A DNA stretch of 42,429 bases from a bacterium. GTDB lineage: Bacteria; CLD3; SB21. The stretch lies in NCBI GenBank assembly GCA_008933615.1, contig WBUR01000036.1, positions 1 to 42,429 of the forward strand, written 5' to 3'. Below the pieces are notes generated by a model. It made no database searches, was not told where the DNA came from, and saw only the letters and a list, made by a program, of their open reading frames with translations. Below, piece after piece: positions 1 through 42,429 of the stretch (within the stretch, counting starts at the first letter, position 1; each line of letters opens with the position of its first letter). The translations under genes and the position numbers were made by a program.

Positions 1-410
1 ACGCTATACAGTAGAATACCGATTTTCGACGCATCGGCCACGCGCACATAATGATAATACAAGGCATCCTGCGTGATCGCCGATTTGAAAAAAGACGGCG
101 TGATGACGAGGGCGCAATCGGCGCCACAGTCTGAAGCAACCTGAACCAAACGAATGGTTTCCTGCGTGGACTCGCTCCCAGCGCCGACCATCATGATTTT
201 TTCCTTGGGTATAACTTCTCGCGCCGCTTCGATGATCTTTCTTTTTTCAATTTCGTTGAGCATAACCGCTTCGCCGTTCGAACCAAGGACCAGATACCCG
301 GCTAAATCGGTTTTATTCCATTTCGTGATATTCTCCTTCAATTTCTCCGGCGCGATCTGATCGTCTATAAACGGCGTCGGTACCGGCGGCAGTATTCCTT
401 TTAGATTCAT
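1..410 (-). CDS. DapA/HOGA-family aldolase, N-terminal part (cut by window edge)
   Basis: This is the first 136 codons of a dihydrodipicolinate synthase-family (class I, Schiff-base) TIM-barrel lyase. The rest lies beyond base 1. The translation begins MNLKGILPPVPTPF, which is the family's opening strand. It contains GSNGE at about residues 43-47 (the GxxGE phosphate/carboxylate-binding motif), an AGSESTQE segment and ALVITPSFF, and the visible part ends near the LLYS strand. The GSNGE, ESTQ and LYHYVRVAD-like pattern resembles 4-hydroxy-2-oxoglutarate aldolase-like members more than true DapA, but the Schiff-base lysine is outside the window, so the substrate is open. The start is ATG at 410 with GGAG about 7 bases upstream. 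Family assignment is confident; the exact reaction is not. Confidence 0.85.
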   Translation of the reverse strand, partial: MNLKGILPPVPTPFIDDQIAPEKLKENITKWNKTDLAGYLVLGSNGEAVMLNEIEKRKIIEAAREVIPKEKIMMVGAGSESTQETIRLVQVASDCGADCALVITPSFFKSAITQDALYYHYVRVADASKIGILLYS

Positions 411-516
411 GAATTTTCTCCAGAATTTTCGCTTGAGCTACAACCAATTCCAGCAAAACTTAACCAAATCCGCTCCAGAATGTCAATTGATTATTGGACT
501 TTAGAAATTTAGTACA

Positions 517-549
517 TAAAAAAACCCGCACGGAAATTCCGTACGGGTT
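517..549 (-). terminator. Rho-independent terminator
   Basis: Bases 523-549 form a hairpin: AACCCG, a C/A mismatch and ACGGA pair with their complement around a 3-base loop. Read on the minus strand the stem is followed by a run of T (complement of the A-run at 517-524). It lies about 240 bp past the helicase stop and before the aldolase start, so it most likely ends the helicase transcript. The hairpin at 27313-27341 has the same layout, including a C/A mismatch at the same place in the stem. Confidence 0.75.
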
Positions 550-559
550 GTCAATTTGC

Positions 560-773
560 CATATTTAGAGCCATCTCAAAAAAAAGAGAAGAGATTGCGT
601 TAGAAAACTTGGATCCACTTTCTTTTTAAAAAAGAAAGTGGCAAAGAAAACTTTGGCCATGAATGCTTTAACATATTTAGAGACATTATGTCAAATTGCA
701 GCAGCATCAATAGCGGGACGCCTACCGCATAGAATATTCCCTTTTTCATCCTTAAATTTTCGCTTTTGAGATG
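560..773. repeat. Repeat cluster, possible degenerate miniature element
   Basis: CATCTCAAAA at 572-581 is matched by its inverted copy at 764-773, bracketing about 200 bp. Inside is a perfect 13-bp inverted repeat with a one-base centre at 615-641 (CCACTTTCTTTTT and its complement), followed by CAAAG-AAAA-CTTTG. CATATTTAGAG occurs at 560 and again at 672. The arrangement suggests a small non-autonomous repeat, but I see no clean target-site duplication. Confidence 0.4.
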
Positions 774-788
774 CCCCCCCACCCAACT

Positions 789-2057
789 TTACCTGCCGCG
801 TCTCGCGCCGGACCATTTTCGTCTGCCCGCTTTAAGCGAACCAAAAGAGCGAACCGTTCCGGTGACGCCTTTTACTACCTCATCCTGATGTTTTCCCGGG
901 CCAATATGGCTGAGCGGAAACGGATGGTCTTCCACAACAGGAATGGTTTTAGAGATAAGCCGATTAATCGCGCGCAGGTACGGTTTTTCTTCCGCATCGC
1001 AAAAAGAGATCGCTATGCCGCTGAGTCCCGCTCTTCCCGTTCGCCCGATGCGGTGCACATAGGTTTCTGCAATATTGGGCAATTCGTAGTTGATCACGTG
1101 CGATAAATTATCCACGTCAATTCCGCGCGCTGCAATATCGGTTGCAACCAGCACGCGCAGTTTTTTTAATTTAAAACTATTCAGCGCGCGCTGCCTTGCG
1201 TTCTGCGACTTATTGCCATGAATGGCGTCGGCGTTAACGCCGGCCTGAACCAGATCGCGCGTGATCCGGTCCGCAAGATGTTTCGTTCGCGTAAAGATCA
1301 ACGCGGATTCGATGGATTTGTCTTTAAGCAAATGAATTAGCAGTGAACGTTTGTCCGATTTCGCAACAAAATAAACGGACTGCTCAATGGCTTCTACCGT
1401 TGTTGCAGGAGGCGTCACGGCAACTTTTTCCGGATGGGTCAAAATCGTATTGGCCAACCGTTGAATTTCCGTCGGCATCGTAGCCGAGAAAAACAGTGTC
1501 TGCCGGTGCGTGGGTAACTTCGCGACGATTTTTTTAACGTCAACGATAAATCCCATGTCGAGCATACGATCGGCTTCGTCCAACACGAATATCTTTACAT
1601 GCTGAAGATGAATGAACCTTTGATGCATCAGATCAAGCAGTCGGCCCGGCGTAGCGATCAGGATATCGATGCCGCTGCGCAGCGCATTGGTTTGCGCATG
1701 CTGCGATACTCCTCCGAATACGACGGTATGGCGAAGGCCCGTGTGTTTGCCGTAAGCGGCAAAACTCTCACCGATCTGTACTGCGAGTTCTCGCGTCGGA
1801 GTCAGGATCAGTGATTTAATGACCCGCGGACCTTTTATAAGATGCAGTTCCGGGTGCTGCTCGCCCCGCAAAATCTGTAGAATTGGAATAGCAAACGCGG
1901 CCGTCTTACCGGTTCCGGTCTGTGCGCAACCAAGAAGATCTTTTCCTTCTAGAACGATCGGGATGGCCTGTTCCTGTATGGGGGTAGGTTTCGTGTACCC
2001 CTCGGTTTTCAGAGCTCTAAGAATAGGCTCTATGATGTTTAAATTTTTGAATGGCAT
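789..2057 (-). CDS. rhlE: DEAD-box ATP-dependent RNA helicase, RhlE type
   Basis: A 422-residue cytoplasmic RNA helicase that would unwind structured RNA (ribosome assembly, RNA decay) using ATP. All core motifs are visible in order: Q motif GYTKPTPIQ (20-28), Walker A AQTGTGKT (45-52), PTREL (87-91), TPGR (136-139), DEAD (160-163), SAT (191-193), the [10 protein letters not shown] segment (305-314) and HRIGRTGR (335-342). The tail after residue 400 is short and rich in glycine and arginine, as in RhlE-like proteins that bind RNA non-specifically. The start gives the usual MPFKNL opening; the upstream purine tract is a weak ribosome binding site. It stands alone, followed by the terminator at 523-549. 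Subfamily choice rests on overall layout; SrmB or DeaD are less likely because the C-terminal extension is short. Confidence 0.93.
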
Positions 2058-2411
2058 TATTTAATTTTCTTTCTTTATGAACAGCCGGCTATAACTTATT
2101 TAGGGTTGTTTGATCAGCGTTCGATGAAGTACGATCCCTTCACTTAATGTCGCAAAACCCGGTCACATGATATAGCAAAGCCGTCTATCGGAAGGTTCGA
2201 TAAGCTTTTACGATCAGTGATTAAGTTCTGAATCAAAACGAGAAGATTTCTGTAACTGGCGAGTACCCTTGCAGAACGCAGGGCTTCAAAGTAGGTTTGA
2301 AGGGACTGGAGCGAAAAGGAACTCATTTATATTAATATGGACGAATAGTAGGCTATTGCCGTGTCAAAAGCAAGCTTTTTAATTCTCATTGCGGACAATC
2401 GCATTACTGCT
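2058..2411. other. Intergenic stretch without a supported gene
   Basis: This 354-bp gap lies between the STAS gene and the helicase. A 60-codon minus-strand frame (2144-2326) could encode an amphipathic helical peptide, but it has no ribosome binding site, no recognisable family and no partner. A short AAAAGC-AA-GCTTTT inverted repeat sits near 2365-2380. I see no clear terminator or promoter with good spacing. Confidence 0.4.
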
Positions 2412-2771
2412 TCAACTCATCCCTTGAATCCGATGCCCCAGTGCCTCGCACGCCCTATCGACCGATTCAAACGTCCTGAATACCTCATTCAAATGGGTCA
2501 TGAAAAAGACTTCTTCTGCTTTGCCTTTGACGCTTGTCAATACCAGTTCGCCGCCCGACCTTCTTACGGTGATCAAACTGGCTATCAGAATACCTAGCCC
2601 GGCGCTGTTCAGCCATTCAAGCGCATCGAGATCAACAACAACATCACGCATACCTTGCGATAAAAAGTATTTAACGCGTTCGTGAACCTTCCGAGTATCC
2701 GGGCCCCCCATCATTTTGCCCTGTAGTCTTAATACGAGCGCATTATCTGCAGTGCTTTCATAAATTTTCAT
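2412..2771 (-). CDS. STAS-domain protein (anti-sigma factor antagonist type)
   Basis: A 119-residue single STAS domain of the SpoIIAA/RsbV type. Proteins of this family bind or are phosphorylated by a serine kinase/anti-sigma factor and so switch a partner module. The segment VVVDLDALEWLNSAGLGIL (about 44-62) is the family's signature; Ser56 is the expected phosphorylation site. The frame is open further upstream, but ATG at 2771 has a GAGG ribosome binding site about 8 bases before it and gives the normal STAS beginning (MKIYES), whereas an earlier start would overlap the transporter gene. It begins 30 bp after the MFS transporter stop on the same strand, so the two may be co-transcribed. 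No kinase or phosphatase partner is visible nearby. Confidence 0.85.
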   Translation of the reverse strand: MKIYESTADNALVLRLQGKMMGGPDTRKVHERVKYFLSQGMRDVVVDLDALEWLNSAGLGILIASLITVRRSGGELVLTSVKGKAEEVFFMTHLNEVFRTFESVDRACEALGHRIQGMS

Positions 2772-2800
2772 CGTCGTACCTCGGTTCGTGTTCACAATAT

Positions 2801-4062
2801 TCAAATCAAAATCTTTTTTCCTTTGGTTTCCGGAAATACCCAGATCCATGCGCCCGTAAGCAGAGCAAATAAAGCCGCTAACGAGATACCTCCACCTAAT
2901 CCATACCGCTCCGCAATCACGGCAATAACGACCGGTGTGAAAAATTGTACGCCTCGCGCAAGATTGAACGCAGAGCCCATGGCGGTATTTCTGATTTCTG
3001 TCGGAAATAATTCAGCGAAAAGCGGGCCATATCCGCTGAACATGCCCGTTCCGAATCCGACGAGAAACATAAAACTCAATATGACGGACGGATAGGCCGC
3101 CACGACATCCCACATAAGTGTTATCATGACGAGCCCGGCGGGGCCATGATCACGGAATAAATCGAATACGCAGGCCGGCGACCCCATTTGTCTGCAATAA
3201 AGCCAAAAGTAAGATATCCCGTCAATCCTCCGGCTTGCGTGATCAGCATCCATCCGGCCGATTTGACGATTGAGAATTGCCTCTGCTGATGCAGATATCC
3301 CGGGAGCCATGAGTATGTGAACCAATACGCCGACATATCAAAAATGGCAAGGATAAGGCACCGGCTGAATATTTTTCGATACTCAGCGCTGAACAATCTT
3401 AAGAATAATTCTCCGGCATTTTTTTTTGTACCGGTTATTGCTTCCGTTGTTAATTTCTTGCGTTCAAGCCATATATCGGATTCAGGCAGGCGTTTCCTTA
3501 TAAATACAACGAGAAGAGCCGGTAATATTGAAATGAAAAAACACATGCGCCATCCTATCGCAGGCGCACCAAATCCGCCGATGACCGAAGCAAGCACGAT
3601 GCCGATGGGCGCGCCGGTTTGCATGAAGGCGCCATATCTACCCCGCACTTTGGCCGGAAACGTTTCGCCGACATAGGTTTGCCCCGTCGCCCACTCACCG
3701 CCAACGCCTAGTCCTGTGATGATTCTGAAAAACAGCAGAACTTCAAGCGAGTTCGAAATACCGCAAAGAAAAGTACCGATACTATACGTGAGGATCGTCC
3801 ACTGCAAAACACTTTTCCTGCCGTAACGGTCAGAGAGAATTCCGAAAATTACGCCGCCGAGAGCCGTTGCAGCCAGTGATGCGCCCAGAATATAAGAAAG
3901 ATCGATATTAGATAGTTGCAGTTCCTGTCCGATGGGGATGAGAAGAAATGTGAACAAGATGAGATCGTAAAAATCAAAGACCCACCCCGCCCAACTCATC
4001 ATGAGAATTTCAAAGTGCTGTCGTGTAGGTTTTTCATACTCGTTGAGTAATGAAGGGTTCAT
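2801..4062 (-). pseudogene. MFS transporter, interrupted by a frameshift
   Basis: A major facilitator superfamily inner-membrane symporter of about 420 residues, encoded in two frames. The first frame carries the N-terminal half with FDFYDLILFTFLLIP, the loop motif GILSDRYGRK, RIITGLGVGGEWATGQTY and PESDIWLERKKL, a pattern typical of the sialate/aromatic-acid proton symporter branch. It ends at a stop just after VIMAP. The second frame continues without a gap in the fold: AGLVMITL, MFSGYGPLFAELFPTEIRNTAMG and a final PETKGKKI. The shift is in the G4 run at 3140-3143 (C4 on the coding strand); adding one base restores a single frame, and the feature length is two bases over a multiple of three. 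ATG 4062 is preferred over a TTG further upstream because of GAGAG before it. It is either a recent pseudogene or a one-base assembly error; the rest is undecayed. Confidence 0.85.
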
Positions 4063-4236
4063 TCTGTAGACACTCTCAAAATTTTTGAGTGAACAAACCG
4101 ATACAAATTGCAAGACGACAGTTACAAAGGGTAGTAACTGAAGTTAACCAATAGGAAACAAATTGTCAATGACTTGACCTTAACGGTGCAAAAATAAACT
4201 GCAGCCAGATTTGCTCATGCACGCAAATTTCTGCTA

Positions 4237-4265
4237 TTGAAAGACAGCTTCAAAAACGTTATACT
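4237..4265 (+). promoter_or_regulatory. Sigma70-like promoter of the sensor kinase
   Basis: TTGAAA at 4237-4242 and TATACT at 4260-4265 are separated by 17 bases. This predicts transcription starting near 4272, leaving a leader of about 65 bases before the kinase start codon at 4337. The transporter gene diverges from the same 274-bp gap. Confidence 0.6.
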
Positions 4266-4336
4266 TATTGAAGCATTAGCACATACCCGTGTACTTCAGG
4301 AATTACGCTGAACCATGAAACTATAAAAGAAGTATC

Positions 4337-7300
4337 ATGATTAGCCGAACCATACCATTCCTAATTCTATTTTTAGCCAACTCGCTATCAGCACAGGAAA
4401 GCGGCTTGCCATTGGCCCGTTATTTTCCCGCCGGTCAGTATAGCGCACATAATCAAAATTGGGCTGCAGCACAAGACTCATCAGGAGTCATGTTCTTCGG
4501 AAATACCAGCGGTATTCTACGTTATGATGGAAGCGAATGGCAAATGTACCCAACCCCCAAAGGCGGTATTGTCAGATCATTATCTCATGGGCGGGCGCAC
4601 AAGATGTATGCAGGAGCATATGGCGAATTCGGATATCTCTCAGCCGACGAGTCGGGAAAACTCAGGTGGACTGCGTTATCCGATTCCCTTCCACAGTCGC
4701 TCAGGGAGTTCGCTGACGTCTGGAAAATTCACGTCACACCCCGCGGCGTATTTTTTACATCTCAACAAACTATATTTCTTTTCAGTCACGACGACCACTT
4801 CATTGCTAAGTGGCACCCAACCCAACGCTTTCGCTTTTCTTATTGGGTTCGCGATCAACTCATTGTTCAGGACGAACAAGCCGGATTAAAAGAAATCCGG
4901 GGAGACAGCCTGATCATGGTTTCCGGCAGCGAGGCTTTAGCCGCTACACGTATTTATGCGATATTGCCACACGGCGATAATGCTATCCTTATTCAGACTC
5001 GATCAGACGGAACTTGGATATGGGAAAAGGAGCAATTCAAAAAAATTCCATGGGAAGCGGGGCACTACTTGGAAGAACAACAGGTATACAATGGCATTCT
5101 GACTTCATGGGGAGAGTATCTGTTTGCAACGCTTCGTAATGGCATTGTTAGAACAGGACAGGACGGCCGTATTCTCCAGATATACAATAAGGAATCGGGG
5201 CTACCGGATAATACCGTCTATGATGTTTTTACGGATAGAACGGAAGGTATTTGGCTTGCGATGAATCGGGGAATTCTTCGTGCCGACATTTATGCTCCGT
5301 TTACATATTGGGATGAATCGATGGGCATTGATGGCGCCGTCCTAACTGTTGCCCGACATGCTTCGAAATTCTATGCCGGAACAAGCAACGGCATATTTTT
5401 TCTCGAAAAAAACAATCTTATGAAGCCGTGGGTGCTTAAAAAACTCAATGAACCCCAGGGACAATGTTGGAGCCTTTTATCTCACAATGGAAATTTACTT
5501 TGCGCTCTGAGTTCCGGTATATTTGAAATCTCCGGACAACGCGTGCGGCAGATAAGCGAGGCATACACGTTTGTTCTTTTGCCTTCAAGATACGATTCCT
5601 CGGTAGTCTACGTCGGACTTTCCAACGGGCTGGGCTGTTTACGCAGCACGCCATCAGGATATATTTTTGAAAGGATTGATCAGGCGATTCAGGCTGAAAC
5701 ACGGTATATCGCGGAAGAAAAAGACGGCAGTATTTGGACCGCCGGGGGTTTCGATGGGTTTCAACACATCCGTCGGGAAGAAACCGTTCGCCACTATCAC
5801 CCCAATAGTCAAATCCGCTCACGAAGAAATCGTGTGTTCCCGACCTCGCATGGGATTCTCTTTGTCACAGATCGCGGGCTCATGCGTTTTAACACAACCG
5901 GTGATATTTTTGAAAGCGATACACTAATTGCGCACTTACTTCCTGAAAACGGAAAGTTCCTATTACGAATGAGCGAAGATGCAGCAGGAAATTTTTGGAT
6001 TAGCGTCGGCGGGACAACGAGTACCGAACAGGCTGGAAAAATTCAATACCAGCCGGGTACAGGCTATACCCGCTACGCACCGCTTACTCGCATTTCACAA
6101 TTTGGCGATATATCTATGATCTGGAATGAAGGCCGGTTTGTATGGTTTGGCGGTTATGACGGTTTACTGCAATATAAAAGCTCGTCCGTTGCCATAAATA
6201 TTGATACGGATCCGGTAGAGTCTTATCCTCCGATCATATTAACCGTGCGTCTTAAAAATGACTCCCTGCTCTTCGTCGGACAAGGGAATTCAATGCTGAC
6301 GTATAAATTGGATTATGGAATGAACGAGCTTAGGTTCGCATTTGCCGATCCAGGAAATCTCAGCATAAATTCGCGTGAATACCGCTACCGACTCAATGGG
6401 TTCGATTCCAATTGGATACGGAGTGAAGAATTCAAGAAGACATACACGTTTCTGCCTGAAGGAAATTACACTTTTGAGGTAGCATCTACCGAAGCACATT
6501 ATGAAGGACGTCCCACTATATTTTCATTCGTGATTAAACCGCCCTTATATCGTACCTGGTGGGCATATACGCTTTATATTCTTCTCGGAATCACCGTAAT
6601 TTTTTTAATTTTTCGAATAAGAAGTGTTTATGTTGAATACGACCGGCGACATCTTCAGGAGGTTGTAGAACAGCAAACTGCAAAGCTCCGAATTGCCAAT
6701 ACGGAATTGCAAAGCAGTCATGAGCGCCTCGAAAAAACCATTGATATAGTCTCAGCCATTAACTCGGAATTGGATCTCGATAGGCTCTTGAATTCGATTT
6801 TTGAAATTGTTCACCCCATCTTACATATGCAGTCCGGCTCAGTTCTACTCCGCGAGGCAACGACCGGGCGGTTTAAGTTTCATGCGGCGTTTGGAATTGA
6901 CAAAGCGGAACTTCGACACATCGAGTTAACCGAAGAGGAAGCTATAGTAAGATATGTAGATAAAGGTGAACCGGTAGCTGAGGATATGTATTTTATTAGA
7001 GGACTTGTTGCCCGACAGGGTACTGAGAAATTCATAAATCTTCGAATGATCGATAGTTTGTTTGTCATTCGTCTTATGGGGCATGAGGGATTAGCGGGAT
7101 TCCTGCTTTTCGATGATGTCATTGCCGTTACAGCGCAAAATTTGCTGCTGCTTACCGGCTTGAAAGAACATATACGCATCGCCCTCACGAAAGCACGCTT
7201 ACTTACTGAACTCAGGATGATGAATGAAAAGAAAAACGAATATCTCGGCATTGTAGCCCATGACCTGAGAAACCCACTCTCAACTATTCTAGGATATGCC

Positions 7301-7924
7301 GATTTGCTTATCGAAGACTTTCGTAAAGGTAAAATCAACACCACCGATGCGGTAGATGATCTGTCAAAAATCGCCGGTGTGAGCCGGCACATGAACCGTT
7401 TTATAACTGAACTTCTGGATATTTCATCCATTGAATCCGGCAAGGTGCGTATGGATCTCCGCCAAAGTGACTTGAAAATAATTGTTGAAGATTGCGCCTA
7501 TTTACATCGCCGCGCGTCGCAGAATAAGAATATAGAATTGACTGTGGATTATGATTCCTCATTACCTCCCGTCAATGTGGACACGTCAAAAATATCGTCG
7601 GTCATTGATAACCTGCTTTCCAATGCGATTAAATACTCTTATCCGGGCGGAAAGGTCAGGGTGTATTTCGAGAATCGTTCGAGTGAAGTGATAACGCACG
7701 TCCAAGATTCGGGACAGGGGTTGAGCGAAGAAGATCTGAAGAAGGTATTTACTTCATTTAAGCGTTTGAGTTCGAAGCCGACGGGCGGCGAACCCAGCAC
7801 GGGCCTCGGCTTAGCCATTGTGAAAAAAATTGTTGAACTTCATCAGGGACGTGTCTGGGTCAAGAGTGATGTTGGAAAAGGCTCCACTTTTAGTTTTTCA
7901 TTGCCTGTGGAGTCGTCCTCGTAA
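4337..7924 (+). CDS. Membrane sensor histidine kinase with two-component-regulator propeller
   Basis: A 1195-residue sensor kinase anchored in the inner membrane with a large periplasmic sensor. Residues 1-20 are a signal peptide ending SLSAQ. Residues about 30-630 form regulator-propeller repeats (for example SGLPDNTVYDVFTDRTEGIW). About 640-735 is a Y_Y_Y domain (REYRYRLNGFDSNW). Residues 742-764 are the membrane helix, followed by a short coiled coil, a GAF-like domain (about 795-950), HisKA with His975 in HDLRNPL, and the ATPase with the N box from 1091, DSGQG from 1124 and GLGLAIV from 1156. There is no receiver or DNA-binding domain, unlike the hybrid one-component forms common in Bacteroidota. 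No response regulator is adjacent; the nearest is the HD-GYP protein at 24690-25811. Relatives often sense polysaccharide or other extracellular ligands; the ligand here is unknown. It converges on DDAH with only 9 bp between stops. Confidence 0.93.
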   Translation: MISRTIPFLILFLANSLSAQESGLPLARYFPAGQYSAHNQNWAAAQDSSGVMFFGNTSGILRYDGSEWQMYPTPKGGIVRSLSHGRAHKMYAGAYGEFGYLSADESGKLRWTALSDSLPQSLREFADVWKIHVTPRGVFFTSQQTIFLFSHDDHFIAKWHPTQRFRFSYWVRDQLIVQDEQAGLKEIRGDSLIMVSGSEALAATRIYAILPHGDNAILIQTRSDGTWIWEKEQFKKIPWEAGHYLEEQQVYNGILTSWGEYLFATLRNGIVRTGQDGRILQIYNKESGLPDNTVYDVFTDRTEGIWLAMNRGILRADIYAPFTYWDESMGIDGAVLTVARHASKFYAGTSNGIFFLEKNNLMKPWVLKKLNEPQGQCWSLLSHNGNLLCALSSGIFEISGQRVRQISEAYTFVLLPSRYDSSVVYVGLSNGLGCLRSTPSGYIFERIDQAIQAETRYIAEEKDGSIWTAGGFDGFQHIRREETVRHYHPNSQIRSRRNRVFPTSHGILFVTDRGLMRFNTTGDIFESDTLIAHLLPENGKFLLRMSEDAAGNFWISVGGTTSTEQAGKIQYQPGTGYTRYAPLTRISQFGDISMIWNEGRFVWFGGYDGLLQYKSSSVAINIDTDPVESYPPIILTVRLKNDSLLFVGQGNSMLTYKLDYGMNELRFAFADPGNLSINSREYRYRLNGFDSNWIRSEEFKKTYTFLPEGNYTFEVASTEAHYEGRPTIFSFVIKPPLYRTWWAYTLYILLGITVIFLIFRIRSVYVEYDRRHLQEVVEQQTAKLRIANTELQSSHERLEKTIDIVSAINSELDLDRLLNSIFEIVHPILHMQSGSVLLREATTGRFKFHAAFGIDKAELRHIELTEEEAIVRYVDKGEPVAEDMYFIRGLVARQGTEKFINLRMIDSLFVIRLMGHEGLAGFLLFDDVIAVTAQNLLLLTGLKEHIRIALTKARLLTELRMMNEKKNEYLGIVAHDLRNPLSTILGYADLLIEDFRKGKINTTDAVDDLSKIAGVSRHMNRFITELLDISSIESGKVRMDLRQSDLKIIVEDCAYLHRRASQNKNIELTVDYDSSLPPVNVDTSKISSVIDNLLSNAIKYSYPGGKVRVYFENRSSEVITHVQDSGQGLSEEDLKKVFTSFKRLSSKPTGGEPSTGLGLAIVKKIVELHQGRVWVKSDVGKGSTFSFSLPVESSS

Positions 7925-7933
7925 ATAAAAATT

Positions 7934-8698
7934 TTACCGTTCAAATATCAAACTGCAGCACGTTAGAGCGCCTTCCGCTTTAGCTAGTTCCGATACATCA
8001 ACGATCCGTTGTTTGATCCCCGCTTCTTCCAATTTCCTCTGAGTTCGCGGAAATAAAGACGGATAAATTACCGTTCCATTTACCCATAGGGCATTCGCAG
8101 CATACGGTTCTGACGGATCAATATCGATGAATTTATTTGCAGAGAAATTTTCCGAATCAACCCAATTCCGGTTGATCAATAATGTCTGCTCAGCAATCTG
8201 CGTTACTGCAGACTTTAAATGAAGACAGCCTTTCACCGGTGCGTTTCTAACATCGTACCCGTATGGTTTAAGAAATTGCCGCATCTGTTCTGCCCCTGCT
8301 TTATTACTTCGTCCCGACATGCCGACATATACAGTTTTATCCACCCGTAGCACATCCCCGCCGTCAACCGTTCCCGGATCTGTGATATGAAACAATTGAC
8401 GGTACGAACTCAGCGCACGTGCGATTGAATCGGTTTCTGCCCTACGCGATTCCACGCCTGACCGCAGAATGATCGCAAGCTCATCCAATACAACCGCCGT
8501 ATCTTCTACGAATACCGAATCCGGCAGATCGGGTTCGGGAGGAAGTGTCTGCACTTCACAGCCTAATTCAGTAAGACACTGCTCATAAGAACGGTGCTGG
8601 GTTCTGGCCAGCGATACATCGATCGGCCGGCGTTTCAGGTGCGTCAACTCACAGTACGCGATTCGGTCACTTACGTTTCGTGTAATGGCTATCAACAT
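7934..8698 (-). CDS. ddaH: Dimethylarginine dimethylaminohydrolase-like amidinotransferase-fold enzyme
   Basis: A 254-residue guanidine-modifying enzyme of the DDAH family, which hydrolyses N-omega-methylated arginines to citrulline and a methylamine. Length matches bacterial DDAH. Visible active-site features are DSVFVEDTAVV (60-70, with the substrate-binding Glu/Asp pair), TVDGGDVL (110-117), GCLHLKSAV with His160, and the C-terminal LTCCSLIF in which one of Cys247/248 is the nucleophile. These residues separate it from arginine deiminase, which is about 400 residues long. Some relatives act on other guanidino compounds, so the physiological substrate is not proven. No clear ribosome binding site precedes the ATG. 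It lies downstream of the TerB-like gene on the same strand, but the palindromic element at 8728-8879 sits between them, 30 bp from this start. Confidence 0.88.
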   Translation of the reverse strand: MLIAITRNVSDRIAYCELTHLKRRPIDVSLARTQHRSYEQCLTELGCEVQTLPPEPDLPDSVFVEDTAVVLDELAIILRSGVESRRAETDSIARALSSYRQLFHITDPGTVDGGDVLRVDKTVYVGMSGRSNKAGAEQMRQFLKPYGYDVRNAPVKGCLHLKSAVTQIAEQTLLINRNWVDSENFSANKFIDIDPSEPYAANALWVNGTVIYPSLFPRTQRKLEEAGIKQRIVDVSELAKAEGALTCCSLIFER

Positions 8699-8727
8699 GT
8701 TTGTTTGCAGTAGCTATAAAGGTTGAG

Positions 8728-8879
8728 CATTTGCGTTTGTGCTTATCGGGTTTACTCACATACGTCATGGTGAGCGGAGTCGAACCATGACCAAGTTTAG
8801 TAAAATCAGTCTTCGACTGCGCTCAGACTGAAGGGTTCTTTCCCATCTGTGAGCCAACCCGATAAGCACATTTGCGTTT
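8728..8879. mobile_element. Miniature palindromic element with flanking direct repeats
   Basis: The core is 8739-8869. Its ends are 22-bp inverted repeats (8739-8760 and 8848-8869) beginning GTGCTTATCGGGTT, matching at 20 of 22 positions. The 11-base sequence CATTTGCGTTT occurs directly outside on both sides (8728-8738 and 8869-8879, with one base shared with the right end), as expected of a target duplication. Inside are two hairpins: TCATGGT/ACCATGA (8765-8771 and 8784-8790) and TCAGTCT/AGACTGA (8806-8812 and 8825-8831). Their 12-base loops are reverse complements except for one position. No protein is encoded. The right copy of the direct repeat touches the stop codon of the TerB-like gene, so the insertion left that gene intact. 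Confidence 0.75.
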
Positions 8880-9295
8880 CATTCCACAGCTAAGTGGTAA
8901 GCTTCCAAATCGACCTCGGAATTCTGATAGTGATCGGCGTTGCGCACTTGTTCCTCAAACCATACTGAATCAAGGCCATTCATTTTAGCTATGCGTCTTA
9001 ACCACTCTTCTTCATTGGAATGCAGAGCGTCGTGATCGCAAAGCCCCAGCCTCAAACCGTCACGGATAAACATCATGGACAGGCTATGCGATTCAAATAC
9101 GGGAGGTTCATCTGCAATGTATTCGTTGTCAAGAATTTCATGGATAGCTTTTTCACAAAACTCTTCATTAAAATCAAGAGCCTTGCCAATACGCATCATC
9201 ATATCTTTTTCCGGATCGGAGATTTTTCGATCCTTGCGGATCAGAATAAGTAACCCTCTCAAATAATTGCTTCGATCAATAAGAGAAATTATCAT
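8879..9295 (-). CDS. Small all-helical protein, TerB-like
   Basis: A 138-residue acidic, helix-rich cytoplasmic protein. The pattern LIRKDRKISDPEKDMMMRIGKAL (with the D-KI-x4-E motif near residues 22-31) resembles the repeating helical unit of the TerB/DjlA-N fold, and a second similar unit ends near EEEWLRRIAKMNGL. There is no signal peptide, membrane segment or catalytic motif. TerB-like domains usually act as adaptors; the role here is unknown. The ATG at 9295 follows an A-rich tract and has no clear Shine-Dalgarno sequence. It lies between the YgjP-like peptidase (95 bp upstream) and DDAH on the same strand; its stop codon overlaps the flanking repeat of the miniature element. The gene call is firm; the fold call is moderate. 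Confidence 0.65.
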   Translation of the reverse strand: MIISLIDRSNYLRGLLILIRKDRKISDPEKDMMMRIGKALDFNEEFCEKAIHEILDNEYIADEPPVFESHSLSMMFIRDGLRLGLCDHDALHSNEEEWLRRIAKMNGLDSVWFEEQVRNADHYQNSEVDLEAYHLAVE

Positions 9296-9390
9296 GGTTT
9301 TTTTTTTGATGAGCAGATCCCAATTAACCTGTCGATCAAATTTAGGGTAACAGGGCGAACATTACAAGTAATAGTGAAAGCGGCTAAATT

Positions 9391-10065
9391 TCACATGTCA
9401 AGTTCCCAATGATTATCCTGTAGCCATTGTTCTGCATTTTTGTAGTTCGGCATCATTTCCGCCACCCTATTCCAGAAATGATTTGAATGATTACGAATTT
9501 TTAGATGAGCCAGTTCATGTACAACCACATAGTCGAGCACGAACATTGGCGCCATGATAAGGCGCCAGTTGAAATTTAAGCTTCCCGACGGGCCGCACGA
9601 CCCCCAACGCCTTTTTGCACAACTGATCTTTACCGATTTATATTTTACCCCCGAAGATAGCGCATAAAGTTCAACTCGCTCAAAAATAATTCTAAACGCC
9701 TCAGTCTTATACCAAGCTAAAATTTGCCGACTAATTTGTTCCGTGTCAGAATCCGATACCTGAATGGTCTGTGAAAGAACAACCGGTTTGTGTTGTCCTC
9801 TGACAAATTCCAGCTTGTATGTTTTTCCCAAGTATAGAAATTCTTCGCCCTGAATAAACTTCTTTTGCTTGCGGCCTGCCAATCTGGAACGGACCATTTC
9901 TTGTTTTGAAATTATCCATTGACGCTTGTCATCAACTACCCGCTGTACGTCACGCATCGCAGCAAACAGAGGCGCACGAACGATCAGCGTAGCGTCCTGC
10001 GCGATCTGAAGGCCAATGCTGCGACGTTTGGAACGGATCAGTTTATCGATTTTGACTTCATCCAT
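9391..10065 (-). CDS. YgjP-like zinc metallopeptidase (DUF45/WLM type)
   Basis: A 224-residue cytoplasmic protein of the YgjP/DUF45 group of predicted zinc metallopeptidases. The zinc site is HELAH (183-187) followed by RNHSNHFW (191-198), where the later His provides a third ligand. Upstream, the family signature CAKRRWGSCGPSGSLNFNWRL runs from about 149 to 169. The N-terminal beta-rich segment with SKRRSIGLQI is also typical, and the length fits the family. Genomic relatives are often near restriction systems or stand alone; no restriction gene is seen here. The ATG lacks a good ribosome binding site, and the small plus-strand gene at 10151 diverges from it. The substrate is unknown. Confidence 0.88.
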   Translation of the reverse strand: MDEVKIDKLIRSKRRSIGLQIAQDATLIVRAPLFAAMRDVQRVVDDKRQWIISKQEMVRSRLAGRKQKKFIQGEEFLYLGKTYKLEFVRGQHKPVVLSQTIQVSDSDTEQISRQILAWYKTEAFRIIFERVELYALSSGVKYKSVKISCAKRRWGSCGPSGSLNFNWRLIMAPMFVLDYVVVHELAHLKIRNHSNHFWNRVAEMMPNYKNAEQWLQDNHWELDM

Positions 10066-10150
10066 AACGAGCTATTACTTTTTATTTTCTATCCGTCGAA
10101 TGCTTGATAAATTCATTTCAATATACGAAATTAATAAAAAGGAGACTACC

Positions 10151-10339
10151 ATGAAAAAAAAGGCATCTCTTATTTCTGCTCTTTTTATTGCCCTGGTGGC
10201 GGTTGGCCACTTACTCCGCATTATCCTGAATATCGATCTGATAGTTGGTGGAATTCAAGCGCCCATGTGGGCTAGCGGTGTGGCCGCTGTTTTCTGCGGC
10301 GTTCTTGCTGCGTTGCTCTGGAATGAAAGACGCGGTTAA
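10151..10339 (+). CDS. Small two-helix membrane protein
   Basis: A 62-residue protein with two predicted membrane helices (about residues 7-28 and 41-58) separated by a short loop with VGGIQAPMW, and a charged C-terminus NERRG. The ATG at 10151 has a strong ribosome binding site (GGAG, 6 bases upstream), which decides this start over an in-frame start about 45 codons earlier. Small proteins of this shape, with a helix, an IGG-x2-PMW-like loop and a second helix, are common in environmental bacteria, but I know of no assigned function. It is a lone plus-strand gene between two minus-strand genes. Confidence 0.7.
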   Translation: MKKKASLISALFIALVAVGHLLRIILNIDLIVGGIQAPMWASGVAAVFCGVLAALLWNERRG

Positions 10340-10491
10340 CATTTTAAAACTGATACAGTATTTGTAAGGGTATTTAGTAGAAACAGCCGTCGTTGCAAGG
10401 TGCAATGGTTATACGGTTTACTAGAGGCGTAGCAATTTCGGAAAACGTTTCATAAAGCCTTTAAGTAGCGGAGCTGCCTGAACTCTACGGA

Positions 10492-11532
10492 TCAGAAATC
10501 CGACTTTTGCTTTCCGTTATTGATATCTTTTATAAATTTAATCAGGCCTTTCATATAGGTCTGCTGATCATCCCACATGGACATATGGCTTCCGTTAGCG
10601 CAAAACAGATAACTCCCGTTTTTGAATTGCGTAGACATCCATTTCATGTGTTCCGGATCCATCGTGTCAAATGCCGAGCCGATCACGAGAGTCGGTACCG
10701 TAATTTTTGCTAAATCAGCTTTTCTGTCCCACAATTCAAGTTTTCCGGAAATACCAAATTCACTCGGTCCCTGCATCATTACATAAACCTGTTGGTTCAT
10801 ATTCTTAAACGCCCTATTCACCGGATCAGGCCAATCGGCTGCCGGAATCCTGCATATATGCTTGGTATAAAAGTGTTCCGTAAGCAATTCCATGTATTTC
10901 GGGTTCTGAAAATCGTTTTTTGCCTCCAGATGTTTAATTTCAGCAAGGATTGCAGGTTCCATTTGTTTTGACAGAACGTCCTCAGCGTACTTATCATATT
11001 CAGGGCAACTCGACATCATATTGGAAATGATCAACGCTTTGAGATTTCCCTGATATTTCAATGCGTATTCCACGGCAAGAATTCCACCCCAGGAATGGCC
11101 GAGAAGATAAAAATTATTTTTATTAAGGCCGAGCGCAATTCGAACCTGCTCGACTTCCTCGACAAATCTGGGCACATTCCACAAACTGGTATCGGTAGGT
11201 TGGTCAGAGTAAGCGGAGCCTAACTGATCATAATAAATGAACTCAATCCCTTCTGCAGGCAAGAAACTTTCAAAATTTTCAAAGTATTCATGCGTTCCGC
11301 CGGGGCCGCCGTGAAGCAACAACACTTTCATCGAGGGATTGTTACCGAATCGTTTTGTCCACACATTGAATTTTCCGTTAGGCGTTTCAACTTGAATCAT
11401 ATTTATTCCGCCGGTTTTAATGCCCGGTTCGGAGCTTTTAAAGTAATTCGACAAAGAATGCTGTTCTGATGGCCTTCCGCATGAAAAACACAGAAAACAA
11501 ATAAATATAACTGCCGACGTAATTGGATTCAT
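10492..11532 (-). CDS. Alpha/beta-hydrolase lipoprotein, proline iminopeptidase-like (S33)
   Basis: A 346-residue alpha/beta hydrolase, probably a periplasmic or surface lipoprotein. The N-terminus has a signal helix ending FLCFSCG, so Cys18 is the predicted lipidation site. HGGPGG (74-79) is the oxyanion-hole motif of proline iminopeptidases, GHSWGG places the nucleophile at Ser147, and the C-terminal SAFDTMDPEHM and NGSHMSMW supply the likely Asp and His. The family removes N-terminal proline or other residues from peptides, but broad-specificity amidases look alike. ATG 11532 with AGGGA upstream is chosen over the TTG 13 codons earlier because it gives a proper lipoprotein signal. The gene starts 39 bp after the VOC gene and is probably in the same transcript. 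Confidence 0.85.
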   Translation of the reverse strand: MNPITSAVIFICFLCFSCGRPSEQHSLSNYFKSSEPGIKTGGINMIQVETPNGKFNVWTKRFGNNPSMKVLLLHGGPGGTHEYFENFESFLPAEGIEFIYYDQLGSAYSDQPTDTSLWNVPRFVEEVEQVRIALGLNKNNFYLLGHSWGGILAVEYALKYQGNLKALIISNMMSSCPEYDKYAEDVLSKQMEPAILAEIKHLEAKNDFQNPKYMELLTEHFYTKHICRIPAADWPDPVNRAFKNMNQQVYVMMQGPSEFGISGKLELWDRKADLAKITVPTLVIGSAFDTMDPEHMKWMSTQFKNGSYLFCANGSHMSMWDDQQTYMKGLIKFIKDINNGKQKSDF

Positions 11533-11571
11533 TGTCTGATCCCTTTTTTGGTTGGAGTTATCGTTTATCAA

Positions 11572-12150
11572 TTAGCCTCCATAGAGGGCTGCCGCGCGCT
11601 TGACCATTTCCTTTGGCGAAACGTCCTCCACATGCGTTGCAATAAACCACGTGTAACCAAACGGGTCTTCAAGCCGGCCCGATCGGTCGCCATAGAATTG
11701 CAGTTCGACCGGCTTGATCATGACTCCGCCTGCAGCAACCGCTTGTTTCATAATCGCGTCCGCATTTTTCACGTATATCAAAAATTGCACTGTCGTCTTT
11801 CCCTGGGTTTTCGGACTGACATTACCCATCTCCGACGACTCATCAGCCAGCATGAAATACGAATCTCCTATCTTAATTTCCGTATGCATGATCTTTCCGT
11901 CGGGACCGCTCATGCGTCCGGCTTTTTCCTTTGCTCCAAAGGCTTTGGTATAATAATCTACGGCAGCGTTACCGTCATGAACCGACAGATACGGAGTCAA
12001 CGTGTGATATCCTCCGGGGCGAAAAATCGAGGCGCGCTTTGCGGCTTTCTTTTTCTGAAGTAATTTTTTCTTTTTGGTCGGTTTGTTTTTAACCCGTCTC
12101 TTCTTCCTGACAAGTTTCTTTTGAACTGCTTTTTTTACTTTTCCTGCCAT
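11572..12150 (-). CDS. VOC/PhnB-like protein with lysine-rich N-terminal tail
   Basis: A 192-residue protein in two parts. Residues 1-40 are extraordinarily basic (21 of the first 40 are Lys or Arg, in runs such as KKKKLLQKKK), like the tails of histone H1-like or nucleic-acid-binding proteins. Residues about 45-178 are a vicinal-oxygen-chelate domain of the PhnB/YerC kind: HTLTPYLSV, AVDYYTKAFGAKE, HTEIKIGDSYFMLADE and EDPFGYTWFIATH. PhnB-like domains are often of unknown activity; some bind antibiotics or metals. The start is secure: AAGGAG lies about 9 bases upstream of ATG 12150, so the basic tail is translated. The natural reading is a VOC protein tethered to DNA, RNA or another polyanion, which is inference. 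It precedes the hydrolase gene by 39 bp. Confidence 0.85.
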   Translation of the reverse strand: MAGKVKKAVQKKLVRKKRRVKNKPTKKKKLLQKKKAAKRASIFRPGGYHTLTPYLSVHDGNAAVDYYTKAFGAKEKAGRMSGPDGKIMHTEIKIGDSYFMLADESSEMGNVSPKTQGKTTVQFLIYVKNADAIMKQAVAAGGVMIKPVELQFYGDRSGRLEDPFGYTWFIATHVEDVSPKEMVKRAAALYGG

Positions 12151-12227
12151 AGGGTTCTTCTCCTTGTTTTAAAGTGAGATACTTGCTTGCCAAAAAAAAA
12201 TGAAATCACTTACCATAAACTTAATGC

Positions 12228-12881
12228 TTAGTTATTCTCCAGGTCCTTCATACCGGCCTGAAGCAGCTTCTTAATGCGCTCTTTGAATTCAGTGTGGCGT
12301 TTTAATTTATGTTCGTAATGACGGTATACTGGAATTAAATTTCGTTCGAGTTTATTTTTCTCAGGAGGTATAGGAACCGCGCTCTCTATTTTGTAAAGGT
12401 CTCTGGATGTTCGTATGTGTCCCGTGTCTTTCAACAATACGTGATAAATAATCTCCGTAGTCATCAGCACAGGAATATTCTTATCAGAAAACCTCTTATC
12501 CAGATCATCTTTTAAACGCGGAATCCATATTTCCGCCGCTTCTTTCCAAATATCGTTTTCGTACGTCACCTTTGTAAAATAATTGCGGCAAACATTTTCA
12601 ACGAAAACAGAACTAAGGTCAAGTCCCAGCAGCTTGAGATTCTCTAATATGCTGTCAAAATAAGGGTTGGACGGGCCTTCCTTATAACGGTCTAATTCAA
12701 AAACGTATTGCAGTTTGTTAAACTCAATGCCCCGTTTGAGTTTATAGCTGGGATCCGTCCCCAACACAATGGCGCGAACATTATCCGGCTTTTCACAGAA
12801 AGGTTCCGGCCACGGATAATCCTGCCTGACAAAATCAGGAAAACTTTCGGTTAATTTTTTAAGCAGCTCCTGATCGTTCAT
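12228..12881 (-). CDS. Uracil-DNA-glycosylase-superfamily-like protein
   Basis: A 217-residue cytoplasmic protein whose layout resembles the UDG fold. AIVLGTDPSY (about 37-46) matches the position of the GQDPY motif, NPYFDSILENL and VFVENVCRNYFTK follow in the expected order, PVLMTTEIIYHVLL fits the central strand, and LIPVYRHYEHKLKRH stands where the HPS motif is usually found. The catalytic Asp/His motifs are divergent, so uracil excision should not be assumed. Similar degenerate members are found as lone genes of unknown role. GGAGG 6 bases upstream fixes the ATG at 12881. It is separated from its neighbours by 77 bp downstream and a 384-bp gap upstream. Confidence 0.55.
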   Translation of the reverse strand: MNDQELLKKLTESFPDFVRQDYPWPEPFCEKPDNVRAIVLGTDPSYKLKRGIEFNKLQYVFELDRYKEGPSNPYFDSILENLKLLGLDLSSVFVENVCRNYFTKVTYENDIWKEAAEIWIPRLKDDLDKRFSDKNIPVLMTTEIIYHVLLKDTGHIRTSRDLYKIESAVPIPPEKNKLERNLIPVYRHYEHKLKRHTEFKERIKKLLQAGMKDLENN

Positions 12882-13265
12882 GATATTCCTCCGTCATGTT
12901 TTGCACAGTACAGATGACAATTAATTACAATGGTGGATTATACTCAAAAGAGCTGATTAGCCTGTCCGAAACTTCACTTAAATGCCGTTCGTAAACAGTC
13001 GATATGAATAACTTCAAGAGTGTAAGGTGAAATTATGCACTTATTCAGGATATGTCAATGGGAATTATTCCGGCTCTCTTTTTTTTGGCATCCCGCCGTT
13101 TTCCGCGAAAGGGGCTTTTGAAAATCTTCCTTAGTCGATAATAATAGAAAAAGAAATACGAACAATAGAAGCAAACCAATCGTAAGTTCTGTTACCCAAT
13201 TTACTCTCGGGAAAAAAGTGCAAGAGTTGGGATAGCGCTGATCATATTATTTTACATATTGCGAA
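12882..13265. other. Intergenic stretch with a startless membrane-helix frame
   Basis: No gene is supported. On the minus strand, 13055-13246 is open for 63 codons and contains a strong membrane helix (GLLLLFVFLFLLL) followed by a charged tail, but it has no ATG or GTG before the helix and no ribosome binding site, so it may be a remnant. The strand also holds the leader of the UDG-like gene. I found no well-spaced promoter or terminator. Confidence 0.4.
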
Positions 13266-16200
13266 CTACATCTGTATCTTCGGAAAACCTGAATCGATAA
13301 GCTGTGTGTTCACTGAATCAATTTCTTTCCTTATTATTTCCACTTGAGCGTAAAACCTTTTCATCATTTTCTGGGCCTCGTTTACCGCATTTTTGATTTG
13401 CGAAGTCGGAGGCATATCGGATTCGTGCAAAATTGTAAAAAGCCTCGATAATATATCCAGTAGGTTTTTTGGATTCGACGCATTCCCATCCTCAGAAACC
13501 ATTTCCATAATTGCGATACGCCGGTCCATTTCATTCAGTCTCTGCGTCAATTTAGCGCCAACTTTGGGCAAAAGGTTTTTTATTTGGACGCGAACTTTAC
13601 CAAGGTCTTTCTGAATTATCTTGGTTAGTTTTCTGCTCTCATAAACTTGCAAGGACAGATCGTGTTGCTGTTGCAGTTCCTCTTGTGTGGAGTTCACTCT
13701 TGGATCCATCTTAATTACAAGTGGTTGGCTGTATACTGTGCCGCCAACAGACAATTTAACCGTATACTCTCCGGGAAGCGCCCATGGCGCCGTCGCGTCA
13801 GGAGGAGTATTGCCGTAAATGGCGTTCATCGGGAAATGAGCTTGTAGATCCAAAGACGCATAATGCAGGTCCCATATAAAGCGATGCGATCCCGATTCAG
13901 CAGACAGGATCTGTTGAGGGCGTACCCAATACAACGGAATGTTTACATCGGGAATCATGTACGGTTTGTCATCGCTGGCAAAGCGTCTTACGAGCTTTCC
14001 ATTTTTATCCAAAATTTCAAGCGATACAACGGCTTGTGATTTTTCTTTAAGATAATAATCAATGATGGCACCGTCGGGCGGGTTTTGACCTGCCGGCTCC
14101 TCCTGCGGCAGCGGTGTATCCGTATTCATATTCCATCGAACACGATACGTGACCTGTGGTTTAAAAAAAATCGCTTCCGCGGCATTGAGCGAACCGGCTG
14201 CATACTCAGCTATTTGACGCAACGGCGTAATATTATCCAATATCCAAAAGGAACGCCCGTGCGTCCCAACCACAAGGTCATCATCTTTAATTACCAGGTC
14301 ACGGATTGAAGTTGACGGCATGTTCAAACGTAAAGACTGCCAATGATCGCCGTCGTCAAATGAAACGTATACTGCATTTTCTGATCCTGCAAAGAGAAGC
14401 CCTTTGCGAAACGGGTCTTCCCGAACAACATTAATTGGTTCATCGGGTAATCCGGCTGCAATTTCCTTCCAACTTTTCCCGCCGTCGTGCGTTCTGTAAA
14501 TATGCGGGCGCATATCATCTAGTCGAATACGATTTACCGCCGCATACGCAGTGTTTACATCAAAATGCCCGGCATCCATGAGTGAAATTTTGCTCCAGGA
14601 ACTGATGCCCGGCGGTGTGACATTCTGCCAAGTTTTGCCGCCGTCCCTGGTGATGTGAATGAACCCGTCATCAGTTCCTGCCCAAATGGTATTACTATCC
14701 ACGTAAGATGGCGCAACCGTATAAATGACACCTCTGCGCGGCATCTTTTTCACATCTTCGTTTCGATAAACGCCTACATTATCCGGAATATCCCAAGATG
14801 CTCTGCTCAAATCGGGGCTAATGACCTGCCAAGAATTCCCGCCGTCGCGCGTTTTAAATAAAACATTACCCGCATAAAATAGGGTTTTCGGATCGACAGG
14901 TGAAAAAAGAACCGGCGCCGTTCTCAAAAAACGATAGGTGCCGGTCTTAATGGCTTCCGGTTCTATATTCTGATATTGCCCGCTTCGTTTGTCATATTTC
15001 GTAAGTTTTCCACCATAGACCATATTAGGATCGAGCGGGTCGGCTGCAACATAGCCCCACTCTTCCGCGCCAACCGGGTGCCACTCGCGAAACGTGATCG
15101 CTCCGTCGTTACCACGGCTGGAAATGCAGACAGAACCGCTCTCCTGCTGTCCGCCGTACACATGGTATGGAAAAGCGTTATCCGTACTAACATGATAAAA
15201 TTGCGCCGTAGGTTGATTATACCAGGAAGAAAAAGTCTCGCCTCCATTGACTGTAATGATCGCACCCTGATCTGCTGCAAGGAGTAAGATATTCGGATCA
15301 TTCGGATTGATCCATATACGGTGATAATCGTCTCCGCCCGGCGCCCCGCGGAACCCGTTCCACGTTTTGCCGCCGTCCGTTGATTTCCAAGTCGCGATAT
15401 TGGCGCTATAAACCACTTCCGCATTTTTTGGATCAGCCTTTATCTCCGCAAAATCACTGCCGCGTCCCCACAATCGTTCATCCGAACTCATACGTACCCA
15501 TGACGCGCCCGCATCATCCGATCTATAAATACCCCCGAGATCGCGGGAATCAACAGTTGCATACATTCGATCCGGGTTACTCGTGGCAATACAAAACCCG
15601 ATGCGGCCTAATCCTTGTTCATATGTGGGCAAGCCCTTTGTTAATTTCTTCCAAGTAGTTCCCCCGTCCGTTGATTTATACAAACCGCTCTCCGGACCTT
15701 GCCACCACCCGTTTTCCCATGGCCCAAGTCGTGAAGCCCATAGATCGGCATAAATGACGTCCGGATTTTTTGGATCAATCGTGACCTGAACCGCGCCGGT
15801 ATTTTCGTCTTTGTACAAAACACGGTCCCAATTCTTTCCACCGTCGGTAGTTCGGTAGACACCGCGTTCCGTATTCGGCCCGTACGGATGCCCTAATACC
15901 GCGGCAAAAACCCGATCGGGGTTTTCACTATCCACGGTTAACCCGCCGATTTGCTGCGCATCCCGCAAGCCAAGATGTTTCCATGTCTTGCCTGCATCGG
16001 TTGATTTGTAAACGCCATTTCCAACTGAAAGATCGGGCCTTTGCAAACCCTCACCCGTCGCAACGTAAATCACATTCGGATCCGACGGCGCAACAACAAT
16101 ATCGCCGATAGAGCCGGTCGGCTGATCGTCGAAAATAGGAAACCACGTTCTGCCATAATCGTTCGTTTTCCAAACGCCGCCATTATTCACTCCGATATAG

Positions 16201-16373
16201 AATACGTTGGGCTGTTGGGGCACGCCGACTGCTCCAACTGTGCGACCTCCCCGATGCGGGCCTATCATGCGCCACTTCATGCAATCAAAAAATTTCGACT
16301 CAACCGATTGGGCAAATAATTGCAGTGTCTGCCCAAAACAAAATGTGATGAAAAACAATAGCCGTATCTTCAT
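13266..16373 (-). CDS. Secreted Asp-box (sortilin/VPS10-like) beta-propeller protein
   Basis: A 1035-residue exported protein. A signal peptide (MKIRLLFFITFCFGQ onwards, ending LFAQ) is followed by a long propeller built from BNR/Asp-box repeats. At least ten S/T-x-D-x-G-x-T/S-W boxes are visible, for example KSTDAGKTW, RTTDGGKNW, KSTDGGTTW and ITRDGGKTW. After about residue 760 comes a FlgD-like Ig segment (WDLHYASLDL, LPGEYTVKLS), then a helical C-terminal region. The sialidase catalytic set is not evident, so this is a binding or scaffold propeller of the VPS10 kind. The frame is open for 30 more codons upstream, but ATG 16373 gives the signal peptide, has GGAG before it and avoids overlap with the DUF1569 gene. 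The protein at 30218-33472 is a paralogue. Its ligand is unknown. Confidence 0.88.
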   Translation of the reverse strand: MKIRLLFFITFCFGQTLQLFAQSVESKFFDCMKWRMIGPHRGGRTVGAVGVPQQPNVFYIGVNNGGVWKTNDYGRTWFPIFDDQPTGSIGDIVVAPSDPNVIYVATGEGLQRPDLSVGNGVYKSTDAGKTWKHLGLRDAQQIGGLTVDSENPDRVFAAVLGHPYGPNTERGVYRTTDGGKNWDRVLYKDENTGAVQVTIDPKNPDVIYADLWASRLGPWENGWWQGPESGLYKSTDGGTTWKKLTKGLPTYEQGLGRIGFCIATSNPDRMYATVDSRDLGGIYRSDDAGASWVRMSSDERLWGRGSDFAEIKADPKNAEVVYSANIATWKSTDGGKTWNGFRGAPGGDDYHRIWINPNDPNILLLAADQGAIITVNGGETFSSWYNQPTAQFYHVSTDNAFPYHVYGGQQESGSVCISSRGNDGAITFREWHPVGAEEWGYVAADPLDPNMVYGGKLTKYDKRSGQYQNIEPEAIKTGTYRFLRTAPVLFSPVDPKTLFYAGNVLFKTRDGGNSWQVISPDLSRASWDIPDNVGVYRNEDVKKMPRRGVIYTVAPSYVDSNTIWAGTDDGFIHITRDGGKTWQNVTPPGISSWSKISLMDAGHFDVNTAYAAVNRIRLDDMRPHIYRTHDGGKSWKEIAAGLPDEPINVVREDPFRKGLLFAGSENAVYVSFDDGDHWQSLRLNMPSTSIRDLVIKDDDLVVGTHGRSFWILDNITPLRQIAEYAAGSLNAAEAIFFKPQVTYRVRWNMNTDTPLPQEEPAGQNPPDGAIIDYYLKEKSQAVVSLEILDKNGKLVRRFASDDKPYMIPDVNIPLYWVRPQQILSAESGSHRFIWDLHYASLDLQAHFPMNAIYGNTPPDATAPWALPGEYTVKLSVGGTVYSQPLVIKMDPRVNSTQEELQQQHDLSLQVYESRKLTKIIQKDLGKVRVQIKNLLPKVGAKLTQRLNEMDRRIAIMEMVSEDGNASNPKNLLDILSRLFTILHESDMPPTSQIKNAVNEAQKMMKRFYAQVEIIRKEIDSVNTQLIDSGFPKIQM

Positions 16374-16428
16374 ATGACCAACTCCGTTTATAAAATGCCT
16401 CCAGTATTTTCTTAGTTCTTTACCTGTT

Positions 16429-16872
16429 TCACACGCCAAATTGTTTAAAATGATGGTCGGCATGTTTATACATCAATTTTCCCCACTCCAATGGAGTCAT
16501 GAGTCCAAAAAAACTATGATTAGATATCTTGATCGTGTGCTCACCCGGTATTAATTTATTGAATGCCACGGTAAAGTTTGATCTCTCTTTATTAAAATCA
16601 CGTCCGTCCGATATGACAAACTCAGCTGCCGTCGGAGAATTCTTCGAAAACGGCTTATCGTTTGTTGCCATACTTTTGAAAAAGCGTCCTATGTAACGAA
16701 AAAATGTTGGCTTGACGGCCAAATCACCGACGGGAACCTGCATAGTCAATGTACAATGCGCCAACATTTGCGCCGCATTCATTTTGCCCCATTGCGCCGG
16801 TGTTTGGGGTGTCAGTTTGTTTAGTCTTTCCATTATTTCTTTTTGCGCATCCGGTTCAAATATGGATTTCAT
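16429..16872 (-). CDS. DUF1569 protein (DinB-like fold)
   Basis: A 147-residue cytoplasmic protein of the DUF1569 family, which has a DinB-like four-helix bundle. Visible hallmarks are WGKMNAAQMLAHC near residues 28-40, where the His belongs to the presumed metal site, and the C-terminal HADHHFKQFGV, which gives the second His cluster. Members of the DinB/YfiT superfamily include metal-dependent thiol transferases, but most DUF1569 proteins have no known reaction. The start is fixed by GGGGAG 6 bases before the ATG. It lies 55 bp upstream of the Asp-box propeller gene on the same strand. A second DinB-like protein is encoded two genes upstream (18958-19446). Confidence 0.85.
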   Translation of the reverse strand: MKSIFEPDAQKEIMERLNKLTPQTPAQWGKMNAAQMLAHCTLTMQVPVGDLAVKPTFFRYIGRFFKSMATNDKPFSKNSPTAAEFVISDGRDFNKERSNFTVAFNKLIPGEHTIKISNHSFFGLMTPLEWGKLMYKHADHHFKQFGV

Positions 16873-16940
16873 GGTTACTCCCCTGATATGGTTTTAAGCT
16901 AGAACGAGTATGTTTATTTTTATTGAAGAGGCAATGTAAC

Positions 16941-18911
16941 TCAATTTCTTCTTACTTTCTGTTGGCAATCAAAAATCAGTTGAATGATTTTTCGATCCGT
17001 TGGTTTGTAAAACCGATATCGTTCAAAACAATCAAGTGCATTTTCCCAAGAATTCTGCCGGTAGTATAGCATACCCAAATTATAAAAGACTTCCCAAATT
17101 CGTCCCCGACTTTCTCTGATAAATTCCAGATATAATATTTCAGCCTCCTTTAAAGCGCCGGACGATTCGGCAAACAAAGCCATGTGTAAAAGCGGAACAG
17201 GAAACCTCTGACCCACGAAAAAACCGGCTAGCCAAGTTTTCATACCTGATTCTGGCTGACCGAGCCATTTATCAAGCAAACCCATACCCGCAGTTACGGT
17301 ATCAAAACCCATTTCGAATAATTTTTTTTCAAACCTCACGGAGGCCACGTGATCAGCAATTCCGTCATGCGCATAAATAACGGTACTTTCATCAAAATAA
17401 AGAATACGCCACTCAGGCATTTCTAGCAATTGATTCTGCCATGCCATCGTCGCGGCATAGTCAAATATGATAAGGTCAGGGTTATTTTGTTTTATTAATG
17501 TCTTCAAGCCGCCTCGTGTAAGACTCATTTGAAATTCTTTGTAAAGTGAATCCTGCATAACTTCAAGCCGTCCATCGATAAACACAGGAATATTCAGTCT
17601 CCAGCCAAGCCAGCTTCCAATACCAATATTATTTAACACACGGCCTTTGATGCCTTGTTCTTTCATAAATTGAACAGCGCCATCAGCAACATAATTGCGA
17701 TCCAAACCCCAGCCAAATCTCACCAGCCGTTTATCGCTAACATAATAGGCATTCGTTATAACTCTTGCAGATAGCGCGAGTGTTAAACAAATAAATATGA
17801 GCTGGGCATAGCTTCGTATAGTGTCAAATACGGGTTTGCTTTTCTTTCGGTACACCTTATTTAATAACTCTGTCAGCATTTGCCCGGTTAACCCGCTCGT
17901 GTAAATAACAAACAACGGAATATTACGGTATTGACTGTAACTGACTGCAAACAAAGCCAGTGCAATAATCAACTCGTGACTTTTTCTATTCCTTATGGTA
18001 ACAACCACCAAAACACCCGACAAAAAAGTGAACATGTAGTACAGTGCAATTACCTGAGGTGGAAAAAGAGCTGGACGGGAACGGGCGACTGAAGACCATG
18101 GGGAAATAAATTCCAAAATAGTATTCTTAAAAATACTTCCGGAATCAAGCCGGGTTGCCAATTCCACTGGAAAGAGCGCACCGTCGACGAAATAAGGATT
18201 GATCAAGATGGACGCCATTCCAAAAAAAGACCACATCCACAAATATCGATCTATTTTTTTTTCTTGGAACGGAACCGATACTGCGTACGCGCCCATAATC
18301 AATAGACCGATGACAAAAAGGCCCTGCGTGTTCGTCCACAAAACCATGATTACAGGAAGTATCCATAATACCCGGCGGCGCTCCCGTACGTAATGATCCA
18401 AGACGTACAACATCAGAATCATCAATACCCATGTCATGACCTCAGGCCGAAAGTTAAATCGCACTTCTATAGTTAATAGAACCCCTAACATGAGCCATGG
18501 GCCGACAGCAGAGGTAATCTGATTCGATTTAAACCAATAGTACATCAGTGTAAAAACGATCAGGATCAATGTAACGTATACGGTTGAAATACCTTCGAAT
18601 CCAATCCACACGTAGACAACATAGAGAAATATCTGATAAAGCCAATGAAGATCAATGTAGAGGTGATTGGGAACCGTATACGTATAAGAATCGAAAGTCG
18701 GGAATACTCGATTTTCAAGTATCCACTCTCCTCCGTGCAGATGAAACCCTAAGTCATTCTCTGCTATCAACCGAAAGGATAACGCTGTCAAAAGAAGAAA
18801 TAAGGAGGCCAACGGCAACAGCCGTATTACCTTAGGAAGAAAACTCGTAAGATATGCAAACCGCTTTGGATTATTAATAATGTCTCTCCGATTGAGATAC
18901 AAATTCCACAC
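16941..18911 (-). CDS. Polytopic membrane protein with helical-repeat tail (GT-C-like)
   Basis: A 656-residue integral inner-membrane protein with around ten hydrophobic segments in residues 25-400, then a soluble region ending in TPR-like helices (for example FYNLGMLYYRQNSWENALDCFERY, about 605-628). The first extracytoplasmic loop contains AENDLGFHLHGGEWI followed by TFDSYTYT and LHWLYQ, a pattern seen in GT-C-like glycosyltransferase relatives of the dolichol-phosphate-mannose mannosyltransferase kind; the acidic pair in ENDLG would be the catalytic candidate. Whether it transfers sugar is inference. The only upstream start is GTG at 18911 with GGATGA before it; a stop codon immediately precedes it in frame. 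It begins 46 bp after the DinB-like gene. Confidence 0.75.
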   Translation of the reverse strand: MWNLYLNRRDIINNPKRFAYLTSFLPKVIRLLPLASLFLLLTALSFRLIAENDLGFHLHGGEWILENRVFPTFDSYTYTVPNHLYIDLHWLYQIFLYVVYVWIGFEGISTVYVTLILIVFTLMYYWFKSNQITSAVGPWLMLGVLLTIEVRFNFRPEVMTWVLMILMLYVLDHYVRERRRVLWILPVIMVLWTNTQGLFVIGLLIMGAYAVSVPFQEKKIDRYLWMWSFFGMASILINPYFVDGALFPVELATRLDSGSIFKNTILEFISPWSSVARSRPALFPPQVIALYYMFTFLSGVLVVVTIRNRKSHELIIALALFAVSYSQYRNIPLFVIYTSGLTGQMLTELLNKVYRKKSKPVFDTIRSYAQLIFICLTLALSARVITNAYYVSDKRLVRFGWGLDRNYVADGAVQFMKEQGIKGRVLNNIGIGSWLGWRLNIPVFIDGRLEVMQDSLYKEFQMSLTRGGLKTLIKQNNPDLIIFDYAATMAWQNQLLEMPEWRILYFDESTVIYAHDGIADHVASVRFEKKLFEMGFDTVTAGMGLLDKWLGQPESGMKTWLAGFFVGQRFPVPLLHMALFAESSGALKEAEILYLEFIRESRGRIWEVFYNLGMLYYRQNSWENALDCFERYRFYKPTDRKIIQLIFDCQQKVRRN

Positions 18912-18957
18912 TCATCCGTTTTTTTATAAGTATCATATCCGGCATCCAGAGCATGTT

Positions 18958-19446
18958 TTATTTGTTCGATAAGAATTTTTCAATTTGTCTGCGATGGCGC
19001 AAGACATGAACTATGGCGTGTTCAAGCAGCTGCTCAATATCGTATTCTTCATCCCAGCGCGTCATGAAACGAATGGAAAATAAGTTGAGCTCAATTTGCT
19101 CTCTATTCAAATCATATAGTTCTCTTGTGTTGAATTGCAGCATGGATTCGGTTTCACGTACAGCCTGCGTTGGCGTATCGATGACAATTTTGTCGGTATC
19201 AGGAAACGCTGACGTCTTATTAAGCGCCGACAAAACGTAATTAGCATAACCATACCCGGAACGAACAACGTGTTTTGAGATGGTCTGAATGGAACGACAA
19301 TGTTCATCGGAAGTATTTGGATCAACGATTTGGGTAAATTGTGCCCGTGTCAAAGTTCTAATTACACCGGTATATTCATTCACCGCTTTTTGATATTCAT
19401 CCATGATCGCGCCCAGACCGCCGATTCGATAGGAAAGTGGTTCCAC
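18958..19446 (-). CDS. DinB-family protein
   Basis: A 162-residue soluble four-helix protein of the DinB/YfiT superfamily. The C-terminal helix carries LLEHAIVHVLRHRRQIEKFL, the usual histidine pattern of the metal site, and an earlier HCRSIQTISKHVVRSGYGYANYVL segment supplies the first histidine. The start codon is GTG 19446 with GGAG 7 bases upstream. Superfamily members are often stress-induced and some are mycothiol- or bacillithiol-dependent transferases; the reaction here is not known. It is the first minus-strand gene after the aminotransferase divergence and may share a transcript with the membrane protein downstream. Confidence 0.8.
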   Translation of the reverse strand: MEPLSYRIGGLGAIMDEYQKAVNEYTGVIRTLTRAQFTQIVDPNTSDEHCRSIQTISKHVVRSGYGYANYVLSALNKTSAFPDTDKIVIDTPTQAVRETESMLQFNTRELYDLNREQIELNLFSIRFMTRWDEEYDIEQLLEHAIVHVLRHRRQIEKFLSNK

Positions 19447-19737
19447 AAAAGTTCTCCGATTTGGTTTCTATGTGTTGATTCTATCTCTATTCATGAACCA
19501 TGACGACCGTGTTTTTCTTAGACACGGCCAGTCACTTACATCAATCGATAATTGGTTGGTTCAAATGTAGGAATATGGCACAGACTTGTCAACGAGATTT
19601 ATAGAGCCTGCCTATAGTCTTTGTGAAACAAATACTGTGTCCCTCTTTCACCGTGCGTCTAACTTTGTCCTTTAATATCAAAAGAAATTATTGTAAGTTC
19701 TCTCGTTAAAGACCACATATTTTTTATGGAGCCCAAC

Positions 19738-20943
19738 ATGTCATCTCTTCATACGATTACGCCTGCGATCCGAACAAATGAAATCACCTATGCCGTACGC
19801 GATGTTGTAATTCTGGCCGAGAAAGCCGCGAAACGCGGCCTGGAAATGTTATATTTGAATATCGGCGACCCGAATGTTTTCGATTTTTGCACCCCCCCGC
19901 ATATCATTGAGGCCGTCCACAAAGCTATGCTGGCCAATAAAAACGGATATTCTGCTTCTTCCGGTATAAAAGATGGGCTTGCAGCGGTTGAAAAAGAAGC
20001 GGAACGAAAAGGCATTCGAAATATTCGTGATATTTTTATTACTACCGGCGTCAGCGAGGCGATCGATCTTTGTTTGACAGCTCTGGCAAATGAAGGTGAT
20101 AATGTGCTGACGCCCAGCCCCGGTTATCCATTATACCAGGCGATTCTTAAGAAATTGAATGTGATTGAAAATTCCTATTATCTTGATGAAGCCAATGATT
20201 GGCAGCCTGATGTAGATGAGATGGCTTCCAAGATCAATTCCAAAACCCGCGCAATCATATTAATTAACCCAAATAACCCTACAGGATCGGTGTATTCCAA
20301 CGAAGTGTTACTCCGGGTTATTGAACTCGCAGCAAAGCATAATCTCGTGATTTTTGCGGATGAGATATATGACAAGCTGATTTTGGACGGCGGTCATCAC
20401 GTTGCGCTGGCTTCATTGAATTCCGAGGTTCCAATTATTACGTTAAACGGTTTATCAAAGTCATTTCTCGTACCTGGTTTTCGTATCGGCTGGGGAATCA
20501 TATCCGGGGAGGAAGCGCGCATTCGAACCTACGTGGAAGCAATCAATAAGTTATTGCGCGCGCGCCTTTGCGCCAATCATCCTATGCAATATGCTATTAA
20601 GCCTGCTTTAGAAGGAGATCAAAACCATCTGCTCGACGTTAAGGCGCGTTTAACCAAACGCCGGAATATCACTTTTGAAATGCTGAATTCAACGCCAGAA
20701 ATTTCTTTGGCCAAACCTAATGGCGCTTTTTACGCATTCCCTTCCCTGCATATTAAGAAAACAGACGATGAATTTGTTCGCGCTTTGATAGAAGAAACCG
20801 GCGTAGTGGTGGTTCCAGGCAGCGGCTTCGGACAGTCTCCCGGAACAAAGCATTTTCGGGTCGTGTTCCTGCCCGATGAAATCAAATTAAAAAAAGCGTA
20901 TGAAAAAATTCTGGATTTTGTTCACAAATTCAATAAAAGTTAG
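19738..20943 (+). CDS. Class I/II aminotransferase (PLP), AlaA/AspC-like
   Basis: A 401-residue cytoplasmic PLP-dependent aminotransferase of fold type I. The PLP lysine is Lys241 in NGLSKSFLVPGFRIGW. Other family marks are YLNIGDPN near the N-terminus, GYSASSGIKDGL, the INPNNPTGSVYS segment, FADEIYDKL and GFRIGW. The nearest pattern is the alanine/glutamate-pyruvate aminotransferase branch, so it probably moves amino groups between alanine or another amino acid and 2-oxoglutarate; the exact substrate pair is inference. ATG 19738 is preferred over ATG 19726 because GGAG at 19728-19731 is correctly spaced before it. It converges with a tiny minus-strand ORF whose stop overlaps its own stop codon. 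Confidence 0.9.
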   Translation: MSSLHTITPAIRTNEITYAVRDVVILAEKAAKRGLEMLYLNIGDPNVFDFCTPPHIIEAVHKAMLANKNGYSASSGIKDGLAAVEKEAERKGIRNIRDIFITTGVSEAIDLCLTALANEGDNVLTPSPGYPLYQAILKKLNVIENSYYLDEANDWQPDVDEMASKINSKTRAIILINPNNPTGSVYSNEVLLRVIELAAKHNLVIFADEIYDKLILDGGHHVALASLNSEVPIITLNGLSKSFLVPGFRIGWGIISGEEARIRTYVEAINKLLRARLCANHPMQYAIKPALEGDQNHLLDVKARLTKRRNITFEMLNSTPEISLAKPNGAFYAFPSLHIKKTDDEFVRALIEETGVVVVPGSGFGQSPGTKHFRVVFLPDEIKLKKAYEKILDFVHKFNKS

Positions 20944-21056
20944 ACGCAAAATAATCTGGCCGCTGAATCTCCCCGGATTCCAAGCTTCTTCTCCTGTGCC
21001 GGTAGATTACTGATCAACGTCAGAACGGTGAACGACATAACTACAAAATATTTCAT
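20940..21056 (-). CDS. Very short secreted ORF, possible truncated exported protein
   Basis: A 38-codon frame just downstream of the DUF5916 gene. Its ATG (21056) has AAAGGA about 9 bases upstream. The translation starts MKYFVVMSFTVLTLIS and reaches LPAQEKK, a convincing signal peptide with cleavage after Ala-Gln like other exported proteins in this window; only about 17 residues follow. Its TAA stop (20940-20942) overlaps the aminotransferase stop codon by convergent transcription. It may be a real micropeptide or the stump of a larger secreted protein whose remainder was lost. No homologue is recognisable. Confidence 0.45.
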   Translation of the reverse strand: MKYFVVMSFTVLTLISNLPAQEKKLGIRGDSAARLFCV

Positions 21057-21097
21057 TCATCAGTCCTTTAATTATTTTTCAGAATCTCCTGGTTATC

Positions 21098-23146
21098 TCA
21101 AAAATTCATTTCGTATGCAAATTTGAAATATTGACCCGAATTTTCAAATAGTCGGTTGTCATTTAGACCAGGATCTTTTTGTAAATTCAGCACGACATAC
21201 ACATTACTCCCTGCAAAAAATTCATACTGCAAAAGTGAATTCCACGAGGTTACTCTGGATACACCGCTTGGGCTATTGTCATCTACAATCCGTTTCTGAA
21301 AAAATGATCGTAAGTAAAGTTTATCCATGACGCGATAATTGAGTTTGATACGATATATTTTCTGATCAAAATCCTCAGTATGTTGCCCCACGTACGACAG
21401 AAGCAATCCCATACGACTAAAAAGAGATAGCGACAATTCTCCATAGGGATTTTGTAAGAAAGCCCCATAATACGGGCCGAAATTGTATCCGACAGAGAGG
21501 GTATGATTACCGTATATGAATTTTGCATTGTGATCTTGTAAAAAATTGGTCCGTGTCACAATCGTTGTGTCACTCGTTTCGTCATCGGGGCGATTATACT
21601 CGAAGTAATGATTTACGCTCAACCAATCGTTGACCTTGTAATTCACATACGTATTTACATTCTCTTGATGTTTGAAATTATCAGATAATCGCTGCGCACG
21701 ATAATACTGGGCACCCGCATTGATGGACGAAAAATACTTTACATTTCGCACAAAATTATAACCGCCTCCAACTATCACTTCATCATAATTGTTCCCGTAA
21801 TTATTGAACAAGGTCTGAACACTGATTCCTTTTTCAAATCGGTTATAGATTATATCCGCGTAGGGCCCGCCCCCGCCATTGAATTGATAGTACAAGTGTC
21901 CGCGATAAGCATTTCCACCGGTATTCGCTACAAATTGAGGCTGGAAAATCCATCTGGAAAACAAATCGATCTTACTGTCAACGCTATATGTTTTATGAAC
22001 CACGCTATCCATTGGATTGTCGTCCACTATAATGGTTGACCCAATGGTAAATTTCTGAAAAATGAGATTCGGCCTCGCGGCAAAGAATTTTCGCCTGTCG
22101 CTATTCGGTAAACCGGGAGCCGCTTCTTCTTCAACGTACACAACACCGGTCTTCAGGTTATTGCTTCGATACGTATAATTAACTCCATAATTAATATCTT
22201 GGATCGCGCGTGTATAAAAGATATTGATCGGTGTCCGGTAGATGTCAAGATCCTTACTGAAGAATGTACGTTTCTCGACTAAAAAAATCGGCCGTTTATA
22301 CAATGAAAAATCAAACGGGTCGGCCTCCAGAGTTGATTCATCGGTATTATATGTGCCCTTCAATTTGTGTTTATCCAGGCTAAGGCTCACCTCACCGCCG
22401 AACGAGCTTTTGAAAGTAGAATCGAGCTTGCTTGCCACGATGTAAGGCGTCGCATTAATACTTACGTTAGCGCGCTCCTCGAATGGTTTTATGTCCCAGA
22501 TATAGGTGCCCTTGAGGTTCAATAATTCACTCGTCGGGCTGATCGAATAAAAAAAGCCTGTGCCGTCCGGCTTATATGCAAAAAGCTGAACATCAATGCC
22601 AATCTGCGAAGTATTCTTGTTCTGAATTTTATCAACGGGAATACGTACTTCAGATTCAATATACCCTGCCTCTCCGTCCCTCGCTTCACGATAGATCACC
22701 GATTTATTTTGCCAGACCCAGTCCCATTCCTGAGACATCTGACGCTGGTTGTAGATGAGCATATCGCGCTGGTTGTCCAAAAAACTGAAAGCAAAGAAAT
22801 AGCCGTTTTTGCGTTTATTTTCAACGTCGAGAAGAATAAAAAATTCGTTTTCCTCATCTGTACTGCGGTCTCGAATCAAAGACTGTCTAATCACACGCCC
22901 ACGCGGCCAGAATTTCATCGCGACATAAACAGCGTCGTTTGATTGCTTAATGTAAACAATCGTTTTATCATAATATTTTTCAGAGGTCTGCGGAACGATC
23001 ATAGTAAAATCTTCAAATACTTTCGCGTCCGACCATTCATCATCATGAATCTTACCGTCGATCTTCGGCAAAATCTGTGATTGGGAAAGCGCATCGGATA
23101 GAGGATACATTGAAAGTGCGAGTAGAAGTTGTAGCACGCGCATCAT
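21098..23146 (-). CDS. DUF5916 outer-membrane protein with CBM9-like N-terminal domain
   Basis: A 682-residue exported protein. A signal peptide (MMRVLQLLLALSMYPLSDAL) is followed by a CBM9-like domain, about 25-200, with the typical PKIDGKIHDDEWSDA opening, VYVAMKFW and YIESEVRIPVDKI. The rest is a DUF5916 beta-barrel region of alternating hydrophobic strands ending with phenylalanine (FAYEMNF), the usual outer-membrane sorting signal. It contains the family-typical FLVEKRTFFSKDL segment. The family is common in Bacteroidota and neighbours; proposed roles involve binding or uptake at the cell surface, but none is established. GGAG about 7 bases upstream supports ATG 23146. It is transcribed away from the gene at 23650. 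Confidence 0.87.
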   Translation of the reverse strand: MMRVLQLLLALSMYPLSDALSQSQILPKIDGKIHDDEWSDAKVFEDFTMIVPQTSEKYYDKTIVYIKQSNDAVYVAMKFWPRGRVIRQSLIRDRSTDEENEFFILLDVENKRKNGYFFAFSFLDNQRDMLIYNQRQMSQEWDWVWQNKSVIYREARDGEAGYIESEVRIPVDKIQNKNTSQIGIDVQLFAYKPDGTGFFYSISPTSELLNLKGTYIWDIKPFEERANVSINATPYIVASKLDSTFKSSFGGEVSLSLDKHKLKGTYNTDESTLEADPFDFSLYKRPIFLVEKRTFFSKDLDIYRTPINIFYTRAIQDINYGVNYTYRSNNLKTGVVYVEEEAAPGLPNSDRRKFFAARPNLIFQKFTIGSTIIVDDNPMDSVVHKTYSVDSKIDLFSRWIFQPQFVANTGGNAYRGHLYYQFNGGGGPYADIIYNRFEKGISVQTLFNNYGNNYDEVIVGGGYNFVRNVKYFSSINAGAQYYRAQRLSDNFKHQENVNTYVNYKVNDWLSVNHYFEYNRPDDETSDTTIVTRTNFLQDHNAKFIYGNHTLSVGYNFGPYYGAFLQNPYGELSLSLFSRMGLLLSYVGQHTEDFDQKIYRIKLNYRVMDKLYLRSFFQKRIVDDNSPSGVSRVTSWNSLLQYEFFAGSNVYVVLNLQKDPGLNDNRLFENSGQYFKFAYEMNF

Positions 23147-23527
23147 GCGATCTCCTGCGGATGGTTAAAAATAGTGTTGCTTCTGTTAAACAATCTTACA
23201 GACCTCTCACAACTCCTCGGGAAACAAAGTTACAAGAAAAAGGTCGACACTCTATTCAACGAAAAGATCATACGATGTTATATGCCGAATTAACATTTCA
23301 AACGCGAGATCGGCTAAAAAGTTTCAATACAATCGGATATTAACAAAATAAAATTAGTTGAGATATTATTACGTCGCGTTTGATAAGGCTCACGATAGAT
23401 CGAGCATGACCTAAAAGGGTTATGCTGGAATGTTTTTTCCGCTGTTAGATCATGGAAGTGTAAGATGATAATTTCCGTTGATAGAAAGTTTTATCTAACA
23501 TTCATTATTGACGTACTCTCGTGCGTT

Positions 23528-23548
23528 TTCGACAAACTGCAGGTCGAA
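23528..23548. promoter_or_regulatory. Inverted repeat upstream of a promoter, possible operator
   Basis: TTCGAC (23528-23533) and GTCGAA (23543-23548) are exact inverted copies separated by nine bases, placed 18 bp before the -35 element at 23567. Position and symmetry suit a dimeric activator or repressor site. No regulator gene is adjacent. Confidence 0.35.
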
Positions 23549-23566
23549 CACGGAGCAAAATTTTGC

Positions 23567-23596
23567 TTGACTTAGCACCTCAACTTAGCGTATTAT
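23567..23596 (+). promoter_or_regulatory. Sigma70-like promoter
   Basis: TTGACT at 23567-23572 and TATTAT at 23591-23596 with an 18-base spacer. It would start transcription near 23603, about 47 bases before the ATG at 23650. Confidence 0.6.
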
Positions 23597-23649
23597 GACC
23601 CGTAACAATTTTTCCAAAAAACATACGTGTCATAATTACCTAGCAATCC

Positions 23650-24078
23650 ATGCTTTCACAAAACCATGTAGTCTATCATGAAGACCCGTTTATGGATGTG
23701 CATTGGCACGATGATGTGAGAATTCCTCGGCTTTGCTGGAAAAGATTTTCCGCTACAGGCGCTTACCGTAAAGCAATGGATAAATTAATTGATTTGGCTT
23801 CTGAAAAACAGGCAAGGGTTTGTTGGCTCGATCTTGAGGATCTATCGGTTGTCGATAAAGATGATCAAATATGGATTAAAGAAACCTGGCTTCCACGCAC
23901 CGTTCAGGCTGGTATTAAGCACATAGCGGTTACCATGCCGTCCACGCCGCTGGCAAAAAACTCATTGCTCAAAGGACTTCGCTATGAGGATTATCATGCA
24001 CTTGAGATAGGATATTTTAATCAATCAGATGAACCTCTGAATTGGTTACTGCGATTGTCGCATGTTAAGCACGATTAA
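23650..24078 (+). CDS. Conserved hypothetical, possibly STAS/SpoIIAA-like
   Basis: A 142-residue soluble protein with no signal peptide. The alternating pattern RVCWLDLEDLSVVDKDDQIWIKETWLP followed by GIKHIAVTMPSTPLAKNSL resembles small STAS/SpoIIAA-like proteins in which a strand ending in an acidic residue is followed by a helix and a second strand with an AV-x-MP turn. No catalytic residues are recognisable, and the similarity is only a pattern judgement. It has its own promoter at 23567-23596 but lacks a clear ribosome binding site. It stands alone on the plus strand and converges with the ybaK gene, 23 bp away. Confidence 0.6.
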   Translation: MLSQNHVVYHEDPFMDVHWHDDVRIPRLCWKRFSATGAYRKAMDKLIDLASEKQARVCWLDLEDLSVVDKDDQIWIKETWLPRTVQAGIKHIAVTMPSTPLAKNSLLKGLRYEDYHALEIGYFNQSDEPLNWLLRLSHVKHD

Positions 24079-24101
24079 TCCAAGCCTTTCTGCCCAAATT
24101 C

Positions 24102-24566
24102 TTAAACAGAAAAATCAATCAGAGTTCCATTTGCGACTTTCAAATAATCCGCAACACGCATTATTATCGAATCGGTAAGAGAGCCCGCATTAAATGCAAT
24201 TACTTCATTTTTTGCAATGGACATATCGATAAAAAGTTCGAGATCAAGAATGGGTTTCCCAAATGGCGGAACGGCGCCTGTAACAAGTTCTGCCATCTGC
24301 ATTAATTCCTCCGACGTTGCAAAACGAATTTTACGCGCTTCAAAATGTCGTTTGATTTTATTTGAATCAAGCTTCCTGTCGGCGGCAATGACAAATAGTT
24401 TGAAGTTATCACTCACCTTCATAACGATCGCCTTCCCGCCCGTTTTAAGCTCTTCCCCTCTAGCAAGCGCCGAGTCCGCAGACGTATAAGTAGGCTCATG
24501 GCGGATCTCCTTGAATCCGATTTCCGAGGCCCTAAGAAATTTTCTAATTTTACCCAAGTGATCCAC
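24102..24566 (-). CDS. YbaK/EbsC-type aminoacyl-tRNA deacylase
   Basis: A 154-residue YbaK/ProX-family editing domain, which in known members hydrolyses misacylated Cys-, Ala- or related tRNAs in trans. The family signature GGKAIVMKV carries Lys45, expected to be the key lysine. The segment KRHFEARKIRFATSEEL and GAVPPFG (the family's GxxPPFG turn) follow in order, and the length is normal. The start is GTG 24566; no ATG, GTG or TTG lies upstream in frame before a stop. A promoter (24617-24645) and a hairpin (24587-24611) precede it, so the hairpin would be at the very 5-prime end of its mRNA. Which tRNA it edits cannot be read from sequence. Confidence 0.88.
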   Translation of the reverse strand: MDHLGKIRKFLRASEIGFKEIRHEPTYTSADSALARGEELKTGGKAIVMKVSDNFKLFVIAADRKLDSNKIKRHFEARKIRFATSEELMQMAELVTGAVPPFGKPILDLELFIDMSIAKNEVIAFNAGSLTDSIIMRVADYLKVANGTLIDFSV

Positions 24567-24586
24567 GACGCCCTTAAAAGCAAAGA

Positions 24587-24611
24587 GGCTGCTTTATCAG
24601 ATAAAACAGCC
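24587..24611 (-). terminator. Hairpin before ybaK: terminator or 5-prime stem
   Basis: On the minus strand GGCTG and TTTAT pair with ATAAA and CAGCC around a three-base loop, and the stem is followed by TCTTTGCTTTT. It could stop read-through from the HD-GYP gene (stop at 24690) or act as a stabilising or attenuating stem at the start of the ybaK transcript, because the predicted start site (about 24610) coincides with it. Confidence 0.5.
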
Positions 24612-24616
24612 ATCTT

Positions 24617-24645
24617 AATATATTATTCGTCTTTGTAATGTCCAA
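24617..24645 (-). promoter_or_regulatory. Sigma70-like promoter of ybaK
   Basis: Read on the minus strand, TTGGAC (24645-24640) and TATATT (24622-24617) are 17 bases apart. Transcription would begin around 24610, right at the base of the hairpin. Confidence 0.5.
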
Positions 24646-24689
24646 TGCGATTATTACCTAAACTAAATGCTATGTTTGCGATTGGATGG

Positions 24690-25811
24690 TTACGACTTAA
24701 TTATATACGACATCATACCAAAGTCTTTCAAATTCCGCATCGGTCCGTCAGAATCATGATTGGCCGGCGACCAACCGTCATGCACTTCCGAAGCTATGTT
24801 GGCAAGCTCTCCTCTTAATGCTATTTCAATAAAAACGGGTAGGATATCTTCGTCATAATGGGTTTCAATGCCTGATTCAAGTATGTGGCAGGCTTCGATT
24901 GTCCGCATGGCTTTCCGATACGGCCGATCGCTGGTTAATGCGTCGAATGTATCCGTGATAGCGGTAATCCGCGATTCAAACGGAATTGTATCCCCGATCA
25001 ATCCGTAAGGATAGCCTGTTCCGTCCATTTTTTCATGATGATATGCTATGATATTTAAGAGAGGCCTGCTCGATTTAAGCGGCGCGCAAATCTGCAGTCC
25101 GATTGCAGGATGTTTCTTAATTTCTTCAAATTCTTGATTGGTGAGTTTATCGCTTTTCAGCAACACGCTATCACGTATGCCAATTTTGCCGATATCATGC
25201 AAAATGGCGCCATTCATTAAAACCGTCTGGTATGCAGGATCCAAACCTAACGCACCGGCTAATTTCATAGCATATCTGCCGACACGCTCTGAATGGCCGC
25301 GTGTATAAGGGTCACGCGCTTCCACCGCCCTTGCAAAAGCAAAAATCACTTCATCTACATTCACCAGCGTCGCTTGAAGCGTTTTCATCTCGATGGCCGA
25401 TGCCACGCGAACCTTGAGTTCCATCGGATCAAACGGCTTTCCGATGAAATCATTTGCGCCAACCTGAATTCCTTTTATCTTATCGTCCGGCCGTGTTAGT
25501 CCGGTTATGAGTATAACGGGAATATCTTTCGTGACAGGATCTTGCTTAACGTACCTGCAAAGATCGAAGCCGTTGATATGACGTATCGCAATGTCGGATA
25601 GTATCAGGTCAGGTGGGTTTTCCTTTATTTCTTCCATCGCCCTTTTGCCGTTGGGCACGATGGTAACGTTATAACCGTCTTTTTCGAGAAGGGTTTTTAC
25701 TTCTTGGGCTATGCGAATTTCATCATCGACAAGCAGGACGTTCTTTGACACATTTTCCGTCCACTGTAATGCGGCCAGTTTCTTCTTAATTTGTTCACTA
25801 TGATCGGCCAA
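24690..25811 (-). CDS. Response regulator with HD-GYP c-di-GMP phosphodiesterase domain
   Basis: A 373-residue cytoplasmic two-domain regulator. The receiver domain (about 23-143) has the acidic pair Asp29/Asp30, phospho-acceptor Asp73 in LILSDI, Thr103 in LITG and Lys125 in GKPF. The HD-GYP domain (about 155-345) has HDIGKIG (205-211) and HHEKMDGTGYPYGL (258-271), so the metal ligands and GYP motif are intact and c-di-GMP hydrolysis is expected on phosphorylation. The RpfG-like arrangement is standard. The start is TTG 25811 with GAAGG 5 bases upstream; there is no ATG in a suitable place. No kinase is adjacent. A palindrome at 25846-25866 lies just upstream. The protein cut by the window end near 42429 is probably a second HD-domain output protein. 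Confidence 0.92.
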   Translation of the reverse strand: MADHSEQIKKKLAALQWTENVSKNVLLVDDEIRIAQEVKTLLEKDGYNVTIVPNGKRAMEEIKENPPDLILSDIAIRHINGFDLCRYVKQDPVTKDIPVILITGLTRPDDKIKGIQVGANDFIGKPFDPMELKVRVASAIEMKTLQATLVNVDEVIFAFARAVEARDPYTRGHSERVGRYAMKLAGALGLDPAYQTVLMNGAILHDIGKIGIRDSVLLKSDKLTNQEFEEIKKHPAIGLQICAPLKSSRPLLNIIAYHHEKMDGTGYPYGLIGDTIPFESRITAITDTFDALTSDRPYRKAMRTIEACHILESGIETHYDEDILPVFIEIALRGELANIASEVHDGWSPANHDSDGPMRNLKDFGMMSYIIKS

Positions 25812-25845
25812 TGAAACCTTCGCGCCTATTTTAATAAAAAAACAA

Positions 25846-25866
25846 ATAACCGGTTATATCGGTTAT
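25846..25866. promoter_or_regulatory. Palindrome and direct repeat upstream of the HD-GYP gene
   Basis: ATAACCGGTTAT (25846-25857) is a perfect 12-bp palindrome, and CGGTTAT repeats at 25860-25866. It lies 35-55 bp upstream of the HD-GYP start codon, a typical position for an operator. Confidence 0.4.
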
Positions 25867-25931
25867 AACTATATACCCAATTAGACTATGACTAATGTAA
25901 CAACTCTTGCCCGAACAATCAATACCCTATT

Positions 25932-27176
25932 TCACCTATTTTTCGGCAAATCGGTAAAACTTCTCATGGCCTCGCTAACATTCTTTGCTTCATCAAAATA
26001 GGAAAGCAGTTTATTTAATATTTCTTCTACAACTGAGTCTGGACACGATGCGCCGCTTGTAAGCATGACGGTGATCTGTTTTTTATCTGGAATAAAATTT
26101 TTGGTTGTCAATTCGATCTTTTTGTGATAGTCAAAATGATCAATCCTATCTCTCGAAATAATTTTTCGTTGCGATGAAATCAGGTAGGTCGGCAATCTCT
26201 GCTCGCACAGCTCCACAATATGCGACGTGTTGGAACTATTATAACCTCCGGCAACGATAGCGAAATCGGCCGTTTCTTTCAATAAACCATAGGTTGCATT
26301 TTGATTGTCATTGGTCGCATAACACAGCGTATCCCCCGTATCGGAAAAATGCTTGTGAATATCGGATTCATTAAGGTTATATTTCTGAATCATGATTTCT
26401 TTAATATAGTCGGCAATAGCCTGCGTGTCGCTTGCCAGCATTGTCGTTTGATTAACCACGCCGATACGTTCCAAGTCTCGGTCAACATCAAAACCTTCCG
26501 AGAATTGGTTTTTGAATAAAGTGTAAAACTCTTTTTTCGGAATCTCACCCAATAAGATACTGCCTAATTTTTTTGCTTCACCCATATCACGTAAGACCAT
26601 CGTCGGCGCATTCATCCGGCTATGCGAAAAAGTGGCGCGGGTCTCTTCGTGAGTTGGCTTTCCGTGGATGATTACGGAATATTTATCCTTCCCTATGGCA
26701 GAAGCCTTATTCCATACCTTTTCGACAAACGGGCACGTGGTGTCGTAGGTATAGGATTGAATCCCGATTTCGGCGAGCCTACGCTCAATTTCAACTGTGG
26801 TGCCAAACGCCGGAACCAAAACCACGTCGTCATGCGTCAATGAATCCCATGGGATCAGTTGCTCTCCCGATGTGTGCATGATGAAGCGAACCCCTCTGCT
26901 TTGCAAGTCCTGATTCACTTCGGGATTATGGATCATTTCGCTCAAAAGGAAAATACGTTTGTTTGGATTTTCTGAAATCGCTTTATAGGATATCTCTATA
27001 GCGTTTTCGACTCCGTAACAAAAACCAAAGTGCCGGGCTATCAGAAATACTATCGGACCAAAATCCAACCGGGTAGGTGAAAAATCTTTCTTTCGGGTAT
27101 CCTGCTCCCGGCGGTACTCTTTTATTGACGTGATCAGTGAACTTCGGTAAAAAAGCGGTATATCAAACTTTTTCAT
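25932..27176 (-). CDS. ispH: 4-hydroxy-3-methylbut-2-enyl diphosphate reductase, long form
   Basis: A 414-residue iron-sulfur enzyme of the MEP isoprenoid pathway that converts HMBPP into IPP and DMAPP. The three cluster cysteines are in place: Cys53 in GFCYGV, Cys148 in DTTCPFV and Cys285 in DTLCYATNDNQNA. HNPEV (83-87) and PTHEE (174-178) supply substrate-binding His and Glu residues, and the final TSGASCPDSVVEE is conserved. It belongs to the roughly 400-residue long form seen in cyanobacteria, plants and some FCB bacteria, which carries an extra N-terminal segment and internal insertions compared with the roughly 310-residue E. coli type. The upstream purine tract is weak, but ATG 27176 is the natural start. 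It is probably transcribed separately from the run ending at 27365. Confidence 0.93.
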   Translation of the reverse strand: MKKFDIPLFYRSSLITSIKEYRREQDTRKKDFSPTRLDFGPIVFLIARHFGFCYGVENAIEISYKAISENPNKRIFLLSEMIHNPEVNQDLQSRGVRFIMHTSGEQLIPWDSLTHDDVVLVPAFGTTVEIERRLAEIGIQSYTYDTTCPFVEKVWNKASAIGKDKYSVIIHGKPTHEETRATFSHSRMNAPTMVLRDMGEAKKLGSILLGEIPKKEFYTLFKNQFSEGFDVDRDLERIGVVNQTTMLASDTQAIADYIKEIMIQKYNLNESDIHKHFSDTGDTLCYATNDNQNATYGLLKETADFAIVAGGYNSSNTSHIVELCEQRLPTYLISSQRKIISRDRIDHFDYHKKIELTTKNFIPDKKQITVMLTSGASCPDSVVEEILNKLLSYFDEAKNVSEAMRSFTDLPKNR

Positions 27177-27304
27177 ATGGTTCTATTAGTAACGGCCAAA
27201 TAACGAAATTAAGAAATACGGTTCCGTATTATTTCCGCGGTTAACTTTATTCCGAATGAAGTGGCTCATGGTATTGGGTAATATATTAAATCGTGTTATA
27301 AATC

Positions 27305-27341
27305 AAAATAAAAAAGCCGCACGTTATTGACGTACGGCTTT
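27305..27341 (-). terminator. Rho-independent terminator closing the envelope gene run
   Basis: AAAGCCG, a C/A mismatch and ACGT (27313-27324) pair with 27330-27341 around a five-base loop. On the minus strand it is followed by TTTTTTATTTTG. It starts 23 bp beyond the stop of the inactive M16 gene and matches the design of the hairpin at 523-549. Confidence 0.85.
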
Positions 27342-27364
27342 AATGGTAGGAATGGATGGCGCAC

Positions 27365-28747
27365 TTATTGAATAACTTTACCGTAAGTTTCAACTTGTTT
27401 CTTTATTTTCTTAATATCGCCGACGATGACAATGGCAACGTCTGAATCACGAATATACGACTTCACCATCTTTGAAATTTCTTCCGGCGTAATTGCATAA
27501 ACATTTTTTACGTAATTCGTAAGATACGTATCCGGAAGTCCGTGCAAACTCAAAAAGCTAAGCTGGTTGGCAATACCCGCCGGGGATGAATTTTGCAGCA
27601 CAAACGTCCCGGCGAGATAATTTTTGATTCCGTCCAGCTCCTCTTTTTCCGGAACTTCGTTCTGTAAACGATTGACCTCAAACAATATTTCCTTAATGGA
27701 CGCCCCAGTTACGTCGGTCGTTACATCCGCGATTTCAGCCCAGTATGCGCTGCGGTATCTTATCGAAACCGTGCTTCTAGGCGAATACGTATAGCCTTTG
27801 TTTTCACGAATATTGCTTGTGATGCGGGAACCAAAAGATCCGCCCAGCATGGAATTCATCACAGTTAGTCCAAGATAGTCTGCATGCGACGGATCGATCA
27901 CCGGCAAACCCATATAAATCGTAGATTGCGATGCTCCTGGCCGATCAATAAGATATATAGTACGCGACGAACTCATCTTTGGCGGGTTCTGTGTTGCGGC
28001 TGTACCCTCCTTCCATTTGCCGAATGTTTCTGTAAGTGTATTCTCGATTGCCTTAGCATCAAACACTCCGACCACATAAATAGACGTGCGTCGAGCGCCA
28101 TAATTTTTGTCATAAAATTCTTTAACATGATCCAATGTAAATGAATTAATCGTCTCCTCAGTAGGAAAATAGCGGCCATACGGGTGGTCTCCGAACATAA
28201 CCTGACTGAATTTTTCCGACGCTAAACCGGCCGGCTCAGAGCGCTGAACCGTTAACTGCCGCACCATATTATTTTTTAATCGTTCAAGCTCCGAAGCAGG
28301 AAACGCCGGGTTCTGAATCATGTCCCCGATTAATTTGATAAAATCCGGGCCAAATTCCGATAAGACTTCTCCGGTAATAAATACCTGATCTGATCCCGTA
28401 GCCACATCGATCGATCCGCCCATGCTCGCGGCTGCTTTGGCAAGATCCTGAGCCGTGCGCGTCTTGGTGCCTTCTTTGAGAAATTCACCTGCCAGATCGG
28501 CCAACCATACCTGGGAGGGCGATTCGTCAATGTTTCCCGTACGAATGACTACACGGATATTGACCTTCGGGACTTTTCCGTAAGCGACCATGGTGCCAGA
28601 AAACCCGTTGGGCAATGTTACCATTTGTTTCTGCGGAAGATTAAAATCTTTAGGCGTTCCTCCGGCCGGCGGCGTCTCCTTTTGCGCCCAAAGTGAAACG
28701 GTCAGAAGAGACAGCAGGCCGATGATCACAACATATCTCGTTTTCAT
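27365..28747 (-). CDS. M16-family peptidase-like subunit lacking the zinc motif
   Basis: A 460-residue exported protein of the M16 (insulinase/pitrilysin) fold. The signal peptide ends SLWAQ. Where active members have HxxEH, this one reads VWLADLAGEFLKEG (about 82-95), so the zinc ligands are missing. Other family features are present: the AGLASEKFSQVMFGDHPYGR segment, the FYDKNYGARRTSIYVVG strand, and the second half with SFGSRITSNIRENKGYTY, the Arg/Tyr substrate-binding region. It therefore looks like the non-catalytic partner that completes a clam-shell with the active subunit encoded 13 bp upstream. GGAGAG precedes the ATG. It is the last gene before the terminator. Confidence 0.9.
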   Translation of the reverse strand: MKTRYVVIIGLLSLLTVSLWAQKETPPAGGTPKDFNLPQKQMVTLPNGFSGTMVAYGKVPKVNIRVVIRTGNIDESPSQVWLADLAGEFLKEGTKTRTAQDLAKAAASMGGSIDVATGSDQVFITGEVLSEFGPDFIKLIGDMIQNPAFPASELERLKNNMVRQLTVQRSEPAGLASEKFSQVMFGDHPYGRYFPTEETINSFTLDHVKEFYDKNYGARRTSIYVVGVFDAKAIENTLTETFGKWKEGTAATQNPPKMSSSRTIYLIDRPGASQSTIYMGLPVIDPSHADYLGLTVMNSMLGGSFGSRITSNIRENKGYTYSPRSTVSIRYRSAYWAEIADVTTDVTGASIKEILFEVNRLQNEVPEKEELDGIKNYLAGTFVLQNSSPAGIANQLSFLSLHGLPDTYLTNYVKNVYAITPEEISKMVKSYIRDSDVAIVIVGDIKKIKKQVETYGKVIQ

Positions 28748-28760
28748 AGATTATCTCTCC

Positions 28761-30140
28761 TTACTTTTTGGAAATGTTTGATGTTTGGGTTTGTAGAACC
28801 AGCACTGTGCGATTTGAATTTCTCAAGTATTCTTTCGCCGTTTCCTGAATAAGTTTCGGGGTCACTTTTTTAAATTCATCTTCAAGTTTATTTATACGGG
28901 AAGGATCATCATCAAATATGGCAAAACTGGCCAAAAGGTCCGCTGTACCAAATCCGTAAAAACCCGTGATTTCAGAATACAGCGCCGAGCGCATTTTTAC
29001 CATGGCACGATCGTACGTTTCCTTATCGATCGGTTCGCTGCGTAATTTTTCAATTACCAGATCAACTTCGGCCATGATAGAATCGGGCGCAACATTAGGA
29101 TCATGGATCAGGTCGGCCATCCACACCATCGGGCCGTTATAATTAAACATATTACCAAGATAATTGATGCCGCCGGTTAATTCTCCCGTAAATCCCTTTT
29201 TCTGAACCAGCGCATCAAATAGTTTACTGTCAGAGCCCTGAACCAGTATCTGGTCAAGAATACCCATCGCGAAATACTCCGGCGTGTTACGTGCAGGCAT
29301 GTGATACGCAAACGCCAATGCCGGTCGTTTTGCAAGAGCATCCGTCTTGTTCACTTTCTTTTCGGCTTCTTGTTTGGGTTCGCTAATATCGGGTTTTGCG
29401 GGCAGTTCAGACTTAGGCAATGCTCCGAAATACTGCTTGACCCATGCCAACGCTTGTTTGGAATCAAAATCGCCGACGATCACTAAGGCTGCATTGTTCG
29501 GCGCATAATACGTTTTAAAGAATGACGAAACATCTTCCAGTGTCGCAGCATCGAGATCTTTTAACTCACCGTAAAAATTGTGCGCATTAAACCAGTTAGT
29601 ATTGGCATATTGCGGCATATCCAGCCAGGGAAACCCTCCGTACGGACGATTCAAGACATTAACCTTTACCTCATTCTTCACAACTTCTTGTTGATTCTTT
29701 AAATTATCCTGGCTGATTTTTAACCCCTTCATGCGGTCCGCTTCTGCCCACAACGCCGTCTCCAGTTTGTGCGCAGGAAGAATTTCAAAGTAGTTAGTAA
29801 AATCAAATCGGGTAGACCCGTTTAACACGCCGCCGCTGCGCTGCACTAATTTAATGAACTCCATTTTTCCAAGATTATCAGAACCTTGGAACATCATGTG
29901 TTCAAATAAGTGGGCAAAGCCGGTCCTATCCTTCGGTTCAATGCGAAAACCGATATTGTAATACACGCCCACCGTTACGATCGGCGCGGTCGGGTCAGGT
30001 GAAAGAACCACCTTGAGTCCGTTATCCAATTTATGATATTCTACCGCGACGCGAAAGCTTTTGCCGCTTTCCTTAGCGCACGATAGGAACATCAAAGCCA
30101 TCAGGATTACTAGCCATCCTGAAAATCGAAAGTATTTCAT
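28761..30140 (-). CDS. Active M16 zinc metallopeptidase, lipoprotein
   Basis: A 459-residue M16 peptidase with intact catalytic motif HLFEH (77-81) and the distal zinc ligand Glu157 in VVKNEVKVN, at the usual spacing. The N-terminus is a lipoprotein signal (LMALMFLSCAKE, lipidation at Cys21), so the enzyme is membrane-anchored in the periplasm. It lacks the conserved Arg/Tyr pair in its C-terminal half as far as I can see, which the partner at 27365-28747 does carry. Heterodimers of this active/inactive kind degrade or process peptides, often in the periplasm. GGAGG precedes ATG 30140. It follows the Asp-box propeller gene by 77 bp. Confidence 0.92.
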   Translation of the reverse strand: MKYFRFSGWLVILMALMFLSCAKESGKSFRVAVEYHKLDNGLKVVLSPDPTAPIVTVGVYYNIGFRIEPKDRTGFAHLFEHMMFQGSDNLGKMEFIKLVQRSGGVLNGSTRFDFTNYFEILPAHKLETALWAEADRMKGLKISQDNLKNQQEVVKNEVKVNVLNRPYGGFPWLDMPQYANTNWFNAHNFYGELKDLDAATLEDVSSFFKTYYAPNNAALVIVGDFDSKQALAWVKQYFGALPKSELPAKPDISEPKQEAEKKVNKTDALAKRPALAFAYHMPARNTPEYFAMGILDQILVQGSDSKLFDALVQKKGFTGELTGGINYLGNMFNYNGPMVWMADLIHDPNVAPDSIMAEVDLVIEKLRSEPIDKETYDRAMVKMRSALYSEITGFYGFGTADLLASFAIFDDDPSRINKLEDEFKKVTPKLIQETAKEYLRNSNRTVLVLQTQTSNISKK

Positions 30141-30217
30141 ACCATCCTCCGTTATGATTACGGGTTTAGTTTATTAGTGAATATATTAAAATAGAATCAC
30201 ACCAACAAATTATCCGC

Positions 30218-33200
30218 CTATTCCATTTTCCACTCAGGCAGGCGTCCGGGCGTCCAAGGCGCGTTAAGTTTTTCCAGTTGATCTTCTATCGACTTCAAAT
30301 CCGTTTCGATAACAGTCTTTAATTGAGCAAGCGCCGGACCAAATTGTTCCGCCGCAATGCTGTATGCATCAAGCTGGGTTTGAGTTGGATCGGATGTAGT
30401 TTCCCATGTTCCGTCGATAATATATTGCAGTCTTTCCGTTACCGGCGGAATTTGATTTTCGTTCCGTTTTGCCAGCGTTTTGTCCCCGGCCATGGTTCGT
30501 TGAATTGCCGCGATCTGTATCTTAAGTTGGCGAACTTTTTCAATGAGCGATTTATTTGCGCCGACGGCGGTCAGAGCGGATTTCTCAATGAGGATAAGAC
30601 GCTTAGTGACCTCATCCGCCGCTGCATTCACCGCTAGAACGGCTTGTTGGAGGCGCGCAACTTTTCGTTGGAACGTGACCAATGCCGCGCGGTCTTTCGC
30701 AGGTAAGGTCGTGTTATTCAAAGGACGCGCTGTAAATTCAACAGGTCCGAAAAGTTCAGTGATCATGCCGTTCTCATTTTTTGACATGGTAACTTTATAC
30801 TTGCCGGGAAGTACAGGCATTCCGTAAAACTTGTTCGTTTCTGTTTTTTCCGTTACGGGCGCCGCATTCGGATAACGCAGGTCCCACGCGATACGGTTCA
30901 TGCCCGCTTTTGCCGGAGCGGTCAGACGGCGGATAGTATTACCGCTTTCATCTGTTACTGTAAATATCAGATATGGAGCCTGTTCCTCATCCTCCTCGCG
31001 CAGATCGGTGAACGACGGGTACGGCAAAACATTTTTTTTCTTCTCAGCTTCTTTTTCAGCGTCCTTACGTTTTTGTTTTTTTGATTTTATTTCTTCTTTT
31101 AAGTAGTATGTAAATACAGCTCCGAAATCGGGATTTTTTGCGCGATAGAATGTCTCTCCGTAATCGTATTTCTCACGCGAATAATCCGGCATATACATTA
31201 ATGCGTCCTTAACCGGAAACACGTACGCATCCGTCTTTACAAGATCCTCCGATAGTTTACGCAGCGGAGTATAATCATCTAAAATATATATACCCCGCCC
31301 GAATGTCCCAATCGCAAGGTCGTTTTCGCGCTTCTGAATTTCCAAATCCCGTACAGCGATTGTTGGAAATTCACCTTTAAGCTGGATCCATTTCTTACCG
31401 CCGTCCACGGTAAAATACAAACCAAATTCCGTTCCACAGAAAAGCAGGTTTGGATTGACAAAGTCCTCCGTGATCGTGTATACGACGCCGTTATCCGGAA
31501 GATTTCCGCGAATGGAAGTCCACGACTTTCCTTTATCCATACTCTTCAATAAGTAAGGCTTGAAATCCGCGTTCTTGTGATTATCAAACGAAGCATACAC
31601 AACGTTTTCATAATGCTGAGAAGCGAAAAGATCGCTCACGTAGGTCATTTCAGGCACTCCGGGAAATTTGTCAAGCTTCCGCCAAGTCTGCACGTCTTCC
31701 GTCACCTGAATCAAACCGTCATCTGTTCCGATGAAAATCAAATTTTCTTTCAATGGTGATTCCGTGAGCGAAACGATATTCCCAAATAGCGACGTAGATG
31801 CATTTTTAGCAACTGCATCCGGGCCCCATACTTTACCCATGACCGAAAGTTTATTACGGTCGATCTGGCGGGTAAGATCGGGACTAACCGCTTTCCATGA
31901 CTGGCCTCGATCGTCGCTTCGAAAAACGCGATTCGCCGCAAAATATAAACGCGTATTCGAATGAGGACTGATCAAAAGCGGTGTATCCCAGTTCCATCTA
32001 TGTTCCTCCCCTTTTTCCGGCTGAGGCTGGATGAACAACACTTCGCCGCTCTTTCGATCCATACGCACAAGCCCGCCATACTGCCATTCGCCGTACACGA
32101 TATTGGGGTCTTTGGGATCCACTTGGGCTTTATATCCGTCCCCGCCAACAACTAAAAACCAGTCTTCGTTCGTTATGCCGCCGTTATTGGTCGTTCGTGT
32201 CGGGCTTCCCCATGTGCTGTTATCCTGCGTACCGCCGTAAACGTAGTAAAAAGGTTCAGAGTTGTCCACCGTAATACGATAAAACTGCGTGATAGGTAAA
32301 TTGGGGGAAAAGCGAAAAGTTTTTCCGAGATCATAGGATTCGTACAATCCTCCATCGCCGCCAATCAGCAAATGATCGGTATTGTCCGGATCGATCCAGA
32401 TGGCGTGGTCATCCACATGACGATGCTCATTACCAAGATTTCGCCACGTCTTTCCGCCGTCATCCGTTAATTTTAAATACGTATCCATGCTATACACGCG
32501 GTCGACGTCTTTAGGGTCACAGATTATTTCCTGATAATACTGCGCACTGGTAGAAATATATTCGTATCGTTTTTCCCATGATGCGCCGCGGTCGGAGGAA
32601 CGGAAAAAACCCCCGGAATTATCTGACGTTTCAATCAGAGCAAACACTACATCCGGATTGACCGGAGAAATCGCTAATCCGATTCGGCCGACATCTCCGG
32701 ACGGAAGTCCCTCGGATAATTTCGCCCACGTCTTTCCTCCGTCGGTTGATTTATAAATAGCCGACTCCGGGCCGCCGTTGATCAGCGTCCAGACATGGCG
32801 CCGTCTCTGGTAAGCCGAAACGTAAAGAACATCCGGATCGCGTGGATCCAGTGCAATATCTGAGACGCCTGTATTTTCACTTATTTTAAGCGACAGATCC
32901 CAGGTTTCCCCGCCATTTGTTGATTTATATAATCCTCTGTCCCCGCCAGGGCCCCACAACGGGCCTTGTGCGGCAACATATACCACATTTGAATTTCGAG
33001 GATCGATGACAATCTTCCCGATATGTTCTGATTTTTTCAACCCCATATTCTTCCAATTTTTTCCACCGTCCAATGACTTGTAAACGCCGTCGCCGTACGA
33101 TACGCTTCGCTGGCTATTATTCTCACCGCTTCCAACCCAAACCACATTTGCATTATTTGGATCTAAAGTGACACAGCCAATCGAATAAGAAGTTTGTGAA

Positions 33201-33472
33201 TCAAAAACCGGTGAAAATGTAATGCCGCCATTCATCGTTTTCCAAACGCCACCGGATGCCGCGGCAACAAAAAAATTACTGTGATCCTTCGGATTGACAG
33301 CCAAATCGATAATACGGCCTGAAGTAATCCCAGGCCCGATTAATCGCAATTTTAATCCAGAAAATGTTTTGGACTGAAAATAATCAGTAGTGTCTTTTTG
33401 TGGTTGTTGTGCCGGAAGATGAAAACTGAACATCAACATACCTATCCATACTGCGAAGTGCATTTTTTTCAT
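30218..33472 (-). CDS. Secreted Asp-box (sortilin/VPS10-like) beta-propeller, paralogue
   Basis: A 1084-residue exported protein with a signal peptide (MKKMHFAVWIGMLMFSF, ending HLPAQ). At least eight Asp boxes mark the propeller (KSLDGGKNW, KSTNGGETW, KSTDGGKTW, RSSDRGASW, LTDDGGKTW, RSDDRGQSW and others). Around residues 790-850 a lysine/glutamate-rich linker (KSKKQKRKDAEKEAEKKK) interrupts a FlgD-like Ig segment (IAWDLRYPN, LPGKYKVTMS). The last 170 residues are helical. The architecture matches the protein at 13266-16373, so the two are paralogues, but this one has the extra charged linker and sits in a run with the M16 peptidase pair. It may present substrates to the peptidases, which is inference. 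AGGAG before ATG 33472 fixes the start. Confidence 0.88.
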   Translation of the reverse strand: MKKMHFAVWIGMLMFSFHLPAQQPQKDTTDYFQSKTFSGLKLRLIGPGITSGRIIDLAVNPKDHSNFFVAAASGGVWKTMNGGITFSPVFDSQTSYSIGCVTLDPNNANVVWVGSGENNSQRSVSYGDGVYKSLDGGKNWKNMGLKKSEHIGKIVIDPRNSNVVYVAAQGPLWGPGGDRGLYKSTNGGETWDLSLKISENTGVSDIALDPRDPDVLYVSAYQRRRHVWTLINGGPESAIYKSTDGGKTWAKLSEGLPSGDVGRIGLAISPVNPDVVFALIETSDNSGGFFRSSDRGASWEKRYEYISTSAQYYQEIICDPKDVDRVYSMDTYLKLTDDGGKTWRNLGNEHRHVDDHAIWIDPDNTDHLLIGGDGGLYESYDLGKTFRFSPNLPITQFYRITVDNSEPFYYVYGGTQDNSTWGSPTRTTNNGGITNEDWFLVVGGDGYKAQVDPKDPNIVYGEWQYGGLVRMDRKSGEVLFIQPQPEKGEEHRWNWDTPLLISPHSNTRLYFAANRVFRSDDRGQSWKAVSPDLTRQIDRNKLSVMGKVWGPDAVAKNASTSLFGNIVSLTESPLKENLIFIGTDDGLIQVTEDVQTWRKLDKFPGVPEMTYVSDLFASQHYENVVYASFDNHKNADFKPYLLKSMDKGKSWTSIRGNLPDNGVVYTITEDFVNPNLLFCGTEFGLYFTVDGGKKWIQLKGEFPTIAVRDLEIQKRENDLAIGTFGRGIYILDDYTPLRKLSEDLVKTDAYVFPVKDALMYMPDYSREKYDYGETFYRAKNPDFGAVFTYYLKEEIKSKKQKRKDAEKEAEKKKNVLPYPSFTDLREEDEEQAPYLIFTVTDESGNTIRRLTAPAKAGMNRIAWDLRYPNAAPVTEKTETNKFYGMPVLPGKYKVTMSKNENGMITELFGPVEFTARPLNNTTLPAKDRAALVTFQRKVARLQQAVLAVNAAADEVTKRLILIEKSALTAVGANKSLIEKVRQLKIQIAAIQRTMAGDKTLAKRNENQIPPVTERLQYIIDGTWETTSDPTQTQLDAYSIAAEQFGPALAQLKTVIETDLKSIEDQLEKLNAPWTPGRLPEWKME

Positions 33473-33543
33473 GATAACTCCTGTTTTATTAACTCATACG
33501 GTGAGCATGATTATAACGAATTTTAATACAAATCATTTTGTTT

Positions 33544-35601
33544 CTAATTTTTTTCGATCCGGACGCGTGCGTCGACGGCGATGATATTTTTGCCGCGGCC
33601 TAGAAGAGGGTTGATATCCAATTCCTGTATTTCCGGCGCAAGCATCAGCAGTCCCGATAAACGAACGATTATTTCTGCAAATACGTTTTCATCTATACCT
33701 TCCTGGCCGCGAATTCCCTTAATTAGATTATATCCGGCTAACCCGCGAATCATGTCCAGCGCTTCATTGTGCGTCAAAGGTAGAAGGCCATTGGATACAT
33801 CTTTTAGTGCTTCAACAAAAATTCCACCCAGGCCGCATAAAATAACGTGGCCAAAACCCGGTTCATATTTAGCGCCAATAAATAATTCAATTCCGCTCAA
33901 CATCGGTTGTATTAATACTCCTGAAACATCCTTTATTTTCATCAAACGGTCAAATGCTGATAATAGTTTTTCATCGGTTCTGATATTGAGTACTACGCCG
34001 CCAATGTCGGTTTTGTGAATCGGACCTACGGCTTTCATTACTATCGGATATTTGAGATCATGGGCGGCCTTCAGCGCGTCTGCAGAATTATTGACTGTTA
34101 TTTCTTTTACACTCGGAATTCCGGCTGCATCGAATAAGATTGTTACGTCATCAGGCTTTAAATAACCATTTGCAACATCGCGCAGGAGCCGTCGAATGGT
34201 ACCTTCGTCAATTTGGGTCACACTTTTTTCAGGTGTGATGGGTCGTCTTGCATGGCTCACTTTACTCAAAGCCTGGGCAAGCAGAACTTCATCCGGAAAG
34301 CTAACCTCGCCTTTGGAAAGAAAAAACTCCACTTCATTTTTTGCCGTCAACGTGGATGGTAAAACGCTAAAAATAGGCTTTTGACAGGATTTCTTCCTTT
34401 GATGAATAACCTCGTATGCGTCAAATACTTCGACCAGGCCTGGGGTTCCAAAAATGACCACCATAGCATCTATTGCCTCAAAATGATTCTCCACATAATC
34501 GATGATATACCCTAATTGCTCCGCCGTGCCCGTTGCCAAAAAATCGATGGGGTTGTTAACGGATGATCCTGGAAAAAGTTTCTGTAAAAGTTCCGACGCG
34601 TGATGTCCTTCAATTTTAGGAACTGACATCCCGCCTTTCGATAAAGCGTCTGTTATCATGACCGCAGGACCTCCTGCATGTGTAATAACGGCAATATTTT
34701 TACCGTGGAAAACAGGATGCATAAAGACGCACGCCACATTGATCAGGTCCTCACGGCCAAAACACCGGACAATCCCTGCCTTTCGGAAAAGCGCATCTAC
34801 CGCCGTATCCGAACTTGCCAGTGCGCCCGTATGCGAAGATGCGGCGCGGCTTCCCGCCTCGGAACTGCCCGCTTTAATCGCGGCAATTCTGCAGCCTTTT
34901 TGAATCAATGAGAGCGCATGCTTGAGAAGCATCTGCGGTTTTTCAATTTTTTCTATGTAAAGTAATTTGACCCTTGAACTTGTTTCGGGATCAAACGACT
35001 CGTCAAGATATTTTAGAATTTCCTCGACGCCGATTTGCGCGCTGTTTCCAACTGAAAAAATATTTGAAAAAGTCAGTCCCTTTGGAATCCCTGCCTCCAA
35101 AATAAAAACGGCTGTTGCCCCGGAACCGGATATGAGGTCGGAGCCTTTCGCGTTAAGTTTGGGGATTGGCTGTGTGAAAACACCGTGGTAATGCGGGGTT
35201 AGAACGCCGATCGAATTGGGACCTATCATTACGCCGCCAACGTTTTCAACGATCCGCACAACTTCGTCCTCCAACTGCTTACCTTCGTGCCCAACTTCGC
35301 TAAATCCTGCCGACAAGACAATGAATGCACGGGTGTTTTTTTTTAGGGTCAATATCTTTACGGCCTCAGGGACAAACTTAGCAGCAATGGCAATGATCGC
35401 CAAATCTACGTCCGGTAAATCACGAATATCTGTATGACAAGAAATACCTTGTATAGATTTCTCTTTCGGATTGGTCACATAAAGTTTGCCTGAGAACCTA
35501 CCGTCGATAAGATTTTTTAAAACTTTCCCACCCGGTTTATGAATATCATTTGACCCTCCGACCACGACAATACTTTTTGGATGTAGAAGCTGCAGATTCA
35601 T
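33544..35601 (-). CDS. ADP-forming acyl-CoA synthetase (fused alpha and beta subunits)
   Basis: A 685-residue NDP-forming acyl-CoA synthetase. Such enzymes make ATP from acetyl-CoA or another acyl-CoA, ADP and phosphate, or run in reverse. Residues 1-130 are a CoA-binding Rossmann domain (SIVVVGGSNDIHKPGGKVL), 140-440 hold the succinyl-CoA ligase-like domains, with the phospho-histidine candidate His257 in SSHTGAL, and the C-terminal 220 residues are the ATP-grasp domain (YPIVMKAVGPIHKTDIGGV). There is no GNAT acetyltransferase domain, so it is not a Pat-type protein acetylase. The start ATG 35601 overlaps the stop of the PAP2_C gene as ATGA, which indicates translational coupling; an in-frame start further upstream would lie deep inside that gene. 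Confidence 0.9.
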   Translation of the reverse strand: MNLQLLHPKSIVVVGGSNDIHKPGGKVLKNLIDGRFSGKLYVTNPKEKSIQGISCHTDIRDLPDVDLAIIAIAAKFVPEAVKILTLKKNTRAFIVLSAGFSEVGHEGKQLEDEVVRIVENVGGVMIGPNSIGVLTPHYHGVFTQPIPKLNAKGSDLISGSGATAVFILEAGIPKGLTFSNIFSVGNSAQIGVEEILKYLDESFDPETSSRVKLLYIEKIEKPQMLLKHALSLIQKGCRIAAIKAGSSEAGSRAASSHTGALASSDTAVDALFRKAGIVRCFGREDLINVACVFMHPVFHGKNIAVITHAGGPAVMITDALSKGGMSVPKIEGHHASELLQKLFPGSSVNNPIDFLATGTAEQLGYIIDYVENHFEAIDAMVVIFGTPGLVEVFDAYEVIHQRKKSCQKPIFSVLPSTLTAKNEVEFFLSKGEVSFPDEVLLAQALSKVSHARRPITPEKSVTQIDEGTIRRLLRDVANGYLKPDDVTILFDAAGIPSVKEITVNNSADALKAAHDLKYPIVMKAVGPIHKTDIGGVVLNIRTDEKLLSAFDRLMKIKDVSGVLIQPMLSGIELFIGAKYEPGFGHVILCGLGGIFVEALKDVSNGLLPLTHNEALDMIRGLAGYNLIKGIRGQEGIDENVFAEIIVRLSGLLMLAPEIQELDINPLLGRGKNIIAVDARVRIEKN

Positions 35602-36245
35602 GATGAAACAGGACTGGTTTTTATATTGGGATGCAAAAGAAGCACTGTGCGATACGCGGTGTATGAAAAGAACGGAGCGGCAAAAACGTCCACACTGTAA
35701 TGGACATGCTGAACCAGAAGGCAAAAAGCCAACACACACGTCCCCAACAACAAAACAATTTTAAGAGGCCGCTGTGGCACGCACAAGAACAAAATGAACA
35801 TAGTTGCAGTGTGTCCGGAGAAAAAAAGATCGCGCGTAAGTAATTTACCCGTTCCGATTATTTCCACTAACGGATCCTGTAAAGGAATCATGGCCTGCGG
35901 CGCCTCAAGAGGAATCAGATACATCGCAGCCGTTCGAAATACTACCATGAGCGTATACGCCTGCATACCTATCACGAGCCATTCAGGAACAATGACTACA
36001 GCCACAATTGCAGTTATCAAACCAAGATAAATCAGTGCAAATGTCAACCACGTTACATCCACCGGCGTCAGCATGGCAAGCAACGGGTCATTGAGAACCG
36101 CACCCTGGCGCAATTCCACCCAATTTACAAATTGAGAAAATAAAGACAAAACCGTTAGCAGACAGATCAAGGAAACGGCCAGTTCGATTCGGAACAGCTG
36201 TCGCGGCCACACCCTGGCCCAATTTGCTGAAAATTGTTTAAACAT
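35598..36245 (-). CDS. PAP2_C (sphingomyelin-synthase-like) membrane phosphatase/transferase
   Basis: A 215-residue inner-membrane protein with about six hydrophobic segments. It carries the PAP2_C signature RDLFFSGHTATMF (138-150) and HVHYSVDVFAA (180-190), giving the catalytic triad-like His145, His182 and Asp186 typical of this lipid phosphatase/phosphotransferase branch. Eukaryotic relatives make sphingomyelin; bacterial ones are poorly known and could act on phosphatidic acid, undecaprenyl phosphate or ceramide lipids. The first PAP2 motif (KxxxxxxRP) is absent, as in the rest of this branch. There is no clear ribosome binding site. Its stop overlaps the start of the acyl-CoA synthetase, and the PEGA gene is 52 bp upstream. 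Confidence 0.82.
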   Translation of the reverse strand: MFKQFSANWARVWPRQLFRIELAVSLICLLTVLSLFSQFVNWVELRQGAVLNDPLLAMLTPVDVTWLTFALIYLGLITAIVAVVIVPEWLVIGMQAYTLMVVFRTAAMYLIPLEAPQAMIPLQDPLVEIIGTGKLLTRDLFFSGHTATMFILFLCVPQRPLKIVLLLGTCVLAFCLLVQHVHYSVDVFAAPFFSYTAYRTVLLLHPNIKTSPVSS

Positions 36246-36297
36246 ATTAGTTTGATTTTGTGATGAACAGCAGATAAATAAAGCGGGCTTACACTTT

Positions 36298-37107
36298 TTA
36301 TCGGGATTTCAAAAGAAAATAAACCAATGCGGCTACATTGGTTTGCATACCTATAAAACCGATCACGGCATAACGATCATATTTACGCGTTTTTGCCAGG
36401 TGACGTTTCTGGGCATCAGTGTCACCCAATCTCCTTGCGATCTTGGCCTTTTCAAAAGTATCGTCGCCTTTTTTCTTGTAATAAGCTGCGCTTGCGCCAA
36501 ACACGACGCCTAAGGCGTTGCTGATCCATATGGCGCTTTTGTATTTATGCGGACCCCGTTCCTGCCATTCAAGGTTAACAAATTGATTCTGGTTATTGCT
36601 CCGGTTCTTTAAGTTTGGGTTTAATGATATGAACAAATAATTATTATTGATAGTCGAATCCGATACGGTTGCCAAAAAATCTTCATATCCCGGTTTCTTG
36701 AAATGCAGTGTGCGCTCTTTGTACTCCCGCAGCCGGAGATAAAACGGAGTGACGCCCAGTAGTTCTGAATCATAAGATACCGAAGCGCCGTTCGGAACGG
36801 AATTAATTTCGGCAAGCATATCAAAATATACTACTACTTTTTCATTTTCCCCAGGACGAATGGTAATCGTTTTGGTAAAATCAAGCGCCTGAAATGACGT
36901 TCGGTCCGGATTTTGAACAACAACAACATGCGTTCCGGCCTGCAGCGCTATCTTATCAGATCTTGTATAACTCGAATCATCAATCATTATTGTTTCAAAA
37001 TGAACATGTGATGACAGCGTCAGATAGCCGTATTCCCCCTGTGCCACAACAGATACACAATTACCCAAGGCTAAAATTAAAAGTATTATATAGGATTTTC
37101 TGGTCAT
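36298..37107 (-). CDS. Exported PEGA-domain protein
   Basis: A 269-residue exported protein with a signal peptide ending SVVAQ. A beta-rich first domain is followed by a PEGA domain at about 95-140 (INSVPNGASVSYDSELLG followed by TPFYLRL and HFKKPGYEDF). The C-terminal part has a short hydrophobic segment (WISNALGVVFGASAAYY), a charged helical stretch with KKGDDTFEKAKIARRLGD, and a final hydrophobic segment. PEGA domains occur in surface and cell-wall-associated proteins and are thought to mediate binding. It begins 6 bases after the BamB-like gene stops and has no ribosome binding site of its own, so translation is probably coupled. Confidence 0.85.
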   Translation of the reverse strand: MTRKSYIILLILALGNCVSVVAQGEYGYLTLSSHVHFETIMIDDSSYTRSDKIALQAGTHVVVVQNPDRTSFQALDFTKTITIRPGENEKVVVYFDMLAEINSVPNGASVSYDSELLGVTPFYLRLREYKERTLHFKKPGYEDFLATVSDSTINNNYLFISLNPNLKNRSNNQNQFVNLEWQERGPHKYKSAIWISNALGVVFGASAAYYKKKGDDTFEKAKIARRLGDTDAQKRHLAKTRKYDRYAVIGFIGMQTNVAALVYFLLKSR

Positions 37108-37113
37108 CGTAAA

Positions 37114-38277
37114 TTATTTTGAAGTTCTAAAAGCATAGACGTTTTTGGCTTCAGAGGCAACTACCAGATATTCTCCATACAAAGCCATATTGGATTTAAT
37201 TCTGCCTGCAGTCTTAAAACTCCAATTCGATTTGCCCGTTTCCAGGTCAATCGCATAAAGATATGAATCTTGCGATCCAACATACACAAAATTCTTTGTA
37301 ATCACGGGCGCTGAACTAATGGCAGATTGAGTTTGGAATTTCCAGGCAAGTTCTCCGTCTTTCTTAGTAAATGCGTACACAAACCCGTCCGTTGCGCCTA
37401 CAATAACCTTATCTTTGTTGACGGCCGCTGATGAAAAAAATTTCCCGGGCGCTGCCGTTCCGATCTTGTACTTCCATCGCAGCGTACCTTCTTTTAAATT
37501 GATTGCATAGAATGTGCTGTCTGTTGACCCGATGTAAACATTCTGATCATCCAGTACTGGCGCGGCGTAAATAGCGCTCCCGGTCTTAAATGTCCAGTTA
37601 ACGCGTCCGTTAAAGCGATTGAGGGCATATATCGTACCGTCATCGCAACCAAAAAAAACGGCGGTTCCTGAAACCGACGGCGACGACCTTACCGGCTTCG
37701 GCGTTTCGTAGATCCATAGCGTTGCGCCGTCTTTAAAATTTAATGAATAAAATTTATTGTATTGGTCGGCCAAATAAATATAGTCTTCAACTATCAGTGG
37801 ATTAGTCTCAATACCAGGCATCGGTTTGATAAAATTATAATCATTGTCATACACGTTATAACTGACCAGCGCTTCCTTTCCGCTCGCTAACGCAATAATG
37901 GCTGTTTGATGACGAACCGATAATCCGTTGGTGGCGGCATATAAAAATTTAAGGCTCCCTATCGTGCCGCCCTTCTGAATATCAAACGCATAAATACGTC
38001 CGTCGAGCGTTCCGGTATAAACAACTTGGTCGGAGGCAACGACAACTTCGTTCGGAGCAGAAGAAATTTTTGTCTCCCATACCTTTTCCAGCGGCGGATT
38101 CATTTCTGTTGACCGGTAGTTATTACGGGATGAGGAGCCACCGGAATTTTCCCAGTTTTCAATACCTGTTTTTTTAAAATAACTTGAAATTCGAATATTT
38201 CCTGAAATACCGCAAGAGTATAATAACGCTGCAAAGGCGGCCGTTAAAACAGACAAAATAATTCTATTTACGCTCAT
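37114..38277 (-). CDS. PQQ-type beta-propeller lipoprotein, BamB-like
   Basis: A 387-residue periplasmic lipoprotein with lipobox LLYSC (lipidation near Cys22) and a propeller of PQQ-like repeats, several clearly visible: VYTGTLDGRIYAFD, FGCDDGTIYALNRFNGRVNW, YIGSTDSTFYAINLKEGTLRW, VGATDGFVYAFTKKDGELAW and VGSQDSYLYAIDLETGKSNW. The best analogue is BamB, the scaffold lipoprotein of the outer-membrane assembly machine, though many other PQQ-propeller lipoproteins exist. The start ATG 38277 has AGGA about 9 bases before it and yields the lipobox, which earlier starts would not. The gene follows the metallopeptidase/barrel protein by 10 bp, which suggests joint function in the outer membrane. 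Confidence 0.85.
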   Translation of the reverse strand: MSVNRIILSVLTAAFAALLYSCGISGNIRISSYFKKTGIENWENSGGSSSRNNYRSTEMNPPLEKVWETKISSAPNEVVVASDQVVYTGTLDGRIYAFDIQKGGTIGSLKFLYAATNGLSVRHQTAIIALASGKEALVSYNVYDNDYNFIKPMPGIETNPLIVEDYIYLADQYNKFYSLNFKDGATLWIYETPKPVRSSPSVSGTAVFFGCDDGTIYALNRFNGRVNWTFKTGSAIYAAPVLDDQNVYIGSTDSTFYAINLKEGTLRWKYKIGTAAPGKFFSSAAVNKDKVIVGATDGFVYAFTKKDGELAWKFQTQSAISSAPVITKNFVYVGSQDSYLYAIDLETGKSNWSFKTAGRIKSNMALYGEYLVVASEAKNVYAFRTSK

Positions 38278-38287
38278 TCGCTGTTTC

Positions 38288-41200
38288 CTAATAATCATAT
38301 CCAAACCAAATCTGCCAAAATATCCCACGGGACCATCTGGGATTCTTTAAAATTTCTCCTGTTTCAAAATCGCGGCCACCAAATTGTTCGTTGTTGCGGG
38401 TTTCATTAAAATTAGTCACGATCGGGCGGCTTCGGTTACCCGGCAACTTTTGACCAAAAATACGGTAGCCGCGAAGGTCGAACATCTTGCCGTAATCGAA
38501 TCGCAAAACTAACACGCCGAAAAAATTGATACGGAAACCCGTTCCCAAACTTCCTATAATACCGTCAAATTTCTGATTCCCAAGGATCACGCGTCCATCG
38601 TTGAACTGACTTCCCCAGGCATTTCCCATGTCCATAAAAAGCGCGCCTCGGATCGAGCGGAATCCGAATCCGCCAAAAGGTAAACGCAAATTAAGATCAT
38701 CGACAAAAGGAAAGCGCAACTCGTTATTGACCACGAAAAACCTAGTTCCTGGTAGACTCCATCGCGGATATCCGCGCAAATCCCAGCTGCCGCCTAAAAG
38801 ATAATTTTGCGGATTCTTACCCTGATTCCACTGCACCATAGCTCTCGATGCAAATGCGGAACGATTGGTAATTCTTGCATAATTACGGACATCAAAGATC
38901 ACGGTGGAGTAGTTTTGTTGCGATCGTTTGACATCCGTAGTATAACCGACGCTGAGGCTTACGGCATTGCCATCCAGTGGTCCGGTGGGCCCCCACAATG
39001 TATTGTCAAACACATAACCGGCGGTATTGCTTACTAAAACTCCGTCAATCGGCAGTAAGGTGCCAAAGGTTGCATCCCGTTTAAAACGGCTGATATTCAA
39101 ACTCGTTTCAATTCGCTCGAACTTGGACAAAGGGTATAATAATTGAAAAAAACCGCCGTAACGATTTTCATCAACAGGCGAGATACCGCCAAAATCGTCA
39201 ATTTCAAAAAATTCGCCTTTAAAACGAAATAAACCATAGGCGAAATTGGCGCGTTGGTTTAAGTTAATCTTGGTGACCACAAAATTCCAGTCATATAAAA
39301 TCTGTTCCGTCGAGCGGGCATTATTGTATACGACAAAATAATATTGATCGTTACCCAACATGTCCGTAACGCCGATTTGCGCGCCGCCACCGCTTCCATA
39401 GATCGGATCGGCCTGAAATGCGCCTTGGACGAAATCAAGTCCGTATCTTTTCTGATACGGTTTTGTATTAGCCTGTGTTACAGCCTTGGTGGGCGTAATC
39501 CATGAAGACCTAACGACTACGCTTTTTATGCGCTCGCCCGGCTGAAGGGCCTGCGCTTTTGTATAGGCATCCGGCAGTGTTCTAATTTTAAAACTAAACT
39601 CTTCAAATGCGGTGAAAATTAAATCGCCGGAGTTCGTCCATACCGGATCGAACACAGCGGATGTAATGGCCGTTAATGGACGAGGTGAATATTTATCCTC
39701 TAACGTTTCCGGAGACTTTTTTAAGTCCGAAACAAAATCCGATTCTCCAATTCTGAAGGGCAATATCCAAACGTTGGTCGGTGTACCGCGCCTGTTGGAT
39801 GTAAATGCGATCATATCGCCTGCCGGAGACCAAGAAGGCGAATCATCGATATAATTACCGGAGGTCAAATAGTGTGTTTGCCTTTTAGTTCGGTCATACA
39901 AAAATAAATTGTACGCGCCCGCCTCTCCGTAATGCGTGCGGTCCGAACTGTAAACAATATATTTTCCATCAGGGCTCCATGCCGGATTCCGGTCATCGTA
40001 AAAATCGTTATTCAACTGTTCGATCATTCCGTCATTTTCATCACCCGTAACCCGAATAATATACAGATCATCGTTGCCCGATACGCTCAGGCCGGAGAAA
40101 ACAATCGATTTTCCGTCAGGGGACCAACTAGGTGAGGCGAGTCCGATCAGGTTTTTGTACATGTATTTATGGGTGATTTTCTTCGTATCGATGTCATAAA
40201 TGTACAAAACATCACTTTCACCGCTCTTGGACACAAAAGCAAGTTCACCTTTCTTATTCACATCGATTTTGCTTTTAAAAAAATGAAACGCTTCAAAAGC
40301 GGAGCTCCGTTCTCCTTTGATGACAATTTCAGATTTATTGGTTTTAAGTTCTTGTTTATAAATATTGGTGTACCCGTTGCGATTCGCAAGATAAAACAGG
40401 TATTCTTTATCATCTTTAAAAAAGTAAGCCGGTTTTGAATTAAAACCTTCGCGGGTATTCACCTTAGAAATTGCACTGGGAACGTCGTTGTTGGCAACAG
40501 TCGGATAATATTTTTTTCTAAGCCAATAAATCCATTCCCGGTTTAATTCTTCGTATTTTTTCCCGAGCGTCAGCTCCACTGTTTTCTCAAATTGGTCGTA
40601 CTTCCAGCAGTTCTCTATCAACAACAGAACTTTTTCGTCTCCGTATCTTTCTTTAACAAAGTGCAGAAGGTTTTCACCCAACTTGTACATATAATAAGTT
40701 CCCTCTACCCGATAAAAATATTGGAGAGGAACTACCGTATTATTGATTGTTGCGTCCCGCATAACCATTTCAGCCTGAAAATCCGGCTCACCCGACCAAA
40801 ATTCAGCAAGGCCTTCGGTAAACCACAACGGCAGTCCGGGATGATTAAATTTCCTATGCTGGCTTAATATGCGATTAACTTTCGATGTCATCATGACGTG
40901 AACAAGTTCATGCCTGATCACCCGACGGAAATTAGTTGTCGAGCCGTCGCTGGGCAGAACAACACGTCCTTTGAAAAATTCAAAAAAACCTCCTACACCT
41001 TCCGGCAATTCATACGGCGTCGTATTCGTTTGCTGGAAATAGAGATGCGAACTGAAAATAATCATCGGCACTCTTTTGATCAGCGAATGATTCAAGCGCG
41101 TCTCAAGTTCAAGGTATTGTTCTTCTGCAAGTCCCGCGGCGCGTTCCGCAAGCTCTTGCATCTCCGGATAATAATATATTTCAAAATGTTTTGTTTCCAG

Positions 41201-41335
41201 AATTTTCCATTTAAAGTCAGTATAATGCACTTTGTTTGTTCCAAAAAAATTCTGATGATACTGAGCGGCCGCTTTTTGTGTGCACAGTACGAAACAAAAC
41301 GTCATCAAGAATTCTATGTACCTCAGTTTGCGCAT
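38288..41335 (-). CDS. Metallopeptidase, TolB-like propeller and outer-membrane barrel in one protein
   Basis: A 1015-residue exported protein in three parts. After the signal peptide, residues 40-290 form a gluzincin-type peptidase domain with HELVH (142-146) and the third ligand region WFTEGLAEFWSG (171-182). Residues about 290-620 contain PD40/TolB-like repeats (SWSPDGKSIVFSG, AWSPDGKYIVYSSDR, SWSPAGDMIAFTSNR). Residues about 640-1015 form an Omp85/BamA-like barrel with GGSWDLRGYPRWSLPGTRFF near 847-866 and an aromatic C-terminus (FGYDY). The barrel should place the protein in the outer membrane with the peptidase and propeller facing the periplasm. Its substrate is unknown. No clear ribosome binding site precedes the ATG. 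It is followed after 10 bp by the BamB-like gene. Confidence 0.87.
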   Translation of the reverse strand: MRKLRYIEFLMTFCFVLCTQKAAAQYHQNFFGTNKVHYTDFKWKILETKHFEIYYYPEMQELAERAAGLAEEQYLELETRLNHSLIKRVPMIIFSSHLYFQQTNTTPYELPEGVGGFFEFFKGRVVLPSDGSTTNFRRVIRHELVHVMMTSKVNRILSQHRKFNHPGLPLWFTEGLAEFWSGEPDFQAEMVMRDATINNTVVPLQYFYRVEGTYYMYKLGENLLHFVKERYGDEKVLLLIENCWKYDQFEKTVELTLGKKYEELNREWIYWLRKKYYPTVANNDVPSAISKVNTREGFNSKPAYFFKDDKEYLFYLANRNGYTNIYKQELKTNKSEIVIKGERSSAFEAFHFFKSKIDVNKKGELAFVSKSGESDVLYIYDIDTKKITHKYMYKNLIGLASPSWSPDGKSIVFSGLSVSGNDDLYIIRVTGDENDGMIEQLNNDFYDDRNPAWSPDGKYIVYSSDRTHYGEAGAYNLFLYDRTKRQTHYLTSGNYIDDSPSWSPAGDMIAFTSNRRGTPTNVWILPFRIGESDFVSDLKKSPETLEDKYSPRPLTAITSAVFDPVWTNSGDLIFTAFEEFSFKIRTLPDAYTKAQALQPGERIKSVVVRSSWITPTKAVTQANTKPYQKRYGLDFVQGAFQADPIYGSGGGAQIGVTDMLGNDQYYFVVYNNARSTEQILYDWNFVVTKINLNQRANFAYGLFRFKGEFFEIDDFGGISPVDENRYGGFFQLLYPLSKFERIETSLNISRFKRDATFGTLLPIDGVLVSNTAGYVFDNTLWGPTGPLDGNAVSLSVGYTTDVKRSQQNYSTVIFDVRNYARITNRSAFASRAMVQWNQGKNPQNYLLGGSWDLRGYPRWSLPGTRFFVVNNELRFPFVDDLNLRLPFGGFGFRSIRGALFMDMGNAWGSQFNDGRVILGNQKFDGIIGSLGTGFRINFFGVLVLRFDYGKMFDLRGYRIFGQKLPGNRSRPIVTNFNETRNNEQFGGRDFETGEILKNPRWSRGIFWQIWFGYDY

Positions 41336-41354
41336 GATTTATATAATGGAATTA

Positions 41355-42161
41355 TTAATCTAAACGGGAGAGAATTCGTTCGTGAATATATTGCGAGGCC
41401 CTTGCAGTACGCGTGCCGTACCAGCAAAAATAAGTCCCGTCGGCCAAAAATATACGTTCGCTCTTAACGGCGGAAACAGATAAGTGCAAGAATTCTAACT
41501 TATGTTTTTCCATAAAATGATACGGTTCATCGGGGAGAATGATCACGTCGGGATTTGCCGCTTCAATGTCTTCCGCTTTAACATTAAAATATCGTTGCGG
41601 ATGATTCCGATACACGTTTTCCAAATGATGTATATCCATAACATGGTGAATAAATGTATCGTGATTGATGGACATCCAGGGATTCCGCCAGATTAAATAC
41701 AGAGTTTTAAGTTTTGCCCGACGATGTGATCGTATTTTTTTTACGGAATTTCTTATTTCATCAGCAAATTCAGCGGCTTTGGTTTCTACGCCAAAAACCT
41801 GCCCGAGTTCCAGTAATAATTGTTCTGCATCGCTGACAGTTTTAGGGTAGGTTATCCATGTTTTATACCGCAGACTCAGATAATCGATATGCTCCGGTTT
41901 GTTTTCTTCCCTATTCAGAATGATCAAATCCGGATCAATTTTCTTAATCTCCTCGAAATCTGGATTTTTTTGGCCTCCAACCTTTCGCTTTCCCTTCACG
42001 GACTCTGCCGGATGAACACAATATTTTGATATGCCAGCGACAGCATCGCCGACACCCAGATCAAACAAAGTTTCCGTGATGCTAGGAATGAGCGACACGA
42101 CACGTTTCGGCGTTTCAAAAAAATTTATTTTCTTATCGGTCGAATCGGTGATTGCTATCAT
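41355..42161 (-). CDS. BtuF-like helical-backbone metal receptor without signal peptide
   Basis: A 268-residue member of the substrate-binding protein family of vitamin B12 and iron-siderophore ABC transporters. RVVSLIPSITETLFDLG opens the first lobe, ISKYCVHPAE and GGQKNPDFEEI follow, and IDPDLIILNREEN is conserved. There is no signal peptide or lipobox, so it cannot be a classical periplasmic receptor as read. A recognised group of BtuF-like proteins in FCB bacteria has this same leaderless form with CVHP and GG-x-KN motifs. ATG 42161 is chosen because AGGA lies about 9 bases upstream; a GTG at 42206 would not add a signal sequence. No permease or ATPase is visible. It precedes the metallopeptidase gene by 19 bp. 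Confidence 0.85.
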   Translation of the reverse strand: MIAITDSTDKKINFFETPKRVVSLIPSITETLFDLGVGDAVAGISKYCVHPAESVKGKRKVGGQKNPDFEEIKKIDPDLIILNREENKPEHIDYLSLRYKTWITYPKTVSDAEQLLLELGQVFGVETKAAEFADEIRNSVKKIRSHRRAKLKTLYLIWRNPWMSINHDTFIHHVMDIHHLENVYRNHPQRYFNVKAEDIEAANPDVIILPDEPYHFMEKHKLEFLHLSVSAVKSERIFLADGTYFCWYGTRTARASQYIHERILSRLD

Positions 42162-42236
42162 CAAAAAATCCTGGCTCGATACGTTTACAACTTTTTTAAG
42201 ATACACGTTATGGAAAATTGAATCAACACTATTCTG

Positions 42237-42429
42237 CTATTCATGCGTAAATTGTTTTTGCACTTCCAGAATATCAGGCAATACCGCTTTAAATGCTTTT
42301 ACCAGATCAGGATCAAAATGTGTTCCGATTCGTTTATTTATTTCCTTCAATGTATCGTCCAGCGTCCAAGGTTCTTTATATGGCCTTCGCGACATCAGCG
42401 CGTCAAAAACATCGCTCAAAGCGCAAATG
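42237..42429 (-). CDS. HD-domain (probably HD-GYP) protein, C-terminal end (cut by window edge)
   Basis: The last 63 residues of a gene that begins beyond the window. ALSDVFDALMSRRPYKEPW, then RIGTHFDPDLVKAF, is the standard C-terminal end of HD-GYP phosphodiesterases, matching the corresponding region of the HD-GYP protein at 24690-25811 (TDTFDALTSDRPYRKAM). The HD and GYP motifs lie outside the window, so activity and any N-terminal sensory domain cannot be seen. It ends 75 bp before the BtuF-like gene on the same strand. Confidence 0.8.
   Translation of the reverse strand, partial: ICALSDVFDALMSRRPYKEPWTLDDTLKEINKRIGTHFDPDLVKAFKAVLPDILEVQKQFTHE

What the first reader, a model, noticed from the sequence alone, without database searches (positions are those of the whole stretch)
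8728..8879. Miniature element with 22-bp inverted ends, direct-repeat flanks and two loop-complementary hairpins
The ends match at 20 of 22 positions, CATTTGCGTTT flanks both sides, and the two internal stem-loops have 12-base loops that are reverse complements except at one position. Such loops could pair in a cruciform or RNA kissing complex. The insertion abuts a stop codon and sits 30 bp before the DDAH start. Similar GAGC...GTCGAACCATGA-type intergenic repeats are common in bacterial genomes, but the full nested structure with flanking duplication points to a mobile, non-autonomous unit.
Basis: seen in the sequence. Interest (0 to 1): 0.62.

Follow-up and report, generated by a model that had tools for sequence, protein, structure and literature searches.

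The report
Tiny non-autonomous transposon carrying REP hairpins
It is one of about 40 copies of a 131-155 bp "hitch-hiker" jumping gene in this bacterium's genome; inside its transposon ends it carries a pair of short hairpins, and an RNA-guided insertion sequence has repeatedly landed in the loops of those hairpins.

Summary
Confirmed: a MITE at 8739-8869 (131 bp) with 22-bp inverted ends (20/22), flanked by a 10-bp duplication (ATTTGCGTTT, 8729-8738 and 8870-8879). The genome holds about 30 complete copies at different sites, nearly all with their own 9-10-bp duplications, all intergenic. Empty sites exist: G002 lacks this insertion, and a G001-only copy has its empty site in G000.

The inside is an inverted pair of REP-like hairpins whose stems covary across copies. 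The 12-nt loops are complementary because they are inverted copies of one core; loop-loop pairing shows no covariation and is lost in most copies, so a conserved kissing complex is not supported. No mobilising transposase was found.

Beyond the finding: at least nine copies in G000 are broken at the same point of a hairpin loop by IS1111/IS110-type elements. The IS 3' non-coding region carries a guide (TCGACTTCG) matching that loop; a second IS with another guide sits in another repeat. The same transposon ends enclose a different REP pair in a Pseudomonadota genome. Two insertions shared with G001 have different hairpin loops. New variant of a known kind.

The parts
8729..8738 (.). left target-site duplication ATTTGCGTTT
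   Evidence: identical to 8870-8879; matches 9-10-bp duplications at other copies
8739..8760 (+). left terminal inverted repeat GTGCTTATCGGGTTTACTCACA
8764..8791 (+). hairpin 1 GTCATGGT-[GAGCGGAGTCGA]-ACCATGAC (REP-like, CGTC at its 5' edge); loop 8772-8783
   Evidence: stem covaries: two-sided changes in L076, L063, L109
8806..8831 (+). hairpin 2 TCAGTCT-[TCGACTGCGCTC]-AGACTGA, inverted copy of the same core; loop 8813-8824 is the site where IS1111-type elements interrupt other copies
   Evidence: stem covaries T-A/C-G in 11 copies; IS junctions
8848..8869 (-). right terminal inverted repeat GTGCTTATCGGGTTGGCTCACA (read on the minus strand)
8870..8879 (.). right target-site duplication ATTTGCGTTT; 8879 is also the last base of the upstream gene's stop codon
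8879..9295 (-). upstream co-directional gene, 138 aa, no Pfam or NCBIfam match
7934..8698 (-). downstream co-directional gene, dimethylarginine dimethylaminohydrolase (DDAH)/arginine-deiminase-type
   Evidence: PF02274 2.6e-8; NF045660 8.5e-65, below its curated cut-off

Best explanation
This is a copy of a non-autonomous, TIR-type transposon (a MITE) whose cargo is an inverted pair of REP-like hairpins. SHOWN by sequence: multi-copy dispersal, fixed ends, 9-10-bp AT-rich target duplications, empty sites, intergenic placement, stems kept by compensatory changes. INFERRED: a DDE-type transposase acting in trans binds GTGCTTATCGGGTT and inserts the unit with a 9-10-bp staggered cut at AT-rich targets. 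That transposase was not found. INFERRED: the intergenic position reflects purifying selection and tolerance of hairpins in untranslated RNA, rather than a specific regulatory job at DDAH. SHOWN by sequence, not by experiment: the hairpin loop is the landing site of IS1111-type insertion sequences. INFERRED: their seekRNA picks the loop by base pairing. The MITE therefore spreads both itself and target sites for a second transposon.
For: Own genome: 97 matches at E<=10 to the 152-bp query, about 40 of them substantial copies. Complete copies have 9-10-bp flanking duplications differing per site; mean agreement of left and right 10-mers is 8.2/10 in 45 copies from four genomes against 5.0 (maximum 5.6) in 2000 re-pairings. 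Empty sites: two G002 contigs have the two genes with a single target and no element; a G001-only insertion is empty in G000, with a 9-bp overlap at the junction. 0 of 45 copies lie inside an ORF although ORFs cover 81% of the loci. Hairpin stems: 98.3% of cells paired, 14 two-sided-change cells against 3.6 in shuffles, 0/500. IS junctions at one loop position; IS110 transposase joined to such a junction; guide match.
Against: No transposase with these ends was found: Pfam DDE_Tnp_1 gave none in G000-G002 and Transposase_mut none in G000, G001, G002, G004, G098; other transposase families were not tested. Multi-copy IS may be missing from these draft assemblies, as the IS1111 interior is from G000. 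The two copies of the duplication often differ at an outermost base, so 9 versus 10 bp is not settled. Transposition itself was not observed.
Confidence: 0.93

Rival explanations
1. The hairpin pair is an ordinary REP/BIME/REPIN moved by a tyrosine (RAYT/IS200-type) transposase, and the outer inverted repeat is only incidental flanking palindrome.
For: An inverted dimer of short palindromes is the REPIN layout (PMC3116915, PMC3733652). Y1 transposases exist in G000. REP dimers nested in longer palindromes are reported in A. variabilis and H. neapolitanus (PMC3733652).
Against: Every TCGACTNCGCTCA in G000 (28 of 28) lies inside a MITE copy, none free or beside a Y1 gene. The duplicated target flanks the outer ends, not the hairpins. 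Y1 transposition makes no 9-10-bp duplication (established knowledge). Loops are 12 nt or longer against 4-5 in CGTC REPs.
Confidence: 0.04
2. The element is kept because it works as an RNA device in the transcript between the 138-aa gene and DDAH (kissing loops, mRNA stability or attenuation).
For: Both strands fold far better than shuffles, z about -8. The element sits between two co-directional genes. Stems covary.
Against: A long near-perfect palindrome gives the same z-score on both strands and as DNA. No Rfam match. Loop-loop pairing not conserved. Copies sit beside many different genes. G002 lacks it at this locus. The one terminator-like hit is weak and within what shuffles give.
Confidence: 0.05
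3. For the interrupted copies: the junctions are assembly artefacts or a longer composite element, not IS1111 insertions guided to the loop.
For: All junctions lie near contig ends, and the IS interior is missing from G000.
Against: At the L019/L094 locus, G000 has the intact MITE and G001 the same MITE broken next to an IS110 gene. Two IS variants share the point. One insertion is in hairpin 1 in the opposite orientation. All 9 sit at TCGACTTCG against 13 of 38 intact loops, p=3.7e-4. Subterminal repeat offsets of 7 and 3 bp fit IS1111 (PMC11187229).
Confidence: 0.04

Closest known systems
Bacterial MITEs (e.g. NEMIS/Correia, RUP, ERIC, Nezha, MITEAba12)
   Same: 70-300 bp, 15-30-bp TIRs, no coding capacity, multi-copy, often next to genes, fold strongly; target duplications
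   Different: TIR sequence GTGCTTATCGGGTT not matched to a named family here; carries a REP-like hairpin pair; mobilising IS unknown
GTAG/CGTC-tagged REP dimers (PMC3733652)
   Same: Inverted pair of short palindromes; hairpin 1 has CGTC at its edge; dimers inside longer palindromes have been noted in two species
   Different: 12-nt or about 35-nt loops instead of 4-5; conserved loop with changing stems; never found outside the TIR unit in G000; moves with 9-10-bp duplications
ISPa11, ISPpu9, ISPpu10 (IS110/IS1111 family IS that insert in REPs; PMC1525189, PMC11187229)
   Same: Insertion into one point of a palindromic repeat; IS1111-type ends; guide segments in the 3' non-coding region (shown for ISPa11)
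   Different: Here the target is the loop of a hairpin that is itself cargo of a MITE, so the target is dispersed by another transposon

Membership tests
MITE | terminal inverted repeats | tested here: met
   20/22 in the window copy; 94.6% of TIR cells paired over 42 copies
MITE | target-site duplication that differs between copies | tested here: met
MITE | multi-copy, dispersed, no coding capacity | tested here: met
   131-155 bp with no gene inside
MITE | empty site in a relative | tested here: met
   G002 for the window copy; G000 for a G001-only copy
MITE | autonomous partner with the same ends | tested here: inconclusive
   none found; only two DDE families tested and assemblies are drafts
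CGTC/GTAG REP | unpaired CGTC or GTAG tag at one end | tested here: inconclusive
   CGTC at 8763-8766, but its GTC is paired; hairpin 2 has no such tag
CGTC/GTAG REP | CGTC REPs: loop 4-5 nt with 8-9-bp stem | tested here: not met
   loops 12 nt or about 35 nt
REPIN moved by RAYT | hairpins beside a RAYT gene, or free-standing | tested here: not met
   28/28 core matches are inside MITEs
IS1111 (the inserted IS) | DEDD transposase of the IS110 family | tested here: met
   PF01548 1.9e-12 over its cut-off; NF033542 3.2e-23, the fragment being below the NCBIfam cut-off
IS1111 (the inserted IS) | subterminal inverted repeats with 7-bp left and 3-bp right extensions | tested here: met
   AGACCTT|ATGTTAA... 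and ...ACAT|ACC, read from the junctions
IS1111 (the inserted IS) | 3' non-coding region with segments matching both target strands, top-strand complement first | tested here: met
   TCGACTTCG then CCTGAG (5 of 6); second IS: TGTCATTCTG then TTTCAGAA for its own target
IS1111 (the inserted IS) | seekRNA bound by transposase and needed for transposition | not testable with these tools
   needs an experiment

The most novel reading that the evidence does not exclude
One TIR transposon lineage acts as a shared vehicle for REP-type hairpin pairs across phyla (a GTAG-type pair in a Pseudomonadota genome, a CGTC-like pair here). This would explain how REPs without a dedicated transposase spread, while RNA-guided IS1111 elements follow the same loops as landing sites.
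Probability: 0.35. Interest if true: 0.68.

Novelty: new variant of a known kind. Interest (0 to 1): 0.5.

Why it matters
CGTC-type palindromic repeats are reported to lack a dedicated transposase, and how they move was left open (PMC3733652). Here a CGTC-like hairpin pair moves as cargo between transposon ends, with target duplications and empty sites, and the same ends carry a different REP pair in another phylum. The family also gives many natural target sites for an RNA-guided IS1111 element, with a candidate guide readable in the IS, so guide rules can be tested on natural insertions. As a single insertion upstream of DDAH it is ordinary.

Tried and rejected
Kissing loops as a conserved feature: rejected on covariation. 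Rfam family: none. Plasmid and phage records: only hairpin-length, weak matches. Viral contigs with these ends: none. Autonomous partner: unpaired TIR loci read for second ends and ORFs, nothing convincing; DDE_Tnp_1 and Transposase_mut absent in the genus. IS110 transposase in G000: none assembled; found in G001. Y1/RAYT link: genes present but no hairpin core near them. Literature search for the core sequence as text: one paper, on an unrelated subject.

Full report
WHAT IS THERE. The window holds a 131-bp element at 8739-8869 with ends GTGCTTATCGGGTT..CTCACA / TGTGAG..AACCCGATAAGCAC (20 of 22 paired) and a 10-bp direct repeat ATTTGCGTTT at 8729-8738 and 8870-8879. The right copy ends on the outer base of the upstream gene's stop codon (minus-strand TGA). 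Inside are two hairpins with 12-nt loops that are reverse complements at 11 of 12 positions.

IT IS A MOBILE FAMILY. The window's own genome G000 (3.77 Mb, 97 contigs) gives 97 matches at E<=10, about 40 of them substantial copies and many of the rest single ends. The 15-base end TGTGCTTATCGGGTT occurs 89 times with up to two mismatches, against 5 for the reversed control pattern. Copies fall in two loop forms, about 131 bp and about 154 bp. Flanks are AT-rich duplications of 9-10 bp that differ from copy to copy. In 45 copies from four genomes the left and right 10-mers agree at 8.2 positions on average against 5.0 after re-pairing. An outermost base often differs (T or C beside the left end, A or G beside the right), so the true duplication may be 9 bp with one base belonging to the element.

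EMPTY SITES AND KINSHIP. The phylum has only nine genomes held. The family is in three genomes of the genus and, diverged, in one other genus of the family; of 98 genomes searched, the only other match is hairpin 1 alone in a distant genome. At the window locus G002 has the same two genes with a single target and no element, on two contigs. The G002 target has diverged (ATCCACCAAAT against AAACGCAAAT), so this shows absence of the element and of a second copy rather than a letter-perfect empty site. G001 shares the insertion with the same duplication. A further case is a G001-only copy whose empty site is in G000, with a 9-bp overlap at the junction. All 45 copies lie between ORFs (34 between co-directional genes, 6 convergent, 5 divergent).

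THE HAIRPINS. Over 42 copies the two stems stay paired in 98.3% of cells, with 14 two-sided changes against 3.6 in shuffles. Eleven of these are one T-A/C-G difference in hairpin 2 that may go back to few events; three in hairpin 1 (L076, L063, L109) are separate. The TIR also covaries. Loop-loop pairing does not: it scores below shuffles, and three middle pairs fail in more than half of the copies, mainly those with the long loop. Single-strand folds are strong on both strands as RNA and as DNA, as any long palindrome would be; nothing matches Rfam.

LOOPS DIFFER AT SHARED INSERTIONS. At the window locus G000 has the short loop and G001 the long one, though G001's contig ends inside the element, so an assembly error is possible there. 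At L034 (G000) and L076 (G001) the same insertion, with the same private substitutions including TCGAGCC, has a long loop in one and a short loop in the other, and the stem changed on both sides (CATGG/CCATG to CAGGG/CCCTG). Short-tract gene conversion or template switching between copies would explain this; it was not tested further.

AN RNA-GUIDED IS USES THE LOOP. In G000 eight copies end at one point of the hairpin-2 loop (TTCGACTTCG|CT|CAGACTG), and one copy in hairpin 1 in the opposite orientation, where they meet IS sequence. At least two IS variants do this. In G001 the joined DNA encodes an IS110-family DEDD transposase, while G000 has that MITE intact at the same locus. The ends carry subterminal inverted repeats with a 7-bp left and 3-bp right extension, the IS1111 layout (PMC11187229). 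Downstream of the transposase gene one IS has TCGACTTCG followed by CCTGAG, matching the two sides of the loop target in the order reported for IS1111 seekRNAs. A second IS110 element in G001 (L111) sits in a different sequence, ATTCTTTC|AGAATGACA, and its non-coding region has TGTCATTCTG then TTTCAGAA; crossing guide and target drops the longest match from 9-10 to 7. Mononucleotide-shuffled regions reach the observed length in 11 and 8 of 1000 trials. All nine IS-broken loops in G000 have TCGACTTCG; 13 of 38 intact ones do (p=3.7e-4). The window copy has TCGACTGCG and TCGACTCCG, one mismatch each, and is intact.

SAME ENDS ELSEWHERE. One exact match to the 22-bp end pattern outside the MAG-300/MAG-301 records lies in a Pseudomonadota MAG. 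That genome has 30 such ends (up to one mismatch), and its complete elements have 8-10 of 10 matching flank bases and enclose a GTAG-type pair, GTAGGTTGGGCAAAGCGAAGC..GCCCAAC. Many of its other copies have one end only.

WHAT IS KNOWN. MITEs, REP dimers, REP dimers inside longer palindromes (PMC3733652) and IS110/IS1111 insertion into REPs (PMC1525189, PMC11187229) are all described. I did not find the combination in the papers searched, which is not proof of absence. The mobilising transposase remains unidentified.

Noticed in passing
L111 (G001:C421) 910-2007 and flanks: A full IS110-family element sits in ATTCTTTC|AGAATGACA, which looks like another interspersed repeat (a similar stretch is in L105), with a matching guide in its 3' non-coding region.
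   Followed up: partly
L034 969-1121 versus L076 1501-1630; L001 versus L096: Orthologous MITE insertions with different hairpin-1 loops (short/long) and, in one pair, a compensatory stem change.
   Followed up: partly
L126, L127, L128, L133, L137, L139, L141, L144, L147, L148 (G098): Copies with one TIR and the REP pair but no second TIR within 1.5 kb; most leave the shared sequence near CTACG(T/G)(C/G)(A/G)CT.
   Followed up: partly
L055, L060, L064 (G069, a genome of a distant group): Hairpin 1 (25 bp identical) occurs there paired with a related inverted hairpin but without these TIRs.
   Followed up: partly
ends of contigs C7, C11, C14, C18, C29, C30, C31, C42, C43, C44, C48, C49, C52, C53, C66, C69 of G000: Contigs break near IS1111 junctions inside MITE copies; no IS110 transposase was found in the G000 assembly.
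   Followed up: yes
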